Shown piece after piece: positions 1 through 64,000 of a DNA stretch of 64,000 nt. How positions within the stretch are numbered: the stretch's first letter is position 1; every line of letters starts with the position of its first letter. The position numbers and the translations under genes were made by a program. The notes below the pieces were generated by a model, which was given only the letters and a program-made list of their open reading frames with translations, searched no databases and was not told the origin of the DNA. This DNA comes from Geodermatophilus aquaeductus (GTDB lineage Bacteria; Actinomycetota; Actinomycetes; Mycobacteriales; Geodermatophilaceae). The stretch spans positions 1 through 64,000 of the forward strand of contig NZ_FXTJ01000007.1 of NCBI RefSeq assembly GCF_900182545.1, read 5' to 3'.

Positions 1-459
1 ATCGGCTACCGCGGCTACCTGGGGCTGGACAGCGGCGATCCGCAGTCGGTGTTCACCCTGGACCAGCGGCAGATCGACGTCGGAGCGCTGAACCGCATCG
101 GCGAGGCCAACCTGAGCGTCGGGCAGAGCGCGACGTTCGACGACGGCACGGTCGTGCGCTTCGACGGGTACCGGGAGTTCGCGGCCCTGCAGGTCTCGCA
201 CGACCCGGGACAGGTCGCCGTCCTCATCAGCGCCATCACCATGCTGCTCGGGCTCATGGTGACCCTGCTGGTGCGCCGGGAACGGGTCTTCGCCCGCATC
301 GCCGAGGCGCCGGCGGCCGATGCCGGCGGCGGCCGGTCGGCGACGGTGTCGCTGGCGGGACTCGCCCGGGGCGGCAGCGGCGAGCACCACGAGCGCTTCG
401 GCGCCCTGTTCACCGGCCTGCTCGGGAACGGCCGGCCGGAACGAGCCCGCGGAGCCTGA
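1..459 (+). CDS. resB: Cytochrome c biogenesis protein ResB, C-terminal end (partial)
   Basis: The frame is open from the first base, so this is the 3' end of a longer gene. The fragment begins in a ResB-like periplasmic segment (YRGYLGLDSG, then DGYREFAALQVSHDPGQ). It continues into one membrane helix (about residues 73-90, hydrophobic and ending in a VRRER stop-transfer) and an Ala/Gly-rich cytoplasmic tail. ResB with CcsA/CcsB forms the System II haem delivery complex for c-type cytochromes in the membrane. The ccsB (ccsA) gene that normally follows resB is not found downstream; the next confident gene is a P450. Family assignment rests on the conserved C-terminal block. Confidence 0.8.
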   Translation: MGYRGYLGLDSGDPQSVFTLDQRQIDVGALNRIGEANLSVGQSATFDDGTVVRFDGYREFAALQVSHDPGQVAVLISAITMLLGLMVTLLVRRERVFARIAEAPAADAGGGRSATVSLAGLARGGSGEHHERFGALFTGLLGNGRPERARGA

Positions 460-845
460 GCCCTGCCCTCCCGCCCCTCCCCCACACCGGCCCGGCCGCC
501 CGGACGCCCTCGGGAACCGCCGGCCGGTCCCGGCTGCGCCGGCCGGCCGCGGTCCTCCTGGTCGCCGTCGCGCTCGTCGTCACCGCCCACGCGCTGCACG
601 GTCGCTCCACGACGGACACCTCCCCTCGCCTGGCGACGAGCAGGCCGGCGGCACCGTAGGTTCCAGTGACGACCGGGCGTGCCGCCGATCGGTGGCGGCC
701 GGTCCGGACCAGCTCCCCCATGGCCGCCGATCTCACCGGCCGCCGATCTCACCGGCCGCCGGTCTCACCGCCAGCCCGACCTGCCACCCGGCCGCGCTCC
801 CGCTCGACCCGCAGGAGCCGGCCGAGCCACGACGACGAGGCACCC
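460..845. other. Intergenic region with a possible short membrane-peptide frame
   Basis: No gene with a usable start codon is seen between resB and the P450. One plus-strand frame, ending at the stop at 657-659, encodes a hydrophobic stretch (AAVLLVAVALVVTAHAL at about 546-596) followed by a polar tail. It has no ATG or GTG start after the resB stop. It may be a decayed small membrane gene or chance. Confidence 0.3.
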
Positions 846-2246
846 ATGCGCATGACCGATCCCCCACCACGCTGGCCCCTGCTCCGCCTCACCGGCCGGG
901 CCGGCCGCCGCGGCGCACCGGCCGCCCCGCCGACGTCGGAGGTCCCTCCTCGGGTGCGGCGCCCCAGCGGCCCGCGGGCGCTGATCACCGCGTGGCTGGG
1001 CCGCCTGGTGCAGCGGCGGATCCGCAGCAACGGCCTGGACCTCTCCACGCTCACCCTGCTCCCGCAGGCGGCGCGGCTGCCGCTGCTGCGCACCGGCACG
1101 GACCCGGTGCCCGAGCTCGCGGAGCTGCGCGCGCGGTGCCCGGTGCAGCGGCTCGACCTGCCCTTCGGCTTCGCCGTCCACCTCGTCACCGGCTACCAGC
1201 AGGCCCGCGCCGTCCTCGCCGACCGCGACTCCTACAGCAACGACATGCGGCACCTGTTCCGCGACGCGAGCGAGGGCTCGGCCGCCGACGTCGGCGGACT
1301 GGGCTTCACCGATCCGCCGTCCCACACCCGGCTGCGCAGGCTCGTGGCCCCGGAGTTCACCCGGGCCCGGCTGGCCACGCTGGAGCCGATGATCGAAGCG
1401 ATCGTGACCCGCCGGCTCGACGAGCTCGCCGCCGCCGGATCGCCGACGGACCTGGCCGCGCACGTCTCCTCCCGCGTCCCTATGGACGTGATCTGTGCGC
1501 TGCTCGGGCTCGACGACGCCGACCACGACGCCTTCGTCCGGCTGGGCACCGAGCGCTTCGACGCCACCGGCGGAACCGCCGCGTCGCTCGGCGCGGTGTC
1601 CGAGCAGAAGGCGATGCTGCTCGACGTGGTCGCCCGCCAGCGCCGCGACCCCGGCGCCGGCCTGGTCGGCCGCATCCTGCGGGCCGAGGGCGAGAGCATC
1701 TCCGACAACGAACTCGCCGGCCTGGTCGACGGCATCGTCACCGGCGGGTACGAGACCACCGCGAGCACGATCTCCATGGGCACCGCGGTGCTGCTGCGCG
1801 ATCCCGCCCACGCCGCCCTGGTCCGCGACGGTTCCCGCGCCGACGTCCAGCGCGCTGTGGAGGAACTGCTCCGCTACCTGACAGTGGTCCAGGTGGCCTT
1901 CCCACGCTTCGCCAAGCGGGACCTGGAGCTGTTCGGCTGCCCGGTGCGCAAGGACGACGTCGTCGCCGTCTCCCTCAGCGGCGCCGACCGCGACCCGCTC
2001 TGGGCCAGCCCGGAACCCGACCGGTTCGACCCGGCCCGGTCACCCGGCGGTGGTGGTCACCTCGCGTTCGGCCACGGCATCCACCGCTGCCTCGGCGCCG
2101 AGCTCGCCCGCCTGGAGCTGCGCATCGTCCTGCCCGCTCTCCTCCGCCGCTTTCCGGATCTGGCCCTGGCCGTTCCCGAGGACCGGCTCGCCTGGCGCCG
2201 CCTCTCCTTCGTCTACGGCGTCGAGGAACTGCCCGTCTCCTTCTGA
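846..2246 (+). CDS. Cytochrome P450
   Basis: A 466-residue haem-thiolate monooxygenase. The I-helix oxygen-activation motif appears as GGYETT (residues 300-305), the K-helix ExxR as E340-R343, and the haem-binding loop as FGHGIHRCLG with the ligand Cys at 415. Length and motif order are typical of soluble bacterial class I P450s, which need a ferredoxin and a reductase; neither is encoded nearby. The ATG at 846 follows a GACGAGG ribosome site. The first 60 or so residues are a Pro/Arg-rich extension before the usual P450 start, so a later start is possible. The substrate cannot be deduced. It stands alone on its strand after resB. Confidence 0.93.
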   Translation: MRMTDPPPRWPLLRLTGRAGRRGAPAAPPTSEVPPRVRRPSGPRALITAWLGRLVQRRIRSNGLDLSTLTLLPQAARLPLLRTGTDPVPELAELRARCPVQRLDLPFGFAVHLVTGYQQARAVLADRDSYSNDMRHLFRDASEGSAADVGGLGFTDPPSHTRLRRLVAPEFTRARLATLEPMIEAIVTRRLDELAAAGSPTDLAAHVSSRVPMDVICALLGLDDADHDAFVRLGTERFDATGGTAASLGAVSEQKAMLLDVVARQRRDPGAGLVGRILRAEGESISDNELAGLVDGIVTGGYETTASTISMGTAVLLRDPAHAALVRDGSRADVQRAVEELLRYLTVVQVAFPRFAKRDLELFGCPVRKDDVVAVSLSGADRDPLWASPEPDRFDPARSPGGGGHLAFGHGIHRCLGAELARLELRIVLPALLRRFPDLALAVPEDRLAWRRLSFVYGVEELPVSF

Positions 2247-2833
2247 CCACCCGGCAGAGCCAGCCGGGCACCCGACCGCGATCCCGGCCGGGGACGGCGG
2301 CCGCACCAGCGCACCACGGGCACCGGCCGGGGCTCCGCGGGCCGGCCGGACGCGGTCGGCCGGGAGACCCCGGTGGCCACCGATGCCGGCCGGCACGGCC
2401 GGTGGCCGAGGTCGGCACCGGAGCCGGTCGGCCATGCGGCCGATGTGGCGAGGCCGCAGTCGACCGCGAGCGGCGTCGGCGGACGCGCATCAGCACCCGG
2501 CCGCCCGGATCACCCGCGGGGCGAGTGACGGTGACGCCGGTGGAGCTCCGCCTCACGTCGGCAGGCTCGATCCGGGTCCGCCCGATCCGCCGCGGCAGGT
2601 CGAGGCGGGCCCCGGTGCCTCGCTGCTGCGGCCGGTCGCTCGGCGACCCGCGCGCCGTTGTCCACAGCCCGCGCTCGGTTGTCCACAGCCCGCGCCCGGT
2701 CGCCCTCGGCCCGGCCCCGGTGGCCCGCGTCGACCTCGGCGTCGATGGACCGCGGCCGCCCGGCCTCCTCGCCCGGCGTCCGGGCACCCCTGGCCCGTCC
2801 GGCCACCGGGAGGTCCGGCCGTCGGTGACGACG
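2247..2833. other. Intergenic region, no gene seen
   Basis: This stretch separates the convergent P450 and copper genes. Long open frames here reflect extreme GC content and show no recognisable protein. Its one distinctive content is a tandem pair of DnaA-box-like sequences, listed separately. Confidence 0.5.
2658..2687 (+). promoter_or_regulatory. Two tandem DnaA-box-like sequences
   Basis: TTGTCCACA occurs at 2658-2666 and again at 2679-2687. The repeats are in the same orientation, start 21 bp apart (two helical turns), and sit inside longer near-identical units ending in CCCGCG. TTGTCCACA is the high-GC actinobacterial DnaA box consensus. No origin genes are nearby. It could be a DnaA titration or regulatory site, or the remains of a replication region. 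Confidence 0.45.
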
Positions 2834-4609
2834 TCAGCGCGCGGCGAAGTCCGTGCTCGCCGTGGCGGCGGTGAACTCGTCCAGGCGAACCGAGACGGTG
2901 ACGGTCCATGCGCCGGCGGTCGGGAGGGACACCTCGTCGGCGATGTAGTGGCCGGGGCCGCTGGGCACGAGGTCGACCTCGAGCGGGCCGATCTCCTGTG
3001 CGGACTCGGTCAGGGTCACGCGGATCTCCTGCGGCTGGGCGAGCTGCCCGGCCTCGTCGAAGAGGTAGACCATGAGCGTGTTGGGCCCGGTGGCGGCCGG
3101 GTCGACGGTGATCTGCACCGAGCCGGCCGCCGAGGAGGCGTCCTCCCCTCGCAGCGGCAGGGTGACGTCGACCGGCTCGGCGACCTGCGACCGCGCCGGC
3201 GGGGTCCCCACGAGCGCCGCCGCCAGGGCCAGCACCACCGCGCCGATGGCGACCTCACCCAGCACGGAGCGCCGCAGGGCACCGAGGTCCGCCGTCGCCG
3301 CCTCGACCGGCCGCCGCGTCGCCGCGGCGGGTCGAGCCACCGTGTCCCCCGCCTCGGCGCTCACGGCGTGTGCGGTGACCCGGTGACCACCGGGGCGCCG
3401 ACGGGGATCGCCCAGGTGCTGCAGCACCCACGCCCGGGAGACCCCGGCCGCGGCCAGCAGCAGCAGTACCAGCGCCAGCTTGGCGACCAGCAGCCAGCCG
3501 TAGGTGGTGGTCACCAGCGCGACGAGGGACCCGACCTCGCGGACCGACTGCAGGACGCCGGTGGCGACCAGGGCCGCGACCGCCCAGAAGGCCAGGCGGG
3601 AGTAGCCGGTCACCGCGGCGGCCACCGCCGCCGGGGGCACGCCGGGGCGCACCACACCGGTCAGCAGAGCGGTCAGGCCGCCCAGCCACACGGCCATCGC
3701 CGCGACGTGCACGGCCGTGATCGACACGGCGAGCGCGGGAAGCGGGCCGGCGACGGGGTGACCGACGGCCGCCGTCGCCAGCACCAGCCCGGCGGCCGGA
3801 AGCGCCGCGACGGCGATCAGGACCGCCGAGGGGCGTGTCCCCCGGCGCCAGCCGACCGCCAGCGCCGCCGCCAGCAGCAGCGCGCAGAACGCGCGCAGCA
3901 GCAGCGTGACGCCGAACGCGGAGGACGTCGTCGCCGCCAGGAGGGAGGGGTCGAGCAGGGAGCCGAGCCCGGCGCCGGCGGCGTAGGGGCCCTGCAGCAG
4001 GACGGTCAGCAACCCGCCGAGGACGACCGCGGCCAGGCCGGTCGAGGTCAGCCGGCGCATCAGCGGCACGCCCCAGCCGGCCGGCCAGCAGACCAGCAGG
4101 AACACCAGGACGCCGAGCCCGAGCGCCACGCCCGTGAAGCCCAGCCACCGGGCGGCGGGGAGGGCACCGGCCACCACCGGATCGACGTCCTGCGCGCTCG
4201 TGACCGGCGACGGCGCCACGAGCTCGCCGTCACCGACCACGAAGGCGAAGGCCCCGGCGATGGGGTGGGAGTCCTCCGAGACGACCCGGTAGGTCACCAC
4301 GTAGCTGGCGTCCGGGAGGTCGCCGCGCAGCGGGATGGTCACGACCGCGCCGTCCACCGCCGCCCCGCCCGCATCCGCGCGCTCCCCGCCGGGCGCCAGC
4401 ACCCGTGCGTAGCCGGCGCCGAGCTCCACCGCTTCGGTGAACTCGAGCGTGACCTCGGAGGGTGCGGCGGGCAGCCGGACCCCCTCGGCGGGTGTCGTGG
4501 TGGCGAGGGTGGCGTGTGCCGACGCCGGCCGGGCGGTGGCCACGTCGACGAGCACGCCACCGGTGACCGCAACGACCAGCAGCAGGACCACGGCGAACAG
4601 GCGCCTCAC
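2834..4609 (-). CDS. Copper-resistance CopC-CopD fusion with YtkA-like C-terminal domain
   Basis: A 591-residue fusion. A signal peptide (VRRLFAVVLLLVVAV) ends at ASAHA, exposing the CopC copper-ligand histidine at the mature N-terminus; the second CopC signature is SEDSHPIAGAF. A multi-helix CopD region follows, with GHPVAG and VHVAAMAVWLGG. The C-terminus is an extracytoplasmic YtkA/FixH-like domain (GPNTLMVYLFDEAG to AWTVTVSVRL). Such YcnJ-type proteins are proposed to bind copper outside the membrane and import it. The GTG start at 4609 overlaps the stop of the upstream zinc-finger gene by 4 bases (GTGA), so translation is probably coupled. The specific metal and direction of transport are inferred from the family. 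Confidence 0.9.
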   Translation of the reverse strand: MRRLFAVVLLLVVAVTGGVLVDVATARPASAHATLATTTPAEGVRLPAAPSEVTLEFTEAVELGAGYARVLAPGGERADAGGAAVDGAVVTIPLRGDLPDASYVVTYRVVSEDSHPIAGAFAFVVGDGELVAPSPVTSAQDVDPVVAGALPAARWLGFTGVALGLGVLVFLLVCWPAGWGVPLMRRLTSTGLAAVVLGGLLTVLLQGPYAAGAGLGSLLDPSLLAATTSSAFGVTLLLRAFCALLLAAALAVGWRRGTRPSAVLIAVAALPAAGLVLATAAVGHPVAGPLPALAVSITAVHVAAMAVWLGGLTALLTGVVRPGVPPAAVAAAVTGYSRLAFWAVAALVATGVLQSVREVGSLVALVTTTYGWLLVAKLALVLLLLAAAGVSRAWVLQHLGDPRRRPGGHRVTAHAVSAEAGDTVARPAAATRRPVEAATADLGALRRSVLGEVAIGAVVLALAAALVGTPPARSQVAEPVDVTLPLRGEDASSAAGSVQITVDPAATGPNTLMVYLFDEAGQLAQPQEIRVTLTESAQEIGPLEVDLVPSGPGHYIADEVSLPTAGAWTVTVSVRLDEFTAATASTDFAAR

Positions 4610-5265
4610 GCCACCGCCTCCCGCCCGGACGCGGCGGAGCGCCGACGTCGGCGTCCCCGCCAGGCCACGGTCGCCACGAGCCCCACCCCGACGAGCACCA
4701 GGACGTGCAGGACCGCCCGCTCGACGTGCACCCATCCCGCATCCAGGTCCGACAGGGTGAGGGCCGCCAGGAGCACGCTGAAGCTGGCGAGGAACGGCAG
4801 CGCCCCCGCCGCCAGGTTCGGTGCGGCGGCCACCGCGAGGAAGGCCACCGCCACGGCGAGGTTCCACGCTCCGGTCTCGTGCGCCATGTGCACCGGCGCA
4901 CTCATGGCGCCGGCGCCCCGCTGCAGCGCCGGCCAGGCCAGCCCGGCCTGAGCCACCCCGATGGCCAGCAGCGCCAGCCGCAGGGCGGTGCCGAGCACTC
5001 GGCACCTGACGGAGGCCGCCGTGGTCAGCGACGACGGGAGGGCAGCCAGGATGGCCACCGTCAGATCGGGCACGGCACGCGCCGGGACGATCCGCGCCCG
5101 GCGGGTGACCTGTGCGGCCTGGCCGCTCCAGTCAGCACAGGCTACGCACGTCGCGAGGTGGCGATCGAGATCGGCGACCGGCATCCCGGGCGCTTCGCCG
5201 TCGAGTCGCGCCGAGATCGCCTCACGGAAGCCGGCGCACCGCCTGCCTCGGTCATCGACACTCAA
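4606..5265 (-). CDS. Membrane protein with zinc-binding anti-sigma (zf-HC2) motif
   Basis: A 219-residue protein. Residues about 35-47 contain the ZAS-type pattern HLATCVACADW (HxxxCxxC), typical of anti-sigma factors. About four hydrophobic segments follow and the C-terminus is Arg-rich. It precedes the CopC-CopD gene with a 4-base overlap. No ECF sigma factor gene is adjacent, although ZAS proteins are usually encoded beside their sigma partner. The TTG start at 5265 is chosen because a GAGAGG ribosome site lies 8 bases upstream and no ATG or GTG is available in frame. It may sense copper or redox state through the Cys/His cluster, which is inference. Confidence 0.75.
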   Translation of the reverse strand: MSVDDRGRRCAGFREAISARLDGEAPGMPVADLDRHLATCVACADWSGQAAQVTRRARIVPARAVPDLTVAILAALPSSLTTAASVRCRVLGTALRLALLAIGVAQAGLAWPALQRGAGAMSAPVHMAHETGAWNLAVAVAFLAVAAAPNLAAGALPFLASFSVLLAALTLSDLDAGWVHVERAVLHVLVLVGVGLVATVAWRGRRRRRSAASGREAVA

Positions 5266-5870
5266 CGCACTCGACCTCTCGACGCCGTGGATCGCTCAGC
5301 GATTCGTTGTCGCCGCTGGCTCGCGGCGCGCCGTCGCCAGCATCACGGCACTCCGGCGAGCACCGCAGCCATCACGACCACACCGGCGACGGTCCATCCG
5401 GGTGGCCGAGGACTCCTCGGTCGTCGCAGCCGCCGCCTCCGGCGGGGCAGACGAGGTGGAGTCCGCCCCGGCCGACGAGCCGGTGGCCGCCCAGTGGCGG
5501 CCCGAGCGCTCGGCACCGTCGTCGTCGGGGCGGGCGGCGCGGAAGCGACGGGGACCGCCGGCGCCGGCCGTGCGGAGGAGGCTTCGGCGTCGCGGCCGGC
5601 CGGGCCTGGCCCACCAGGAAGAGGCCGAGCGCGCCCACCGCCACGGGTCGCGGCGCGTCGCACCAGGCCAGTGGAACAGTCAGTCACGGTTCAATGGTCG
5701 TCCCCGGCGGCCGTGGAGTTCCCGTCCTCGTCAGCACGGGAACTCCACGGCGGTCGCCGGTCAGCAGCCGAGGACCATGCCGCGCGGCCGGCCCGAGCGC
5801 GGCGGTGACCCGGTCCTGGCACGGCCCACCGGTTCCCGGGTTCGCCTGCCTGCGCGCGCCTGGGCGTCCT
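5266..5870. other. Intergenic region without a confident gene
   Basis: Several overlapping minus-strand frames are open. One starts with a hydrophobic stretch (VAVGALGLFLVG) and another ends in one (VAGVVVMAAVLAGV), but no single frame carries both. This could be a frameshifted small membrane or secreted protein or a by-product of GC content. Nothing is recognised. Confidence 0.35.
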
Positions 5871-6344
5871 TCACCGAGGCGTCACCGACGTCGGCCGTGA
5901 CGCTCCAGGAACTGCTCGGCTGCCTCGACGGTGCGTCGCCATCACGGCCCCGCACAGAACTGCCATGGCAGCGGCCGAGAGCAGCGACACCACGTCGAGC
6001 ACGTCCAGCCAACTGCCACCTCGCTCAAGCGGGGACACCAAGCGCGTGAAGACGAGGCCCAGCACCGTGACGCGGCAGTGCAGGGAGGCGGCCACGTAGA
6101 CCGCCGGTGCGTCACGGATTAGCAGGAGCAGACCCAGCAGGAGCAGACCGGCCACGCAGAGGACAGCGACAACACCCCGGTAGGCCGCCGCGTCCCACTG
6201 TGCGGGGATGACCGGAACGTACGCAGCAGCAGCGACGAACCCAGCCGCCGCACCTGGCCACCGCAGCGGTGAGCGCACCGCGGGGCCGCGGACCAGCGAT
6301 CCCAGCCGGTCGGAAAGCGATGCAGATCGGATCATCGTCGTCAT
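5871..6344 (-). CDS. Hypothetical integral membrane protein
   Basis: A 157-residue protein with about four hydrophobic helices, including VVAVLCVAGLLLLGLLLLIR and VVSLLSAAAMAVLCGAVMA. The ATG at 6344 is preceded by a GAGGA ribosome site. No family is recognised. It is divergent from the CadC-like regulator, so the 347-bp spacer holds both promoters. Confidence 0.6.
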   Translation of the reverse strand: MTTMIRSASLSDRLGSLVRGPAVRSPLRWPGAAAGFVAAAAYVPVIPAQWDAAAYRGVVAVLCVAGLLLLGLLLLIRDAPAVYVAASLHCRVTVLGLVFTRLVSPLERGGSWLDVLDVVSLLSAAAMAVLCGAVMATHRRGSRAVPGASRPTSVTPR

Positions 6345-6691
6345 TCCTCGGGTTTCGCCCTGCGCGGACGGGAGCACTGTCGTGCGGCACGCCGATCTCT
6401 CGAGCACGGAGCGACGGTCTGGCCGCGGTCGGCCGTTCACCGACCAATCCCAGCAAACGTAACCGCTACTGCTTCGAGGTCACGGCCGCCGCCCCCGCCG
6501 GGGGCGGCGGCGCGATCGGCGGCTGGCCGGCACCGTATCCCCGTCGCGTGCCGGGCCCTCGTGGCCCTCTCCCCGGCCGAGGAGGAAGACGGTCGGGTAG
6601 CCAAACGCCGACGGCACAACGTCGCAACGAGTGTTGGGATGTTCTAGCCTCGGGCTCCTAGTCCGCACCTGGCGAAGCCGGAGGAGTACCC
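6345..6691. promoter_or_regulatory. Divergent promoter region upstream of the metal sensor
   Basis: This 347-bp spacer lies between the membrane gene (minus) and the CadC-like sensor (plus). The last 70 bases are slightly AT-richer (TGTTGGGATGTTCTAG at about 6632-6647), where a metal-sensor operator would be expected. The GGAGGAG ribosome site for the sensor is clear. I could not define a symmetrical operator with confidence. Confidence 0.35.
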
Positions 6692-7138
6692 GTGGGCCCC
6701 GATCGCTGCGACCTGTTGTGCCTCGACCTCCCCCACGCCGAGCAGGTCCGGGCCACCCTGCCGCAGATCGACGAGGCGCAGACCCACGCCGCCCGCTTCA
6801 AGGCCCTGGGAGATCCTGTCCGGCTGCGCATCGCGACCGCCCTGCTGACCGGTGGGGAACTGTGCGTCTGCGACCTGGCCTGGATCTGCGGGGCCAGTCA
6901 GAACCTGGTGTCCCACCACGTCCGTGTGTTGCGGTCGGCCGGGCTGGCCGCCTCCCGGCGGGAGGGCAAGCTCGTCATCTATCGGCTCACCGCCACCGGC
7001 CGCTGCATGCTCGCGCCCTCCGGCCCGCCTGCCGTCGACGCGCCGAGCACCGCGGATCCCGAGGACCCCGGCACCGCGCCCGCCGGCACCTCGCCCTCCG
7101 GCGCGCCGCGCGGCGACGTCGACCTGCAGGAGGCCTGA
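6692..7138 (+). CDS. cadC: ArsR/SmtB-family metal sensor, CadC-like
   Basis: A 148-residue winged-helix repressor. Its cysteines are placed almost as in plasmid pI258 CadC: C6 and C10 near the N-terminus (DRCDLLCLD) and C58/C60 in the alpha-3 box ELCVCDL. In CadC these four residues bind Cd, Pb or Bi and release DNA. The recognition helix region is GASQNLVSHHVRVLRSAGL. The C-terminal 30 residues are a Pro/Ala/Ser-rich tail absent from typical family members. The GTG start has a strong GGAGGAG site. The stop precedes the metal ATPase ATG by 1 base, so they form an operon and the sensor probably represses its own pump. Confidence 0.88.
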   Translation: MGPDRCDLLCLDLPHAEQVRATLPQIDEAQTHAARFKALGDPVRLRIATALLTGGELCVCDLAWICGASQNLVSHHVRVLRSAGLAASRREGKLVIYRLTATGRCMLAPSGPPAVDAPSTADPEDPGTAPAGTSPSGAPRGDVDLQEA

Positions 7139-7139
7139 G

Positions 7140-9347
7140 ATGTCGGATCTCTGCTGCGGCGGCGACGAGGACGGCTCCCGGGCCCGGCCGGTGAGGGGAC
7201 GCACCGCCGACCTGCCGGCGCTCTCGCCAAGGCCGATCACCGTCGGCGGCCCGCGGTCCACCGGCGAGGACTGCGGCGAGGGCTGCGCCTGCTGCACCCC
7301 TCCCCGGACGCCCACGGTGGCGTCGCCGCGGTCCGCCGCGCCCGGCGGGGACGGCTGCGGGGATCCGACCTGCTCGGCGCCCGCACCCGCGGACCACGAC
7401 ACCGACGAACCCACCTCGCTGTGGCGGTCCCGGCCGATGCAGCTGGCCGGGCTGGCCGGGGCGCTGTGGCTGGCCTCGGTGCTCGTCGGGTGGCTGAGCG
7501 GAGGAGGCGTCGCCTCCGCGGTGCTCGCCGGTGGGGCGGTGCTGGCCGGTGGCGCCACCTTCGTGCCCGGCACCCTGCGGGCCCTGCGCCGCGGCAGGCT
7601 CGGTGTCGGCACGCTGATGACCGTCGCGATGCTGGGCGCCATCGCACTCGGTGCGGTCGGCGAGGCGGCGATGCTGGCGTTCCTGTTCTCCCTCGCCGAG
7701 GCGCTGGAGGACTACGCGGTCACCCGCACCCGCCGCGGGCTGCGGGCGCTGCTGGACCTCGTGCCCGCCCGCGCCACGGTGCTGCGCGGCGGCCGCGAAC
7801 ACGAGGTCGACCCCGCCGAGCTCACCCCCGGGGACGTGCTGGTGGTCAGGCCCGGTGAGCGGCTGGCGACCGACGGACGGGTGCGGACCGGGCTCTCCTC
7901 ACTGGCCACCTCCGCGGTGACCGGGGAGTCGGTGCCGGTGGAGGTCGGCCCCGGTGACGAGGTGTTCGCCGCCTCGGTCAACGGGGGCGGCGCGCTGGAG
8001 GTCGTGGTCACCGCCCGGGTGGCGGAGAACTCCCTGGCCCGCGTCGTGCACATCGTCGAGGAGGCCCAGGAGCGCAAGGGCGCGGCCCAGCGGCTGGCCG
8101 CCCGCATCGCCCGCCCGCTGGTGCCCACGGTGTTCCTCGCCGCGGGCCTGATCGCCGTCCTCGGCAGCATCCTGGGCGACCCGCAGCTGTGGATCGAGCG
8201 CGCCCTCGTGGTGCTGGTGGCCGCCTCGCCGTGCGCGTTCGCGATCGCGGTGCCGGTGACGGTGGTGGCCGCGATCGGCGCCGCCACCCGCGCCGGGGTG
8301 CTCATCAAGGGCGGAGCGGCGCTGGAGTCCCTCGGCGGGGTGCGCGCCCTGGCGCTGGACAAGACCGGCACGCTGACCCGCAACCGGCCCGCGGTGGTCG
8401 CCATCGAGGCCCTGCCCGCCAGCAGCACGGACCAGGTGCTCGCCGTCGCCGCCGCGCTCGAGGCCCGCAGCGAGCACCCCCTGGCCGGCGCCGTGCTGGC
8501 CGCCTGGCCGGCCGGCCAGCCGCCGGTCGACCCCGCCGCCGACACCCAGGCGCTGCCCGGCCGGGGAGTCACCGGACTGGTCGGCGGCCGGCCGGCGCGG
8601 CTGGGCAAGCCCGGCTTCCTCGACCCCGGCCCCCTCGCGGCGGTCGTGACCGCCCACCAGGAGGCCGGGGCCACTGTGGTCCTCGTCGAGGCCGCAGGCC
8701 GGCTGCTCGGCGCCCTCGCCATCCGCGACGAGCTGCGCCCCGAGGCCGCCGAGGCCGTCACCACGCTGCACCGCATGGGCATCGCTACCACCATGCTCAC
8801 CGGCGACAACCCGCGCACCGCCGCCCACCTGGCCGCCGCCGCCGGCATCGACCAGGTGCACGCCGAGCTGCGCCCGGAGGACAAGGCCACCCTCGTCGAG
8901 CAGCTGGGCCACCGCGGCCGGGTCGCGATGGTCGGCGACGGCATCAACGATGCCCCCGCGCTGGCCACCGCCGACGTCGGCATCGCGATGGGCGCCATGG
9001 GCGCCGACGTGGCGATCGAGACCGCCGACGTCGCGCTGATGGGCGAGGACCTGCGCCAACTGCCCCGCACCCTCGCCCACGCCCGCCGCGCGCGGCGGAT
9101 CATGCTGCAGAGCCTGCTGCTGTCCGGAGCGATCCTGGTCGTCCTCATCCCGCTGGCCGCCTTCGGTGTCCTCGGCCTGGGCACGGTCATCGTCACTCAT
9201 GAGCTGGCCGAGGTCCTGGTCATCGCCAACGGCGTCCGCGCCGGCCGACTACGCCGTCCTGAGCAGCCGACCGTTCCCACTCCGCCCCAGGAAGAACCGC
9301 GGCGCGACTACGCGGCCGCCATCCCGCGCGGCAGCGAGGACCGCTGA
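7140..9347 (+). CDS. P1B-type heavy-metal-translocating ATPase
   Basis: A 735-residue membrane pump. Visible motifs are the actuator TGES (AVTGESVPV), the phosphorylation DKTGT with Asp407, the SEHPLAGA histidine-proline motif, MLTGDN and GDGINDAPAL. The transmembrane metal motif is SPC (residues 363-365) rather than CPC, as in the P1B-4 group (Co/Zn/Fe and related). The usual P1B-4 HEGGT motif in the last helix pair reads HELAEV here (from residue 687). There is no HMA domain; instead the first 90 residues are Cys-rich (CC near the start, CGEGCACC, CGDPTC). The upstream CadC-like sensor predicts Cd/Pb/Zn-type regulation, so pump specificity is uncertain. ATG chosen at 7140, 1 base after the sensor stop. 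Confidence 0.93.
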   Translation: MSDLCCGGDEDGSRARPVRGRTADLPALSPRPITVGGPRSTGEDCGEGCACCTPPRTPTVASPRSAAPGGDGCGDPTCSAPAPADHDTDEPTSLWRSRPMQLAGLAGALWLASVLVGWLSGGGVASAVLAGGAVLAGGATFVPGTLRALRRGRLGVGTLMTVAMLGAIALGAVGEAAMLAFLFSLAEALEDYAVTRTRRGLRALLDLVPARATVLRGGREHEVDPAELTPGDVLVVRPGERLATDGRVRTGLSSLATSAVTGESVPVEVGPGDEVFAASVNGGGALEVVVTARVAENSLARVVHIVEEAQERKGAAQRLAARIARPLVPTVFLAAGLIAVLGSILGDPQLWIERALVVLVAASPCAFAIAVPVTVVAAIGAATRAGVLIKGGAALESLGGVRALALDKTGTLTRNRPAVVAIEALPASSTDQVLAVAAALEARSEHPLAGAVLAAWPAGQPPVDPAADTQALPGRGVTGLVGGRPARLGKPGFLDPGPLAAVVTAHQEAGATVVLVEAAGRLLGALAIRDELRPEAAEAVTTLHRMGIATTMLTGDNPRTAAHLAAAAGIDQVHAELRPEDKATLVEQLGHRGRVAMVGDGINDAPALATADVGIAMGAMGADVAIETADVALMGEDLRQLPRTLAHARRARRIMLQSLLLSGAILVVLIPLAAFGVLGLGTVIVTHELAEVLVIANGVRAGRLRRPEQPTVPTPPQEEPRRDYAAAIPRGSEDR

Positions 9348-9767
9348 CCGCCCCACCTGTCGATCCGACCTCGGCACCCGCTACCCCGCGGCACCGGGCC
9401 TGGTGGCGGGGACACGTCCTCGGCCACCAGCGGGGCACCGTGCCCGCGAACCCATTCATTCGTGGACGTGCTGGTCGACGCAGCGACCGATCACATGGCG
9501 GGTGGCGGTCCGGGGTCGTCTCAGCGGACGTTCTCGCTGCTTCGTCGACGCAGGTGCCGGTCCAGCACCCGGCCGAGCAGCAGCGCTGGCGGGTCACGTC
9601 CGGGCACGTCGTCGGCGGCGAGGTCCTGGATCAGGCGTAGGGCGCCCGGAGTCCGTGCCGCCTGACGCTGTGGCGTGGTCCAGCAGCGGCTGCGGGGAAG
9701 CGGATTTCCGACGGCCGCGTTGCCGCACGCAATCCTCCTGGCCGGGTGATGCCGCCGCCCGGCCCCG
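9348..9767. other. Intergenic region, possible gene remnant
   Basis: No confident gene. A minus-strand frame around 9521-9670 has a protein-like stretch (PGALRLIQDLAADDVPG) but lacks a sensible N-terminus, so it may be a decayed gene. Confidence 0.3.
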
Positions 9768-10277
9768 GTGGCGACGCTCTCATTCGTGCACACGAGGCTC
9801 GCGGCACACCTGGGCTCCAGGAATGTCGCCCGCGTCATCTACGGCGCGATCATCGGCCTGGCCCTGATCGTCGCGCTGGAGAGCTACCCGACCAGCGCCG
9901 GACAGATGATCGGCTGGCTAGTGGGCACGGCCGTCGCGGTCGCGCTGGCGGAGTTCTACAGCGAGGTCGTCGGCACCGAGACCAGCGAGCGCCACCGCGT
10001 CACCGGTCAGCAGCTGCGGCACATGCTCGAGGCCGCAGCCGCGGTCGCCTTCGGCGTCGCCTTCCCGTCGGTGATCTTCCTGCTTGCCGCCCTCGGCCTG
10101 ATCGAGATCGGCACCGCGTTCACCCTGGCGAAGTGGAGCGGGCTCGTGTTGATCGGCTTCTACGGCTACTGGGCGGCCCGCTTCGCCGGCGCGCCGGTTC
10201 CCCGGGCCCTGGTTCAGGGCGGCCTGGTGGCGCTGATCGGCGCCTTCCTGATCGTGCTCAAGGCCGCGCTCCACTAG
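9768..10277 (+). CDS. Hypothetical integral membrane protein
   Basis: A 169-residue protein with about four to five helices (VIYGAIIGLALIVALE, MIGWLVGTAVAVALAEF, FPSVIFLLAALGLIEIG, GLVALIGAFLIVL). An acidic YSEVVGTETSERH segment lies between helices 2 and 3. It resembles small transport-like membrane proteins but carries no motif I can name. The GTG at 9768 is the most upstream start giving a plausible N-terminus. It lies downstream of the metal ATPase but 420 bp away, so it is probably a separate unit. Confidence 0.65.
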   Translation: MATLSFVHTRLAAHLGSRNVARVIYGAIIGLALIVALESYPTSAGQMIGWLVGTAVAVALAEFYSEVVGTETSERHRVTGQQLRHMLEAAAAVAFGVAFPSVIFLLAALGLIEIGTAFTLAKWSGLVLIGFYGYWAARFAGAPVPRALVQGGLVALIGAFLIVLKAALH

Positions 10278-10752
10278 ACGCCGGCGCCGGCGCCCAGTGA
10301 CGCACCGCGCGTGGGCGGTGCGCCCGCTCCCGGGCCAGCCCGTGCACGCGGACCCCGGGGATCCATCCCCCGGGGGTGAGGGAGCCCGACCCCTCCGGGT
10401 TGGACCCTCCGCCCGGGCCGCCGGCGTGCCGCGCCGGGCGGTGCTGTGGAGGCGGCGTGCCGACCGAGCAATCTCTGCCCCTGACTGGGCCATCACGGAC
10501 CCAATTGTCCCCAGAAGGTCTTGATCACCATGCAGCCGCTCCCTGGTCATTTCGCCGGATGACTCCCGAGGAGCTGCGCGCACCCGTCCCAAGAAGCCCA
10601 GGGATTCCAGAGCACTGACCTGCACACATCTTGAGGCGGTCGATCGCAGACTCGGGTCGGCGCGACTCCGCGCAGACCTGCAAGCGGGTGTGCCGGAGAG
10701 GCAGGCTGCGACGGCGACGTCCGCGACCTCCGCACCTGGCACCCTCCCGACC
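10278..10752. other. Intergenic region with hairpins, no gene seen
   Basis: It contains the terminator-like hairpin listed separately and an imperfect GC palindrome (CCCCGGGGATCC followed by ATCCCCCGGGG at about 10353-10376). No protein-like frame is recognised. Confidence 0.4.
10301..10322 (+). terminator. Candidate hairpin terminator after the membrane protein
   Basis: CGCACCGC at 10301-10308 pairs perfectly with GCGGTGCG at 10315-10322 around a 6-base loop, 24 bases after the stop codon. No T tract follows, which is common for actinobacterial terminators. Confidence 0.5.
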
Positions 10753-11088
10753 ATGACGGTCGCCCGCTCGATCCTGCTGTTCATCCTCGCCGCGGTCGCC
10801 GAGATCGGCGGCGCCTGGCTGGTCTGGCAGGGCGTCCGCGAGCACCGCGGCTGGATGTGGATGGGGCTCGGCGTGATCGCGCTCGGGCTCTACGGGTTCG
10901 TCGCGACGCTGCAGCCCGACGCGAACTTCGGCCGGATCCTCGCCGCGTACGGCGGCGTGTTCGTTGCCGGCTCGCTGGCCTGGGGCATGGTCGCCGACGG
11001 GTTCCGGCCCGACCGCTACGACGTCGCCGGGGCGCTCATCTGCCTGGTCGGCGTCGCGGTGATCATGTATGCGCCGCGCTCGACGTGA
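10753..11088 (+). CDS. YnfA (UPF0060)-family membrane protein
   Basis: A 111-residue protein with four helices. The hallmark N-terminal block [19 protein letters not shown] is followed by [19 protein letters not shown] and [16 protein letters not shown], the conserved YnfA pattern. YnfA proteins resemble small multidrug resistance transporters; some are reported to export toxic compounds. The ATG at 10753 is preferred over upstream in-frame starts because it begins directly before the first helix. It stands alone. Confidence 0.9.
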
Positions 11089-11112
11089 CCGGACACGCCG
11101 CCGGCGGGGCCG

Positions 11113-11508
11113 TCAGGCGGGGGCACCGCCGGAGCGCAGCTGCCGGCGGCGGTCGTCGTTGTCCTCCAGCCCCCACCAGTCGACGATGCGGCCGCCGCGG
11201 ACGGTGAACCAGTAGACCTCGCGGACGTCGCGGAACGCCCGCCCGGTGGCCGGCCGGCCCATCCACGGGCCGGTCTGGGTGCCCGAGCAGCGGAAGTGCC
11301 CGACGACGCTGTCGCCCTCGCCCACCAGGGCGACGGTCTGCATCCGCACGTCCGGGAACGCCGCCCGGAACGGCGCCACCCACTCCCGCGCCGTCCGAGC
11401 GATGTCCGGCGCGAACAACCCCTCGACCGCGCCGAGGTCGCCGCCGTTGATCACCTCGCCGACCGCGCGGGCGACCAGCCGCTTGTTGTCCTCCACGCTC
11501 ACCGCCAC
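11113..11508 (-). CDS. SnoaL-like ester cyclase/NTF2-fold protein
   Basis: A 131-residue alpha+beta barrel protein. Supporting segments are NKRLVARAVGEVINGGDL at the N-terminus, FRAAFPDVRMQTVALVGEGD in the middle and DVREVYWFTVRGGRIVDWWG near the end, all characteristic of SnoaL-like polyketide cyclase relatives. The actual substrate is unknown. The GTG at 11508 is preceded by a GGGGGGAG site. It is convergent with the YnfA gene and downstream of the thioredoxin-like/zinc-ribbon pair on the same strand. Confidence 0.8.
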   Translation of the reverse strand: MAVSVEDNKRLVARAVGEVINGGDLGAVEGLFAPDIARTAREWVAPFRAAFPDVRMQTVALVGEGDSVVGHFRCSGTQTGPWMGRPATGRAFRDVREVYWFTVRGGRIVDWWGLEDNDDRRRQLRSGGAPA

Positions 11509-11522
11509 CTCCCCCCGTCCGT

Positions 11523-11546
11523 GGTCACGGTCACGGTCACGGTCAC
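11523..11546 (+). repeat. Hexanucleotide tandem repeat (GGTCAC x4)
   Basis: Four perfect copies of GGTCAC plus a partial fifth lie between the SnoaL-like gene and the stop region of the zinc-ribbon gene. The last copies overlap that gene's stop codon. Slippage could alter the 3' end of that gene or the spacer. Confidence 0.7.
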
Positions 11547-11725
11547 GGTGCGAGGTCTTTCCGGCGGCCGATGCGGGCCACCATCCACAGTGCGCACCGC
11601 CAGCACACGTACACGCCCGGAGTGCTGCCCAGCTCGTGGACCCCGGTCCGCGGCCGGTCCCGCCCGCAACACCCGCACGCCCGGGTCTCCTCGGCCCCCG
11701 TGAACCGACGGCGTGGCGACCTCAC
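11543..11725 (-). CDS. Small zinc-ribbon-like protein
   Basis: A 60-residue basic protein with two Cys pairs, CGCC (residues about 17-20) and CWRC (about 41-44), spaced as in a zinc ribbon. A His lies between them (GVHELGS). The GTG start overlaps the stop of the thioredoxin-like gene by 4 bases, indicating translational coupling. Function is unknown. Confidence 0.6.
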   Translation of the reverse strand: MRSPRRRFTGAEETRACGCCGRDRPRTGVHELGSTPGVYVCWRCALWMVARIGRRKDLAP

Positions 11726-12021
11726 CGCAGGACCTCGAGCAGTTGCCCGACCGTGGGCGCTCCGGCCAGCCTGGTCGTGGTGCGGTAGACGCGGCAGGAC
11801 AGGCCGACGGGGGCGTCCGGCTCGGCGAACGGGTCCCGACCGTCCACCAGCACCGTCGGTGAGCCGCGGAATCCGACGGCCTCGGCCTCCGCCGCACTCG
11901 CGACCTCACGGCGCTCCACGCGTATGTCGGTCCGCCCGGTCCGGGCCAGCGCCTCCCGTGGCCGCCCGTCGGCCGGACGCCGGTTCGGGCAGCCGTCGAC
12001 GTGGAGCAGCACCACGTCCAC
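11722..12021 (-). CDS. Thioredoxin-fold-like small protein
   Basis: A 99-residue protein beginning VDVVLLHVDGCPNRR: a beta strand then a single Cys where thioredoxins have CxxC. It continues with VGFRGSPTVLVDGRDPF, a cis-Pro-like GSPTVLVDG loop, and GLSCRVYRT. Proteins of this shape occur beside mercury or thiol-stress genes, but no mer genes are seen here. The GTG at 12021 is chosen for its GGGAGG ribosome site. It is coupled to the zinc-ribbon gene downstream. Confidence 0.65.
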   Translation of the reverse strand: MDVVLLHVDGCPNRRPADGRPREALARTGRTDIRVERREVASAAEAEAVGFRGSPTVLVDGRDPFAEPDAPVGLSCRVYRTTTRLAGAPTVGQLLEVLR

Positions 12022-12373
12022 GCTGACCTCCCAGACCTGAGCGCCGACGCACGCGCGTCCCGCGGCACCGACTAGGCATCCATGGTGGCAGCCGGGCCAG
12101 TGCCCAGGTTGGGATCGCGCCACGTAGCTCGGCCGACACCGCCGGGCCCCGGTGAGCCGGTCCCGGCCAATCCGCGGGAATCCGAGCCGCGGGACGGAGT
12201 CCACGGCGTTCCCTCGCGAGCAGCGCGACGCCAGCACGGCGCACGTGCACACCGACCGGGACGCGGCTGCCCACGGCCATGCTGGGCGGGTCCGGGGATG
12301 TCCGCGCCGGTGCTCCGATCCCGACCAGGTCGCCGTCACTTGATCGATGGCGGCGGGACGGGCAGTCAGGCGA
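12022..12373. other. Intergenic region, nothing recognised
   Basis: A spacer between two minus-strand genes (MerR regulator upstream, thioredoxin-like downstream). Its frames show no protein-like sequence. It should carry the thioredoxin gene promoter. Confidence 0.4.
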
Positions 12374-12817
12374 TCACCCTCGCAGCAAGCCCTGCGTCTC
12401 CTCGGCCACCATCGCGCGGAAGTGCGGACACTGCGCGATGTCTTCGTGCTCACAGTGGAGCGCCGCGTCGATCAGGTCCAGGGACGCCTGCGCCGCGGCG
12501 ATGCGATCAAGCAGTTGGGCGCGGTGACGTCGCAGCAGGTCGGTGCGCGTCGCCGGCTCCTGGGCGGTGACGATCCGGCGGATCGCCTCCAGTCCGAAGC
12601 CGGCCCTCTTCGCCCGAAGCACGACGACCAGACGGAACAGGTCGTCCGGGCCGTAGCCACGCCGAGCGCCGACGCCCCGCGTGGGGGCCATCAGACCCAT
12701 GGACTCCCAGTACCGCAGGACGTGGGTGGGCAGCCCGAACCGCTGAGCGACCTCCCCGATGCTCAGGAGCGTCGCGCTGTCACGGCTTGACTTCACGTGA
12801 CCATTAACTTCGACCAT
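12374..12817 (-). CDS. MerR-family transcriptional regulator
   Basis: A 147-residue regulator. The winged helix-turn-helix is LLSIGEVAQRFGLPTHVLRYWESMGLM, here cited in parts: IGEVAQRFGLPTHVLRYWE then GLMAPTR. It is followed by GARRGYGPDDLFRLVVVLRA, a dimerisation helix, and a C-terminal CEHEDIAQCPHFR with two Cys and three His that could bind metal. It is divergent from the methyltransferase. The ATG at 12817 leaves only 7 bases between the two start codons, so the GTG at 12796, inside the palindrome TCACGTGA, is a credible alternative. Confidence 0.88.
   Translation of the reverse strand: MVEVNGHVKSSRDSATLLSIGEVAQRFGLPTHVLRYWESMGLMAPTRGVGARRGYGPDDLFRLVVVLRAKRAGFGLEAIRRIVTAQEPATRTDLLRRHRAQLLDRIAAAQASLDLIDAALHCEHEDIAQCPHFRAMVAEETQGLLRG
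12793..12800. promoter_or_regulatory. Candidate operator palindrome between divergent genes
   Basis: The 8-bp palindrome TCACGTGA lies just after a TTGACT -35-like hexamer (12787-12792) and 25 bases before the methyltransferase ATG. MerR proteins bind dyads between the -35 and -10 elements, so this is a plausible operator for the methyltransferase. The -10 element is not clear. Confidence 0.35.
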
Positions 12818-12824
12818 CCCGGGC

Positions 12825-13598
12825 ATGTCCACGAGCAGCGATGTCACCCGGTCCGACGTCCCCGAGCCACCGTTCATCCAGCTCCTGGACGCCATCGACG
12901 CGATGCCCGGCGCAGCGGAGCTGCGCGCGCACACCTATGACCTGTTGCGACTCCTGCCGGGTCAGTCGGTGGCCGACGTGGGATGCGGCACCGGGCGCGC
13001 CGTCGCCGAGCTGGCCGACCGTGGGGCCCGGCCCATCGGCGTCGACATCGACGCGCAGATGCTCGCGGTCGCACGGCGCCGCTGGCCATCCCGCGACTTC
13101 GCCACCGGAGGTGCAGAACAGCTGCCGATCCCCGCCGGCTCGGTGGCGGGCTACCGGGCCGACAAGGTGCTCCACCTGGTGGACGACCCGATCCGGGCGC
13201 TGGCGGAGGCGCAGCGCGTCCTGGCTTCCCGCGGACGCATCGTGCTCACGGGTCAGGACTGGGACGGGATCATGATCGACTCCGTGGACCCCGGTCTGAC
13301 CAGGACGATCGTGCACGCGCGCGCGGACACCATCGCCCATCCCCGGGCGGCACGCCAGAGTCACGTGTGGCTGCTCGACGCCGGCTTCCGAGACGTCACG
13401 ACCGACGTCCTCACCGCTGTCCTCACCGACACCAGGATGCTCCCGCTGGTCACCGGACTCGCGGACGCTGCCTGCGACGCAGGCGCCGTCACCCGCGACC
13501 GAGCCGACGTCTGGACCGCCGAGCACACCCGCCGGGCCCAGACCGGGCGCTTGTTCGTTGCGGTGCCGATCTTCGTGACCGCAGCGACGCGGCCCTGA
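12825..13598 (+). CDS. Class I SAM-dependent methyltransferase
   Basis: A 257-residue soluble enzyme with motif I VADVGCGTGRAVAEL (about residues 49-63), the acidic motif GVDIDAQML, and LPIPAGSVAGYRADKVLHL in the post-II position, typical of the methyltransferase 11/25 group. The substrate is unknown. It is divergently transcribed from the MerR regulator, which probably controls it. The ATG at 12825 has no clear ribosome site, so a leaderless transcript is possible. Confidence 0.85.
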   Translation: MSTSSDVTRSDVPEPPFIQLLDAIDAMPGAAELRAHTYDLLRLLPGQSVADVGCGTGRAVAELADRGARPIGVDIDAQMLAVARRRWPSRDFATGGAEQLPIPAGSVAGYRADKVLHLVDDPIRALAEAQRVLASRGRIVLTGQDWDGIMIDSVDPGLTRTIVHARADTIAHPRAARQSHVWLLDAGFRDVTTDVLTAVLTDTRMLPLVTGLADAACDAGAVTRDRADVWTAEHTRRAQTGRLFVAVPIFVTAATRP

Positions 13599-13859
13599 GA
13601 TGGGCGGGGTGAGACCACCGGCGCCCTCACCGGGTGGTGCTCGCGCCAGCGCCGAGCAGACGGTGCACCGTGGCGCCCACAGCGGTGCGCGAAGCCGACA
13701 GGCACGTCGGGCGGGACCGTCGTGGTGATGAGGTCACCGCCGCGCCGGTCGAGGCGCCCACGCCTCGACCGGCTGGCCGGTGGCATCAGCGAGCGCGCCG
13801 GTTCGACACGCCGCCCCGGCGGTACGTGACTGTCACCTCGCCGGGCGACGCTGAGGGAC

Positions 13860-14111
13860 GTGACGACCAGCGACCTCGTGACCGGGTACGAGCTGAAGAC
13901 GGTGCGTGTGGACCACATGTCCGGCGCGCACATGGCGACCCTGCGGGTGCCGCACGCCGTCCGACCCGGCCAGACCGCCGAGGCCGGCACCGTCCGAGGC
14001 CTGTGCCGCGCGCCGGTGCAGCAGCTGACGACGACACCGTGGCCGCCGCCGCAGCGGCTGGACTCCTCCTCCCTCCCCTGCCCGGTCTGCGACGCGATCG
14101 ACCTCGTCTAG
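13860..14111 (+). CDS. Hypothetical small protein with a C-terminal CxxC
   Basis: An 83-residue protein. Its N-terminus reads as structured (LVTGYELKTVRVDHMSGAH), and a CPVC motif lies near the end. The GTG start follows a GAGGGA-like site. A second small gene follows 19 bases later on the same strand, so they probably form a transcription unit. Family unknown. Confidence 0.55.
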   Translation: MTTSDLVTGYELKTVRVDHMSGAHMATLRVPHAVRPGQTAEAGTVRGLCRAPVQQLTTTPWPPPQRLDSSSLPCPVCDAIDLV

Positions 14112-14130
14112 CACCGTCGCGGGGCACCCG

Positions 14131-14355
14131 GTGACTAGCTGGTGGCGGCGGTACGACGAGCCGCGCCAGGTGGAGGTGCGGCACGACGACGGCCGCTGGA
14201 TCCCCGGCCTCGCGTCCGGCTGGACGTTCGCCGAGGGCGGCTGGCGGTGCCACGTCACCTACACCGCGGCCGTCGGGTCGACGTTCCTCCGCGCCGTCGA
14301 CCCGGACCACGTCCGGGAGATCGCTCCACGGTCGGCGCGGTGTGGGGCGCCCTGA
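14131..14355 (+). CDS. Hypothetical small protein
   Basis: A 74-residue protein rich in Trp and Arg (MTSWWRRYDEPRQVEVRHDD) with a beta-rich middle (WIPGLASGWTFAEGGWRCHV), suggesting a small SH3-like barrel. It follows the previous small gene on the same strand. Function unknown. Confidence 0.55.
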   Translation: MTSWWRRYDEPRQVEVRHDDGRWIPGLASGWTFAEGGWRCHVTYTAAVGSTFLRAVDPDHVREIAPRSARCGAP

Positions 14356-14741
14356 TCGTCGGCTCGATGGCCGGTCGGATCTCGGGGTGCCCGCCTCGCC
14401 GCCTGGCACTGACGAGCCCGCCGGCCTGCGGGGTAGCACAAGGTGCCGGCTCGGCTCGCTCGTCCGTGTGACGGCTGACCCGTGCCGGCGGAACCGCGAG
14501 ATGTCGAGCCGCCCCCTCCCGCGCCTGCCACGTGCCGCGGGCAAGGCGTGACAACCGGGGTCGTGAGCGACGGCTGTCTCGGAGTGCCCGCGGATCTGCG
14601 ACCACGCTCCGTGTCGGCCAGGTCGAGGAACGCAGCACCCGTCCCTCGAACGGGCGACCCCGGATCGCGCGGGACCAGCCGCGGTGGTGTCCTGCGCGTG
14701 CTCCTGACCCCGTCGCGTGACCCGCAGGAGGACGGATACCG
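14356..14741. other. Intergenic region upstream of the M48 protease
   Basis: No gene is recognised. The last 20 bases carry the AGGAGGA ribosome site of the protease gene. Confidence 0.4.
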
Positions 14742-16430
14742 GTGACCGGTTATGTGCTGCGCCGCTCGCTGTTGTCCCTGACCGTCCTCACCGCCCTGCT
14801 GGCCGCCGCCGGAGCACTGCTCCTGGCCTGGGGTGCGCCGCTGTGGCTGCCGTTCGTGCTCGCCGCCGTCGTCGTCGGCGCTCAGTGGGCCCTCTCCCCG
14901 TTCCTGATCGGATGGCTGATCCCGGCGTTCGAGCTGCGCCGGGCCGAGGGCCGGTACGACACCGGCGCCTACGACGTGAGCGGGTATCCCCGCGCGCGAC
15001 TGCTGGCCGGCATCGTCGAACGGCGCTGCCGGGAGGCCGGGGTCGAACCGGTCCGGCTGGGAGTCGTGGACGACGGCACACCGAACGCCTTCACCTTCGG
15101 CCACCACCGCGGCAACGCGCACATCTACGTGACCCGCGGCCTCCTGGACCGCCTGGACGAGCGGGAGCTCGACGCCGTGGTGAGCCACGAGGTCGGGCAC
15201 GTGCGGCAGAACGACGTCCTGGTCATGGCCATCGCCGCGACCGTGCCGGTCGTCCTCTACTACGCCTACCTCGCACTCCGCGACACCCGGCAGCAGAACA
15301 CCGTCGTGCCGGCCGTCGTCAGCTACGTCGGCTACCTGCTGTCCCAGCTGGTGGTGCTGGCCCTCAGCCGCGCGCGGGAACTCGGCGCCGACCACTACAG
15401 CTGCCGGGTCACCGGCGACGGCGACGCGCTGTGCAGCGCCCTGGTCTCCATCGGGTACGGCATGGGACAGGTGGACGACGAGCGCGCATCCCGCACGGCG
15501 GCCGCCCGCGCAGGGAAGGACAAGGACGCCCAGCGTGCCGCGGCCAAGGACGAGCGCCGTGCCTCCCGACTGCGCGCGGCCGGCGTCCTGGGCATCGCCG
15601 ACTCGCGGCAGGGCGCGACGGTGCTGGCCGCGACCGAGCGCGGCCTGGACCCACGCGAGGTCATCGGAGCGCTGCGCTGGGACACCTGCACGCCGTGGGC
15701 CCGCTTCAGCCAGCTCTTTTCCACCCATCCTCTGGTCGTGCGCCGCATCGCTGCCCTGGAGGACAGCGGCCTGCCGGGCGCACCGCAACGTTGGAGTGCC
15801 CGAGAGGTCGCACTGACCTGCCAGGGTCCCGATCTCGACCGCGCCCGCCGGCGCTTCCTGCCAGAACTGATCGCGCGCTACACGCCGCTGGTGGCCCTGA
15901 TCGTCGGACTGCTCGCCTGGTCCCAAGACCACTGGCTGCTGCTGGCGCAAGCCGCGACGGTCGGCGGCCTCGCGCTCCTGGCACGCACCGCGCTGCAGCG
16001 CCCGCTGCGGAATGCGCAGCCGACCGACCGGATCGCCTCACTGCTGCCCCGGCTGGACGCCAATCCGGCCAGCGGCATCCCCGTCGAGGTGCGCGGCCAC
16101 GTGACCGGACGCGGAATGCCCGGCTACGTCCTCTCCCCCGACGTCGTCGTGCAGGACGACTCCGGCTTCGTGCCCGTCCTCTACCAGCAACCCTGGCCGT
16201 TCGCGCGCAGCCTCTTCGGCCTCCTGCGGGTACCCGACCTGCTCGACCAGGAGGTCGTGGTCCGCGGCTGGTACCGCCGCACCCCCGCACCCGTTCTCGA
16301 GCTGCGCGAACTGCTGCCGTCCGAGGGCCGGCGGGTGCGCGGGTTCTCGTGGGTGGTCGCCTACGTTTTGTCCGTTGGAATCACGGTCGTCGGTGGCGCC
16401 GCCTGGTGGCTGCTGAGCCTGCCAGGCTGA
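14742..16430 (+). CDS. M48-family integral membrane metalloprotease
   Basis: A 562-residue protein. Two N-terminal helices (LLSLTVLTALLAAAGALLLA; FVLAAVVVGAQWALSPFLI) are followed by the zinc site HEVGH (His149-Glu150, His153) and a further Glu ligand in SRARELGADHYSC. That is the HtpX/Ste24-like catalytic layout. After residue about 370 come more helices and a soluble C-terminal half (GIPVEVRGHVTGRGMPGYVL) seen in long actinobacterial M48 proteins. It probably performs membrane protein quality control. The GTG at 14742 has a perfect AGGAGGA site. It ends 7 bases before the tRNA-Lys remnant, so it is probably the chromosomal flank of an integration site. Confidence 0.9.
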   Translation: MTGYVLRRSLLSLTVLTALLAAAGALLLAWGAPLWLPFVLAAVVVGAQWALSPFLIGWLIPAFELRRAEGRYDTGAYDVSGYPRARLLAGIVERRCREAGVEPVRLGVVDDGTPNAFTFGHHRGNAHIYVTRGLLDRLDERELDAVVSHEVGHVRQNDVLVMAIAATVPVVLYYAYLALRDTRQQNTVVPAVVSYVGYLLSQLVVLALSRARELGADHYSCRVTGDGDALCSALVSIGYGMGQVDDERASRTAAARAGKDKDAQRAAAKDERRASRLRAAGVLGIADSRQGATVLAATERGLDPREVIGALRWDTCTPWARFSQLFSTHPLVVRRIAALEDSGLPGAPQRWSAREVALTCQGPDLDRARRRFLPELIARYTPLVALIVGLLAWSQDHWLLLAQAATVGGLALLARTALQRPLRNAQPTDRIASLLPRLDANPASGIPVEVRGHVTGRGMPGYVLSPDVVVQDDSGFVPVLYQQPWPFARSLFGLLRVPDLLDQEVVVRGWYRRTPAPVLELRELLPSEGRRVRGFSWVVAYVLSVGITVVGGAAWWLLSLPG

Positions 16431-16437
16431 AATCAGG

Positions 16438-16478
16438 TGGGCCCCGTGGGGATCGAACCCACAACCCGCGGATAAGAG
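16438..16478 (-). other. 3' half of a tRNA-Lys(CTT) gene, att-site remnant
   Basis: Read on the minus strand, the segment starts in the anticodon loop (CTCTTA, anticodon CTT). It continues through the 3' anticodon stem and variable loop to a perfect T arm (GTGGG-TTCGATC-CCCAC) and an acceptor end GGGGCCCA. No D arm or 5' acceptor strand follows upstream, so this is not a functional tRNA. A 3' tRNA half is what integration by a tyrosine recombinase leaves at the far end of an element. The orientation places the element at higher coordinates. The intact tRNA-Lys is not in the window. Confidence 0.75.
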
Positions 16479-16584
16479 ACCTTCCCGCGCGCCTCACGGA
16501 CCGGCACTCACGCGAGCATCAAGCCGTCGAACAAGACTTGTGCCGTTGACTGGTAGTGGTCAGTTATGGCCTTGCCTGAACGTC

Positions 16585-16604
16585 TTGCGGACTTGTTGCG
16601 GACT
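16585..16604 (+). repeat. Tandem 9-bp direct repeat, possible integrase arm site
   Basis: TTGCGGACT occurs at 16585-16593 and again at 16596-16604, about 105 bp inside from the tRNA-Lys remnant. Short direct repeats at this distance from a core are typical of arm-type binding sites for tyrosine integrases. Confidence 0.5.
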
Positions 16605-16751
16605 GCGCGCCCGTGACGACGACGAGTGGGACGACGCACTTACCGGCTCGGGACCAGTGGCCGAGGTGGAACTAGTACCTCACCGACACCGTCAAGCGAG
16701 GAACGACAACAGGCCCGTCATGCCACGCAGAACAGGGGCGCTTCGTCCTTG

Positions 16752-17210
16752 CTACATCCCGCCGCCGATGGCGTCGCAAGCTGCCTTCGCCGCGTCGTAC
16801 GCGGCTTCCAGTGCCGCCTGGTCGACGCCTGCAGGCCCTAGCGCCTGCGCGCGAGCCAGGGCGGTCTGGTAGTTCAGCTCTGCCAGAGCAAGCTGCGCAT
16901 CACCACCGGCGTCCGTGGTCGCCCGCTCGATTTCCGGTGGGTTGAAGTCGTTTAAGGCGCCCTCGAGGTCAGCCTGCCCGCTCAGGCCGGTGCGGATGGA
17001 GGTGTAAGCGGCACCGGCGTCGATGCAGTTGTTCCGGGCCGCCGCGTCGTTGACCCCGGAGGTCGTCCTTGCCGCTGGCGATGAGGAGCTCGTCGAGGAG
17101 TTGCTCGCGCTACCGTCGCCGGTTTGGCTGTTCCGTCCGACGCCGTTGGAGCTGCAGCCGGCCAACGCAAGCATGGCGATGGCGGCAGACAGGATGGTGC
17201 TGCGACGCAT
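16752..17210 (-). CDS. Hypothetical lipoprotein
   Basis: A 152-residue exported protein with a lipoprotein signal peptide: MRRSTILSAAIAMLALAGCS, lipobox LAGC. A Ser/Thr/Asn-rich linker follows, then a helical domain (DLEGALNDFNPPEIERA, LAELNYQTALARAQ). The ATG at 17210 follows a GGGAGA site. It lies just inside the putative element end, next to another hypothetical gene on the same strand. No family is recognised. Confidence 0.7.
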   Translation of the reverse strand: MRRSTILSAAIAMLALAGCSSNGVGRNSQTGDGSASNSSTSSSSPAARTTSGVNDAAARNNCIDAGAAYTSIRTGLSGQADLEGALNDFNPPEIERATTDAGGDAQLALAELNYQTALARAQALGPAGVDQAALEAAYDAAKAACDAIGGGM

Positions 17211-17245
17211 GGTTCTCCCGTGGCAACGTCTTGTGTCTGGCGCGG

Positions 17246-17821
17246 TCAGTTCAAGGTGACGGGCGCCGTCAGCGTCCACTGCTCCTGCTCTTCGTCGCGC
17301 TGGATGGAGCAGCTCCAGTCGCTGCGGATGAGCGCGCCGAAGCCGTTCTGCGCGTCCACGTAGCCCTGCACGGTGTACTGGTCACCCGAGCCGGTGACGA
17401 CGTACTCCTGGAAGTTCGGGAAGTCGGCGGTGGCCGGAGCGCGCAGCTGGCGCTTGACGAACTCCTCGCAGGCGACGCCGGCGCCGATCTCGTCGCGACC
17501 GCCGCCGCTGGACTTGTTGTCGTCGTTCATGTTCGACACGCAGGCGGCGACGACCAGGCCGATGACGGCGAGGACGCTGAGGCCCTTGGCCACCTCAGCC
17601 TTGTCGGCCTTCGGCTTCTCGGGCTCGACGATGGGCTGGCCGGTGTTGATTGCGTGCAGCCGGGCGTCGACGCGCGCGAGCATGTACTCAAAACCGGTGC
17701 CCTTGGCGCCGCGGTGTTCGAGAAGGACGGATTTTGCCTTCTGCAGCTGCTCGCGGTCGGGCTCGGGGCCGGTCTTGAAGCGGGCGTTGAGGAATCGGAC
17801 GGTGTCGAGCGGTTCGGCCAT
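17246..17821 (-). CDS. Hypothetical single-pass membrane protein
   Basis: A 191-residue protein. The N-terminal 80 residues are helical and charged (FLNARFKTGPEPDREQLQKA). One membrane helix follows (GLSVLAVIGLVVAACVSN), then an outer domain (VACEEFVKRQLRAPATADFP ending WTLTAPVTLN). The outer-domain segment KRQLRAPATADFP resembles a recurring motif of small exported phage and element proteins. The ATG at 17821 has a GGGGAG site. It sits upstream of the lipoprotein gene, spacing 35 bases, probably in one operon. Confidence 0.65.
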   Translation of the reverse strand: MAEPLDTVRFLNARFKTGPEPDREQLQKAKSVLLEHRGAKGTGFEYMLARVDARLHAINTGQPIVEPEKPKADKAEVAKGLSVLAVIGLVVAACVSNMNDDNKSSGGGRDEIGAGVACEEFVKRQLRAPATADFPNFQEYVVTGSGDQYTVQGYVDAQNGFGALIRSDWSCSIQRDEEQEQWTLTAPVTLN

Positions 17822-18231
17822 GATGTGGATCTCCCCCATGCTGTCGGATGACGGGCAGGAAGGTAACCAGCCGGACGGGCCGGTTCCGGGACGCGGCGTC
17901 AACCGGCGTCCCGCTCTTGTCGTCTGACCCGCCAGCCCCGTGCGGCACGCTGTGCTCGGAGACGGTTGACGACGAGCGGAGCCAAGGAAGTCGAGGGCCG
18001 AGGCGGCGCCCGGCCTTCGCGGAGTTGGCTACACGCCTCCGGCGCCCCATCCGGGGCAATCTCAACCCCTGCCCTGGACGACCGGCTTACCCGGCCTCGG
18101 ACTCGGACTTCGTGTCCCTCAGGAGCACTGCAGAAGCCACAGGACCAAGTGGCACACACCTCATGCACTGTCGGCTCCGGCGAGCCCCGGGGCGTGACAG
18201 ACCGCGGCGACGCCGTGGAGCCGCGAGCCGT
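17822..18231. other. Intergenic region, nothing recognised
   Basis: A spacer upstream of the minus-strand hypothetical gene. No protein-like frame and no strong repeat stand out. Confidence 0.35.
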
Positions 18232-18498
18232 CTACCGGGTGAGCGGGGTCGGCGGCTCGGCGGTGAGCCGGGCCGCGCCGACGCCGCGCCGGCGGACTCC
18301 GTGCCGGTCGAGGATCTTGCGCACCGCGGAGAACGACCGGTCGGTGAGCTCCGCCAGCTCTCTGAGCGAGCGGCCTGACGCGTACTGCTCCACGACGAAC
18401 CGCTCCACCTGCGCCTGCACGTCCGGGTCCGGGCGTGGAGAGGCCGTGCCCGCGAAGGCGGCCAGCGGCCGGTGCTCCGTGCGGGGCGGATACGGCAC
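18232..18498 (-). CDS. Small helix-turn-helix protein next to the relaxase
   Basis: An 88-residue protein with a helix-turn-helix (QYASGRSLRELAELTDRSFS then AVRKILDRHGVRRRG) after a short basic/proline N-terminus. It is divergent from the large relaxase gene with 192 bp between starts, so it may regulate transfer or help at the origin of transfer. The GTG at 18498 has no strong ribosome site. Small HTH proteins of this kind often accompany actinobacterial conjugation genes. Confidence 0.65.
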   Translation of the reverse strand: MPYPPRTEHRPLAAFAGTASPRPDPDVQAQVERFVVEQYASGRSLRELAELTDRSFSAVRKILDRHGVRRRGVGAARLTAEPPTPLTR

Positions 18499-18564
18499 GG
18501 CGCGACGGTACGGGCCGGCGGTCGAGCCCGTCGTCGCCCGCCAGGGTGACGGCGTTGACCGGAG

Positions 18565-18607
18565 GCCCGACCGGGACTCGACGCGGCCCGCCGGTCAGCG
18601 GTCGGGC
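18565..18607. repeat. Inverted repeat upstream of the relaxase, candidate oriT/operator
   Basis: GCCCGACCG (18565-18573) and CGGTCGGGC (18599-18607) are perfect inverse complements separated by 25 bases. They lie 84-126 bases upstream of the relaxase ATG and between it and the divergent HTH gene. Origins of transfer usually lie next to the relaxase gene and carry inverted repeats. An operator for the HTH protein is equally possible. Confidence 0.4.
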
Positions 18608-18690
18608 GTTGGGACACCAGCCGCAGTGTGAGGAACTGGAGGACCGCGGATCCGCGACTGGAGGTGCCGTTCGTACCGTCCGCGGGCGTG

Positions 18691-21600
18691 ATGTCCCTGC
18701 ACAAGCTGACGGCGGGCGAGGGATACACCTACCTGACCAGGCAGGTGGCGGCGCTGGACGCCACGGAGCGGGGCCATGGCGGCCTGGGGGACTACTACGC
18801 GCAGCGCGGTGAGTCGCCCGGGACGTGGGCCGGGAGCGGCCTGGCCGGGCTGCCCGGGGTGGACGCCGGGCACCCGGTCGGCGAGCGGCAGATGGCGGCG
18901 CTGTTCGGGCAGGGGCGTCATCCGGACGCGGAGCGCCTCGAGCGGGAAGCTCTGGCCGCGGGCCGGACACCGGCCGAGGCGCGGGCCGCCGGTGCCCTCG
19001 GCCTGCCGTTTCTGCTCTACAGCGCACCGGCGGACGGCTTCCGGGCGCGGTGCGCGCAGCGGTTCGCTGCGGTGAACGCCGCCCGTGGCCTGCCGCGGGA
19101 GGCGCCGCTGCCGGCGGAGGAACGGGCCCGGATCCGCAGTCAGACGGCGCGGGGCATGTTCGCCGTCGCGTTCGGCCGCCCGCCGGCCGACGCCCGGGAG
19201 CTGTCGGGGTTCATCGCCCGGGCGTCGCGGCCGGCGACCCGGGCGGTGGCCGGCTGGGACCTGACGTTCTCGCCGGTGAAGTCGGTCTCGGCGCTGTGGG
19301 CGCTGGCCCCGCGGGAGGTCGCCGAGCAGGTCGAGGCTGCCCACGCCGCGGCGGTCGCCGACACGCTCGCCTGGCTGGAGGAGACCGCCGCCTTCACCCG
19401 GCTAGGCGCCGGCGGCGTGCGCCAGGTGGAGACCACCGGCGTGATCGCCGCGGTGTTCACCCACCGCGACTCGCGCGCCGGCGACCCGGACCTGCACACC
19501 CACGTGGCTGTGAGCAACAAGGTGCAGACCCGCGACGGGCAGTGGCGGGCGCTGGACGGGCGGGTGCTGCACAAGGCCAACGTCGCGGCCTCGGAGCGGT
19601 ACAACACCCGGCTGGAGGCGCACCTGGTCACCCGGCTCGGGGTGCGCTTCGCCGAGCGTCCCGGCGGGGACGCCGGCAAGCGGCCGGTGCGCGAGATCGT
19701 CGGCGTGGACCCGCGGCTGCTGAGCACGTGGTCCTCGCGGCGGCGGGCGATCGACGTCGCCCGGGCGGCGCTGACCGCGGAGTTCCAGGCCGAGCAAGGC
19801 CGGCCCCCGACGGCGGCCGAGGCGATCGCGCTGGCCCAGCAGGCGACCCTGCGGACACGGGAGGCCAAGCACGAGCCCCGCTCGCTGGCCGAGCAGCGGG
19901 CGGCCTGGCGGCGCCAGGCGCTGGCCGTCCTCGGGAGCGCGTCCGCCCTGACCGGCATGCTCGGCCGCGTCCTCGGCCGTCCGCCGCACCGCCGGCGCGC
20001 GGTCACCGAGTCCTGGGTCGCCGCGGCCGCGGCCCGGGTGCTGGACACGGTGAGCGGGCAGCGGGCGAGCTGGCAGTACTGGCACGTGCGCGCGGAGGCC
20101 GAGCGGCTCGTGCGCGGAGCCGGCCTGGCCCCGGGCGACATCGACCGCGCCGTGGCCCGGGTGACCTCAACGGCCCTCTCCCCCGCCCACGCCATCCCGC
20201 TGGGCGATCCGGATCCGGTGGTCGAGCCGCCGCAGCTGCGCCGCTCGGACGGGGCCAGCGTGTACAGCGTCGCCGGCGCCCGCCGCTACACCAGCGCGGC
20301 GGTGCTGGACGCCGAGGCCCTCCTGCTCGCCGCGGCCGGCCGCGGCGACGGCCGCCGCGCGGATCCGGCCGTCGTCGAGCTGGCGCTGCTGGAGGCCACC
20401 GCCAACGGCCGGGAGCTCAACCCCGGTCAGGTGCAGCTGGTGCGGGACCTGGCCCGCAGCCGCGCGCGGGTGCAGCTGGCCCTTGCCCCGGCCGGCACGG
20501 GCAAGACCACCACGCTGGCCGCCCTGGCCCGGGCCTGGACCGCCGACGGGGGCAGCGTGCTGGGCCTGGCCCCCTCGGCGGTGGCCACCGCCGGACTGCG
20601 CGAGGCGATCGGCGCACCGTGCGACACCCTCGCCAAGCTGGTCTGCTCCCTGGACACCGGGGACCCGCCCGACTGGGTGGCCGGGATCGGGCCGGACACG
20701 CTGGTCGTCGTCGACGAGGCGGGCATGGCCGGCACGCTCGACCTCGCCCGCACGGTGGCCTACGTGCTGGGGCGGGGCGGGTCGGTGCGGCTGGTCGGGG
20801 ACTCCCAGCAGCTGGCCTCCGTCGCCGCCGGCGGCGTGCTGGCCGAGATCGCCGCCACGCACGGCGCGGTGACACTGACCTCGCTGGTGCGCTTCACCGA
20901 CCCGGCCGAGGCCGCGGCCACCGTCGCCCTGCGCGACGGCGATCCCACCGCCCTGGGCTTCTACCTCGACTCCGGTCGGGTGCACGTCGGCGACGGAGCC
21001 ACCTGCGCCGAGCAGGCCTACACCGCCTGGGCTTCCGACCGCGCCCGCGGTGCCGACGCGCTGCTGCTGGCCGCCACCCGCGAGGTGGTGCAGCAGCTCA
21101 ACGAGCGCGCCCGCGCCGACCGGCTCGCCGCGCTCGGGCAGCCGGTGGGTGCGGAGGTCGCGCTGGCCGACGGCACCCGGGCCGGCGCCGGGGACCCGGT
21201 GATCACCCGCGCCAACGACCGCCGGCTGCCGCTCGGCGCGGCCGACTGGGTGAAAAACGGCGACCGCTGGACCGTCACCGCCGTCGGTGACGACGGCGCC
21301 CTCGCCGTCGTCCACACCGCCACCGGCCGGCGGCTCACCCTGCCGGCGGCCTACGTGCGCACGTCCGTGCAGCTGGGCTATGCCGCCACCGTGCACGGCG
21401 CCCAGGGCGTCACCGCCGACACCTGCCACACCGTGCTCACCGGCACCGAGTCCCGGCAGCTGCTCTACGTGGCGCTCACCCGCGGCCGCGCGGCCAACCA
21501 CCTGTATCTGGCCACCGTCGGGGACGGGGACCCGCACAGCATCGTGACGCCCGCCGCGGTGTTCCCGCCGACCGCCACCGACCTGCTGATCGCCATCCTC

Positions 21601-24204
21601 GGCCGCGACGGCGCGCAGACCTCGGCCACGGGCGCGCGCCGGGCACTGGCCGATCCGGCCGTCCAGCTGCACGCCGCCGCCATCCGGTACATCGATGCGC
21701 TGCGGTTCGCCGCCGAGCAGCACCTGGGCGCCGCGGCTGCAGAAGAACTGGAGAACGCCGCCGAGCAGGTCCATCCGGGGCTGACCGCCGCGGCGGCGTG
21801 GCAGACGCTGCGGGGGCACCTGGCGCTGCTCGCCTGCGCCGGCGCCGACCCGATCGCCGCCCTGACCACCGCCGCCGCGGTCCGGGAGCTCGGCAGCGCA
21901 CACGACCCCGCCGCCGTGCTCGACTGGCGGCTGCCCGGGTCCGGTGCGGCGGGTCCGCTGCCGTGGCTGCCCAGCGTGCCGACGGCACTGGCCGACGACC
22001 CCCACTGGGGGCCCTACCTCACCGCCCGGGCCGGTCACCTCACCGCCTGCGCGGGGCGGGTCGCCGACACCGCCGCCACGATGACGCCGGCGACCGCACC
22101 CGGCTGGGCCCGACCGCTGCTCGACCCGGCCCGGGCGTCGCTGCGCGCCGACCTCGCCGTCTGGCGCGCCGCACTCGCCGTCCCCGACAGCGACCGGCGC
22201 CCCACCGGACCACCCCAGCCCGCGGCCACCGCCCGCCGGCAACAACGGCGGCTCGAGGAGGCCCTGGCCGCGACCACCCCGGCGCGAGGAGGCGCGCTGT
22301 GGGCGGCGCTGGCCGACGGCATCGATCCCCGGCTGCGCCGCGATCCGCACTGGCCGGCGCTCGCCGACCGGCTGGCCGCCGCCGACCGCGCCGGCCTCGA
22401 CGCCGCCGGCCTGCTCGCCGCGGTCGCGGCGCAGCGGCCGCTGCCCGACGAGCTGCCCGCCGCCGCGCTGTGGTGGCGGCTGGCGCCCCACCTCGCCCCG
22501 GCCACCGTCGCCACCGGCCCCGACGGCGCCGGGCTGCGCCCCGACTGGTGCAGTGCGCTGCTGGAGCTGTTGCCCGACGACCACGGGCAGCGGGTGCTGG
22601 CCGGCCCCGCGTGGCCGGCCCTGGTCGCCGCGGTCAGCACCGGGATCCGCGGCGGCTGGTCCCCCGCCGACCTGCTCGCCGCCGCGACCGCCGGCCTGCC
22701 CACCGGGACAGACGGCGACCCGACCGGAACGGGGGTGGCCGAGGCGCTCGTCTTCCGCGTCGCCGCCCTCACCGACCCCGCACCCGTCGAGACTGCCGAG
22801 CCGCTGCCGGCTGACCTGCAACCGTCTGACGACGCCGACCAGCTCCTCCCCCTTGAGGACCAGGCCGCTGCCGTCACCGTTGATCGGGCGGACCCGCCCC
22901 CCGATGACCCCGACGTGCCCTTCCATCGCGGCCACGACGTTCCCCCACCACCGGTCGCGCCGCGGTACGTGACGCCGGACCCCTTCGCCCCGACCGGGCA
23001 GCCGGGCGTCGACGACGCCGACTACCTGCTCGAGCAGCACTTCTGGGCCACCGCAGCCGTCCGCCGCGACCGGCTGGTCGAGCTCAACGCCGAGGCCGCC
23101 GCCTTCTTCACCGACTCCTACCCCGGCTCCTGGGCGCCCGGGTACCTGCGGGAACGGCTGGGCACCGATCTCACGCCTGATACACCCTTCACCCCCGGGT
23201 ACGCGCCGGGCGGCTGGACCGCGCTGGTCGACCACCTGCGCGGCCGGGGTGCCACCGACGACGAGCTGCTCGCCGCCGGCCTGGCCCAGCGCGCCCGGAC
23301 CGGGACCCTGATCGACCGGTTCCGCGACCGGCTCACCTTCCCCACCCGCGACGTCGACGGTGTCGTCCGCGGCTTCGTCGCACGCCGCAACCCCGCCGCC
23401 GCCGAGGACGGACGCGCCGGCCCCAAGTACCTCAACACCCCCGGCACCGACCTCTACCGCAAGGGCGAGCACCTGCTCGGGCTGCACGAGAGCCGAGCGG
23501 CGCTGGCCGCCGGCGCCGCCCCGGCGCTCGTCGAGGGACCGCTGGACGCCATCGCCCTCACCCTGGCCGGCGACGGGCGGACCGTCGGTGTCGCTCTGCT
23601 CGGCACTGCCCTCACCGACCGGCAGGCCGACCTGCTCCGTCCTCACATCCGGGGCGACGGCCCCGGTGTCCTCGTGGCCACCGACGCCGATGACGCCGGC
23701 CGGCGGGCCGCCGAGCGGATGTACTGGCAGCTCACCGCCCGCGGCGACGATCCGCGCCGGCTGGGGCTACCCGACGGCCGCGACCCCGCCGACCTGCTCC
23801 GCGAGGGCGGCACCCCCGCCGTGCAAGAGGCGATCGACCGGGCCGGGAGCCTGGCCGCCCACCTCCTCGACGCTCGCCTCCACGAGGCGCGCGCCGGTGG
23901 TGCCTCCGGTCCCGCGGTCCTGGGCGAGGTGGCGGCGGTCGTCGCGGCCACTCCACCGCTGCGCTGGCTCGAGCACATCGACCGGGTCACCACCCGCCTG
24001 CAGCTGCGACCCGGCCTCCTGCACGCCGCGGTGCTCGACGCCAGCGGGGGGTCGGCACGCGACGCCGGCACCCAACCGGGCCACCACGTCGCTGCCACTC
24101 CGCGCGACGAGCCCGCCGCCCTCCAGACGCCTCCGATGCGACCGGCCACGGACCGACGGGTCTCGGCCCCGTTGGCACGGGGAGGTCCTGCGCCGAGCCG
24201 GTGA
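18691..24204 (+). CDS. MobF relaxase-helicase fused to a primase-like TOPRIM region
   Basis: A 1837-residue protein. The N-terminus (HKLTAGEGYTYLTRQVAALD, Tyr12/Tyr14, then GDYYAQRGESPGTW) and the metal-binding DLHTHV (267-272) define a TrwC/MobF relaxase, which nicks oriT and stays bound to the transferred strand. An SF1 RecD-like helicase follows: Walker A PAGTGKTT (600-607), Walker B LVVVDEAG (from 671). Residues about 1500-1700 match the DnaG catalytic region: RFRDRLTFPTRDVDG, PKYLNTPGTDLY, TOPRIM EGPLDA (Glu1615) and TDADDAG (from 1664). No CHC2 zinc finger precedes it. The ATG at 18691 is preferred; a GTG directly before it is also possible. It probably starts transfer, unwinds DNA and may prime in the recipient (inference). 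Confidence 0.92.
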   Translation: MSLHKLTAGEGYTYLTRQVAALDATERGHGGLGDYYAQRGESPGTWAGSGLAGLPGVDAGHPVGERQMAALFGQGRHPDAERLEREALAAGRTPAEARAAGALGLPFLLYSAPADGFRARCAQRFAAVNAARGLPREAPLPAEERARIRSQTARGMFAVAFGRPPADARELSGFIARASRPATRAVAGWDLTFSPVKSVSALWALAPREVAEQVEAAHAAAVADTLAWLEETAAFTRLGAGGVRQVETTGVIAAVFTHRDSRAGDPDLHTHVAVSNKVQTRDGQWRALDGRVLHKANVAASERYNTRLEAHLVTRLGVRFAERPGGDAGKRPVREIVGVDPRLLSTWSSRRRAIDVARAALTAEFQAEQGRPPTAAEAIALAQQATLRTREAKHEPRSLAEQRAAWRRQALAVLGSASALTGMLGRVLGRPPHRRRAVTESWVAAAAARVLDTVSGQRASWQYWHVRAEAERLVRGAGLAPGDIDRAVARVTSTALSPAHAIPLGDPDPVVEPPQLRRSDGASVYSVAGARRYTSAAVLDAEALLLAAAGRGDGRRADPAVVELALLEATANGRELNPGQVQLVRDLARSRARVQLALAPAGTGKTTTLAALARAWTADGGSVLGLAPSAVATAGLREAIGAPCDTLAKLVCSLDTGDPPDWVAGIGPDTLVVVDEAGMAGTLDLARTVAYVLGRGGSVRLVGDSQQLASVAAGGVLAEIAATHGAVTLTSLVRFTDPAEAAATVALRDGDPTALGFYLDSGRVHVGDGATCAEQAYTAWASDRARGADALLLAATREVVQQLNERARADRLAALGQPVGAEVALADGTRAGAGDPVITRANDRRLPLGAADWVKNGDRWTVTAVGDDGALAVVHTATGRRLTLPAAYVRTSVQLGYAATVHGAQGVTADTCHTVLTGTESRQLLYVALTRGRAANHLYLATVGDGDPHSIVTPAAVFPPTATDLLIAILGRDGAQTSATGARRALADPAVQLHAAAIRYIDALRFAAEQHLGAAAAEELENAAEQVHPGLTAAAAWQTLRGHLALLACAGADPIAALTTAAAVRELGSAHDPAAVLDWRLPGSGAAGPLPWLPSVPTALADDPHWGPYLTARAGHLTACAGRVADTAATMTPATAPGWARPLLDPARASLRADLAVWRAALAVPDSDRRPTGPPQPAATARRQQRRLEEALAATTPARGGALWAALADGIDPRLRRDPHWPALADRLAAADRAGLDAAGLLAAVAAQRPLPDELPAAALWWRLAPHLAPATVATGPDGAGLRPDWCSALLELLPDDHGQRVLAGPAWPALVAAVSTGIRGGWSPADLLAAATAGLPTGTDGDPTGTGVAEALVFRVAALTDPAPVETAEPLPADLQPSDDADQLLPLEDQAAAVTVDRADPPPDDPDVPFHRGHDVPPPPVAPRYVTPDPFAPTGQPGVDDADYLLEQHFWATAAVRRDRLVELNAEAAAFFTDSYPGSWAPGYLRERLGTDLTPDTPFTPGYAPGGWTALVDHLRGRGATDDELLAAGLAQRARTGTLIDRFRDRLTFPTRDVDGVVRGFVARRNPAAAEDGRAGPKYLNTPGTDLYRKGEHLLGLHESRAALAAGAAPALVEGPLDAIALTLAGDGRTVGVALLGTALTDRQADLLRPHIRGDGPGVLVATDADDAGRRAAERMYWQLTARGDDPRRLGLPDGRDPADLLREGGTPAVQEAIDRAGSLAAHLLDARLHEARAGGASGPAVLGEVAAVVAATPPLRWLEHIDRVTTRLQLRPGLLHAAVLDASGGSARDAGTQPGHHVAATPRDEPAALQTPPMRPATDRRVSAPLARGGPAPSR

Positions 24205-24458
24205 CGTGGCCGCCATGCCTGGCGATCGACGTCCGCGGCCACGTCCCGACGTCTCGGATCTCATCGGTCGGTTCGATCACCGCCGTGCGCAGCAGCGCAA
24301 CGCCGTGCCGATCCGTCGCGCGCAGCTGACACCGATCGGGAGGACCGGGCGGAGCTGGCGCTCGTCGACGACGGCAGATCGATCCCGTGAGCCACCGTGG
24401 GCCGCGTCGTCCTCGGGACCGGTCCTCACCTACCCCATTCCAGCGCTATCATCGCCGG

Positions 24459-24854
24459 GTGTCGATGAGTGTTTCCGGAGACGCTGTATCCGACGGGCCG
24501 CACCTGGAGACGTCCGGCCTGTCCCCGGCCGCCTCGCTGTTCCACAGCCTGTCGGATCCCACCCGCCTGGCGATCCTGCGCCACCTGTCACTCGGGGAGC
24601 ACCGCGTCGTCGAGTTGACCAAGCACCTGGGGCTGGCGCAGTCGACGGTGTCCAAGCACCTCGCCTGCCTGCGCGACTGCGGTCTCGTCGACTCCCGCCC
24701 CCAGGGGCGCGCGTCGATGTTCTCGCTGACCACCCGCGACGAGCTGCTCGACCTGCTGGCCGCCGCCGAGCGACTGCTGGCCCTCACCGGCGATGCCGTC
24801 GACCTGTGCCCCACCTACGGAGCGACGAGCCGCGAGGAGACGCAGGTCCGATGA
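24459..24854 (+). CDS. ArsR-family metal-responsive repressor
   Basis: A 131-residue winged-helix protein: SPAASLFHSLSDPTRLAILR, recognition helix LGLAQSTVSKHLACLRDCGL, wing RPQGRASMFSL. Cysteines occur in the recognition helix region (HLACLRDC) and near the C-terminus (DLCPTYG), a layout like CmtR-type Cd/Pb sensors. TATCAT at 24447-24452 lies 7 bases before the GTG at 24459, suggesting leaderless transcription from that start; the ATG at 24465 is the alternative. Its stop overlaps the CDF transporter ATG (ATGA), so it probably represses this cassette. Confidence 0.88.
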   Translation: MSMSVSGDAVSDGPHLETSGLSPAASLFHSLSDPTRLAILRHLSLGEHRVVELTKHLGLAQSTVSKHLACLRDCGLVDSRPQGRASMFSLTTRDELLDLLAAAERLLALTGDAVDLCPTYGATSREETQVR

Positions 24855-25510
24855 GCGAGCACACCACCAAGACCCTCAGCCCCGCCGACACCGAGCGCCT
24901 GACCAGGCGAGGGCTGCGCCTGGCGCAGTTCACCGTCGTCTACAACGTCGCCGAGGGCGCCATCGCCATCACCGCGGGCATCCTCGCGGGCCTGGTGTCA
25001 CTCGTCGGCTTCGGCGTCGACTCCGGCATCGAGTCCGCGGCGTCGGTGCTGGTGGGCCTGCGTCTGGCCGCCCGACTGCGCAACGGCGAGGCCGACGAGG
25101 CCAAGGAGCGCCGAGCCCTCAAGGCCGTGGCCGTCACCTTCTTCGTGCTCGCCGCCTACGTGGTCATCGAGGGCGTCCGCAGCCTCCTCAGTGACGAGGC
25201 CCCGGACAACTCCCCCGTCGGGATCGTCCTGCTCGTCGCCTCGATCATCGTCATGCCGCTGCTGGTCCGCGCGAAGCGCCGGGTCGGCGAGGCCCTCGGC
25301 GGCGACCGGCTCATCCTGGCCGACGCCGCCGAGACGAGGATCTGCGTGCTGCTCAGCATCTCCACCCTTCTCGGCCTCGCCCTCTACGCCCTGGTCGGCT
25401 GGACCTGGCTCGACCCCGTCGCCGGCTTCGTCATCGCCGCCTTCGCCATCCACGAGGGACGGGAAGCCTGGGAGGGCGAACTGGTCGAGGACGACGACGA
25501 TGACGACTGA
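24851..25510 (+). CDS. Cation diffusion facilitator (CDF)-family transporter, short form
   Basis: A 219-residue protein with about five to six helices. The first metal-site motif is GFGVDSGIESA in helix 2 and the second is DPVAGFVIAAFAIHEGREAW in helix 5-6, as in CDF divalent metal exporters. It lacks the long cytoplasmic C-terminal domain of CzcD/YiiP and ends in a run of Asp. It is coupled to the ArsR gene upstream and overlaps lspA downstream by 11 bases. Likely role: efflux of Zn/Cd/Co-type ions using the proton gradient; specificity is not deducible. Confidence 0.88.
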   Translation: MSEHTTKTLSPADTERLTRRGLRLAQFTVVYNVAEGAIAITAGILAGLVSLVGFGVDSGIESAASVLVGLRLAARLRNGEADEAKERRALKAVAVTFFVLAAYVVIEGVRSLLSDEAPDNSPVGIVLLVASIIVMPLLVRAKRRVGEALGGDRLILADAAETRICVLLSISTLLGLALYALVGWTWLDPVAGFVIAAFAIHEGREAWEGELVEDDDDDD

Positions 25511-26021
25511 GACGCCCTCGGCAGCAGTGAGCGACGCGCCCGGACCCCGCCGTCCCCGCACTGCTCGCCTGGCCGTCGCCGCCACGGCGTTCGTTCTCGC
25601 AGCCGCTGACCTGGCGTTCAAGGCAGCCGCCGAGCACAACCTCACCGGTGGCCGCAGCATCGACCTGGGCCTGCTCGACCTTCGCCTCGGCTACAACTCC
25701 GGCGCGGCCTTCAGCCTGGGGGCGGGCCTGCCCAGCTGGGTGGTCCTCGCCGTGACGGGCCTCATCACCGCCGGCGTCGCCGTCTTCGCCTGGCGATCAG
25801 CCTCGACCGCCTCATGGCCTGTGCTCATGGGGCTGTCCGCGGTCCTCGCCGGCGCCGTGGGCAACCTCTCCGACCGCGCCGGCGACGGCGTGGTGACCGA
25901 CTACCTGCACACCGGGTGGTGGCCGACGTTCAACCTCGCCGATGTCTGCATCACCCTGGGCGCGGTCACCGTGGCCCTGGCGGTGCTGCGCGAGGACATG
26001 CCCCGACGCCAGGGGCGCTAG
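25500..26021 (+). CDS. lspA: Signal peptidase II (lipoprotein signal peptidase)
   Basis: A 173-residue four-helix membrane aspartyl protease that cleaves prolipoproteins at the lipobox. Conserved blocks are LGYNSGAAFSLG, GNLSDRAGDGVVTDYLH with the first catalytic Asp, and WWPTFNLADVCITLG with the second. The usual DQxTK of helix 1 is changed to DLAFK. The ATG at 25500 lies within the CDF gene, so the two are translationally linked. lspA genes paired with CDF transporters in metal cassettes are accessory copies; the housekeeping copy is presumably elsewhere. Confidence 0.93.
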   Translation: MTTETPSAAVSDAPGPRRPRTARLAVAATAFVLAAADLAFKAAAEHNLTGGRSIDLGLLDLRLGYNSGAAFSLGAGLPSWVVLAVTGLITAGVAVFAWRSASTASWPVLMGLSAVLAGAVGNLSDRAGDGVVTDYLHTGWWPTFNLADVCITLGAVTVALAVLREDMPRRQGR

Positions 26022-26103
26022 GAGCGGACAGGGCACCGCTGCGGTGCGCCCGGCACCGCCCGTCGTCGCACCCGGTCCCACCAGCGCCCTCCGCCTGCCG
26101 ATC

Positions 26104-26340
26104 GATGCCCGCCGCACCCACCGCGGCGGCCTGGCGCGAGCTCCACGCCGGCCTGCCCGACCATGTCGAGGACCCCTCGCTGCTGCCGGTGACCGAGCAC
26201 GGCCGATCTCCTGGCTCGCATCGACGACGCGCTCACCGACGAGCCGGTGAGCCGGGCCGCCGTCGAGGACTTCCTCGCTCATCCGGCGACCATCGGCCTC
26301 GACGTCCTGCACCGCCTTCGTGGTCGCGGACCGTCCGCGG
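26104..26340 (+). pseudogene. Possible frameshifted gene remnant
   Basis: A protein-like start (AAWRELHAGLPDHVEDPSLL) in one frame appears to continue in another (RIDDALTDEPVSRAAVEDFL, then HPATIGLDVLHRLRG), which suggests a single-base change in a small decayed gene. No family is recognised. Confidence 0.25.
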
Positions 26341-26616
26341 AGCCCGGGCTGGTCGTTGCGGGCCCGCTCGGGCCACCCGGTGAGGGCAGCCCCGGTCGTG
26401 CCGTTGACCGATCGCGCCGCGGCGCAGCGCTCTCGTCGTCGAGGGCGAGGACCGGCGTGAAAGCGTCGGTCTATACCTCCCGGCACCCGCGTCAACGGGC
26501 GTCCGCGACGCGTGTCACCTGACGAATCAGCGGTCGCAGATTGTCACGACCTGATAACGAAGCTACGGTGGCTGGGTCCGGTCGGTCGTCACGCCCCTTC
26601 AGGGGAGTCCGAGCGG

Positions 26617-26750
26617 ACGCCGCCGAGTCGCCTCCACGGCGAACCGGGGACCCACTGCAGTACTGGGGTGAATCGCGCTCCGGGGCCTGACGTCCCGGGC
26701 CTGTAGGGCTGCTTCCCGCCCGAACCCGTCAGCTAACTCGGTAGGCGGCC
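26617..26750 (+). promoter_or_regulatory. c-di-AMP (ydaO/yuaA-type) riboswitch
   Basis: Conserved ydaO blocks occur in the right order: an outer stem GCCGCC closing with GGCGGC near 26745, AACCGGGGACCCA at about 26643, GGGGTGAATC at 26665-26674, and the signature CCCGAACCCGTCAGCTAA followed by CTCGGTAGGCGG (26718-26748). In Actinobacteria this RNA senses cyclic di-AMP and usually turns off cell-wall hydrolase genes. The next gene on the strand, about 310 nt away, is an M15-like wall-hydrolase candidate, which fits. Confidence 0.88.
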
Positions 26751-26820
26751 ACCGGAAGAACGGAGAGCCGCCGCATGGCGCGCCCTTGCCCTGCCGCACC
26801 ACCACGTCGTCTCCGGCTTT

Positions 26821-26844
26821 CCCGCTGGAGCGGGCTGCGCCCGC
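26821..26844 (+). terminator. Competing GC hairpins after the riboswitch
   Basis: CCCGCT/AGCGGG (26821-26834, 2-base loop) and GCGGGC/GCCCGC (26830-26844, 3-base loop) overlap and exclude each other. They lie about 75 nt after the aptamer and could form its expression platform. No T tract follows. Confidence 0.35.
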
Positions 26845-27057
26845 GCATCTGACCGCTCGGGGCCCGCCCTCGCCGAGCGCCCACGCAGGCTCCACCAGCT
26901 CGAGCAACTCACGCTCGACCGGCGTCCCGCTGGTTCCCGTGGTGCACCTGCGTCGAGCCCGGCGTCCGCGGTCGGCCGCAGCCCTCGCCACCTGGACATC
27001 TCCGCAGTCGCGCGCTCGTGCGCCGCTGCGCCCGAACACCTCGGAGCACCACCACTC

Positions 27058-28017
27058 ATGGACGTCCGCACCACCACCTCCGGCCGCGCCGCGGGGCGCC
27101 GCGGCCGGGCCGCCCGGTCGGCCATCGCCCGCCGCCGTCCCGGCCTTCTCCTCGGTGTCGCCGCCGCCGGCGCCGTCCTCGTCAACGTCCTCACCGGCAC
27201 CGGGCCGGCCGCTCAGGCCGGGGCCGCGTCCTCGGAGTCGGCCAGCGTCGCCGAGGCCCTCGGCCTCTCCGGCCAGTCCAGCCCGGCCGGCGCCGCACCC
27301 GATCTGCAGCCGCTGCAGGACCTGACCGCCAGCCGCAGCAGCCGGGAGGCCGAGGAGACCGCCGCCCAGCAGGCGCAGGCCGCCGCGGACCAGGCTGCGG
27401 TCGAGCGGCAGCGGGTCGAGGCCGAGGCCGCCGCCCAGGCCGAGGCCGCCGCCCAGGCCGCGGCCCAGGCCGAAGCCGCGGCCCAGGCCGAGGCAGCCGC
27501 CCAGGCCGAGGCAGCCGCCCACGCCGAGGCAGCCGCCCAGGCCGAGGCAGCGGACGCCGCCGCGGAGTCGGCCGAGGCGCAGTCGGAGGCCTCCGACGAG
27601 GAGTCCGGGGAGGAGGCCGGCGCCGGCGAGGTGGCCGCCAGCACGGCGGTGACCGCGGTCGCGCGGATCACCAACAGCGCGGGATCACCGAAGCCGCAGT
27701 CGCAGGCGGCCGCGGACGCAGTCGTGTCCAACGTGCCCGGCGCGGACGACATCACCATCGGCGGAACCCGGGCCAGCGCGACCGACCCCGGGGGCCACCC
27801 CTCGGGGCTGGCCCTGGACTACATGGTGCTCTCCGACACCGCCCTGGGAAATGCGATCGTCCAGTACCACATCGCCAACTGGGACGCGCTCGGCGTCGAC
27901 TACCTGATCTACCAGCAGCGCATCCTGCAGTCGCCGGGTGGCTCCTGGTCGACCATGGCCGACCGTGGCAGCGCGACGCAGAACCACATGGACCACGTCC
28001 ACGTGAACTACCTGTAG
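27058..28017 (+). CDS. Exported coiled-coil protein with M15-like peptidase domain
   Basis: A 319-residue protein. A basic N-terminus and one hydrophobic segment (PGLLLGVAAAGAVLVNVLTG) export or anchor it. Residues about 85-180 are an Ala/Gln/Glu coiled coil with a repeated AEAAAQ unit. The last 110 residues (ITNSAGSPKPQSQAAADAVV onwards) resemble the ARB_07466-like/LAS domain: HPSGLALDYM gives the His...Asp pair and HMDHVHVNYL the final HxH, the metal ligands of D,D-peptidases. It probably trims peptidoglycan. The long leader carries a c-di-AMP riboswitch. The ATG at 27058 has a weak GGAG site 11 bases upstream. Confidence 0.78.
   Translation: MDVRTTTSGRAAGRRGRAARSAIARRRPGLLLGVAAAGAVLVNVLTGTGPAAQAGAASSESASVAEALGLSGQSSPAGAAPDLQPLQDLTASRSSREAEETAAQQAQAAADQAAVERQRVEAEAAAQAEAAAQAAAQAEAAAQAEAAAQAEAAAHAEAAAQAEAADAAAESAEAQSEASDEESGEEAGAGEVAASTAVTAVARITNSAGSPKPQSQAAADAVVSNVPGADDITIGGTRASATDPGGHPSGLALDYMVLSDTALGNAIVQYHIANWDALGVDYLIYQQRILQSPGGSWSTMADRGSATQNHMDHVHVNYL
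27420..27549 (+). repeat. In-frame tandem repeat in the coiled coil
   Basis: About seven imperfect 18-bp units around GCAGCCGCCCAGGCCGAG encode the AEAAAQ heptad-like repeat. The last three units are nearly identical (GAGGCAGCCGCCCA), suggesting recent expansion. Copy number could vary without shifting the frame. Confidence 0.75.
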
Positions 28018-28246
28018 TCCAGGCCGGGGACCGCAGGCCGTCCGCCACGTCCGGCCGGTGATCCTCGCCAGGAGGCGACCCTCGCGGGTGGCGCGGACAG
28101 GCGCCGGCCCCGCCGTGGCGATGTCGACGTGCTCCCTGTCGACGTGTTTCCTCAGCGTTCCGCCGGGCTCCCGTCCCGCACCCGCTGCGGTGCGCGCCGC
28201 ACGCCGAGGGCTCGATCCTCAGGTCACGGGCTGACCGATCCAGTCC

Positions 28247-29581
28247 TCAGACGCCGCGCGCGGGGCCACCGCGGATCCCGTCCGACGGAGCACCCGGGGA
28301 CGGCCTGGTGGCCGAGACAGTCCCGGCCTCGGCCTGCGCACGGTCGAGCAGACGCTGCGGTGAGCCGGGGATCCGCCCGCTGCGGACGCTCCTGCCGGAT
28401 GAGGGCCGCGACAGCACGCTCGCCGCGTCCTCCGCGGGCGTCCGTGCGGAGGCGAGCCCGGTCGTCAGGGCCGCGGCCCGGGCGACGACCCGCCGGAGGT
28501 GGTCGAGGTCGGCGCCGGAAGCCTGCACCGTGCGTCCGCCGATCACCGCCTGCACCCGGTCGCCGGGCATGTCCTCCATGGGCGGCAGATCCCGCGCGTC
28601 GGCGTACAGCCGCCCGGTCCGGGACCAGCGGTCGACGGCGGCCACGAGCCGGTCGGCCAGGGCCGGCAGCTGGCCGACCACGCGCATCAGCGTGCCGGCT
28701 GCGCTCGAGAGGTCCCGGCCGTCGTCCGGGTGGGCGATGCCGGCCGGATCGCCGACGTGGAGGCGCAGGGCATCGGCGAGCGCCCGTGCGTGCGCCACGA
28801 CTCCCCGGGGGTCGATCGGCTCTCCCACCCGCCCGTCGTGGAAGACCATGCTGGCGCGGCCGGCCAGTTGCCAGGCGAGCCCGGTGACCACCAGGGGTCC
28901 GGCGTCCTCCCCGGCCGTGCCGGCGACCATGGCGGCGGAGCGACTGGTGATCTCGGTGGCGGCGACGGCGGCGCGGAAGTCGCGCAGGGTCAGGTCGTCG
29001 GCCCGCCGGGCCCGGTCGAGCGCCGCGGCGAGGGCCGCGGCGGCGTCCAGCGCGGTCACCTCTCGCCCACCGGGCGGTGCGCCGGGCAGCGGGACGAGGC
29101 GGTCGAGCACCGCGCAGCCGTCCGCGGTCGGTGGGGATGCCTGCGCGTCGCGCTCGACGTCGGCGGCCGACTGGCGGACGAAGACCAGCTCCGGGGCCGC
29201 CTCCGGCGGCAGCAGCCGTCGGCCGAGCCGCGCGCAGTGCTCGGCCACCTCGGCCAGCTCGACGGTGACCGCCCACCGGTGCGCGCGACCCATGGTGCCC
29301 CGGTGGCGACCGACGAGGTCGGCGGCGGCGCCGGCGAGGTCGGTGAGCGGGCCGCCGGTGCGCGGCCACAGGCCGCCCGCGGTGGCGCACGCGCCGGCGA
29401 GTCCGGCGGCGGTCTGCTGCCGGGCGCTGGCCGCCGGGCTCAGTCCGTCCTCGGTCAGCCCGGTCAGCGCCCGGCCGAGGTGGGCCAGCGCGCCGGTGAC
29501 GTCCTCGATGGCCGCCGTCGGTGCGGGCGCGTGGGTGCGCGTGGTGAGCTCGTCGAGCAGGTGCTGCAGCGAGGTGGCCAC
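28247..29581 (-). CDS. Hypothetical protein, end of the conjugation operon
   Basis: A 444-residue, mostly helical soluble protein. It begins SLQHLLDELTTRTHAPAP and contains many Ala/Leu/Arg amphipathic stretches, with a basic, disordered tail. No motif is recognised. It is the last gene of the 12-gene minus-strand transfer operon, 3 bases after the stop of the preceding gene. The GTG at 29581 is chosen for that spacing. It is probably element-specific. Confidence 0.65.
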   Translation of the reverse strand: MATSLQHLLDELTTRTHAPAPTAAIEDVTGALAHLGRALTGLTEDGLSPAASARQQTAAGLAGACATAGGLWPRTGGPLTDLAGAAADLVGRHRGTMGRAHRWAVTVELAEVAEHCARLGRRLLPPEAAPELVFVRQSAADVERDAQASPPTADGCAVLDRLVPLPGAPPGGREVTALDAAAALAAALDRARRADDLTLRDFRAAVAATEITSRSAAMVAGTAGEDAGPLVVTGLAWQLAGRASMVFHDGRVGEPIDPRGVVAHARALADALRLHVGDPAGIAHPDDGRDLSSAAGTLMRVVGQLPALADRLVAAVDRWSRTGRLYADARDLPPMEDMPGDRVQAVIGGRTVQASGADLDHLRRVVARAAALTTGLASARTPAEDAASVLSRPSSGRSVRSGRIPGSPQRLLDRAQAEAGTVSATRPSPGAPSDGIRGGPARGV

Positions 29582-29584
29582 CGC

Positions 29585-29881
29585 TCAGCCCAGGCGCCGC
29601 AGGGCCTGGCGGGCGGCGCGGGCGGCGTCGAGGACCGGCGGGGCGGCGAAGGCGTCCTCGTCGAGGTCGGCGAGGGCGGCCATGGCCACGCGCACGGTGA
29701 TGCGGGGGTCGCCGTCGATCAGCTCCGTCGGGGTGGGCTGGGCGCCGGCCCGCTCGAGCAGCTCGGCGGCGTACAGGCAGTGCAGGGCGATCTCGGCGGG
29801 CACCTGCACCCGGTCGGCGCCGACGGCGTCGAGCAGTGCGGCGGCGTAGCTGAGCGGATCGGCGGTGAGGTCGGCGGTCAT
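29585..29881 (-). CDS. Hypothetical small helical protein of the conjugation operon
   Basis: A 98-residue acidic helical protein (DPLSYAAALLDAVGADRVQV to AARAARQALRRLG). The ATG overlaps the stop of the upstream gene by 4 bases. Family unknown. Confidence 0.65.
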   Translation of the reverse strand: MTADLTADPLSYAAALLDAVGADRVQVPAEIALHCLYAAELLERAGAQPTPTELIDGDPRITVRVAMAALADLDEDAFAAPPVLDAARAARQALRRLG

Positions 29882-30483
29882 CGGGTGGCTCCTGGGTCGT
29901 GGGGCGGGGCTGGGGTGGACGGTTCGCTGCCGGCCCGTCGTGCGGTGCGATCGGCGGAGGTCTGTGGGCAAGCGGGTCCGCTGTGAGCGGTTGGTTGTGC
30001 GGGATTACGGCTGGCGCCCGGACCTTCGGCGTCGAGACGTCGGGGAAGGGCGGCCGGGCAGTCCTCGAGCAGCCGCCAGTGCAGCTCCCGCGCCGGGTGC
30101 CGCGCGGGCAGCGGCGTGGCCGCGGCCAGGGCGGGGAGCCGGCGGGCGGGGTCGTAGCCGGCGGCGGCGGCGCGGTCGAGCGCGGCGGCCAGCGGTGGCC
30201 AGTCCGGACCGTCGACCAGGCGCGGGTCGATCCGCCCGGCGAGGACCTCCCAGTCCCGGCCACCCGGGTCGCGGTCGCCGTCGTCGGGCTCGCTCTCCAG
30301 GCCGCCGGCGACCTGCAGGATGCGGGCGGCGATCGCACGCCGCTCCTCCTCGGAGGGCGCGTCGCACCAGGCGCCCAGCAGGCGGGGGGTGTGCCGGGTC
30401 ATCCAGGTCCGGCTGACCCGGACGCCGCCGGTGAGCGTCACCCAGTCGCCGCGGCCGGGCCGGAGCCGGTCCCCGCCGCTCAC
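29878..30483 (-). CDS. Hypothetical protein of the conjugation operon
   Basis: A 201-residue soluble protein (WVTLTGGVRVSRTWMTRHTP, then DWPPLAAALDRAAAAGYDPA) ending in a Pro/Ser/Arg-rich tail. The middle block (ALDRAAAAGYDPARRLPALA) resembles the repeated helical segment found in the relaxase C-terminal half (LADRLAAADRAGLDAAGLLA), which may mean a shared interaction module. The GTG start overlaps the stop of the preceding gene by 4 bases. Function unknown. Confidence 0.62.
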   Translation of the reverse strand: MSGGDRLRPGRGDWVTLTGGVRVSRTWMTRHTPRLLGAWCDAPSEEERRAIAARILQVAGGLESEPDDGDRDPGGRDWEVLAGRIDPRLVDGPDWPPLAAALDRAAAAGYDPARRLPALAAATPLPARHPARELHWRLLEDCPAALPRRLDAEGPGASRNPAQPTAHSGPACPQTSADRTARRAGSEPSTPAPPHDPGATR

Positions 30484-31052
30484 GGGGTCGCTCCCCGCAG
30501 GGGTCGGGCCGAGGGGCCGGCCGCGGCGGCGGATCGCCCGTGGCCGGTGTCGCCGTCGAACAGGTCGCGGCGCGCCTGGGCCGACTCGGCGCTGTCGTGC
30601 GCGGCGGCCCAGGAGCGGGCCGGCCAGTCGAGGTGCCGTCCGGGTGGGCAGCCGATGCCGAGCCGGTCGGCCATCCGGGTGGTGAAGCCGGGCAGGGCGT
30701 AGCGGTGCCACTCCTCCAGCGCGTGCGGGGTGGGGGCGTCGCCGGCGACGACCCGCAGGCAGGCCAGCACGGCGAGCTCGGCAACCAGGTGCGGATGGGC
30801 GGGCCAGCAGGACGGGATGGCGGAGGCGGTCTGCCAGGCGTGGGTGCCGTTGAGCCACCCGGCGACGTCGTCGAGCCACGGCCACAGCTGCGCGCGGACG
30901 CGCGGTGCGCAGCCGGCCGGATCCCAGGGCCGGTCCAGCAGCTGCAGGCCGGCCGGCTCGAGGCCGGCGTCCTCGGCCTGGCGGAGGTGGTCGAAGGCGG
31001 TGCGCACCGCTCGCGGCGGCGCCGGGAAGGGGAGGAGCAGCGGCGCGGTCAC
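30480..31052 (-). CDS. Hypothetical protein following the coupling protein
   Basis: A 190-residue protein with Trp-rich helical segments (RAQLWPWLDDVAGWLNGTHA; PHALEEWHRYALPGFTTRMA). The GTG start overlaps the stop of the VirD4-like gene by 4 bases, so the two are coupled. It may be an accessory of the coupling protein. No family is recognised. Confidence 0.65.
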   Translation of the reverse strand: MTAPLLLPFPAPPRAVRTAFDHLRQAEDAGLEPAGLQLLDRPWDPAGCAPRVRAQLWPWLDDVAGWLNGTHAWQTASAIPSCWPAHPHLVAELAVLACLRVVAGDAPTPHALEEWHRYALPGFTTRMADRLGIGCPPGRHLDWPARSWAAAHDSAESAQARRDLFDGDTGHGRSAAAAGPSARPLRGATP

Positions 31053-32992
31053 CGCCGCTCCTCCCCCGGCACGAGGCCCCCCGACGAGACGACCGCGGGT
31101 GCGCGGTCGGTGCGGTGCGGTGGATGAGGCGCGGCTGCGCGTGCGGCGGCGACCCGGGAGCGGGCGGCCGCCTGGGCCGTCAGCAGCGCGGCCCCGCCGC
31201 GGCCGGTGAGGCAACGGTCGAGTGCGGCGATCAGCGGCGGGGCGTGCTCGGCGACGACCAGCGCACGCCCGGGCGGGAGCCGGCGGATCTCCTCCGGCCG
31301 CAGCACCGGCACGTCCTCGCCGTGCGTGGAGCGGCTCCATCCGGCGCGGCCGGAGCTGTAGCTGGTGCGCCGCACCCGGGTGGTGCCGGTCAGGTCGGAC
31401 AGCTCCCGGTTGAAGCCGCCGTCCTTGCCGCCGCCGAAGGCGACGACGACGTTGGTCAGCCCGAACAGCGCGCGGGCCTCGTCCTCGCCGTAGACGATGA
31501 CCAGCTGCCGCCAGGTCTGCGCGGCGTAGAGGAAGCCGATCCCGAGGGCCCGGTCGTTGGCCATCCGGGTGCGCAGGGTGGGCAGCGGCGCGGTGGAGGG
31601 CAGCTCGTCCAGGCAGGCCAGCAGCGGCGGGCACAGCCGCCCGGTCGGCGCGGCGTCGGCGAGCGTCAGGGCAGTGTCGAGGACGTGCTCGGCCAGCGCG
31701 GTCATCAGCGGCGCGGCGGAGGCGTAGGGGTCGTCGCGGCCGAGCAGGTAGACGGTGCCGCCGGCGGCGAGCAGGGCGGCGAGGTCGGTGGCCGGCCGCC
31801 CGGGTCCGGGTGTGCAGCGGCGGCGGATGTCGGCCTGGAAGAACAGCGCCAGGGCCTGCTGCACGGTGGTGGCGGTGTTGCCGGCGGTGCGGTCGTCGCC
31901 GTGCAGGGCGCCGTGCAGCAGCCCGTCCCATAGCGGGGCGGCGTGCGGGTGGCCGCGCAGGATGTCGGCCGGCTGCGGACTGGCCTGCGGATGGGCGGCC
32001 CAGGCGAGGACGTCCTCGACGGTGCGGCCGGTGAGCGCGGCGGCGTGAAGATAGGCCTGCAGCACCTTGGCCGCCTCGAAGGCGTAGAAGCGGGCGGCGT
32101 TGTCCGAACCGCCGCCGCCGACGGCTCCGGTCACCGTGCCGGTGGCGAAGGCCTTGGCGCGGCGCTCGGCGACCATCGGGTCGGCGCAGCCGGCGACCGG
32201 GTCCCACACCAGCTCCGGCAGCCCGGGGACGGCACCGAACGGGTCGAGCACGGCCACCGGCCGGCCGCCGGCGGCGCGGGCGTCGACGGTGAGCAGCAGG
32301 TCCTCGGCCTTGGTCAGCGTGACCAGGGCCGCGCCGGGGGCGTCGAGCAGCGCGGGGGCGAGCAGGTCGAGGGTCTTGCCGGAGCCCTGCGGGCCGTAGA
32401 CGCCGGTGGTCCGGTCGAAGGGCACCCAAAGCTCCCCCGCCGCCGGAACGGCGCCGCGGCCCAGCCGCCAGCCGACCGCGGACGGGTCGGGCGCCCGCCG
32501 TCGCCCGGTCCGGGCGCGGGCGGCCGGGAGCAGGTCGGGCCGGATCACCGCCGCGACCCGCCGCAGCCGAGGGCGGCCGAGCACCTGCGCGGCCTCACCG
32601 CGGGTGGCCAGGCCCGTGCCGGCGCCGAGCACGCGCCGCCCCTCCCGGACCGCTGCCCCGGTGCCGGCCAGGAATCCCGCGACTGCGACGGCCACGGCCG
32701 TGTGGACGGCGCCGGGCGCGGGCGCCGCCGCGGCCTGGGCGGCAGTCAGGCCGGCGGTGGCGTCGCCGGTGAGCAGGCCGCCGACCGCGGCGGCCAGGGC
32801 TCTCGGCCCCGCGGGCCACACCCAGCCGCCGCCGGCCACCGCGGCGGCTGCCCCGCGCGCGGCCGGCAGGAGCAGCGCGGCGGCGGCCAGCCAGGTCAGC
32901 GCGGCGGCGGTCGGGATCTCCCAACCGGCCGGGCCGACGTCGGCGCGCGACCGCAGCGCGACAGGTGCGGATCGGGATCCGGTGATGCGCAC
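31049..32992 (-). CDS. VirD4/TraG-like type IV coupling protein
   Basis: A 647-residue membrane ATPase that brings the relaxase-DNA complex to the secretion channel. Two to three N-terminal helices (IPTAAALTWLAAAALLLPAA; AVHTAVAVAVAGFLAGTG) precede the nucleotide site GPQGSGKT (200-207). Further conserved blocks are FYAFEAAKVLQAYLHAAAL, LLACLDELPSTAPLPTL (Walker B) and FLYAAQTWRQLVIVYGEDEA. The GTG at 32992 follows GAGGAGGAG. It ends coupled to the next gene and begins 41 bases after the M23 gene. The basic, disordered C-terminal tail is typical of actinobacterial T4CPs. Confidence 0.9.
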   Translation of the reverse strand: MRITGSRSAPVALRSRADVGPAGWEIPTAAALTWLAAAALLLPAARGAAAAVAGGGWVWPAGPRALAAAVGGLLTGDATAGLTAAQAAAAPAPGAVHTAVAVAVAGFLAGTGAAVREGRRVLGAGTGLATRGEAAQVLGRPRLRRVAAVIRPDLLPAARARTGRRRAPDPSAVGWRLGRGAVPAAGELWVPFDRTTGVYGPQGSGKTLDLLAPALLDAPGAALVTLTKAEDLLLTVDARAAGGRPVAVLDPFGAVPGLPELVWDPVAGCADPMVAERRAKAFATGTVTGAVGGGGSDNAARFYAFEAAKVLQAYLHAAALTGRTVEDVLAWAAHPQASPQPADILRGHPHAAPLWDGLLHGALHGDDRTAGNTATTVQQALALFFQADIRRRCTPGPGRPATDLAALLAAGGTVYLLGRDDPYASAAPLMTALAEHVLDTALTLADAAPTGRLCPPLLACLDELPSTAPLPTLRTRMANDRALGIGFLYAAQTWRQLVIVYGEDEARALFGLTNVVVAFGGGKDGGFNRELSDLTGTTRVRRTSYSSGRAGWSRSTHGEDVPVLRPEEIRRLPPGRALVVAEHAPPLIAALDRCLTGRGGAALLTAQAAARSRVAAARAAAPHPPHRTDRAPAVVSSGGLVPGEERR

Positions 32993-33033
32993 GATCTCCT
33001 CCTCGAGGTCCTGGCGGTGGATGGGGTGCCGGG

Positions 33034-34182
33034 TCAGCCGGCGGTCGTGGTCGCGGACAGGTCGACGCCGCGCGCGGCCAGCCAGGGCACCGGATCGACC
33101 GGGTCGCCGTCGATGCGGACCTCGAGGTGCAGGTGCACGCCGGTGCTGTTGCCGGTGGAGCCCTGGTAGCCGAGCAGCGTCCCGGCGCGGACCGGCTGCC
33201 CGGCGCGGACGGTGTAGGCCGACAGGTGGGCGTAGCGGGAAGTCACGCCGGCGCCGTGGTCGACCTCGACGAGGTTGCCGTAGCCGGCCAGGCCGAGGCC
33301 GCCGTCGCGGTCGCAGTAGGCGCTGGTGCACTCGGCACGGATCACGGTGCCGTCGGCGGCGGCGTAGACCGGGGTGCCGCGGGGCCCGGCGAGGTCGACG
33401 CCGGCGTGCAACGCGCCCCAGCGGGTTCCGAAGCCGGAGGTGACCGTCCCCGCGGTGGGCCGGATCCACGACCCGGCGGCCACCGCCAGGCCTGGGCAGA
33501 TCCCGTCCGCCGCCCCGGCCGGGCCGGCGGCTGTGGCCTGCGCGGCCGACCACAGCACGGCGGTCAGCTGGCGGGCGAACGGCTCCCAGCGGGCGTAGGC
33601 GCCGCCCGCGGCCGAGACCTGCACGGCCTGCGCGGCCTCGGTCAGCGGAATCGTCTGCCAGTTCGGCACCGCGACCAGCCGGGAGTAGAAGGCCTCGGCG
33701 GCGTGGACGGGATCCATCAGCTGGGCGACGGTGCCCCAGCCGGCCAGCCAGCGCTGCTGGAGGAGGTTGACGCTGTCGTGGTCGGAGCCGATCCCGTCGT
33801 GCGGATGCGTGAGGCTGGTCGCGGTCACTGCCGCCTGCTCGGCGGTGAGCGCGGGGCTGCTGCCGTCGTTGGCCAGCATCCGCAGCCGCGACTCCTGCCA
33901 GGCGGTGGCCAGCGCCACGGTCACCGCGTACGCCGGCAGGCCGCGGGCGGCGGCGACGTTGGCGATGGTCTGCGCGTGACCCATCTGGACCGCGTCCAGC
34001 GCGACACCGGCCACCGTGGTGCCGGTGCCACCGGCCGAGCACGCCGACGACGCCGCCGGGGAGCCCGCCTCGGGCGCGGTCAGGATCGCCAGCGGAACGA
34101 GCAGCAGGGTGAGCGCGGCGAGCACCGGGACCGCCACCGGAGCTGCGGCCCTCCACAGCCAGGTCCGCGCCGCGTCGGTCAT
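33034..34182 (-). CDS. SLT-like/M23 peptidoglycan hydrolase of the transfer apparatus
   Basis: A 382-residue exported two-domain enzyme. An N-terminal helix (VAVPVLAALTLLLVPLAILT) is followed by a lysozyme-like region with a Glu (ALATAWQESRLRMLANDGSS; HDSVNLLQQRWLAGWGTVAQ). A C-terminal LytM/M23 zinc endopeptidase follows: GALHAGVDLAGPRG (HxxxD), RYAHLS and VHLHLEV (HxH). It would open the wall for the conjugation channel, as VirB1-like proteins do. The ATG at 34182 overlaps the VirB4-like stop by 4 bases. Confidence 0.9.
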   Translation of the reverse strand: MTDAARTWLWRAAAPVAVPVLAALTLLLVPLAILTAPEAGSPAASSACSAGGTGTTVAGVALDAVQMGHAQTIANVAAARGLPAYAVTVALATAWQESRLRMLANDGSSPALTAEQAAVTATSLTHPHDGIGSDHDSVNLLQQRWLAGWGTVAQLMDPVHAAEAFYSRLVAVPNWQTIPLTEAAQAVQVSAAGGAYARWEPFARQLTAVLWSAAQATAAGPAGAADGICPGLAVAAGSWIRPTAGTVTSGFGTRWGALHAGVDLAGPRGTPVYAAADGTVIRAECTSAYCDRDGGLGLAGYGNLVEVDHGAGVTSRYAHLSAYTVRAGQPVRAGTLLGYQGSTGNSTGVHLHLEVRIDGDPVDPVPWLAARGVDLSATTTAG

Positions 34183-35684
34183 GCCGGGCCGCCGGTGAGG
34201 GCCTCGTTGGTGTAGGTCAGCCGCAGCTCGGGCCCGGTGAGGACGGTCTGGACCTGGAACGCCCGGTCCCCGACCAGCCACAGCGCCCGGCCCTTGCCGG
34301 CGACCGCCCAGCCGGTGACCACCCGCTGCGCGGTCGGGGTCAACCCGAGTGAGGCGCCGAGCTCGTCGCCGACGGCCTGGTCCTGGCCGTGCAGCACCTT
34401 CACGTCGCACAGGTGCAGCAGGTCGCGGGCGATGGCGACCGCCTGCGAGGCGGCGTCGCCGGCGGTGAGCATGTCCGAGGGCTTGTGCGCCAGCAGGATC
34501 TGCACGTCGGCGTCGCGGCGGGACAGCCGCAGGTTGGCGTCCAGGCTCTTCATCGCCTCGGGCCCCAGGCGCATCTGCCGCCAGGTCTCGTCGCGGATGA
34601 CGATCCGCAGGTCGCCGGGGTCGGCGATCTCCCGCATCGCCTGTCCCCAGGAGTTCAGGCAGGTCAGCGCGATGCCGACGGCGGAGTCGCCGAGCGGCTC
34701 CAGGCGGGACAGCGACAGCGACTGGATCGGGGCGCGCCAGTCGACGGCGACGGTGGTGTGGTCGTCGAACAGCCCGGCCAGCGAGCCCTTGACCAGCGCG
34801 CCGAGCGCGTCGCGCAGCAGGCGGGTGGCGTCGAGGAAGTGCCGCCGGTCGGCGTACCGGCAGCCGGCGACGAGCTCGTCGGGAGGCTCGTCCAGGGCCC
34901 GCCACAGCCGCGGGATCGTCGGCTCGGCCAGCCGGGTGGCGGCGGTGCGGTAGCCGGTGAGCAGCCGCAGCGCCTCCCCGACGGCGGTCTCCTCCACCGG
35001 GCCGAACGGCACCGACTGCGAGCCGACCAGGCCGCGGATGAGCACCAGCCAGCGGGCGAACACCAGCGCCTCGCGGCGGCGGGCCTCGGCGGCGCCAAGG
35101 TGTTCCCAGTCGTGCCCGAGCGGGCCGAAGGCCAGCGGGTTGACCCGGGTGGGCAGGCCGGGGCCGATGGCGAACGGCTCCACGCCCAGCGCCCGGCACA
35201 GCGGCTCGTACTCGTCCTTGGTGTCGCCCAGGACCAGGATGCGGTAGCCGTAGCCGAGCATCCGCAGCGCGAACGCCTTGACCGTGGCGGACTTGCCGCG
35301 GCCGGGCTTGCCGAAGACGACGACGTTGGGATTGGTGACCGGAATCGTCTCGTCGGTGACCCAGCCGACCGGATCGCAGTAGAACGCCCCGCCCGAGAGC
35401 AGGTCGATGCCCATCTGCGCGCCGGTCGGCGGCAGCCCGGAGGTGGCGATCAGCGGCCACACGACCGGCGTCTGCTCCGAGGTCATCCGCCATACCGACA
35501 GCGGCGCCGGCGTGGCGGCCCGGCCCCGGCCGCGGCCCCGCGGGCCGCGCCGGGGCACGAGTTCGGCGAACGGCCCGCGGTCGCGCGCCGCCCGCGGCGG
35601 AGCGGGGACGGCGGGCAGCCGGTGGCCGAAGTCGTCGAGCAGCACCGCAACGTCCCGGCCCGCCCGGGCGGCGCGGCGGATCAC
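34179..35684 (-). CDS. VirB4-like conjugation ATPase
   Basis: A 501-residue cytoplasmic ATPase that powers the transfer channel. It has Walker A GKPGRGKS (125-132), then LVLGDTKDEYEPLCRALGVE, Walker B LRIVIRDETWRQM and the switch region LLAHKPSDMLTAGDAASQ. The N-terminal 110 residues replace the long N-domain of classical VirB4. Here the adjacent SCO6880 gene encodes a separate membrane protein, as is usual in actinobacterial systems. GTG at 35684, 4-base overlap with that gene. Confidence 0.9.
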   Translation of the reverse strand: MIRRAARAGRDVAVLLDDFGHRLPAVPAPPRAARDRGPFAELVPRRGPRGRGRGRAATPAPLSVWRMTSEQTPVVWPLIATSGLPPTGAQMGIDLLSGGAFYCDPVGWVTDETIPVTNPNVVVFGKPGRGKSATVKAFALRMLGYGYRILVLGDTKDEYEPLCRALGVEPFAIGPGLPTRVNPLAFGPLGHDWEHLGAAEARRREALVFARWLVLIRGLVGSQSVPFGPVEETAVGEALRLLTGYRTAATRLAEPTIPRLWRALDEPPDELVAGCRYADRRHFLDATRLLRDALGALVKGSLAGLFDDHTTVAVDWRAPIQSLSLSRLEPLGDSAVGIALTCLNSWGQAMREIADPGDLRIVIRDETWRQMRLGPEAMKSLDANLRLSRRDADVQILLAHKPSDMLTAGDAASQAVAIARDLLHLCDVKVLHGQDQAVGDELGASLGLTPTAQRVVTGWAVAGKGRALWLVGDRAFQVQTVLTGPELRLTYTNEALTGGPA

Positions 35685-37195
35685 CGCCGCCCCCGGCGGT
35701 CCGGCAGCCCGATACCCAGCGGGATGGCCGCGGCGGCGAACCCGGAGTCCTGCGCCAGGTCCAGCCGCAGCGGCACATACCCGGCGGCGCGGATGGACGC
35801 GTCCAGCCGCCGGCCGTGCTCGGCCACCGGCCAGGTCGCCGGGACGGTGACGCAGGCGGCCAGCGCCGGGCGCACCAGCGCCCGCCCGGCGGCGAGCTTC
35901 TCGTCGGCGACGCCGATCCGCTCGGTGTCCCGCCGCTGCCGGGCGCGGGTCCGGAAGCCCATCCGGGCGCGCAGCTCGTTGCCGGTGGTCGCGCTCATCG
36001 CCTCCCGCCCGACCAGCCGGGTGGCCCGCTGCAGCGGCAGCGGCGCGAGGAACACCGTCAGGCAGCGCCGCTCCCCCGCGGTCGTGGGCACCAGCACCGG
36101 CGCCAGCGCGCCGAGCACCGCCCCGGAGTCGGGCAGCAGCACCGTGTCGGTGACCGACGCCCACGCGTCGTGCCGGTAGTGCCGCACCTCCGCCCGCGCG
36201 CCCGTCGGGCCTGCCGCGGCCATCGGCACCCCGGTGGCCACCGGCTCGCCGTCGGCGGCGGCCAGGTCGGCGGCGACCAGCTGGGCTCGGTCAGCCGGCG
36301 CGAAGCCGGTGCGCACCGCGGCGGCCAGCGCGGCGGAGTCCAGCCAGGTCACCGCCGTGCAGCCGACCGGCCCGCGCAGCGCGGCCTCCACCTCGGCCAT
36401 CACCCCGTGCAGCACCCGGGCGCGGCCGTCCACCCCGCCGCCGGCCTCCCGCGCCGCCCGGCCGATCCGGCCCTCCCCCACCACGACGGTCACGAACGCC
36501 TCGGTCCGCACCGCGGCCGGGGTCAGCGCCGCACCCAGCAGCCCGTTCACCCGGGCCGCCAGCGCCGGCGCATCCGGCCGGGCGTGGGCGCGTTCCCAGG
36601 CGGCGCGCTCGGCGCCGTCGTCGGGCACCGTGCGGACCTGCAGGGCCAGGGTGTCCACCAGCTCGGTGCGGGCGGCCAGCTCGACCAGCTCGGCGAGGCC
36701 GGCGCCCATCCGGTCCCGCTGGTCCGGCTCGGCCAGCCCGATGCCGGGATGGTCGATGCGGGCCACCGCCGCCCAGGTGCGCGCCGCCCGGTCCTGCACG
36801 AGCACCGGCCGGTCCACGCCGTGTCCGTACGGCGGCCCGTCGTGGGTGCGGACGGCGGCGAGCACCCCGGGCAGGTCGGCGGTCGCCAGGTCGTCGGCGG
36901 TGCCGGCGGCGGCGCGGGAGCCGAACACCGTCCAGCCCAGCGCTTGCCCGACCGCGTGCAGGACCAGGTCGGCGAGCCAGCGGCCGGCCGCCCGGCCGCG
37001 GACGGGGACCAGCAGCACGGCTGCCAGCAGCGCCCACACCGGCAGCCATCCCAGCAGCAGCCCCCACGCCCGCGCGTTGAGGGCCAGCAGCGCCGGGATC
37101 CCGGCTCCGGTGACCAGCGCCAGCTGGACACCGGTCATGCCGAGGAACCAGCCGGATACATCGCGCGCGTAGTCGCCGTAGCGGACGGCGCTCAC
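35681..37195 (-). CDS. SCO6880-family conjugation membrane protein
   Basis: A 504-residue protein. Two N-terminal helices (GVQLALVTGAGIPALLALNA; LGWLPVWALLAAVLLVPV) precede a long soluble part (GVDRPVLVQDRAARTWAAVA; DRMGAGLAELVELAARTELV) and the C-terminal GYVPLRLDLAQDSGFAAAAIP. This pattern, always beside the VirB4-like ATPase, identifies the SCO6880 family of actinobacterial mobile elements. It is thought to anchor the ATPase at the membrane (inference from context). GTG at 37195, 4-base overlap on both sides. Confidence 0.85.
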   Translation of the reverse strand: MSAVRYGDYARDVSGWFLGMTGVQLALVTGAGIPALLALNARAWGLLLGWLPVWALLAAVLLVPVRGRAAGRWLADLVLHAVGQALGWTVFGSRAAAGTADDLATADLPGVLAAVRTHDGPPYGHGVDRPVLVQDRAARTWAAVARIDHPGIGLAEPDQRDRMGAGLAELVELAARTELVDTLALQVRTVPDDGAERAAWERAHARPDAPALAARVNGLLGAALTPAAVRTEAFVTVVVGEGRIGRAAREAGGGVDGRARVLHGVMAEVEAALRGPVGCTAVTWLDSAALAAAVRTGFAPADRAQLVAADLAAADGEPVATGVPMAAAGPTGARAEVRHYRHDAWASVTDTVLLPDSGAVLGALAPVLVPTTAGERRCLTVFLAPLPLQRATRLVGREAMSATTGNELRARMGFRTRARQRRDTERIGVADEKLAAGRALVRPALAACVTVPATWPVAEHGRRLDASIRAAGYVPLRLDLAQDSGFAAAAIPLGIGLPDRRGRR

Positions 37196-38781
37196 CGCGC
37201 ACCGTCCTCGTCGGAGCCGTCGAACCCGTCGACGCCGTCGACCCGGTCGGGTGCGGTGTGATCGAGGGACTGGGTGGGCCAGGTGGCGGGCGACGTCCCG
37301 GCCGGGCTCCCCGACCCCGCCGGCGGCGGCCCGCCATCGTCGGAGCCGGCGCCGCGGCGGAGTGTTCCGGCGGTGCCCGTCCCGCCCGGGGAGCCGGTGC
37401 CGCGCATCCGCATCCGCATCCGTCCGCTCGGCGGCTGCCCGTGCCACGGCGCGGAGTGGCCCACGCCGGCAGCCGACAGCACGTCGGCCGCCGACGCCGC
37501 GACCCCGGCCGCCACCCGTCCCGCCTGGGCGCTGCCGGCGGTCAGCGCGCGCAGGGCACCGGCGAACCGGCCGCCGGTGACCGCGTCGGCGGTCGACTCC
37601 CCCTGCGCCCGGTCCCCGGCGATTTGGGCCGCCGCCCCCGAGGCGGCCGCCCCGCCGGCGGAGCCGGCGACAGCGGCTCCCGCGGCCCCGCCGGCGACCT
37701 TCTGCAGCGCGCCCAGCAGCCCGCCGGAGGCGGCCAGCGACGAGCGCAGCGCCGCGCCGCTGGACGTGCCGGGGTCGACGAAGGCCAGCAGCCGGAACAG
37801 CGCCAGCGGGCAGACCGCGCCGAGCAGGATCAGCAGGCAGCCGACCACCGCCGTGCCGGCCGCGGACCCGGTGCTCGTTCCCTCGGCGCCGGTCACCACG
37901 CCTTCGGTGATGGTGACCCCGACCCCGAGGACAAGGACGGCGACCGGGGAGACCAGCAGCGCGGCCAGGAACCAGCGCAGGCTCCGCCAGAACCAGGCGC
38001 TCGAGGTCGCCGCCAGCAGGCCGCCGGCCGAGATCGCCGACGTCGCCGCCAGGACGATCAGGGCCGCCTCGCGGACCAGCATCAGCAGCAGGTAGCCCAC
38101 GCTCGCGGGCACGAGCAGGAAGACCGAGCTAATCCCCAGGACGGTGGCGACCGTGCCGTCGACCAGGTCGCGGCCCACGCTGATCGACGGGTCGAAGGCG
38201 GCCAGGGTGTCGATGTCCAGCAGGCTCTGCAGCAGGCCGGTGGTGAGCCCCGAGACGCCGGTGACCAGCAGCGCCGCCACCCCGACGTAGCCGGACCAGA
38301 CCAGGCCGAACTGCGCCAGCCCGATCAGCAGCCGGCCGAGGGTCCGCCCGTCCCGGCGCAGCGCGGCCACACCCAGTTGCACCAGACCCATCACCGCGGC
38401 GACGCTGGCGCCGATCCCGAAGGTCACCGGATAGATCCCGGCCAGCGGGCCGTCCGCGGACAGGTCCGGCGTGGCTAGGGCATCGACCACCGAGAAGGCC
38501 AGGCCCAGCAGCCACAGCCCGGCCTCCCACAGCGCCAGCATCGCGGCGGTCCACACGTCGGTGACCGCGGCGCCGGCGAGCTCACCGACCGCGCACAGCG
38601 GATCGGTCGGCAGGCACGGCAGGGCGCCGTCCTCGGCCACCGGATCTGCCGGAAAGGCCCACGCCGGGTCGGCCGCCGCCGGAGCGACCGACACGAGCCA
38701 GGCCGCCGCCGACAGCACCAGGACGACCGACGCCCGCGCGCTTCCCGGTGAGCCGCCCCGCCGCTGATTTCGGTCACCCAT
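37192..38781 (-). CDS. TrbL/VirB6-like polytopic membrane protein
   Basis: A 529-residue protein with a signal-like N-terminus ending in APAAADPAWA. Six or more helices follow (AGLWLLGLAFSVVDALA, VFLLVPASVGYLLLMLVREA, LALFRLLAFVDPG and others), then an Ala/Gly-rich, low-complexity C-terminal third with a run of Arg-Met. Topology and position match the VirB6/TrbL inner-membrane channel component. It overlaps the neighbours by 4 and 8 bases. The C-terminal tail is probably disordered and cytoplasmic. Confidence 0.78.
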   Translation of the reverse strand: MGDRNQRRGGSPGSARASVVLVLSAAAWLVSVAPAAADPAWAFPADPVAEDGALPCLPTDPLCAVGELAGAAVTDVWTAAMLALWEAGLWLLGLAFSVVDALATPDLSADGPLAGIYPVTFGIGASVAAVMGLVQLGVAALRRDGRTLGRLLIGLAQFGLVWSGYVGVAALLVTGVSGLTTGLLQSLLDIDTLAAFDPSISVGRDLVDGTVATVLGISSVFLLVPASVGYLLLMLVREAALIVLAATSAISAGGLLAATSSAWFWRSLRWFLAALLVSPVAVLVLGVGVTITEGVVTGAEGTSTGSAAGTAVVGCLLILLGAVCPLALFRLLAFVDPGTSSGAALRSSLAASGGLLGALQKVAGGAAGAAVAGSAGGAAASGAAAQIAGDRAQGESTADAVTGGRFAGALRALTAGSAQAGRVAAGVAASAADVLSAAGVGHSAPWHGQPPSGRMRMRMRGTGSPGGTGTAGTLRRGAGSDDGGPPPAGSGSPAGTSPATWPTQSLDHTAPDRVDGVDGFDGSDEDGAR

Positions 38782-39583
38782 GGCGGAGCTCCCGGTAGCC
38801 GGCGGCGATCGCCGCGTCGGTGCCCGGCCAGATCGACGGCGCCGGCGCCGGTTCCGCTCCGGGGCCGATCACCCACCGCTCGCCGGTCCACACCATCCGC
38901 TGGCAGTCGGCGACCGCGATGCGCGCGGTCTGCTCGACGGTGACGGTGAACTCGGAGTTCACGCAGACCACCGCGAAGTCCGGCCCCACCGTTCCCTTGA
39001 TCAGGCCCATCACCGGGCGGACCACGACGGCCAGCTGCGGCGATCCGGACCCGGACACGCCGGCCGCCGTCAGCAGGCGGGCCATGCCGTGCACCCCGCT
39101 CCACGTCCGCGCGGTGGGACCGCCCGGCGCCGCCCACTCGGTGATGACCCCCTGGACGCCGTTCATCGAGCCACTGCCCATCGCCGTCACGTCGATGGCC
39201 GCCAGCTGCGCCAGCGCGCCCTCCGGGGTGCGGGGGAAGCCGGTGAGCACGCCGGCCGCGCCGACGCCGGTGGCGCGGGGCAGCTCGAGGGCGTCGGCGG
39301 CCTGCGTCGACACGGGGCGGGGCAACGCATCGTCGGGGTCGGCGCTCGGCATCGGCGCGGCCGCCAGCGCGTCCTGCCGGGACACCGTCGCTGATGAGGG
39401 CGGAGCCTTTCGTCCGGCCGCCGGCGGGGCGGACTCGTCGTCGGTCAGGACGGCGACGACCGCGAGGACGACCCCGGCCAGCACCGCCAGGGCGACCAGC
39501 GCGCTAAGCGCGGCGACCACCAGCAGCCGGGCCGGGCTCCACTCCGGAGCGCCGCCCGCGTCCCGTTCCGGTCGGCGGCGCAT
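38774..39583 (-). CDS. Membrane-anchored extracytoplasmic conjugation protein (VirB8/TcpC-like candidate)
   Basis: A 269-residue bitopic protein. A short basic N-terminus and one helix (LLVVAALSALVALAVLAGVV) lead to a soluble domain (VLTGFPRTPEGALAQLAAID; EFTVTVEQTARIAVADCQRM). This architecture fits the VirB8/TcpC NTF2-like role. Sequence similarity is not obvious to me, so the assignment is by topology and operon position. The ATG overlaps the upstream stop (TGATG). Confidence 0.65.
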   Translation of the reverse strand: MRRRPERDAGGAPEWSPARLLVVAALSALVALAVLAGVVLAVVAVLTDDESAPPAAGRKAPPSSATVSRQDALAAAPMPSADPDDALPRPVSTQAADALELPRATGVGAAGVLTGFPRTPEGALAQLAAIDVTAMGSGSMNGVQGVITEWAAPGGPTARTWSGVHGMARLLTAAGVSGSGSPQLAVVVRPVMGLIKGTVGPDFAVVCVNSEFTVTVEQTARIAVADCQRMVWTGERWVIGPGAEPAPAPSIWPGTDAAIAAGYRELRHG

Positions 39584-39978
39584 CAGGTGCACCCGCTGCC
39601 GGTGATCGAGTCGAGGATCACCAGGATGACCGTGTAGGTGATGGCCACCAGCACCACCACCGCGACCCCCATAGCCCCGTACCGGGAGGCGTGCGGGTGG
39701 GAGAAGATCCGCCCGGCGAGGATCGCGCCCAGCGACACCACCGCGCTGATGACGATGAGCGCCAGCACCCCCCATTTCACCCAGGCCGTCACGTCGTCGG
39801 CGAAGGCCTGCATGCCGGGTGGCGCCTGGGGGCAGACGGTCGCGGGCTCCTCCCCCGGCTCCTCGACGAGCGCCCACCACGCCACCCCGACGGTCTCGGG
39901 GATACCGAGCACCGCGGCCGAGACGACCCGGACGAGGGCGGGCGCGGTGCCCACGACGCGTGTGACCGCTGCCCTCAC
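39583..39978 (-). CDS. Small two-helix membrane protein, possible VirB2/TrbC-like subunit
   Basis: A 131-residue protein with a Cys/Pro-rich outer segment (ATVCPQAPPGMQAFADDVTA). Two strong helices follow (WGVLALIVISAVVSLGAILA; YGAMGVAVVVLVAITYTVIL) separated by a short basic loop, then an end at GSGCT. Two helices and size fit a pilin-like or VirB3-like subunit. It is coupled to the ParA-like gene upstream (4-base overlap). Confidence 0.65.
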   Translation of the reverse strand: MRAAVTRVVGTAPALVRVVSAAVLGIPETVGVAWWALVEEPGEEPATVCPQAPPGMQAFADDVTAWVKWGVLALIVISAVVSLGAILAGRIFSHPHASRYGAMGVAVVVLVAITYTVILVILDSITGSGCT

Positions 39979-40961
39979 GGCTGCTCCCCGCGGGGGGCGG
40001 CGGCCCGCCGGCGATGCCGGGGAGCCGCGGGCAGGCCGGGCGCGAGCAGCGCCGCGAGCGCCCGCCCCGCGGACGCCACCGGCCTCGGCAGCCGGTCCCC
40101 GGTGAGGCCGGTGACCTCCAGCCGCCGGTCTAGCGGAACCCGCACGACCCGGCCACGGGACCGCAGGTCGGTCAGGAGCGGCCCGCAGCCGGCCTCGATC
40201 ACCCGCGGCCACGCCGGCCCCACCGCGGCCACCACGGCCTCGCCGCCGAGTGCGGACAAGGCGTGCTCGGCCTGCCGCACGGCCGGCACCGTCACCCGGG
40301 TCACGACCACGTACGCGCTGCGCTTTCCAGGCGTCCCGTCGGCGCCTTCGAGCATCGCGAGAGCAAGGGGCCAACCGAGGTCGACCACCGACACCCGATC
40401 GGCGTCGTCTCCGGCGGGGAACAGCGGAAGCCCGTCCCCGCCTGGACGTCGGGCCAGGCGGAAGACGTCGAGATGCCCGCGCTGGCCCCGCCGCCACCCG
40501 GCACCGTCCGCGCCCAGCTCGATGCTCGACGCCACCGCCAGCCCGGACTGCGCAGGCGGCGCGTAGTCGACCAGCTGCACCGGCCGGTCGAGGGCCAGGC
40601 CCTCGGCGATCGCCAGCGCGACCGTCGACGCGCCCGCACCGGCATGCCCCGCCAGGACCAGCACCACGGGACCGCTGATGGCGACGTCGGCCCAGGGCGG
40701 GCGGACGTCACCCGAGCGAGACGTTCGGAGCTCAGCGGAGGCGCCCAGCGCATCGCCGCTGACGGCGGGAGTGCTGCCTTGGCCGTCGAACGCGCCGGCC
40801 CGGATTGCGAGGACGGCCGCCTTCATCGCCTCGACCGTCAGGGGCCGTGGCTCCCGTACGCGGGTAAATGGGGCGGCCGTCACCGACGCCGGAGACGACG
40901 GGAAACGGTCCGAGGGGCCCGGGGTGGTGTCGCGGCGGGACGACGCTTCGTGGAACTGCAT
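39975..40961 (-). CDS. ParA/MinD-like P-loop ATPase, first gene of the transfer operon
   Basis: A 328-residue protein with a central nucleotide-binding domain: GPVVLVLAGHAGAGASTVAL (P-loop), VQLVDYAPPAQSGLA, RVSVVDLGWPLALAMLEGAD and the later VVRVPLDRRLEVTGL. The P-loop lacks the usual Lys-Thr at its end (GAGAST), so ATP binding may be altered. The N-terminal 90 residues and basic C-terminus are probably disordered. It leads the 12-gene operon; the 575 bp upstream should hold the operon promoter. The ATG at 40961 is the most upstream good start. Confidence 0.75.
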   Translation of the reverse strand: MQFHEASSRRDTTPGPSDRFPSSPASVTAAPFTRVREPRPLTVEAMKAAVLAIRAGAFDGQGSTPAVSGDALGASAELRTSRSGDVRPPWADVAISGPVVLVLAGHAGAGASTVALAIAEGLALDRPVQLVDYAPPAQSGLAVASSIELGADGAGWRRGQRGHLDVFRLARRPGGDGLPLFPAGDDADRVSVVDLGWPLALAMLEGADGTPGKRSAYVVVTRVTVPAVRQAEHALSALGGEAVVAAVGPAWPRVIEAGCGPLLTDLRSRGRVVRVPLDRRLEVTGLTGDRLPRPVASAGRALAALLAPGLPAAPRHRRRAAAPRGEQP

Positions 40962-41536
40962 GCCGCTGACCGTGTCGACGCGGCTCCGGTAATCCTCCAG
41001 TTATCCGGGGCTGGCCGATCCGCAGGCACCCTGGGCCTCCCCGGCGGCTCGGGCGCGGTCCCTGCCCGGCACGGAACAGCGCTCGCAGGCACCGGTCGAT
41101 GCCGCTGGAGACCCACCGGAGGATTCGCCCTCCGGCTTCCGGTTCGTGGCCAGCCGGCCTGCCGCCCGAGCCAGCCCAGGCCACCAGAGAATCAGAAGAA
41201 GCAGGGACCGAGTCACCACCCCTGATCTACCGGCCGTTGGGCAGCGTCCGCCCGATCATCACGATGGGCCCGATGCTCCCGTCGCGGGTCCCCGGTTTCG
41301 GCAGGGTCGCCGCCCCCAGGTCGACCAACGCTCCGGGGCCACGTGGGGCCAGGTGCTGCGCGGGCAGCACTGACCCGGACGTCCGGCGATTAGGCCGTCC
41401 CGGCGTACAGCCGGGACCATTGTGTCAGCCGAGGCTCAAGAACCCCTTTGTGACAAGGTGCATGCGCGTCTGAGGCCCCCTGGCGCGGTCGGTCGAGGCA
41501 ACATTCAAGGCCGTATCGAACCGGAGGCGCGCTGTC
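40962..41536. other. Intergenic region between the transfer operon and the cargo slot
   Basis: No gene is recognised in 575 bp. It should contain the promoter of the transfer operon (minus) and that of the cargo membrane gene (plus). The hairpin at 41397-41417 is listed separately. GC content falls sharply towards the right end. Confidence 0.4.
41397..41417. terminator. Perfect 8-bp hairpin at the transfer/cargo boundary
   Basis: GTCCCGGC (41397-41404) pairs with GCCGGGAC (41410-41417) around GTACA. It may be an attenuator, a terminator or a protein-binding dyad. No T tract follows on either strand. Confidence 0.4.
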
Positions 41537-42583
41537 GTGAACTTTTTGGCTTCAATTCTTCCGGGTGTTCGACAATTGCGGACCCCCGCCACCGTAGGGG
41601 CGCTGTGGGTCGCCGCCATCTCCGTAGTTGCCGTGCCGCGGTGGGATAAACTGCGGGTGAACGCGGGGCTGGCTCAAGCACAGGCAATCATGAACGCCGT
41701 TCCGCAGACCATAGAGATAGCCGCACTGGTCCTGATCATTTACGTTATCGGCTGCATTGCCACACCCCTGCAACTGGCACTCGGGCGTCGCCTTATAGCC
41801 TCCGTGTTTGCCGTTATTGAATGGATGATTCAGCAGGACCTTCCGGGCAGGCCTCGCCGAGTTCGAATCGCCCATCGACTGCACGATCACTTCGCGGACG
41901 ATCCGCGTTGTGTGACGTTGCCACTCGAGGGCGCGTTGACCACCAGCTTCGCGCAGGCGGGTGCACCTGCTCTCGCGTGCCAAGTGGTTCCCTTCGCGCA
42001 CGTGATTGAGAGCCTGGAGTCAGCCGCGGTACAGCTCGGTGAAAAATTGCCTCTTCAAGCCGAAGAGTACGATCGGCTTAGAGCTGAGTCTGAGTTTCGC
42101 GGCGCTATTGCTCTCCCGTTGAGCGTCCTTATTGGCTTGGTGTCTGTGCCCATTTCATGGTTGTTGCTACCAGTGGCGGTGGCCGTGTCTGCAGGGCTCA
42201 CCTTCCAAGCTCACCAACTACGCCAACGGTCGAGAGGACTATTAGCCGTTTGCCTACATCTGGGCTACGTGCGCTCGCCACTCGTGGACGGACTCATCAG
42301 TGCCGTGAAGCGCATGAAACTGCCCGAGGACGCCTCATCAGGTACTTGGTCAGCCGCTATTTCCATGGCCGCGACATACTTGGGCGACTGGGAGCTGTCG
42401 ACTCAGATTCAGCTGGAGTTCTATCCAGGACTGGCCGCAGAGGAGCCTAAGAACGTCCAGGACTTCCTCGACTTTCTAATGCTTCATGAACCTGATGGCG
42501 TATGGTTCGCCGTTCAAGAGCTGCGGAAATACGGCAGAGAGGTAAGCGAGGCGTACCCAGCAGAGCCCGATCCCCTGGCATAA
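41537..42583 (+). CDS. Membrane protein of unknown function in the low-GC cargo region
   Basis: A 348-residue protein with helices at the N-terminus (PQTIEIAALVLIIYVIGCIA) and in the middle (IALPLSVLIGLVSVPISWLL, followed by AVAVSAGLTF). A helical C-terminal domain ends MLHEPDGVWFAVQELRKYG. Local GC is about 55-60%, well below the neighbouring conjugation genes, and rare A/T-ending codons are frequent, indicating recent acquisition. GTG at 41537 with GGAGGCG upstream. No family is recognised. Its position next to a phage-capsid relic and a defence gene makes a defence role possible but unproven. Confidence 0.75.
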   Translation: MNFLASILPGVRQLRTPATVGALWVAAISVVAVPRWDKLRVNAGLAQAQAIMNAVPQTIEIAALVLIIYVIGCIATPLQLALGRRLIASVFAVIEWMIQQDLPGRPRRVRIAHRLHDHFADDPRCVTLPLEGALTTSFAQAGAPALACQVVPFAHVIESLESAAVQLGEKLPLQAEEYDRLRAESEFRGAIALPLSVLIGLVSVPISWLLLPVAVAVSAGLTFQAHQLRQRSRGLLAVCLHLGYVRSPLVDGLISAVKRMKLPEDASSGTWSAAISMAATYLGDWELSTQIQLEFYPGLAAEEPKNVQDFLDFLMLHEPDGVWFAVQELRKYGREVSEAYPAEPDPLA

Positions 42584-42720
42584 TCGGCGGTAACTGAGGC
42601 TGACATCCCTCGTCTGTGACCAGGTGCCGGCCAGCACCAGCGCGAGAGGCGCACCCGAGGGTCCGTGACCCAAGAAATTCCCCAGCCGAACCGGGGCAAG
42701 ACTTTTGGGGCGCGACACTC

Positions 42721-43439
42721 GTGACCCTGACTACCGGAACGGCCGGAGCCCTTCTGACCCCCGAGCAGGTCGAGAGCCTGCTCATCCCGCCCGTCCTCGC
42801 CGCCTCGGTGGCGCTCAACCCGTTGTGCTCTGGGGTGCTGCGGCCGACCGCCCCCTCCGTCCGGCTGCCCGCCGTGACCGCCGACCCCACCGCCGCGTGG
42901 GTCGCCGAGGGTGCGGAAATCCCGATCTCCGACCTGATCACCGGTGAGGTAGATGTCGTCACCCGCAAGGTCGCCGGCCTCTCCGTCGTCACCTCCGAGC
43001 TGGCCGAGGACTCCTCCCCGGAGGCCACCGCCGAGGTCGGGGGTGCCTGGGCCGCGACATCGCCCGCAAGGTCGACGGCGCCGCCTTCGGTGACGAACCG
43101 CCCAGGGTGGGAGCAGCCCGACGGGCCGGCCAGCCTCACCGTCGGTGCGGGTGACGTGAGGCCACCGGCTCGGGCACGCCGCTGCTTCAGTCGGACCCAG
43201 CTCAGCCGACCCACCGGATGATCTTCGGGGTTCCGCTGCTGATCTCCCCGGAGGCTCCAGTGGGCACGGTGTGGGGGCTGCCGGCCGAGCGGGTGGTCAC
43301 CGCCGTGAGGCGCGATGCCGACGTGCAGGCCGACCAGTCCGTGCTCTTCACCAGCGACCGGGTCCGCGCGACCTGTCGCGTCGGCTTCGGCTTCCCGCAC
43401 CCGGCCGCCCTAGTCCGCATCCGGCTCGCCGCGACCTAA
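42721..43439 (+). pseudogene. HK97-type phage major capsid protein, broken
   Basis: Frame 1 from the GTG at 42721 encodes the capsid N-terminal and central region (LLTPEQVESLLIPPVLAASV; AVTADPTAAWVAEGAEIPIS; VVTRKVAGLSVVTSELAEDS). The frame is then lost near 43040; the continuation LGRDIARKVDGAAFGDEPP is in another frame. The C-terminal part (IFGVPLLISPEAPVGTVWGL; RATCRVGFGFPHPAALVRI) reappears at 43218-43439. An internal deletion plus frameshift therefore separates two recognisable ends. No portal, terminase or protease genes are present, so this is an isolated prophage scrap. Confidence 0.82.
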
Positions 43440-43532
43440 CAGACGCCGGTCTGCACGCCGTATACCGCGCCGCCCGTCGACGCTACCGGGGCGCACCGCA
43501 CCGGCACCGCGACTACCAGCCAGCGCGCACAC

Positions 43533-43581
43533 GAAAGCGCCCGGCGGAATCGGACGGACTTCGTGTCCGCCGGGCGCTTTC
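43533..43581. terminator. Strong bidirectional terminator hairpin
   Basis: GAAAGCGCCCGGCGGA (43533-43548) and TCCGCCGGGCGCTTTC (43566-43581) are perfect 16-bp inverse complements with a 17-base loop. It lies between the capsid relic (plus) and the ApeA-like gene (minus), whose stops converge on it. It was probably the phage terminator. Confidence 0.85.
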
Positions 43582-43584
43582 CCG

Positions 43585-44961
43585 TCAGGAGGGTTCCTGA
43601 GCACCCAACTCTGACTCGGATGGGAACATCTCGGCGAGTCTCCGCTTCAACCAGCGGTATTGAGGATTCTCAGCAATGTGTTCAAACACGACCTCAGGCG
43701 CCTGCGCATCGCGCAGGAGACACAAGACGAAGAGCAGATAGGCCGACCGCGCCAGGAAGAGATGATCGGTTGATGCGTTCGCCAGACGAGCCTTGTGGTG
43801 CGCGATGTCGTTTCTCGCGCCCTTGACCGCCTTCACCCACCGCTCAACATCCTGGACCAGTTCGCGGAAGATGTCGCCTGCGTGACCGACCGAGCGAGTC
43901 AACCTGTCGGCGAAGACGTCATTTCCGGCATGCTTGCGACGGTCGTACGCCTCTAAGGAAGCGGCGCAATTCATTAGTCGATCCGACACGTACATGGTCT
44001 TGGAGTATTGAGTGGCCATCACGCGGCCAAGCTCGGAACGATTCGCCGCCGCAACAGTGAGCCATCGCTCCACGCCAGGCATGCCTCCGAGTTCAGGCAG
44101 CGTGAAGTACATGTGGTACTGGTCCAGCGCGTCCGGCGCCCGATTATTCACGACCTGCCACTGTGCGAACATCTCAATAGTCGTCTCGTACGACTTGTCG
44201 CCAATCTCAATCACAGCATCCGGGTGTCGAAAGTCGACACTGGAGTAGGCAGGGATGCACCCCGTACCGATCGCCACGAGATCCTGAAGATCACTGGCTT
44301 GATCCAGCAAGCTGTCGAGCGGCAGTAGCGCCTCCGCAGTGATCGAGAAGTGAAAGTTCTGCCAGAGGGAGCGTTCCGTTACCCGATTGCCGCTGATTCC
44401 GGAAGTGTGCCCAAGAGTTACAGTTGCATCCTCCTGCCCCTGACAGCTTCGCGGCTCAATTGCCCCGACCTCGATTGTAAAGCCAACGAGTTGTTCCGCC
44501 TCACCTTCCACCTTCTTGTAGGAGTATGACTCCTCAAGGGCAGACTCGTTGACCCAGAACGGCATCCAGTCCATCTCCACGTCGATGCGACGGAACGCCA
44601 ACTGCTCATCGGTCTCGAATAGAACCCCTCTGAAGACCTGACCCACGTGGAGACGCTGAGTCTCGTAACCTCCGCCAATGTGGCGCTTGGACTCCCGACA
44701 GTCTTCGAGCGTGTACGGCTTGCCACCGGCTCTTCCGATTACGCGGGGATATGCACCCCGCCGGTCCATCCCCAACTCGGTGAAGTGAGTGGTCGTGACC
44801 CCGTTCTCCGTGGTGCTCTCACTTCCCGCGAAGAAGCTGTCCAACGCCCCCATAAGCGAAAGCTCGGCCTTGCCATCAGCGGTCACGACGAGTCGCCCGG
44901 GTGTCGTCTTGTCGGGCGCCCCCGGCAGCCACCATCGCCCCTCGGCGTCGAACGCCTCCAC
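43585..44961 (-). CDS. apeA: ApeA-like anti-phage HEPN protein
   Basis: A 458-residue protein. The N-terminus (VEAFDAEGRWWLPGAPDKTT, then PGRLVVTADGKAELSLMGAL) matches the ApeA N-terminal domain. The C-terminal 150 residues are helical and carry the HEPN RNase motif GARNDIAHH (Rx4H: Arg383...His388). ApeA proteins are single-gene abortive-infection defences thought to cleave RNA when triggered by phage. GC is about 57%, much lower than the flanking operons. The GTG at 44961 is chosen because a GGGGGGCG site lies 8 bases upstream and the domain begins directly after it; a TTG lies one codon earlier. It converges on a strong terminator next to a phage-capsid relic. Confidence 0.78.
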   Translation of the reverse strand: MEAFDAEGRWWLPGAPDKTTPGRLVVTADGKAELSLMGALDSFFAGSESTTENGVTTTHFTELGMDRRGAYPRVIGRAGGKPYTLEDCRESKRHIGGGYETQRLHVGQVFRGVLFETDEQLAFRRIDVEMDWMPFWVNESALEESYSYKKVEGEAEQLVGFTIEVGAIEPRSCQGQEDATVTLGHTSGISGNRVTERSLWQNFHFSITAEALLPLDSLLDQASDLQDLVAIGTGCIPAYSSVDFRHPDAVIEIGDKSYETTIEMFAQWQVVNNRAPDALDQYHMYFTLPELGGMPGVERWLTVAAANRSELGRVMATQYSKTMYVSDRLMNCAASLEAYDRRKHAGNDVFADRLTRSVGHAGDIFRELVQDVERWVKAVKGARNDIAHHKARLANASTDHLFLARSAYLLFVLCLLRDAQAPEVVFEHIAENPQYRWLKRRLAEMFPSESELGAQEPS

Positions 44962-45105
44962 CAAACACGCCCCCCAAGCCCGACTCCGTGCTAGCCCTCG
45001 TCGAGGGAGGACCAAACCCTCGCGTGCCCAGCACCACGGGGTGCCGAAACCCGGTGGTCCGCGACCTGCGCGGCCCGATACCTGCGGCCCCCATATGGTC
45101 AGCAG

Positions 45106-45372
45106 ATGCCGCGAACCATGTTCGTCTGGATCTGCCGCGAGGAGTCCACGGTGGCGGCCCTGCAAGGGCTGGTGGGTGCCATAGAGAGGGAGGGCGGCCT
45201 GGATCTCGCCACCGTCAAGATCCTCCCGGTCAGCGAGGACCGCCCGGTTGCCGTGCCACCAGGACTGCGCTCCTACGACGATCGGCCGCTTGGCCCGGGA
45301 GTCGTGACCATGGACAACTGTCCCGCCGGTGGAATCTTGTTCCTCGCAGACGAGGAAGACAGCTCGCCGTAG
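45106..45372 (+). CDS. Hypothetical small protein divergent from the ApeA-like gene
   Basis: An 88-residue protein (MPRTMFVWICREESTVAALQ; GGLDLATVKILPVSEDRPVA) ending in an acidic tail. It is divergent from the ApeA-like gene with 144 bp between starts, so the two could share regulation. No family and no strong ribosome site are seen. Confidence 0.5.
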   Translation: MPRTMFVWICREESTVAALQGLVGAIEREGGLDLATVKILPVSEDRPVAVPPGLRSYDDRPLGPGVVTMDNCPAGGILFLADEEDSSP

Positions 45373-45516
45373 CAAGAGAACGGCCTGGCGTTTGCGACCT
45401 GCAAGGTACTCCTTTGCGGAGCGACAGATGATCCCTAAGTAGGACCTCATCTCCGCTGGCCTGGAGCATCTTTCGCTTGATCAAACCGGACGAGTGCCGC
45501 TTCGCGATGCAAGCGC

Positions 45517-46613
45517 GAGGGTCAGTCTCCCCACTCCGTGTCGACCTTGATCAGCGACCACCCGACCCAGACGTGGACGACGGTCTTTTGGGCCGTAGGA
45601 CCTGAGTCGGCGGTTGATGTCGGCAGGCTTCGGGCGATGCGACAGCATCGATGCGTGGTCTCCGATGAGGCGTGGGCGTGGATGGAGCCGCTGCTGCCGT
45701 CCTCGACCGGTCGACGCGGTGGGCGGTGGCGCGATCACCGCCAGGTGATCGAGGCGATCGCCTGGAAGTACCGCACCGACTCGCCCTGGCGGGAACTGCC
45801 CGAGTCCTTCGGGCCCTGGCAGACCGCCTACGAGCGGCTGACCCGGTGGAGCACCGACGGAACCTGGGCCACGTTGCTGGCCTGCGCCCAGGCCGACGCC
45901 GACGCCGCCGGCGAGCTGGACTGGCTGGTCGCGGCGGACTCCACCCTGGTGCGGGTGCATCAGCACGGCGCAGGTGCCCGGCGGATCGGCGGCAACGTCG
46001 CCACCGCCGGCGGGCAGGCCGACGACGACCAGGAGGGCGGCCGGTACCCCGACCGAGCCGCCGATCGGGGCCAATTCGCCCGCCGAAGCCGTCGCTGCCG
46101 AGCCGGCCGACCACGCCATCGGGCGTTCCCGCGGCGGGCTGACCACCAAGGTGCACGCGCTCACCGACGGCCGCGGACGGACCCTGGTGGTGCTGCTGAC
46201 CGCCGGGAACGTCAACGACACCACCATGTTCGCCCCATTGCTGGCCGCGCTGCGGGTCGCCCGGGCTGGTCCCGGCCGCCCGCGGACCTGCCCGGATTAC
46301 GTGGTCGCCGACAAGGGCTACAGCTCCCGCGCCAACCGGGCGCTGCTGCGGCGCCGGGGCATCGCCCACACCATCCCCGAACCGCGCGACCAGCAGGCCA
46401 ACCGGCGCCGCAAGGGCTCCGCCGGCGGCCGTCCGGTCGGCTTCGACCCCGACCGCTACATGCGCCGCAACGTCGTCGAACGGGGCTTCTGCCGGGTCAA
46501 ACAGTGGCGTGGACTGGCCACCCGCTACGACAAGCACGCCCGCAACTACGTCGGTGCGCTCAACCTCGCTGCGCTACTGACGTGGCTTCCATGATCCGGC
46601 AGACACTCCCTAG
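45517..46613 (+). mobile_element. IS5-family (IS427-like) insertion sequence
   Basis: An insertion sequence about 1.1 kb long. The ends were placed by weak imperfect inverted repeats: AGGGTCAGTCTCCCC from 45518 and, read on the other strand, AGGGAGTGTCTGCCG ending near 46612 (10 of 15 positions alike). No clear target duplication is visible. It splits the cargo slot between the defence gene and the TadC relic. End coordinates are approximate. Confidence 0.65.
45637..46594 (+). pseudogene. IS5-family transposase split over two frames
   Basis: The first frame starts at the ATG at 45637 (MRQHRCVVSDEAWAWMEPLL; KYRTDSPWRELPESFGPWQT) and contains the first catalytic Asp in VAADSTLVRVHQHGAG. The second frame (+1) contains DHAIGRSRGGLTTKVHALTD, the second Asp in VVADKGYSS and the Glu in VVERGFCRVKQWRGL. 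All three DDE residues are intact, but expression needs a frameshift near 45990-46090. IS427-group elements often use programmed frameshifting; a disabling single-base change is the alternative. Confidence 0.85.
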
Positions 46614-46689
46614 CTAGGGCGCCATCTCACGCGCGCGCTGGCGCGCCTGTGCTCCGGATGTTGGACAAGGAGGCACTGACTATTGCGAC

Positions 46690-46931
46690 CATCATGGCGA
46701 TCTCCTTGCGGCCGCCGGCCTCGAGCAGCCGGCGCTTGCCGGCCTCGCGGACGTCGGCGGCCTGGGCGCACAGCACCTCGGCCAGTGGGAACCGCGGTCC
46801 ATGGCCACGAGCAGGCCGTCGACGAAGCGGGTCAGGGCGTCCACCGACGTCCGGTCGGCCACCGCTACGGCACCTGCGCGGGCCGGGTCGTAGACCTTCA
46901 CGGCGACCCGACAGCTCTGCCCGGACTTCAA
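46690..46931 (-). pseudogene. TadC-like (type II secretion F domain) fragment
   Basis: Minus-strand translation gives DRTSVDALTRFVDGLLVAMD, then, in a shifted frame, LAEVLCAQAADVREAGKRRL followed by LEAGGRKEIAMM. Joined, this is the conserved C-terminal segment of a TadC-type F-domain protein; the final helices are missing. The frame break lies near 46792, consistent with a one-base deletion. It is not a copy of the intact tadC at 53.0 kb, whose equivalent region differs. It abuts the IS and overlaps the 3' end of the lipoprotein gene. Confidence 0.62.
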
Positions 46932-47281
46932 GGTTTTAAGTCGTCACACACAGTCTGCACTGCGGAGAGGCTGCCCTCCAGCGCCGTGAATGCCGCGCCG
47001 ATCTCCACAGGATGCGTGGCAGAGGCCACAGCTAGCGCATCCTCGCGCGCTTGATTAACGGCGCGGATCAATCGGTCGTCGCCGGGGGCGTAGCCGGAGA
47101 GCTGGCCTAGAATTCGGCTCGCTACCTCCTGCTGACCGCTCCGACCGCCCATGCGGCTGCTGAGATCAAGGGCGGCTACGCCATCACAGGCCTTGAGGTC
47201 TGCTTCGCTCGCCCCGCAGCCAGCCAGGAGAACGACGAGGGCCGCCAGTGGCACGGAGACCACATGGGCAAAGCGCGTCAT
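46928..47281 (-). CDS. Hypothetical lipoprotein of the cargo region
   Basis: A 117-residue lipoprotein: signal MTRFAHVVSVPLAALVVLLAGC, cited as MTRFAHVVSVPLAALVVLLA then GCGASEADL, lipobox LAGC. The mature part is helical with two further Cys (KACDGVAAL; VQTVCDDLKP) that could form a disulphide. The ATG at 47281 is chosen because the signal peptide starts there. GC is lower than in the operons. Function unknown. Confidence 0.68.
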   Translation of the reverse strand: MTRFAHVVSVPLAALVVLLAGCGASEADLKACDGVAALDLSSRMGGRSGQQEVASRILGQLSGYAPGDDRLIRAVNQAREDALAVASATHPVEIGAAFTALEGSLSAVQTVCDDLKP

Positions 47282-47486
47282 GCCCTGCTCATCGGCCGTG
47301 GCCTCGTCGCGCTTGAGCCGGATGTCAGCATGCCTGGCCGCCACCCGCGCCGACTTGTGTATTTGAGTTGTTTCGGAAGCACGAAGACCTCCTTGCAGGT
47401 GATCATCCGCTCCCGCGCCGGGATCGCCGCGCACAGGCAGTGAAGCAGCCTCCGCAGACCTGCCTGGGGACAGGAGGAAAAGCCTT

Positions 47487-48116
47487 CTAATTGGCACCAA
47501 GCTCGCGCCGAGCAACATCTGAGAATTCGTTGATCGCACGCGCGATGTTGTTGAAGTTGTTCAACCCTCTCGGAGGTACTTCGAGATCAGGGGGAAGCGC
47601 TGGCTCCACGCAATAGCTTTGGACATTGTCGGGGTGGGCCCCGCAGTAGGGCCGAACGATGTAGTCGAAGCCTTCATACAATGCAAGGATGATTGGCGCG
47701 GCAAGATCGCGGGCATCCTCCCCCGCGATTAGCTGGATCTCGAATAATGTCCTGCGTGCGCCAGCAATGGCCGACCATAAGCTCTCAATCTCGGCATCAG
47801 TCAGCACCGGCGGCGGTGGTGAGGAAGTGGCTCCTTCCAAGGGAATGTACGGAGATAGTCGACCGTAAATGTCCACCGCATCACTCATGTATGTGCTGTA
47901 GAGCGATTGCCGTTGTTCCCTCAAGAAGGCGAGTTGCGATTGCGAGGCTTGACTTTCTATTTGCTTAGTAGCAACAAGGTAGGACGAGGCCGCCCCAACT
48001 ATGCCCGCCAGGAAGACGACGCACGCTGAGAGGAGGGCGGCCCGCCAGGAGACGATTCGGTCCCTTTCCTTCTCGCGGTCCGGCCCCCCCGCTCTAGTCG
48101 AGGCTGGCTGCCCCAT
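47487..48116 (-). CDS. Hypothetical membrane-anchored protein of the cargo region
   Basis: A 209-residue protein with a basic N-terminus and one helix (LLSACVVFLAGIVGAASSYL). A helical region (QLAFLREQRQSLYSTYMSDA; AEIESLWSAIAGARRTLFEI) follows, and the tail has two Cys (PYCGAH, SYCVEP). GC is about 50-55%, the lowest of the region. The topology (N-terminal anchor plus helical cytoplasmic or outer domain) recurs among short actinobacterial cargo proteins. No family is known to me. Confidence 0.68.
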   Translation of the reverse strand: MGQPASTRAGGPDREKERDRIVSWRAALLSACVVFLAGIVGAASSYLVATKQIESQASQSQLAFLREQRQSLYSTYMSDAVDIYGRLSPYIPLEGATSSPPPPVLTDAEIESLWSAIAGARRTLFEIQLIAGEDARDLAAPIILALYEGFDYIVRPYCGAHPDNVQSYCVEPALPPDLEVPPRGLNNFNNIARAINEFSDVARRELGAN

Positions 48117-48244
48117 GCCAAGAGGCTAACGCGCCCGAGCCGGACAGCGAGCCGTTCGCGACCTTGCTCCCTTCTCCTCGCCCGCTCAACGAGACACATG
48201 TCGATGCGCCTAAGTCTGCAGGGTCGTCTGGCCGGCATGTGTCC

Positions 48245-51200
48245 TCACGAGGCGCGATCGAGGTACTGACGGCGAGCTCGGTTGATGGTCTCGGCGGTGC
48301 TGAGCGGTAGGTCCATCTCGTCGTCGCCGTCGTGCACATCGATGACACGCGCGACGTAAGTCTCGGCTTCGGCGCGGTTGCCACGGCGGTAGGCGACCGA
48401 CATGGCGTCCAGCAGGACCCTCTCGTCATCCGGCGCAACCAGGAGCGCGGCGGCGCTGGCGATTCGGGCGGCGTCCAGGTCGTCGTCGGCGAGTGCTGCG
48501 GCGACGACCTGGTGAGCGACATCGCAGATCGCCGCGGTGAGGGTGAGATCCAGTCCGCCGAGCCACTCGTAGCCCGTGGGGCGTTGAGCGAAGGGCGGTC
48601 CGGACACCAGCCCGAGCGCGGCCACCAGGTCAGGCATGCCGTCGTCGCCGCGCACGGCGGCACGGGCACGCAGCTGGCAGAAGAGGTCGGCGTCGACGAG
48701 GACATTGGTCAATGTGTAGGGGCCGCGGTGGCCGGAGCTGAGGTGTTTCTCCCCGGTGGCGGGGTCGGTGCCGAGCCAGGCGCGGGCGCCGGCGGTGATC
48801 CGGTGCACGTAGGCACGGGCGCTGGCCGGGTCTGTCTTGCCACCGCGGGCCGGCTGCAGGGCGGTGGCGGCCTCGTCGACGGTCGCGCCGTGCGGGCGGG
48901 TGGCGAGGTAGGCGATCGTCTCCTCGTAGCGGCGGCGCAGCCCGGACCTGGCGACGGCCTGCTCGTTGCCGTGCGCGCGCAGCGTGACCGGGCCGAGCAA
49001 GGTCAGGCGCGGCCGGGTGCAGTCGGGATCCCACCAATCGGCGAGGTCGCGGTCGAGTTGCTCCAGGTCGTTCTCGATCCTCTGCCGCCAGCCGGTCGCC
49101 CGAGGAAGGTCGAGCGATGCCACGTCGTCGTCCGCTGTGGGCCCAGCGGATGCTCCGCCCCTGGCCGGCTGCGCTGGCGCGGAGTCGTCCTGCGCAGATG
49201 CAGAGCGGTGTCGGGTTGACCCGTGCAGGGGAACGGGCGCGGGGGCCTCGTCGCTGCCACGCAGGAGCACCTCGTCGCGCAGGGCGCCGCCGGCGTCCGT
49301 GTGTGCCTGCCAGGGTCGCTCGCCCTCGGCGGCGGGAATGGGCTGGTCTGCGGTGTCGCGCTCGAAGGCCAGCAGCGTGGCGATGTCGCGGGCCTGCTGG
49401 GCGGTCAACTGCGGCGCCGGTAGCTGCAGGTCGAGTGCTGGAACGAGCAGCGACCCGTCCTCGGTCAGCGTGAGCAGCCAGTCGTCCTTCCCCCGCGTCG
49501 GTTCGGTAGCGAGCACGACGACGGTCGGAGTGCGCTCCTTGCGACCGTCGAGCGCGCTCGCTGCTTCGACGAGCTGGTCACTGTCCGGCTGATGCGGAGC
49601 GAGGACGACGTGCGGCATCCAGCCGGTTCCGGTCGCCGCGTGCAGCCGCCCCGCCAGCACGTCCTCGCCGTCGCGATCGACGCCTTCTTTCAACTCGGTC
49701 TGTAGGTCGGCAGTAGAGGAGGCATCGACCGGCTGCATCCGATCGGGGGCGAGGTCGACGAGTTCCTGACCGAAGCCGACGGTGGTGACGGTGAGCAGGT
49801 CCGACCAGCCGTTGACGGCGAGCTCGGCGGCCAGGTGCCGGGCGAAGTCCTCGCACCGGTCCGCCGGACCGGTCACGCGCAGGACGCCGACACGCTCCAG
49901 GTCCAGCAGCCAGCGTCGCCCGCCCTCGGTGCCGAGGGTGACCAGCGTCGGATACGGCGCCAGCCGGCCGCGGGCCCCGCCGGCGTCGATGTCCGTTTCC
50001 TTGTCCAGCTGCAGGGACCACCAGAGGCCCGTCTCGTCCGCGGTCCACGGCACGGGAGGCGGTCGATCGGCGGCGCCGTGCAGCCGCAGGTCCAGGCGAT
50101 CGCCGTCGAGCCGGGCGGCGACGACGTCGGGCAGCCGGCCGTCGGGCTCCGCGGAGATCAGCACCGCCAGGCCGCGCAGGGCGCGGTCGAGCGCCGAGTA
50201 GTCGGCCCGGCCGGCATCGGCCGCGGCGGTCACGGCCGCCTGTGTGGCGGAGAGCCCGGCCGGAAGGGCCGCGAGCCTGCGGCCGGGACGGCGGCGACGC
50301 AGGCGCTGCCGGCGGTGGGTGAGCCAGGCGGCACCACTTCCGGCGGCGAGCAGGGCTCCGCCGCCGCTGAGCACGATCGCCAGCTCGGACGCCGACTGGT
50401 CCTCATCAGCATCCGTGCTCTCGGCCTCGGCCGCCGGATCAGGACCTGTGTCACCGGATGGGCTCGCGGTCGCCGGCGGAGCCGGTGACGTGGGCGCGGT
50501 GGGCTCGTTCTCGCGCGGCGGGGCCGGCGCCGGTTGCTCGGACTCGATCGGGGGGACCGGCGCGGGGGCCGGTGCATCGGCGGGTGGGAGGTCGAGGACC
50601 TGGCCGGGGCGGATCAGATCGGGATCGGTGAACCGGGCGCCGCCGGGCGTCGGCTCGCCGGCGTTGAGGTCGAAGATCGGCTGCCAGCTGTCCAGGCCGT
50701 GCCGCTCGGCGATGTCGGCGAGGGTCTCGCCCGGCTGGACGACCACCTCTCCGGCGGCCGGCCCGGCCGCCGCGACGGTGGCGTCGGGAGGAAGGAGGAG
50801 GATCCACCCGGGTCGGATGATCCCCGGGTCGGAGAGCGCACCGCCGTCGGCTTGGGGTCGGCCCCGGTTGAGCTCGAGGATCTCCTCGAACCGCGCCCAG
50901 TCACCCAGGTGCCGGGCGGCGATGCGGCCCAGGGTGTCCCGCGGCTGCACCGTGTAGACGGGCCCGGCCGCGGCGAGTGCAGCCGGCTGGGCCTCCGGTG
51001 CCGGGGTGGGCGCCGGCGGAGGCTCCTCGGTCGGCTGCTCGGCGACGACCGGTGGGCCCGCCAGCGCCGGGCCGGCGAGCAGCGGTGCGCCGCCGACGCC
51101 GACGACGGCGGCCACCAGCAGGCCGGCCAGCTGCTGCGGGGCGGCGAGGCCGGGCAGCCGTAGCGGCGGGAGACCCCGGAGCTGGGCGGCCAGCTCGACG

Positions 51201-51445
51201 GCCACCGACAGGGCGAAGAGCGCCCACGCGGCCCAGCCGACCGCGACGAGCAGCCCGAGAAAGAGCGCGCCGGTGTCCGGTCCGCTCAGGGCGGCGGTGA
51301 CCTGCGCCCAGGTGGGCGGCCCGTCGGGCAAGTACGCGCCGCCGAGCCGCCACAGACCGACGGGGACGCCGGCGACGCCGATCACCAGGAGCGCGAGGGC
51401 GGACGCGCGCCGCAGCGGATCGAGGGGGCGCGGTGACGCGGTCAT
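48245..51445 (-). CDS. LysM and BTAD domain membrane regulator of the Tad locus
   Basis: A 1066-residue protein. Three N-terminal helices (ALALLVIGVAGVPVGLWRL; FLGLLVAVGWAAWALFALSV; LAGLLVAAVVGVGGAPLLAG) are followed by two LysM domains (VYTVQPRDTLGRIAARHLGD; EVVVQPGETLADIAERHGLD) and a Pro-rich linker. A fourth helix (SELAIVLSGGGALLAAGSGA) and a large intracellular part come next. The C-terminus is a bacterial transcriptional activator domain (LEQLDRDLADWWDPDCTRPR to AEAETYVARVIDVHDGDDEM). LysM-BTAD proteins are linked with actinobacterial Tad clusters and could relay wall contact to expression (inference). ATG overlaps the TadG-like stop by 4 bases. Confidence 0.85.
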   Translation of the reverse strand: MTASPRPLDPLRRASALALLVIGVAGVPVGLWRLGGAYLPDGPPTWAQVTAALSGPDTGALFLGLLVAVGWAAWALFALSVAVELAAQLRGLPPLRLPGLAAPQQLAGLLVAAVVGVGGAPLLAGPALAGPPVVAEQPTEEPPPAPTPAPEAQPAALAAAGPVYTVQPRDTLGRIAARHLGDWARFEEILELNRGRPQADGGALSDPGIIRPGWILLLPPDATVAAAGPAAGEVVVQPGETLADIAERHGLDSWQPIFDLNAGEPTPGGARFTDPDLIRPGQVLDLPPADAPAPAPVPPIESEQPAPAPPRENEPTAPTSPAPPATASPSGDTGPDPAAEAESTDADEDQSASELAIVLSGGGALLAAGSGAAWLTHRRQRLRRRRPGRRLAALPAGLSATQAAVTAAADAGRADYSALDRALRGLAVLISAEPDGRLPDVVAARLDGDRLDLRLHGAADRPPPVPWTADETGLWWSLQLDKETDIDAGGARGRLAPYPTLVTLGTEGGRRWLLDLERVGVLRVTGPADRCEDFARHLAAELAVNGWSDLLTVTTVGFGQELVDLAPDRMQPVDASSTADLQTELKEGVDRDGEDVLAGRLHAATGTGWMPHVVLAPHQPDSDQLVEAASALDGRKERTPTVVVLATEPTRGKDDWLLTLTEDGSLLVPALDLQLPAPQLTAQQARDIATLLAFERDTADQPIPAAEGERPWQAHTDAGGALRDEVLLRGSDEAPAPVPLHGSTRHRSASAQDDSAPAQPARGGASAGPTADDDVASLDLPRATGWRQRIENDLEQLDRDLADWWDPDCTRPRLTLLGPVTLRAHGNEQAVARSGLRRRYEETIAYLATRPHGATVDEAATALQPARGGKTDPASARAYVHRITAGARAWLGTDPATGEKHLSSGHRGPYTLTNVLVDADLFCQLRARAAVRGDDGMPDLVAALGLVSGPPFAQRPTGYEWLGGLDLTLTAAICDVAHQVVAAALADDDLDAARIASAAALLVAPDDERVLLDAMSVAYRRGNRAEAETYVARVIDVHDGDDEMDLPLSTAETINRARRQYLDRAS

Positions 51446-51882
51446 GGGCCCGCTCCTCCGTTCTGGACGGTGATCAGGTCCGCGGTGCCGGTGCCCTCGA
51501 CGGTCAGGGTGGCGATGCCGATCAGGCCGAGGAAGGTGGTGGGCTCGGTGAGGGTGGTGGTCACCTGCAGGGTGTCGCCGTCGACGACGCTCACGGCGCC
51601 CTGCACGCCGGTGCGGGCGAGGTAGTCCTGCGCCGCGGCGACCGCGGCGGCCGGGTCGACCTGCACCTGCCCGGCCAGCGCCGCGGCGACGTCGAGCGCC
51701 TGGCCGCCGGCGCGGGCGGCCTCGTCGGCGACGGCGTTGGCACGCTGGGTGGCGGCCACCTTGGCGCCGCCGTCGACGGCCAGGCCGATGATGAGCAGCA
51801 GGCCGGGAACGAGGACGGCGAGGAAGACGCTGATCGCGCCGCGCTCGGCGTCGGCCCGCCGCTGGCGCTGTCGGGTTCTCAT
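51442..51882 (-). CDS. TadG-like pilus assembly protein
   Basis: A 146-residue membrane protein. The N-terminal ERGAISVFLAVLVPGLLLII helix is characteristic of TadG/TadE-type pseudopilin-like proteins, followed by the helical AATQRANAVADEAARAGGQA and a beta-rich domain. It is shorter than classical TadG (no VWA domain). Coupled on both sides by 4-base overlaps. Confidence 0.82.
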   Translation of the reverse strand: MRTRQRQRRADAERGAISVFLAVLVPGLLLIIGLAVDGGAKVAATQRANAVADEAARAGGQALDVAAALAGQVQVDPAAAVAAAQDYLARTGVQGAVSVVDGDTLQVTTTLTEPTTFLGLIGIATLTVEGTGTADLITVQNGGAGP

Positions 51883-52304
51883 CGCTCGCGGTAGGCGTCG
51901 ACGGGGCTGGTGAAGACCGCCTCGACGGTCACCGATCCGGGCAGGCCCGGCGCCAGCAGGTCGGCCATGCCGACGGCGCAGGCGATGGTGACGGTGACGT
52001 CGCCGGGCTGGCCGGGCGGCGCGGAGAACCCGGCGGTGTCGACGTCGACGCTGGTGGTCTGGCAGCGCAGGTCCTGGGCGGCGAGGGTCTGCTCGGCCTG
52101 CGCGCCGGCCAGGGTGGCGGCGGTGGCGGGGTCGCGGGCGAGGGAGGCCTCGCGGGCGGCGGCGCGGGCGGCCTCCTGCACGGCGCCCTCGGCGATCTGG
52201 GCGCGTCCGGCGACGACGGCGAAGGACAGCAGCAGGAGGAATGCCGGGGCCAGCAGCGCCAGCTCGACCGACACCGCTCCCCGCTCCCCCGTCCCGGCGC
52301 TCAT
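51879..52304 (-). CDS. tadE: TadE-family pseudopilin-like protein (1)
   Basis: A 141-residue protein with the TadE N-terminus GERGAVSVELALLAPAFLLL: a charged start, Glu at the fifth position of the helix, then a single helix. AQIAEGAVQEAARAAAREAS and a beta-rich outer domain follow. TadE proteins are minor pilins of the Flp pilus. The ATG overlaps the upstream TadE stop by 4 bases. Confidence 0.85.
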   Translation of the reverse strand: MSAGTGERGAVSVELALLAPAFLLLLSFAVVAGRAQIAEGAVQEAARAAAREASLARDPATAATLAGAQAEQTLAAQDLRCQTTSVDVDTAGFSAPPGQPGDVTVTIACAVGMADLLAPGLPGSVTVEAVFTSPVDAYRER

Positions 52305-52765
52305 GGGGCGGGCCGTTCGACGGGGCCGACGGCGGTCTGGGTGACCGACCAGCCGGACAGGCCGGGCAACAGGCTCAGTGAGGTGCCGGTCACGGTCACC
52401 GTGATGGTGGCCGGCGAGCCGCTCACCGTGACGTCCCGTTCGGTGAGCAGGTCGGCGGCGGTCTGGTCGAGGAAGTCCTCGGCGGCCGACTGGGCGCGGG
52501 CGGTCGAGGCGGGCTGCACCCGGCCCTCCCGGGCGCCCTCTTGGGCGGCCCCGAGCGCGAGGGAGCGGGCGTAGAACCACAGCGCCCCTTGGATGAGCGT
52601 CATCACCAGCAGGAGCACCACGGGAAAGGTGATCGCCACCTCGACCGATGCCGCGCCGCGCTCCTCCGACGGCCCCCCGCGTGCCGCGCCGCCGGTCCGG
52701 CCGGCCCGGGCACGGCCGGGCCGCGACGGCGGGGTGGGCCCGCGGGAGCTGGCGGAGGGGAGCAC
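52301..52765 (-). CDS. tadE: TadE-family pseudopilin-like protein (2)
   Basis: A 154-residue protein. After a 35-residue basic leader comes ERGAASVEVAITFPVVLLLV, then ALWFYARSLALGAAQEGARE, the same pattern as the neighbouring TadE. The GTG at 52765 is the only usable start upstream of the helix. It lies 7 bases after the Flp gene stop. A prepilin peptidase gene is not seen in the cluster. Confidence 0.8.
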   Translation of the reverse strand: MLPSASSRGPTPPSRPGRARAGRTGGAARGGPSEERGAASVEVAITFPVVLLLVMTLIQGALWFYARSLALGAAQEGAREGRVQPASTARAQSAAEDFLDQTAADLLTERDVTVSGSPATITVTVTGTSLSLLPGLSGWSVTQTAVGPVERPAP

Positions 52766-52772
52766 GGGAGCG

Positions 52773-52970
52773 CTACTGGATGGAGGACGAGCGGGAGGTG
52801 ACGGCGTTGGCGATCACGGCCACCAGGGCGACGGCGATGCCGATGAGGGCGACGGTGATGATCACCTGCTCGACCGACAGGGAGCCCCGCTCGGGCTGGG
52901 CGCGGACCGCGCGGAGCCGGTCGCGCAGTGCCGCCCCGAGGGCGGTGAGGATGCTGATCAGCGGTGTCAT
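52773..52970 (-). CDS. flp: Flp-type pilin
   Basis: A 65-residue protein. The N-terminal leader is basic (RDRLRAVRAQPERGSLSVEQ) and the helix (VIITVALIGIAVALVAVIAN) begins after GSLSVE, which fits cleavage before the Glu-bearing helix of a class IVb pilin. Size and position between TadC and TadE are as expected for the major subunit. Confidence 0.8.
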   Translation of the reverse strand: MTPLISILTALGAALRDRLRAVRAQPERGSLSVEQVIITVALIGIAVALVAVIANAVTSRSSSIQ

Positions 52971-53000
52971 CGGGCTGTCCTTCTGGGTCGGGGCGCAGGG

Positions 53001-53915
53001 TCAGGTGGCCAGGAGCCGGGCCAGGGCGGGATAGAGGAACAGCAGGAGGAACGCGATCGACAGCAGCGCCACCGGAGCGGTGAGCTTCTCGCTGGCGGTG
53101 TTGGCCGCCGCCTCCTCCTCGGCCAGCAGCTGCACGCGCAGCGAGGAGGCGCGGGCCCGCAGCGTGGGGGCGATCGACGCCCCCTCCTGCGCGGCGACCA
53201 CCGCGATGTCGGCGACGTCGGCGAGCTCCCCGACGCCGGTGTCGGCGGCCAGCCGGCGCAGCCCGTCCCAGGGTGGTTCGCCGCTGAGCCGGGCGGTGAC
53301 GAGCGCGTCGGCGATCCGCCGGAACACCCAGCCCTCGCCCAGGGCGGCGGCCCGTTCCAGGGCGATAGTGGGTCCCTCGCTGGCGTCGCGCCGCAGGCTG
53401 ACCAGGTCCAGGTAGGAGCACAGGGCGCGGCGCATCTGCCCGCGGGCCTCGGCGGCCTGGTCGCGTACGACGAGGTCGACGACGAGGAACAGCCCCCCGG
53501 CCAGCGCCAGGGATCCGGCCACGGGGACCACGACCGGGAGCCGGACGCCGGTCGCGCCCAGCACGGCGGTCAGCAGCGGCACGAAGAGCGCGCCGAACGC
53601 GGCCAGGCCGACCTTGCGGGCGGCGTAGCCCTCCGGTGTCCAGCCGATCAGCGCCAGCGCCTGTGCCGGTGCCCGCGGCCCGGCGGCGGGCAGCCGGCCC
53701 GCCGCCCATGTTCCCGCCCGGCCGGCCACTCGTCCCCACCGGTCTCCTGCCTGCGGCAGGGGCAGGGTCGGTGCGGCGGCCGACCGCCCGTCGAGGCGGG
53801 CCAGCGCGTCGGTGAGCCGGGGCTGTTCGACCACCAGGACCGCCCGGAGCAGCAGGAAGACCCCGAGCCCGACCAGGGCGCCGGAGCCGATCAGCGCCGC
53901 CTGGATGCCGCTCAC
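53001..53915 (-). CDS. tadC: TadC-like pilus assembly membrane protein
   Basis: A 304-residue protein with an N-terminal helix, two central helices (VPLLTAVLGATGVRLPVVVP; GSLALAGGLFLVVDLVV), the F-domain core (RALCSYLDLVSLRRDASEGP; DVADIAVVAAQEGASIAPTL) and C-terminal helices (ALLSIAFLLLFLYPALARLL). It pairs with TadB as the membrane platform for the CpaF ATPase. GTG at 53915 with a 4-base overlap. Confidence 0.88.
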   Translation of the reverse strand: MSGIQAALIGSGALVGLGVFLLLRAVLVVEQPRLTDALARLDGRSAAAPTLPLPQAGDRWGRVAGRAGTWAAGRLPAAGPRAPAQALALIGWTPEGYAARKVGLAAFGALFVPLLTAVLGATGVRLPVVVPVAGSLALAGGLFLVVDLVVRDQAAEARGQMRRALCSYLDLVSLRRDASEGPTIALERAAALGEGWVFRRIADALVTARLSGEPPWDGLRRLAADTGVGELADVADIAVVAAQEGASIAPTLRARASSLRVQLLAEEEAAANTASEKLTAPVALLSIAFLLLFLYPALARLLAT

Positions 53916-54814
53916 GACGCCGGCACCTCCCCCGGCTCGGTGCGGCGGCTGCGGTCGCGGTCGGCCAGGAAGCGGGCCGACGGCGCGGCGGCGGTGAGCC
54001 GGCGCATCCACAGCAGGCAGCCCACGATCAGGGCGGCGATGGCGGCCAGCACCAGCTGTCCGACGACGGTGCCGTAGGGCGCCAGGTAGTCGCCGTTGAG
54101 GGCGGCCAGGCCGGACGCGGCGAGGGTGATCAGCAGCAGCCAGCGGGCGTTGGCGCGGGGCTTGGCGCGGTCGGCCTCCACCTTGCGGCGCATGGTGACC
54201 TCCTCGGTGAGGCTTCCCGCGAGCTCGGTGAGGACGCGGGCCAGCCCCGGCCCGCGCAGCTCCGCGCCGAGCAGCAGTGCGGCGACTACCAGGTCACCGG
54301 CGGCGTCGTCGAGGTCGTCGGCGAAGGCCAGCAGCGCCCGCGGCGTCGGCCAGCGGGCCTGCAGCCGGGCGGCCAGCGTCGCCACCTCGGCGGAGATCGG
54401 CTCGGGTGCGGTGCGCGCCGAGCGGATCAGCGTCTGCTCCAGCCCGCCGCCGGCGGCGAGCACGTCGGAGCTGCGGCGCGACCACTCCTGCAGGGCCTCG
54501 AGCCGCTCCACCGCGGCGTTGCCGCCGGCGAACTGCGCCAGCAGCCACGGCACGCCGACCACCGCTCCTCCGGCGAGCGCGCCCCCGACTGGCCATCCGG
54601 AGATCAGCCACACCCCGGCCGCCACGACGGCGGCGGTGCTCCACAGCACCCGCTGCCGCCGGGCCCGCCGCGGATCGACCGGCCCGGTGGAACGAGGCCG
54701 GCGGCGCGGGAGCCGGGCCGGCGCCGCCGGGGCGGTGACCGCGGAGGCGGCCAGCAGCAGGCCGCCGACCACCAGGGCCCCGCACGCCCCGGCCAGCAGT
54801 CCCGCGCCGCTCAC
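53912..54814 (-). CDS. tadB: TadB-like pilus assembly membrane protein
   Basis: A 300-residue protein with an N-terminal helix (ACGALVVGGLLLAASAVTA), two helices near 70-110, and the F-domain (ERLEALQEWSRRSSDVLAAG; AALLLGAELRGPGLARVLTE). C-terminal helices follow (WLLLITLAASGLAALNGDYL; LVLAAIAALIVGCLLWMRRL). The GTG at 54814 overlaps the CpaF stop by 4 bases. Confidence 0.88.
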   Translation of the reverse strand: MSGAGLLAGACGALVVGGLLLAASAVTAPAAPARLPRRRPRSTGPVDPRRARRQRVLWSTAAVVAAGVWLISGWPVGGALAGGAVVGVPWLLAQFAGGNAAVERLEALQEWSRRSSDVLAAGGGLEQTLIRSARTAPEPISAEVATLAARLQARWPTPRALLAFADDLDDAAGDLVVAALLLGAELRGPGLARVLTELAGSLTEEVTMRRKVEADRAKPRANARWLLLITLAASGLAALNGDYLAPYGTVVGQLVLAAIAALIVGCLLWMRRLTAAAPSARFLADRDRSRRTEPGEVPAS

Positions 54815-56229
54815 CGCCGGCTCCCGGCCGCGCCGGCCCAGCGCCCGGCGGCAGATCGCAGCCAGTCGGGATCGAAGCCGACCCGCACGTAGTCGGCCAG
54901 GTCCACCGGATCGTGCTCGGCCACCGCCCGCCCGTCCGGGCCCGGGGCGAACACCTCGGTGAGCGCCGGGCGCCCGCCCTCCCCGATGCCGTTGCACTCC
55001 ACGACCTGGCTGACGAACCGGTGGCGCTGCCCTCCGATCCACCGCTCGTCGACGGTGGACAGATGCACGACCAGGTCGATCGCCGACGCACACGACCGGT
55101 AGGCGTGCTCCGGGGTGACGGCGGCGCGGCCGCGCATGCACAGGTTGGCCAGCCGCTCGAAGGCGTGGGCGGCCGAGCGGGCGTGCAGGGTGCAGGCCGA
55201 GCCGCCCTCGCCGGCCTCCATCACCTCGATCAGCGGCCAGGCCTCCTCGCCGCGCACCTCCCCCAGCCACACCCGGGACACGTTCATCACCAGCGCCTGC
55301 TCCACCAGCTCGGTGAGCGTCACCTCACCGAGGCGGCGGCCGTCCGGGCCGCGCTCACCGGTGCCCTCCCGCGCCTCGAAGGGCACCACCCGGGGATGCC
55401 GGTCGGGCAGCTCGTGCAGCAGCAGCTCAAAGTGCTTCTCGATGGTGGCCAGGTTCTCGCTCACCGGGAGCTCGTTGGCCAGCGCGCGCAGCAGCAGGGT
55501 CTTGCCGGCACCCTGTCCTCCGGTGACCACGATGTTCTTCCGCGCGCGCACCGCGGCCCGCAGGAACTCCGCCAGCGGCCGGTCGATCGCCTGCAGGCCG
55601 ACCAGGTCCTCGAGGTCGACGTTGCGGATCCGGTGCCGGCGGATCACCAGCTGCGGCCGGGGCACCGTCTCGATGACCGCCGCCAGCCGCGACCCGTCGG
55701 GCAGCCGCATGGTCAGCAGCGGGCTGGCCGTGGTCAGGGTCCGCTCGGCGCGGCCCAGCCGGGCGGCGATGTGCTGCAGCTGCCGCACCAGGTCCTCGTC
55801 GGAGTCGGCGATCGGGCCGACCCGGACGTCGCGTCCGTCGGCGTAGCCGATCCAGACGTTGTCGCAGCCGTGCGCCTCGATGTTCTCCACCTGCGGGTCG
55901 TCGACATAGGGCTGCAGCCGGCCCAACCCGAACTGGGCGGCGAACGCCGCCTCCGCGATCGCCCGTTCCTCGGCCGCCGACGGCACGTCCTGACCGGTCC
56001 GCATCCGCTCCCGGACCAGCTCGTCGACCCCGTCCTGGATGAGCGTGCGGGCCAGCTCCTGCTGCGCTCCGGCGCTCAGCGCGGGGCGGCGCTTGAGCTC
56101 CTCGGCCAGCGCCGTCCCGGTGGTCTCATGCAGCCGGCGCACCAGCGCCCAGTCGACCGGTTCGGCTGACGCGTCCGGCCCGCCGGAGGTGATCCCGGCC
56201 GATCCGTCGGTGAGCGCATCAGCGGTCAT
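54811..56229 (-). CDS. cpaF: CpaF/TadA-family pilus ATPase
   Basis: A 472-residue hexameric secretion ATPase. The N-domain contains QPYVDDPQVENIEAHGCDNV. The core has Walker A GGQGAGKT (237-244), the Asp/His boxes around ELLLHELPDRHPRVVPFEAR, Walker B RVWLGEVRGEEAWPLIEVME and the His-box GSACTLHARSA. It powers Flp pilus assembly or substrate export through TadB/TadC. The ATG at 56229 overlaps the CpaE-like gene by 11 bases. Confidence 0.93.
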   Translation of the reverse strand: MTADALTDGSAGITSGGPDASAEPVDWALVRRLHETTGTALAEELKRRPALSAGAQQELARTLIQDGVDELVRERMRTGQDVPSAAEERAIAEAAFAAQFGLGRLQPYVDDPQVENIEAHGCDNVWIGYADGRDVRVGPIADSDEDLVRQLQHIAARLGRAERTLTTASPLLTMRLPDGSRLAAVIETVPRPQLVIRRHRIRNVDLEDLVGLQAIDRPLAEFLRAAVRARKNIVVTGGQGAGKTLLLRALANELPVSENLATIEKHFELLLHELPDRHPRVVPFEAREGTGERGPDGRRLGEVTLTELVEQALVMNVSRVWLGEVRGEEAWPLIEVMEAGEGGSACTLHARSAAHAFERLANLCMRGRAAVTPEHAYRSCASAIDLVVHLSTVDERWIGGQRHRFVSQVVECNGIGEGGRPALTEVFAPGPDGRAVAEHDPVDLADYVRVGFDPDWLRSAAGRWAGAAGSRR

Positions 56230-56998
56230 GGCGGCCTCCGGCGGTGGTCGCCGACGCGGACGAGGCCGGCGGCGGGGCCAGCCGCACCTCGTGCGCGGCG
56301 GCGAACTCGGCCAGCCCGACCGCCGCCGACCGGGCGGCCCGCAGCAGGGCCGACTGGGCGAACAGCCGCCCGGCCGGTGCGCCGTCGCTGAGAACCGCCG
56401 CCGGAACGCCCAGCGCCTCGCCGATCTCCCGCTCGCCGTACGGCTCACCGGGCCCCACGACGAGCGCCGCCAGCGCGCCGGCCCCCGGGCCCAGCCCCGT
56501 TCCCTCATCGCGCAGTTCGGCGACCGCCTGGGCGCTCGCGCGCACCGCCCGCAGCGTCGACCCGGTCACCACCACCACGGCATCCGCCCGGCGGAGCACC
56601 GCGGCCGGGAAGTGCTCGGCCCGCAGCCGCCCGCAGTCAGCCACCACGTCGACGGCCCCGCCCTTCACCGACGCCAGCGCGGTGGCCAGCCGCTCCCAGC
56701 CCACGTGCCGGGCGGTGGCCGGATCGGACAGCCCCGGCAGCAGCCGCGCCCGGCCGGTGCCGTCCAGCCGCAGGAGATGCGCGTCCAGCTGCCCGTCGAG
56801 GCCGCCGCGCCGCGCCGCCACTTCCAACTCCGCGAGTCCTCCGGCGGACAGCTGCGCCCGTCCGTACCCGGCCAGCACGTCGCCACCTGCAGGATCCAGT
56901 TCGGCCAGCACCACGCCGCGCGGCCAGGACAGCGCCAACGCCAGCCCGCTGGTGGTGACACCGGGGGCGCCCTTGGCCGAGCACAGCGCGATCAGCAC
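56219..56998 (-). CDS. CpaE/ParA-like ATPase of the Tad locus
   Basis: A 259-residue MinD/ParA-fold protein: deviant P-loop SAKGAPGVTTSGLALALSWP, VVLAELDPAGGDVLAGYGRA, VDVVADCGRLRAEHFPAAVL and VVVTGSTLRAVRASAQAVAE. No CheY-like receiver domain is present, unlike Caulobacter CpaE. It probably positions the Tad complex. GTG at 56998. Confidence 0.82.
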   Translation of the reverse strand: MLIALCSAKGAPGVTTSGLALALSWPRGVVLAELDPAGGDVLAGYGRAQLSAGGLAELEVAARRGGLDGQLDAHLLRLDGTGRARLLPGLSDPATARHVGWERLATALASVKGGAVDVVADCGRLRAEHFPAAVLRRADAVVVVTGSTLRAVRASAQAVAELRDEGTGLGPGAGALAALVVGPGEPYGEREIGEALGVPAAVLSDGAPAGRLFAQSALLRAARSAAVGLAEFAAAHEVRLAPPPASSASATTAGGRHDR

Positions 56999-57012
56999 GG
57001 CGACCGCCCCGT

Positions 57013-57702
57013 CTACTCGCCGGCCACGACGACGATGGCGACCAGTCCGGCGGCCGCGCGGGCGGCGACGTCCGGCCCGTCGGCGGCGTCGACGAGCACG
57101 TCGACCACGCGCAGCCCGTCGGTGCCCGGCGGCCCGGACCGCACCACCGTGGCCTCCACCGTGCCGGCCGTGCCCGCCGGAGCTGCCGCACCGGTCCCAC
57201 CGCTGCCGGTCACCGGGACCAGCAGCACGTCGTCGCCGGCCCGCAGTGGCGTCGTCGGCAGCTGGACCGCCGACACCCCGACGCCGACCAGCTGCTGGCC
57301 CGGGGGCGGCAGCGGCTGCGCGGTCAGCGCCTCGCGGGTGAGCAGCGATCCGGGCGTCAGGGTGGTGGCGGCGACCATGCCGATCACCTGGTCGCGGTCG
57401 CCGTACGGGATGGGATCGAGCGCCGGATCGGCGGACACCCGCGCCTCCACCAGATCGGCGGCGGTGATCTGCTGCCCCCAGGGCACCTCACGCGCGACCG
57501 CGATCACCGGCGTCGTCCGTCCCAGCGACGTGGCGAGGTAGGCGGCACCGAGCGCTCCGAGCACCACCATGGCCACCGCCAGCGCCAACAGCGCCGGACG
57601 GCGGCGCCGGCGCGGTGGCGGCAGCGCGGGCGCCGGGGACGACCCGTTGAGCGCCGCGGCACGCCCCGGCGCGCCGGTCCTCGGAGGCTGCGTGCGGGTC
57701 AT
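57013..57702 (-). CDS. SAF-domain (CpaB/RcpC-like) pilus assembly protein
   Basis: A 229-residue protein with a Pro/Arg-rich cytoplasmic start and one helix (LLALAVAMVVLGALGAAYLA). An SAF domain follows (VIAVAREVPWGQQITAADLV; VIGMVAATTLTPGSLLTREA), then a second beta domain. This is the CpaB/RcpC architecture. ATG at 57702, 4-base overlap with the upstream secreted-protein gene. Confidence 0.82.
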   Translation of the reverse strand: MTRTQPPRTGAPGRAAALNGSSPAPALPPPRRRRRPALLALAVAMVVLGALGAAYLATSLGRTTPVIAVAREVPWGQQITAADLVEARVSADPALDPIPYGDRDQVIGMVAATTLTPGSLLTREALTAQPLPPPGQQLVGVGVSAVQLPTTPLRAGDDVLLVPVTGSGGTGAAAPAGTAGTVEATVVRSGPPGTDGLRVVDVLVDAADGPDVAARAAAGLVAIVVVAGE

Positions 57703-58601
57703 CGGCGACCGCCGTCCTGATTGAGGACGTGCAGCTCCCCGACGACCAACTCCGCCGACGACGACAGCTCCAGCGTCTCGGTGCCCGACAGCCCGCCACC
57801 GGACCAGGTGATTGTCCACGTGCTCGTCGCCGTGACCGGCCACGCGCCACCGGGCACGTGCCGGGTCGACGCCTGCGCGTAGACGTGGCCGCAGTCCGGC
57901 GACTCCCCGCCCGCCCCCGGCACGTACGGCGTCCCGGCGCCACACACGACGGTGGTGCCATCCCCCATGTCCCAGGCGATGCGGCTCACCTCACCCACGG
58001 CGGTGACCGTGACCCCACCGGCCGACACCGACTGGCGGGCCGGGCCGAGGAACTGCTCACCCCGCTCGGTCCACATCCACACCGGCAGGCCGACCAGCCC
58101 ACTGGTCGAGCCCGGCGGCGGAGCCATCCGGATCTCCGGCGCGCGCATCACCAGCGATGCGATCGCCTGCTCCGCCAGCACCCGCGGATCCACCGGCGGT
58201 GCCGGGGGCGCGGAGCCGTTCGGGACGAAGACGAGGACCGCGGCAAGGCCCGACCCGTCACCGCGCGGGCAGACCTGCACGTACACCACGCCATCGGCCG
58301 CGGTCTTCCCCTGCCAGATCACGCTGTCCGGCGCCGGCTGCGGCTCGGCCACGCTGTACGTGCACGGGTTCGGCGCGGCGGCCCCGCCACTCGCCTCCGG
58401 TCCTTCCTCGCCAGCGTTCTCGCTCTCTTGCGCAACCCCGTCTGCTGCTTGTCCTGGAGAGGTTGCTTCGACTAGGCAGATGCCGGTCTGCGCATCCTTT
58501 CTGGCGCAGTCGACGGGCGGGGCTGCCATGGCGGTACTCAGCGCACTGGGAGCGGCGAGTATGGCGGCCGTCAGCAAGGTGACCCGGGACAGCCTCAGCA
58601 T
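57699..58601 (-). CDS. Secreted protein of the Tad operon, unknown function
   Basis: A 300-residue exported protein: signal peptide MLRLSRVTLLTAAILAAPSA ending near AMAAPPVDC. An acidic linker and a beta-rich domain with several Cys follow (DAQTGICLVE; PNPCTYSVAE; GTTVVCGAGTPYVPG; ESPDCGHVYA). Hypothetical secreted proteins of this layout often precede actinobacterial Tad genes. The ATG at 58601 is chosen for the signal peptide. It overlaps the lipoprotein gene upstream by 7 bases. Confidence 0.72.
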   Translation of the reverse strand: MLRLSRVTLLTAAILAAPSALSTAMAAPPVDCARKDAQTGICLVEATSPGQAADGVAQESENAGEEGPEASGGAAAPNPCTYSVAEPQPAPDSVIWQGKTAADGVVYVQVCPRGDGSGLAAVLVFVPNGSAPPAPPVDPRVLAEQAIASLVMRAPEIRMAPPPGSTSGLVGLPVWMWTERGEQFLGPARQSVSAGGVTVTAVGEVSRIAWDMGDGTTVVCGAGTPYVPGAGGESPDCGHVYAQASTRHVPGGAWPVTATSTWTITWSGGGLSGTETLELSSSAELVVGELHVLNQDGGRR

Positions 58602-59191
58602 GGTCGGTCCGTCAGCGGTTCCAGGACATTGACCAACCAAGGAGAACCCGGCACGGAGTCGTAGCGAGTAACGGTGATGTCCCAGACGTATCGAGGAAGG
58701 GTTCCTGGGGGGATGACGTCACCGCTCTCGACCTCGACCACACGCGTGCTCTGGCTGTCGTAACAGCCAGCGATCTTGACCGTGGGCCCTTCCGAAGCGG
58801 CCAGGTCGATGGCGGTGACCTCGAGATCGACCGCTGTGTCGCCTTCCTGCCGCAGGCCGAGCGCCGCATAGTCCCGCACCGCTGTGACAGCGAGCAGGGC
58901 GGCGGGATCGCCGGCGTACCGCCGGATCTCCGGCTCCCAGTCGCTGGCCGCTGGATCCTGCTTGGCCGCGTCTGTCACGCGCAGCAACTCGTTGACGGTC
59001 ATCGTCGCGGACCCCGCCGCTTCCTCTTCGGGAGTCGGCGCGTCGCTCGTCTCTGACGGCACCGCGCTCGGCCGCGACGGGGTCGCCTCGCTCGATGAGG
59101 AACTCTGCGGAGATTCCGCCTCCGCCGTGCAGCCGATGAGGGCCACAAGGGCAGGCAGGAGCACACCCGTCACCCGCCTCCGCGCCGTCAT
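58595..59191 (-). CDS. Lipoprotein leading the Tad operon
   Basis: A 198-residue lipoprotein: signal RRRVTGVLLPALVALIGCTA with the lipobox LIGC, then a Ser/Glu/Pro-rich linker and a domain (NELLRVTDAAKQDPAASDWE; GTLPRYVWDITVTRYDSVPG) resembling small NTF2-like outer proteins. It is the first gene of the 12-gene Tad operon; the 217-bp spacer upstream should hold its promoter. Confidence 0.72.
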   Translation of the reverse strand: MTARRRVTGVLLPALVALIGCTAEAESPQSSSSSEATPSRPSAVPSETSDAPTPEEEAAGSATMTVNELLRVTDAAKQDPAASDWEPEIRRYAGDPAALLAVTAVRDYAALGLRQEGDTAVDLEVTAIDLAASEGPTVKIAGCYDSQSTRVVEVESGDVIPPGTLPRYVWDITVTRYDSVPGSPWLVNVLEPLTDRPC

Positions 59192-59408
59192 CGCGGCAGC
59201 GTCCTACGTGCACGACAGTCGTTCCTGGGCACGCGCACGGGTCCGACGACGCCCGGACACGGTCGCTGGACGGAAGCTGACACCGCGCCGGCCCGGGCCA
59301 CGCGCGACTGTGCCGTGTGAGCCATGACACCTCCCCGGGCAGCGGATGCGGGAAATTACCACCGCAATCGCCCGTGGAGGCAACCTCTTCCTCCAGTAAC
59401 TCTCCTGT

Positions 59409-59894
59409 TCAGGCGCCGAAGGACGCCACGGCGCGGTGGTCGCGTCGAGAGCGACGGACGGCGGCGTCCACGCGGGGGACGTCCACACCCAGAACGTCCG
59501 CGATGGCCGTGGTGAGCCTGGTCGAGGGATCCGCGCCGGGACGGCCGTCCTCCAGTCGCACATACGTCATGACGGACAGGCCGGGAGCGGTCACCTCGTT
59601 GGTGGCCAGCCCGGCCGCCAGGCGAAGGGCTGCCAGGGGTGGGTCATCGGGATCGACGTCGAGGAGATGCAGCGGCTCGACACCCAGCGCGGCCGCCAGC
59701 CGGGGAACGAAGCGGGGTCGGGGACGCTCCAGTCCCGTCTCCCAGACCCGGATGCGCGACGGGCTCGACAGCTCGAGTCTCGTGGCGAGCTCTTCTCGGC
59801 TCAGCGCCATGGCCTCGCGGGCAGCCTGCAGGCGGTCGCCTCGAAGCAGTGGCCGCGCCACGGCAGTCCCCCATCGCCACGGGTCGATGCTCAC
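59409..59894 (-). CDS. XRE-family helix-turn-helix regulator
   Basis: A 161-residue protein. The N-terminal Cro/C1-type HTH is RLQAAREAMALSREELATRL followed by ELSSPSRIRVWETGLERPRP, then PRLAAALGVEPLHLLDVDPD. A second region (MTYVRLEDGRPGADPSTRLT; AIADVLGVDVPRVDAAVRRS) may be a truncated second HTH. It is divergent from the excisionase-like gene (250 bp apart) and probably controls it and element maintenance. GTG at 59894. Confidence 0.82.
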   Translation of the reverse strand: MSIDPWRWGTAVARPLLRGDRLQAAREAMALSREELATRLELSSPSRIRVWETGLERPRPRFVPRLAAALGVEPLHLLDVDPDDPPLAALRLAAGLATNEVTAPGLSVMTYVRLEDGRPGADPSTRLTTAIADVLGVDVPRVDAAVRRSRRDHRAVASFGA

Positions 59895-60143
59895 CCCGTG
59901 GTCCCGCACCTTAGGCCGCCGGAGGGCCTTCCCGGCCAGGCGCGACGCACGAACCGGAGAACCCTTGCAGCCACGCTGCCGGCCCATGCGCCGACGCGGC
60001 ACTGAAGGGATACCGGAGAACGACTGGAGAAGGCCGGCGCCCATCGCGAGACGACCGGACAGCCCGGGCGGGCGATGACACAGGCCGTACCCGACGACGG
60101 CTGACTGGAGCGGAGCCGGAACAACGCGGCTCAGGCTCTCGAC

Positions 60144-60500
60144 ATGAGACCCGCGACCGATCCAGCGACGTCCTCGGTGACCTCTTCACCTGGGGCCTTC
60201 GGCCCGCCACGACCGTCGCGCTCGGCCCAGGCGCACCTACGGGGAACTCCGTCACCCAGCAGGTCGGACACGGCCGGGGCGGAGCCGGGACGCGTCGGCA
60301 GAGCCAGAGGAGACGACCCGCTGCTGACGGTCGCGGAGGCCGGTGACTATCTCGGTACCGGGGAGCGGTTCATTCGCCGGCTGATCACTCAACGACGGAT
60401 CACCTACGTCAAGATCGGCAAGTTCGTCCGGCTCCAGCGTTCGGCGCTCGACGCCTTCATCGAGGCGGGACGGGTCGTCACCGAGGAGCAGCCGCCGTGA
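60144..60500 (+). CDS. Excisionase-like (Xis/HTH_17) DNA-binding protein
   Basis: A 118-residue protein. A disordered N-terminal half is followed by a MerR-like winged helix typical of excisionases: LLTVAEAGDYLGTGERFIRR, LITQRRITYVKIGKFVRLQR, SALDAFIEAGRV. In actinobacterial integrative elements this gene usually sits directly before the tyrosine integrase gene. Here no integrase follows. The ATG at 60144 is used; starts inside the disordered part are possible. Confidence 0.85.
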   Translation: MRPATDPATSSVTSSPGAFGPPRPSRSAQAHLRGTPSPSRSDTAGAEPGRVGRARGDDPLLTVAEAGDYLGTGERFIRRLITQRRITYVKIGKFVRLQRSALDAFIEAGRVVTEEQPP

Positions 60501-60985
60501 CCCACCCCATGAGTGATGACTGACCTCGGCGACCAGGACGCCCCTGCTCGGTTCGTTCCCCGCGCTCGTCGCATGCAGCCGCACTCGCTGGTCCGCGCCT
60601 GGGACGTCCTCGTGGACCAGGCACGGGGATCATTCACAGGCCGTCTCGACGACTCGAGGACGGCGTCCCGGAAGCGAAGGCTGCCGGAGAACGAGGAGGC
60701 CGTCGGGTTCCTCACCGCCCACGGCAGCGACCGCCCACTTCTCCTGGGGAGCGACGAGCGCAACCTCTCGACGAGGAATCCATGCCCGAGACGCCTGTCC
60801 CCGCCGCCGACGTGGGTCGGTCTCGACAAGCCGTTGCTGACCGGGAGGCCGGGGACTCCGGCGACCTCGGTCGAGCAGCCGCGCCGACGCAGAGAGTGCG
60901 CCATCAGCGGCCGGCACCAAAGATGGGGGTTTTATGGGGCTCGTGAACCGCTGGCGAGGATCATCATCGCGCTGACCAGGAGCTT
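60501..60985. other. Region between excisionase and tRNA-Asn, integrase absent
   Basis: About 485 bp with open frames but no protein-like sequence, and no tyrosine or serine recombinase motif (no HxxR, no C-terminal Tyr block) on either strand. An integrase gene would need over 1 kb. Either it has been deleted or the element uses an integrase encoded elsewhere. Confidence 0.6.
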
Positions 60986-61058
60986 TGCTCCCCCGATTGG
61001 ACTCGAACCAATAACCCTGCGATTAACAGTCGCATGCTCTGCCAATTGAGCTACGGGG
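60986..61058 (-). tRNA. tRNA-Asn (GTT anticodon)
   Basis: A complete 73-nt cloverleaf on the minus strand: acceptor TCCCCCG/CGGGGGA, D arm GCTCAATTGGCAGAGC, anticodon stem-loop GCGACTGTTAATCGC (anticodon GTT), T arm ATTGGTTCGAGTCCAAT, discriminator G; CCA is not encoded. Its 3' end faces the excisionase side, the direction in which tRNA-targeting elements integrate. Confidence 0.95.
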
Positions 61059-61199
61059 GACGGGCGGGCGTGGCCCGCGCGCTCGTCGAGGATACCGCAC
61101 GGCTCCGGGCGCCCTGCGCAGGCTCCTCCGATCGCGGACGGTCGGGTCCGCCCGTAGCGTGATCACCTCGTCGTTCTCGTCTCGCACACGGAGGTCACC

Positions 61200-61514
61200 G
61201 TGGCCAAGTTCTCCTTCCTCCTCGGCTTCGGCGCCGGCTACGTGCTCGGCGCGAGGGCCGGGCGCGAGCGGTACGAGCAGATCGCCGGCCTGTGGTCCGA
61301 CGCCAAGGACAACCCGCAGCTGCAGGGCCTGGCGGGCATGGCGCAGGCCCGCGCCGACGACGTCGTCAGCTCGGTGAAGTCGAAGATGGGCCGCGACACC
61401 GGGCCGGACACCGCGTCGGCCCGCAGCACCGGCACCACCACGACGCCGCCGACGACCAGCACCGACTCGCCCGACCTCACCGCGCTCCCGGTCGACCCGC
61501 CGCCGATGGGCTGA
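61200..61514 (+). CDS. YtxH-like small membrane-associated protein
   Basis: A 104-residue protein. The N-terminal hydrophobic Gly-rich segment (FSFLLGFGAGYVLGARAGRE) and the following RYEQIAGLWSDAKDNPQLQG helix are characteristic of the actinobacterial YtxH-like family; the tail is Thr/Pro-rich. GTG at 61200 with a GGAGGT site. It lies between tRNA-Asn and the core dnaG locus. Confidence 0.8.
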   Translation: MAKFSFLLGFGAGYVLGARAGRERYEQIAGLWSDAKDNPQLQGLAGMAQARADDVVSSVKSKMGRDTGPDTASARSTGTTTTPPTTSTDSPDLTALPVDPPPMG

Positions 61515-61519
61515 GCGGG

Positions 61520-62101
61520 TCAGTCGGGCTGGTCCGCCGCGACCGCCTCGGCGAGCTTGCGGCGGGCCACCTCGCGGGCCTCGGGATCGCCGCGGTCGGC
61601 GTCGTCGTCGAACACGACGGTCCACTCGCGCACTGCCTGACCGGGTACCCGACGGGCCACCAGCACCACCCCGCCGCCACCGGGCAGCGGTGAGCGGCGG
61701 CTGGCGACGACGGTCTGGTCGACCCGGCGGCGCACCACGGCGGGCAGGTCGCCGGCGTCGCTGAGCGCGTACCGCTCGGCGGGCTCGCGTGCCTGCACGC
61801 CGGGCTCCACCTCGGTCAGGGCGCTGACGGTGAAGCTGCCGCCGCCGTCGTTGGTGGCCGACCACCGCGCCGACCCCACCTCGTGCCAGGGCAGCAGGCC
61901 GACGTCGCCGGCCCGGTCGAGCGGCAGGTCACCCGGGACGACGCGCAGCCCGCGGCTGGTGGCCACCAGCCAGCCCTGCCCGCGGACCAGCACGCCCCAG
62001 GCCAGCACCCGCTCGTCGGGGTCCGGCGAGGCCTGTACCGCGGCGCGCACCGGCTCGGGCGCGCGGGTGAACCGGCGGCGCAGCGCCGAGGCGACGCTCA
62101 C
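61520..62101 (-). CDS. Hypothetical protein coupled to dnaG
   Basis: A 193-residue soluble protein (PVRAAVQASPDPDERVLAWG; GWLVATSRGLRVVPGDLPLD; ADRGDPEAREVARRKLAEAV). A beta-rich, PH-like N-terminal half is followed by a helical end. The GTG at 62101 overlaps the dnaG stop by 4 bases, so it is co-expressed with primase. The family is widespread in Actinobacteria but I cannot name a function. Confidence 0.75.
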   Translation of the reverse strand: MSVASALRRRFTRAPEPVRAAVQASPDPDERVLAWGVLVRGQGWLVATSRGLRVVPGDLPLDRAGDVGLLPWHEVGSARWSATNDGGGSFTVSALTEVEPGVQAREPAERYALSDAGDLPAVVRRRVDQTVVASRRSPLPGGGGVVLVARRVPGQAVREWTVVFDDDADRGDPEAREVARRKLAEAVAADQPD

Positions 62102-64000
62102 GTGAGCCCGCCGATCGCCCGCTGCCGCAGCGAGATCGCCTCCTGCTCCAGCGCCATGAGGCGGGAGAAGGCGCGCATGTACTCGTCGCCCTGCTCGACG
62201 GGGTTCATCCGCTGCAGCCTGCCCTTGAGTGCGGTGACCTGCCGGACGGTGGCCATCTCCTGCAGCCGCGCCAGCACCGCCGACACGTAGCCCGCGTCGG
62301 CCTCCCCCACCGAGCGCAGCGGCTCGACGGCGAGCGCGGTGAGCTGGGCGCGCGCGGTCTCGCGGTCGCAGTGCGCGGCCACCTCGTCCAGCCACGCCGG
62401 CCCGGTGACCTGCGCGGCCGCCGCTCCCCCGGCCTGCGCCACGGCCGCGGCGACGGCGGCGTAGTCGGGGTCGGTGTAGGCCTCCGGCGCGATCGCGTCG
62501 AACGACGGCCCGGCGATCTCGGGCACCTGCAGCGCCGCCTTCACCGCCTCCCGCTCGACGGCGAGCGCGGCGTCGTCGGGGGTCCGCTGCGGCGCGCGGG
62601 GGCGCCGGGGCGGCGCGGTGTCCCCGCCGGTGATGCGGCGGACCCGCTCGAGCACCTCGCCCTCGTCGGTGTCACCGATCAGCCCGGCCAGCCGGCGGGC
62701 GTAGGCCGGGCGCAGGGCGTGGTCCTTGACCTGGGCGAGCAGCGGCGCCGTCTTGTCCAGCGCGGCGACCCGGCCCTCGACGGTGTCGAGGTCGTACTCG
62801 GCCAGCGTCGTCCGCAGCACGAACTCGATCAGCGGGGTGCGCCGGGCGACCAGGTCGCGGACGGCGGCGTCGCCGTGGGCCTGGCGCAGCTCGCAGGGGT
62901 CGCGCCCGTCGGGCTCGACGGCGACGTAGGTCTGCGCGACGAAGCGCTGGTCCTCCTTGAACGTCTTCATCGCGGCGGCCTGCCCCGCGGCGTCGCCGTC
63001 GAAGGTGTAGACGACCTCCCCGCGGAACTCGTCCTGGTCCATGAGCAGCCGCCGCAGCACGCTGATGTGCTCGGGGCCGAACGCGGTGCCGCAGGAGGCC
63101 ACCGCCGTCGTCACCCCGGCCAGGTGGCAGGCCATGACGTCGGTGTAGCCCTCGACGACGACGGCCTGGTGCTTCTTCGCGATGTCGCGCTTGGCTCGCT
63201 CGATGCCGTAGAGGACGGTGCTCTTCTTGTACAGCGGCGTCTCGGGGGTGTTGAGGTACTTCGGGCCGGGGTCGTCGTCCATGAGCTTGCGGGCGCCGAA
63301 GCCGATGACGTCGCCGGTGATGTCGCGGATGGGCCACACCAGCCGGCGGTGGAAGCGGTCGATGAGCGTGCCGCGCGAGGACTCCTTGGCCAGCCCCGCC
63401 GTCACCAGCTCCTGCTGGCTGTACCCCTTGCCGCGCAGGTGGCGGGTGAGGGCGTCCCAGCCGGCCGGGGCGAACCCGCAGCCGAAGTCGAGCGCGACCT
63501 GCCGGTCGAACCCGCGGTCGGCGAGGAACTGCCGCGCCGGCGCGGCCTCGGGGCTGCGCAGCTGCTCCGCGTAGAACTCGAACGCCGCGGTGTTGGCCGC
63601 GACCAGCCGCGCCCGCTGCCCGGCCTGCGCGCGGTCGGGCGCGCCGGTGGGCCGGCCGCCGTCGTCCTCGTACTTGAGGTCGATGTTCGCCCGCGCCGCC
63701 AGCCGCTCGACGGCCTCGGTGAAGCTCAGGTGGTCGATCTGCTGGACGAAGCTGATGACGTCCCCGCCGGCTCCGCAGCCGAAGCAGTTGCCGGTCAGGA
63801 TGTCGTCTTCCAGCGTGAAGGCGTGCGTGCCGGGCACCTCGGCGCAGTAGACCTCCTCCACGCGGTCGCTCCACTCGACCGACCGGACGACCCAGCTCCT
63901 CTTCAGGCGCCGGGCCTCGGAGTGCTGCCAGGCCGTCCGCAGATGGGCCCTCTCCACGTCCCGCGCGGGGCCCGACCGCAGGTCGGCGCGAGAGTCCGGC
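62098..64000 (-). CDS. dnaG: DNA primase, C-terminal extein plus intein end (partial)
   Basis: The frame is open to the right edge, so the gene continues beyond the window. From codon 63786 downwards it encodes the second Cys pair of the CHC2 zinc finger (CFGCGAGGDVISFVQ), the primase core (FHRRLVWPIRDITGDVIGFG; GPKYLNTPETPLYKKS) and the TOPRIM motifs EGYTDVMACH and TFDGDAAG. The DnaB-interacting C-terminal region completes it. DnaG makes RNA primers for replication. Upstream of that Cys codon the same frame carries an intein C-terminus (listed separately), so the mature zinc finger forms only after protein splicing. The frame runs straight through, with no need for an internal start. Confidence 0.93.
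   Translation of the reverse strand, partial: PDSRADLRSGPARDVERAHLRTAWQHSEARRLKRSWVVRSVEWSDRVEEVYCAEVPGTHAFTLEDDILTGNCFGCGAGGDVISFVQQIDHLSFTEAVERLAARANIDLKYEDDGGRPTGAPDRAQAGQRARLVAANTAAFEFYAEQLRSPEAAPARQFLADRGFDRQVALDFGCGFAPAGWDALTRHLRGKGYSQQELVTAGLAKESSRGTLIDRFHRRLVWPIRDITGDVIGFGARKLMDDDPGPKYLNTPETPLYKKSTVLYGIERAKRDIAKKHQAVVVEGYTDVMACHLAGVTTAVASCGTAFGPEHISVLRRLLMDQDEFRGEVVYTFDGDAAGQAAAMKTFKEDQRFVAQTYVAVEPDGRDPCELRQAHGDAAVRDLVARRTPLIEFVLRTTLAEYDLDTVEGRVAALDKTAPLLAQVKDHALRPAYARRLAGLIGDTDEGEVLERVRRITGGDTAPPRRPRAPQRTPDDAALAVEREAVKAALQVPEIAGPSFDAIAPEAYTDPDYAAVAAAVAQAGGAAAAQVTGPAWLDEVAAHCDRETARAQLTALAVEPLRSVGEADAGYVSAVLARLQEMATVRQVTALKGRLQRMNPVEQGDEYMRAFSRLMALEQEAISLRQRAIGGLT
63787..64000 (-). other. 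Intein (C-terminal part) inside the DnaG zinc finger
   Basis: Directly before CFGCG lies the intein C-terminal splicing region RVEEVYCAEVPGTHAFTLED followed by DILTGN. It shows block F (VEEVYCAEVPGTHAFTL) and block G (ILTGN|C): Asn at the last intein residue (codon 63787-63789) and Cys as the +1 extein nucleophile. The penultimate residue is Gly instead of the common His, as in many ...TGN|C inteins. The N-terminal splicing block and any homing endonuclease lie beyond the window edge. Confidence 0.9.

Follow-up and report, generated by a model that had tools for sequence, protein, structure and literature searches.

A published table of intein hosts already lists the primase DnaG (PMC5874633), and in the public genomes searched here inteins inserted in its zinc finger occur at the same site and with the same eight residues in Geodermatophilus, Modestobacter, Blastococcus, Nocardioides, Nonomuraea, Streptomyces, Azospirillum and other genera. 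The closest to the one analyzed here, in Geodermatophilus africanus DSM 45422 (81% at the amino acid level), is likewise a mini-intein, whereas most copies in the family (21 of 30) have 313-315 aa and a LAGLIDADG-like motif. Two intein classes serve as references. Class 1 inteins carry a nucleophile (Cys, Ser or Thr) at position 1, while class 3 is defined by the absence of Cys at that position (PMC7891396), its triad being located at Trp B12, Cys F4 and Thr G5 (PMC5222942). One proposal on the origin of class 3 starts from a phage intein deprived of its first nucleophile (PMC3196547); another considers class 3 as separate from class 1, because splicing was nearly absent when the triad was grafted on a class 1 intein (PMC7664689).

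The present locus lies at the edge of a window of 64,000 nucleotides (the whole stretch of DNA analyzed) of Geodermatophilus aquaeductus. We estimate at about two in three the probability that the only full DnaG of this cell has its zinc finger split by a self-splicing mini-intein. DnaG inteins at this site are known and not rare; what is newly noted is an active site mixing class 1 and class 3 residues.

The interrupted dnaG gene

Reading of the contig beyond the window edge revealed a 209-aa intein at C7:64413-63787 (minus strand), inside an uninterrupted dnaG frame which is free of stops up to its start, either an ATG at 64659 or the more usual MAGRGRIRAADI at 64602. The precursor is 853 aa long, residues 83-291 corresponding to the intein. 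The portion in the window (63787-64000, minus strand), in the dnaG frame, ends with ...GTHAFTLEDDILTGN followed by CFGCGAGGD, and blocks A, B, F, G and the +1 Cys are all present in frame (Table 1). The initial annotation, which proposed an intein in the chromosomal dnaG and called for an extension past 64000, is thus confirmed by a single extended frame, by the blocks, including a block A (CLAGETGV) starting at 64413, and by DnaG profiles; the two outcomes it had named as fatal to its proposal, the lack of an in-frame N-terminal block and an early stop beyond the edge, are both absent. A chance match or a frameshift artefact is excluded by the extended frame and the 30 loci of the family.

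The identity of the host protein was established by profile search, with TIGR01391 at 6.6e-112 and the CHC2 zinc finger PF01807 at 1.3e-29, the latter in two stretches, and the domains follow the set and order of a chromosomal DnaG (TIGR01391, PF01807, PF08275, Toprim, PF10410, PF08278). The intein sits between FH and CFGCG, its exteins being NLFH/CFGCGAGGD, and divides the finger (CPFH/CFGC) exactly before its CxxC pair, as had been claimed; the +1 Cys occupies the third zinc-ligand position. The alignment with an intein-less DnaG recommended earlier, here that of genome G046, gave an identical extein junction. A genome search with the DnaG C-extein and the intein end returned two matches, dnaG itself and a primase/TOPRIM domain fused to a relaxase. 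The intein-bearing gene is therefore the sole complete dnaG located in the genome by this search; the idea of another intact dnaG, which would free the cell from depending on splicing, was considered and rejected, the other match amounting to a relaxase-fused DNAG_N/Toprim domain.

Table 1. Coordinates of the DnaG intein, its host gene and the distant features cited in the text
Feature	Position	Strand	Remark
DnaG mini-intein, in-window part: C-terminal 71 codons (plus 1 nt)	63787..64000	-	remainder C7:64001-64413
Block A, CLAGET (onward CLAGETGV)	64413-64396	-	outside window
Block B, TDEHRW	64224-64207	-	outside window
Linker in the place of the LAGLIDADG endonuclease, in-window part (intein residues about 96-172)	63898..64000	-	from alignment
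Block F position 4 Cys, intein residue 190 (VYC), triad Cys	63844..63846	-	
Block G end, Thr207-Gly208-Asn209: triad Thr, unusual penultimate Gly, terminal Asn	63787..63795	-	
+1 Cys codon, C-extein nucleophile, also first Cys of the CHC2 CxxC half	63784..63786	-	
dnaG C-extein: second half of zinc finger, DNAG_N, TOPRIM and DnaB-binding domains	62101..63786	-	
dnaG stop codon	62098-62100	-	
Relaxase-fused primase domain (DNAG_N/Toprim)	window 23056-23910		
CopC/CopD frame	2837-5035		about 59 kb from intein
Cation-efflux domain	in 23360-25507 frame		about 38 kb from intein

Taken alone, the intein scores above the cut-off of TIGR01443 (16.9, cut-off 15.6) and below those of TIGR01445 (16.9, cut-off 24.5) and PF14890 (19.2, cut-off 35.8), and it is absent from the matches of a whole-genome search with TIGR01445. 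Comparison with solved structures gave nothing significant, either by sequence (the best match being an unrelated chain, E 0.24) or by intein profile (best 0.079, with the VMA intein 7qst). A structure model of the G. africanus orthologue, not of the G. aquaeductus intein itself, displays a HINT fold with high confidence across the splicing domain and low pLDDT in the linker; its VIA Z is highest with the class 1 Ssp DnaB intein (19.1), reaches 17.4 with the class 3 Msm DnaB intein and is at least 8 for 92 of the 297 aligned chains. Between G. aquaeductus and genome G040, dN/dS is 0.135 in the splicing domain versus 0.703 in the linker, and the splicing domain is thus under purifying selection, an indirect sign of splicing.

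The search for an endonuclease suggested by the initial annotation had a double outcome: the alignment contains no endonuclease motif in the 209-aa intein, while the longer relatives, whose linker brings about 105 aa more in all, keep LAGLIDADG. On its sequence, the G. aquaeductus element is a mini-intein, and self-homing is not expected since no endonuclease motif is left.

An active site shared between two intein classes

The DnaG intein combines Cys1 and a block B Thr, as in class 1, with a full Trp-Cys-Thr triad (W69, C190, T207), as in class 3. Cys1 and CysF4 are its only Cys residues, the latter being invariant in both alignments, A1 (30 rows) and A2 (54 rows). The initial annotation did not remark on this double signature. 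All 30 loci of the family (L012-L041, none dropped) have Cys1, ThrB7, HisB10, TrpB12, CysF4, ThrG5, GlyG6, Asn and Cys+1. A pattern-based genome scan returned 80 loci, of which one (L203) is cut at a contig end and was dropped; the 79 others are all DnaG inteins at the same site and agree at the eight positions counted, including Cys1, with the reservation that the patterns of the genome and viral scans held the block F Cys or LTG(N), making some residues invariant by construction. Cys1, TrpB12 and ThrB7 were outside these patterns, except that the script for nine leftover viral loci sought T..H.W. Cys1 is found in 33 of 34 viral loci, a set in which the C-terminal part of two (L107, L118) is unread. 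The chosen family rows of the residue table have Trp and Cys in 33/33 and Thr in 31/33, their 17 viral rows having been chosen with CysF4.

With class 1 inteins (Ssp DnaB, Mtu RecA and the second DnaB intein of the same genome) the DnaG intein shares Cys1, TxxH, the terminal Asn and the HINT fold. It differs from the 22 class 1 reference rows, which have Phe, Ile, Leu or Val at B12, Asp or Asn at F4, Val, Ser or Leu at G5 and mostly His at G6, by Trp, Cys, Thr and Gly, respectively. Conversely, it shares TrpB12, CysF4 and ThrG5 with class 3 inteins, represented by Msm DnaBi1 (6BS8/6OWN), Mch DnaB1 (6RIX) and two from the same genome: intein 1 of the two inteins in its DnaB (Ala1, DxxHxW, VRC and THN/S) and a dCTP deaminase-like intein listed among class 3 inteins. 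These depart from the DnaG intein by Ala1, AspB7 and HisG6, and that of DnaB also by Ser+1. Ala1 and AspB7 occur in 11/11 class 3 rows and are the only free observations there, the rows having been chosen by a script seeking H.W, a block F Cys and [TS]HN, with 28 of 34 loci read.

When the DnaG intein is compared with phage records by tblastn, its best matches fall mostly in ribonucleotide reductases. Such inteins occur in Thermobifida phage P318, Thermus phage G20c, Morganella phage MP1 and viral contigs; that of MP1 has the same signature as the DnaG intein, that of G20c differs by Phe at B12 and Ser at G5, and two from viral contigs have Pro1, unlike the DnaG intein. Three relatives within the same clan have Pro at position 1 (L114, L322, L124). 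The cellular L124, whose exteins are very short, could be a remnant; used as a query, it recovered one phage (P318, with Cys1) and mainly known DnaG and RtcB inteins, with no viral contig among the matches, its weak matches L318-L320 being unread.

The trees were built from short alignments, with FastTree support values and with intein 1 of the genome's own DnaB and its relatives as class 3 references; near-identical viral duplicates were left out, as were 11 of the 29 class 1 loci (three redundant, eight with missing or wrong-looking ends). In every tree class 3 is a clan with a support of 1.0 and the DnaG-type family lies outside. The latter, composed of DnaG, RtcB and phage proteins and including the Pro1 members, is a clan with a support of 0.966, or 1.0 without the six signature columns, although the first tree, with 78 sequences, gave its node only 0.256. 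The DnaG copies do not group as one clade, viral and RtcB rows being placed among them. Without the signature columns class 1 is no clan: three of its rows leave it in one tree, and in another class 3 groups together with class 1, so that the DnaB class 3 inteins are not tied to the DnaG-type family. Judged from these sequences, the DnaG-type family and class 3 form separate clans. Plain membership of class 3 was rejected on this ground and on the presence of Cys1, a residue which excludes the intein from class 3 as defined and provides the position 1 nucleophile of class 1.

Sporadic distribution and origin

The intein is present at the same site in 30 of 112 genomes of the family and in 9 of 26 genomes of the genus. 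Together with the 79 loci of the genome scan and the published host table, these counts contradict the opinion of the initial annotation that few inteins are known in DnaG. In the 17 other congeneric dnaG genes the empty site is precise ([FWY]H/CFGCG), and the intein is lacking in the nearest dnaG relatives, G046 and G041, which reach 99% and 98%, respectively, in amino acids over the C-extein. In all seven comparisons made, dS is higher for the intein than for the C-extein. Splicing-domain dS complicates the picture, placing G043 (0.464) and G055 (0.472) slightly closer than G040 (0.508), although the latter is nearest by amino acids and has its linker in common with G. aquaeductus. The higher dS of the intein and the lack of an insert in the closest dnaG genes make vertical inheritance with dnaG the less favoured reading. 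The intein may have come to the G. aquaeductus lineage by transfer, or have been precisely lost in the sister genomes G046 and G041.

Probable splicing route, possible control and significance

The DnaG precursor would be translated whole, its four zinc-ligand positions being divided 2+2, with the +1 Cys in the active site of an intein folded as a HINT domain. By excising itself and joining FH to CFGC, the intein would let CPFH and CFGC meet as a zinc site. Splicing would most likely start at Cys1 which, aided by Thr64 and His67, would form the N-terminal thioester (the class 1 step); the N-extein would then move to Cys+1, with Cys190 of block F, in place of the usual Asp, assisting or relaying, and Asn209 would cyclise last, without a penultimate His. 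A dead or decaying insertion could account for the missing endonuclease motif, the lack of a penultimate His and the weak profile scores, and yet is hardly credible: the only full dnaG found is the interrupted one, the catalytic residues are intact, the splicing domain is constrained, and every DnaG relative read has the penultimate Gly (30 of 30 and 79 of 79). In a mycobacteriophage intein with a native penultimate Gly, changing it to His accumulates precursor (PMC5050341).

If splicing occurs, we expect on balance that Cys1 is the only initiator. ThrB7, which is said to spring-load residue 1 in class 1 inteins (PMC6195587), argues for it; the triad, a class 3 signature, points the other way, the scores below the PF14890 and TIGR01445 cut-offs speak against the reading as a self-splicing intein in general, and since L114, L322 and L124 with Pro1 are in the same clan, CysF4 may start splicing without Cys1. 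These Pro1 relatives also favour a relay in which the N-extein passes through thioesters of Cys1, CysF4 and Cys+1, or in which either Cys1 or CysF4 initiates. Such a relay fits the invariance of the three Cys (30/30 and 79/79 loci) and the central place of CysF4 between both junctions in a class 3 structure (PMC6195587), but the invariance of CysF4 could also mean a helper role, as CysF4 occurs in known class 1 inteins (PMC4031507, PMC3196547); we regard the relay as possible though doubtful. A direct attack of Cys190 on the N-terminal junction, with Cys1 unneeded, as in mycobacterial DnaB intein 1, is quite unlikely. Such chemistry would agree with the near-universal triad of the chosen family rows, the Pro1 clan members and the genuine class 3 intein of the genome's own DnaB; it conflicts with Cys1 in 30/30, 79/79 and 33/34 viral loci, accompanied by ThrB7, with the different residues of the class 3 rows and with clans which stay separate even without the six signature columns.

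Zinc, copper or oxidants could also block splicing, making priming pause under stress. Our analysis makes such a regulated switch rather improbable, even though the +1 Cys is at once nucleophile and zinc-ligand position and the DnaB of this genome carries the class 3 intein type of M. smegmatis DnaB, whose intein 1 binds zinc at CysF4, which blocks splicing, and is inhibited by H2O2 (PMC7360933, PMC6195587). The intein is missing in 17 of 26 congeners, the switch therefore being dispensable, and its sporadic presence and endonuclease-bearing relatives suit a selfish element. The metal-resistance genes described as adjacent by the initial annotation are not so: the CopC/CopD and cation-efflux genes are tens of kilobases away (Table 1). 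Several inteins are inhibited by divalent cations in vitro (PMC7360933), so that inhibition alone proves no regulation.

A natural family having both residue sets, with Pro1 members in its clan, makes the origin of class 3 testable by point mutants. We suggest, tentatively and at less than even odds, that Cys1 and CysF4 both act across this wide family, in a relay with Cys+1, and that the loss of Cys1 within it would have produced class 3 inteins of a second and independent kind. If true, class 3 chemistry arose more than once, contradicting the published views that the triad is restricted to class 3 and that class 3 is monophyletic and cannot descend directly from class 1. For G. aquaeductus, replication priming is predicted to depend on splicing at a residue that will hold zinc, and in the partner helicase DnaB one of the two inteins is of the type blocked by zinc and peroxide in mycobacteria.

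Structure of the dnaG locus and its intein

The genome (5.43 Mb), of which the window covers C7:1-64000, carries a dnaG gene which crosses the edge of the window and, by its dnaG-intein locus, has Geodermatophilus africanus DSM 45422 as closest named relative. On the extended contig (L011), the gene forms a single open frame encoding a precursor of 853 aa counted from the first ATG (alternative start MAGRGRIRAADI at 64602), residues 83-291 of which constitute a 209-aa insertion. Without it, the protein reads CPFH...NLFH/CFGCG (the slash marks the junction, here and below), a CHC2 zinc finger (Pfam PF01807) whose four zinc-ligand positions are presumably the Cys and His residues of CPFH and CFGC. 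The initial annotation had proposed that an intein splits this finger, which is borne out by the extended frame, with its block A and an insertion lying between NLFH and CFGCG.

This intein is, as far as its sequence can tell, devoid of endonuclease. The 30 DnaG inteins recovered from the bacterial family measure 313-315 aa in 21 cases and 153-209 aa in nine, the long ones displaying a LAGLIDADG-like motif (consensus LLGWLAGYFAADG). Lengths in a wider genome scan were >300 aa in 67 of 79, 211-300 aa in two and <=210 aa in ten, and 56 of the 67 longest fitted a motif pattern for the endonuclease. Compared with G040, a genome of the same genus, dN/dS was 0.135 over the splicing domain (130 codons), 0.703 over the linker (73 codons) and 0.284 over the C-extein (559 codons); the splicing function appears to be kept while the linker drifts.

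AlphaFold2 was run on the orthologue from G. africanus, a 203-aa intein flanked by 5 aa of extein on either side, with 54 sequences (6 viral, the others from 48 of the 79 DnaG loci of the scan). The model reached a mean pLDDT of 83.4; averaged over ten residues, pLDDT was 94-98 in residues 11-100, 51-72 in 101-170 and 90-97 in 171-210, falling to 58 for the last three. Its VIA-align 2 matches are inteins: an Ssp DnaB variant (Z 19.1, 3.5 A over 147), Npu DnaE (Z 18.9, 1.9 A over 132), the class 3 Msm DnaB intein (Z 17.4, 2.0 A over 122) and an engineered gp41-1 with the class 3 triad (Z 16.7, 2.0 A over 124). The predicted fold does not distinguish the classes.

Coordinates and motifs of the dnaG intein, its Pro1 relatives, other genes of the window and the other inteins of the genome
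Feature	Coordinates	Strand	Remarks
dnaG open frame	C7:64659-62098	minus	
Intein block A	start of insertion		CLAGETGVLTEDG
Intein block B			HATDEHRWFV
Intein block F			EEVYCAEVPGTHAFTLEDD
Intein block G			ILTGN, then C-extein CFGCGAGGDVI
Pro1 relatives with full Trp-Cys-Thr triad	L114/L321:2501-3442; L322:1442-2383; L124:1257-2237		two viral, one bacterial
TrwC/MobF relaxase with AAA helicase domain	window 18601-24201	plus	C-terminal DNAG_N + Toprim primase domain fused
CopC/CopD frame	window 2837-5035	minus	
Cation-efflux domain	window 23360-25507	plus	
tRNA-Asn beside dnaG	window 60987-61060	minus	
Own DnaB	G000:C1:777500-785500 (L121)	minus	class 3 intein L121:2667-3875; class 1 intein L121:888-2165
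dCTP deaminase-like gene with class 3 intein	G000:C1:478800-481600 (L301:449-2275)	minus	Ala1, DAAHLW, VRCIQV, PTHN/S
Radical SAM gene	G000:C4:200867 (L043)		152-aa class 1 mini-intein

An active site combining features of two intein classes

The predicted active site of the DnaG intein combines features of two intein classes. At A1, B7, B12, F4, G5 and G6, the 22 class 1 references show C22; T16/S6; F13/I4/L3/V2; D20/N2; V14/S7/L1; H20/R1/S1, and the 11 class 3 references, mostly DnaB P-loop inteins chosen for H.W, the block F Cys and [TS]HN, show A, D, W, C, T, H with no exceptions. The intein family (14 DnaG, 2 RtcB and 17 viral rows) displays C33; T33; W33; C33; T31/V1/S1; and G30/R1/H1/M1, while C, T, W, C, T, G followed by Cys+1 was found in all the DnaG inteins of the bacterial family (30/30) and of the scan (79/79). 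The class 3 rows have Ala1, AspB7 and HisG6, whereas the DnaG intein has Cys1, ThrB7 and GlyG6. The viral loci, several being near duplicates, carry Cys1 in 33 of 34 and Pro1 in one (L114). At F4, Asp is reported as most frequent, followed by Cys (PMC4031507). A survey covering 1701 class 3 inteins took the missing N-terminal Cys as their defining feature (PMC7891396), so that the DnaG-type family would have been set aside there. A variant with grafted Trp and Cys and Cys1 retained (PMC7664689) has the combination found naturally in the DnaG family; the accessible portions of the literature searched on the triad yielded no family with Cys1 and the full triad.

A first tree (78 sequences, 144 columns) grouped class 3 at 1.0 and the intein family at only 0.256. 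With a better class 1 sample (66 sequences, 137 columns), the family formed a clan at 0.966 (1.0 without the six signature columns), class 3 a separate one at 1.0 with and without these columns, and class 1 a third at 0.835, which three rows leave without them. When the Pro1 members L114, L322 and L124 were added, they joined the family at 0.909 (0.936 without signature columns), class 3 staying outside at 1.0; the viral Pro1 pair was placed inside the family, though the nearest split received only 0.099 (0.707 without signature columns). Without signature columns, the DnaB class 3 inteins group with class 1, and nothing ties them to the DnaG-intein clan. This clan holds three states side by side: CysF4 alone beside Cys1, the full triad beside Cys1, and the full triad beside Pro1. 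A reductase intein of Thermus phage G20c that also falls there reads C, T, F, C, S, G. According to an earlier study (PMC3196547), class 3 inteins form a monophyletic group and the CysF4-bearing class 1 inteins a polyphyletic one.

L114 and L322 are 73% identical and share the site SGYN/P...VTGN/CSYLPINDP; their open frames measure 1314 and 953 aa, and the C-exteins match ribonucleotide reductase weakly, below cut-off; L124, from a bacterial genome, has very short exteins. In one phage contig (L096), a single frame of 1356 residues holds two family inteins, the +1 Cys of one being also the start of the next.

The invariance of Cys1 and ThrB7 argues for a class 1 first step and, if splicing occurs, we estimate at about 0.55 the probability that Cys1 acts alone. 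The invariant CysF4 accompanied by Trp and Thr, together with the Pro1 relatives, argues that CysF4 would at least be able to take part; participation of both cysteines is rather unlikely, and initiation by CysF4 alone improbable. Every DnaG copy read has the penultimate Gly; replacement of a native penultimate Gly by His in a mycobacteriophage intein leads to precursor accumulation (PMC5050341).

Distribution and probable transfer

A protein search matched 31 of 112 genomes of the bacterial family; all 30 loci returned (L012-L041) were read and lie in DnaG at the same insertion site, the 31st genome (G096) having an RtcB intein instead. A peptide-pattern scan of a one-genome-per-species collection retained 80 of 103 loci, 79 of them readable, all DnaG inteins at this zinc-finger site. 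As the scan relied on patterns, this number is a minimum and to some extent preselected. Their hosts are actinobacteria and alphaproteobacteria such as Azospirillum, and the junction is followed by C[FY]GC in 72 and CHGC in seven. In evenly drawn samples, the intein-family profile matched 32 of 397 genomes of the order and 10 of 394 of the class; these counts include RtcB and other hosts. The remark in the initial annotation that few inteins are known in DnaG is not supported by these results; inteins at this site are not rare. DnaG already figures in a review table of intein hosts (PMC5874633); the phrase "DnaG intein" was not found in the literature searched, nor, in its accessible portions, was any study of the DnaG intein.

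RtcB (RNA ligase) genes with similar inteins at ...N/CHHN were observed in L122 and L123, which have the RtcB Pfam match, and in L125 (split over two frames) and L065-L067, judged by eye; G110 carries both DnaG and RtcB inteins.

Comparison with intein-less dnaG, as suggested in the initial annotation, was possible within the genus, where nine of 26 genomes have the intein and 17 an empty site. The two closest dnaG genes are both empty (G046, 99% aa and 96.7% nt over the C-extein; G041, 98% aa). The closest intein by identity (G040, 82% nt) lies in a dnaG only 86.6% identical, and inteins of closer dnaG genes (G055, G045, G063 and G049, 91-92% nt) reach 68-77% identity over the full alignment, with the linker counted. 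The pattern is less clear-cut for the splicing domain by itself: dN is lowest with G040 (0.068), but dS with G043 (0.464) and G055 (0.472) is slightly below that with G040 (0.508). Because intein dS exceeds C-extein dS in 7/7 comparisons and the closest dnaG genes are empty, the data point to transfer of the intein, at the scale of the genus, in preference to inheritance along with dnaG; its exact excision from sister lineages is a possible alternative.

Genomic context and possible control of splicing

The presence of the relaxase gene hints at an integrated conjugative element; the primase domain fused to the relaxase gave no zinc-finger family match. Several congeners also show matches in long open frames (most 1842-2033 aa).

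The P-loop intein of the organism's own DnaB belongs to class 3 (Ala1, DAQHQW, VRCIQV, PTHN/S; PDB 6rix 1.2e-39, 6bs8 4.4e-37) and the second, at SDLRESG/SIEQDAD, to class 1; Pfam LAGLIDADG_3 matched two stretches of this DnaB. TIGR01445 matches two of the five inteins of the genome (DnaB intein 2 and radical SAM), those of DnaG, DnaB intein 1 and the dCTP deaminase having been found by other routes, so that model-based intein counts may run low.

The initial annotation suggested metal- or oxidant-sensitive priming, for which the partner helicase offers a precedent by analogy: in M. smegmatis DnaB intein 1, splicing is blocked by zinc, which binds CysF4, and inhibited by H2O2 (PMC7360933, PMC6195587). 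The P-loop intein in the organism's own DnaB is of that class. Cys1 and CysF4 are the sole cysteines of the DnaG intein, and this holds for six of the nine mini-inteins of the bacterial family, so that oxidation inside it would have to hit the catalytic pair. However, 17 of 26 congeners do without a DnaG intein, which speaks against a regulatory switch. Since inteins reside in both its DnaB and its DnaG, both proteins would need splicing in this organism.
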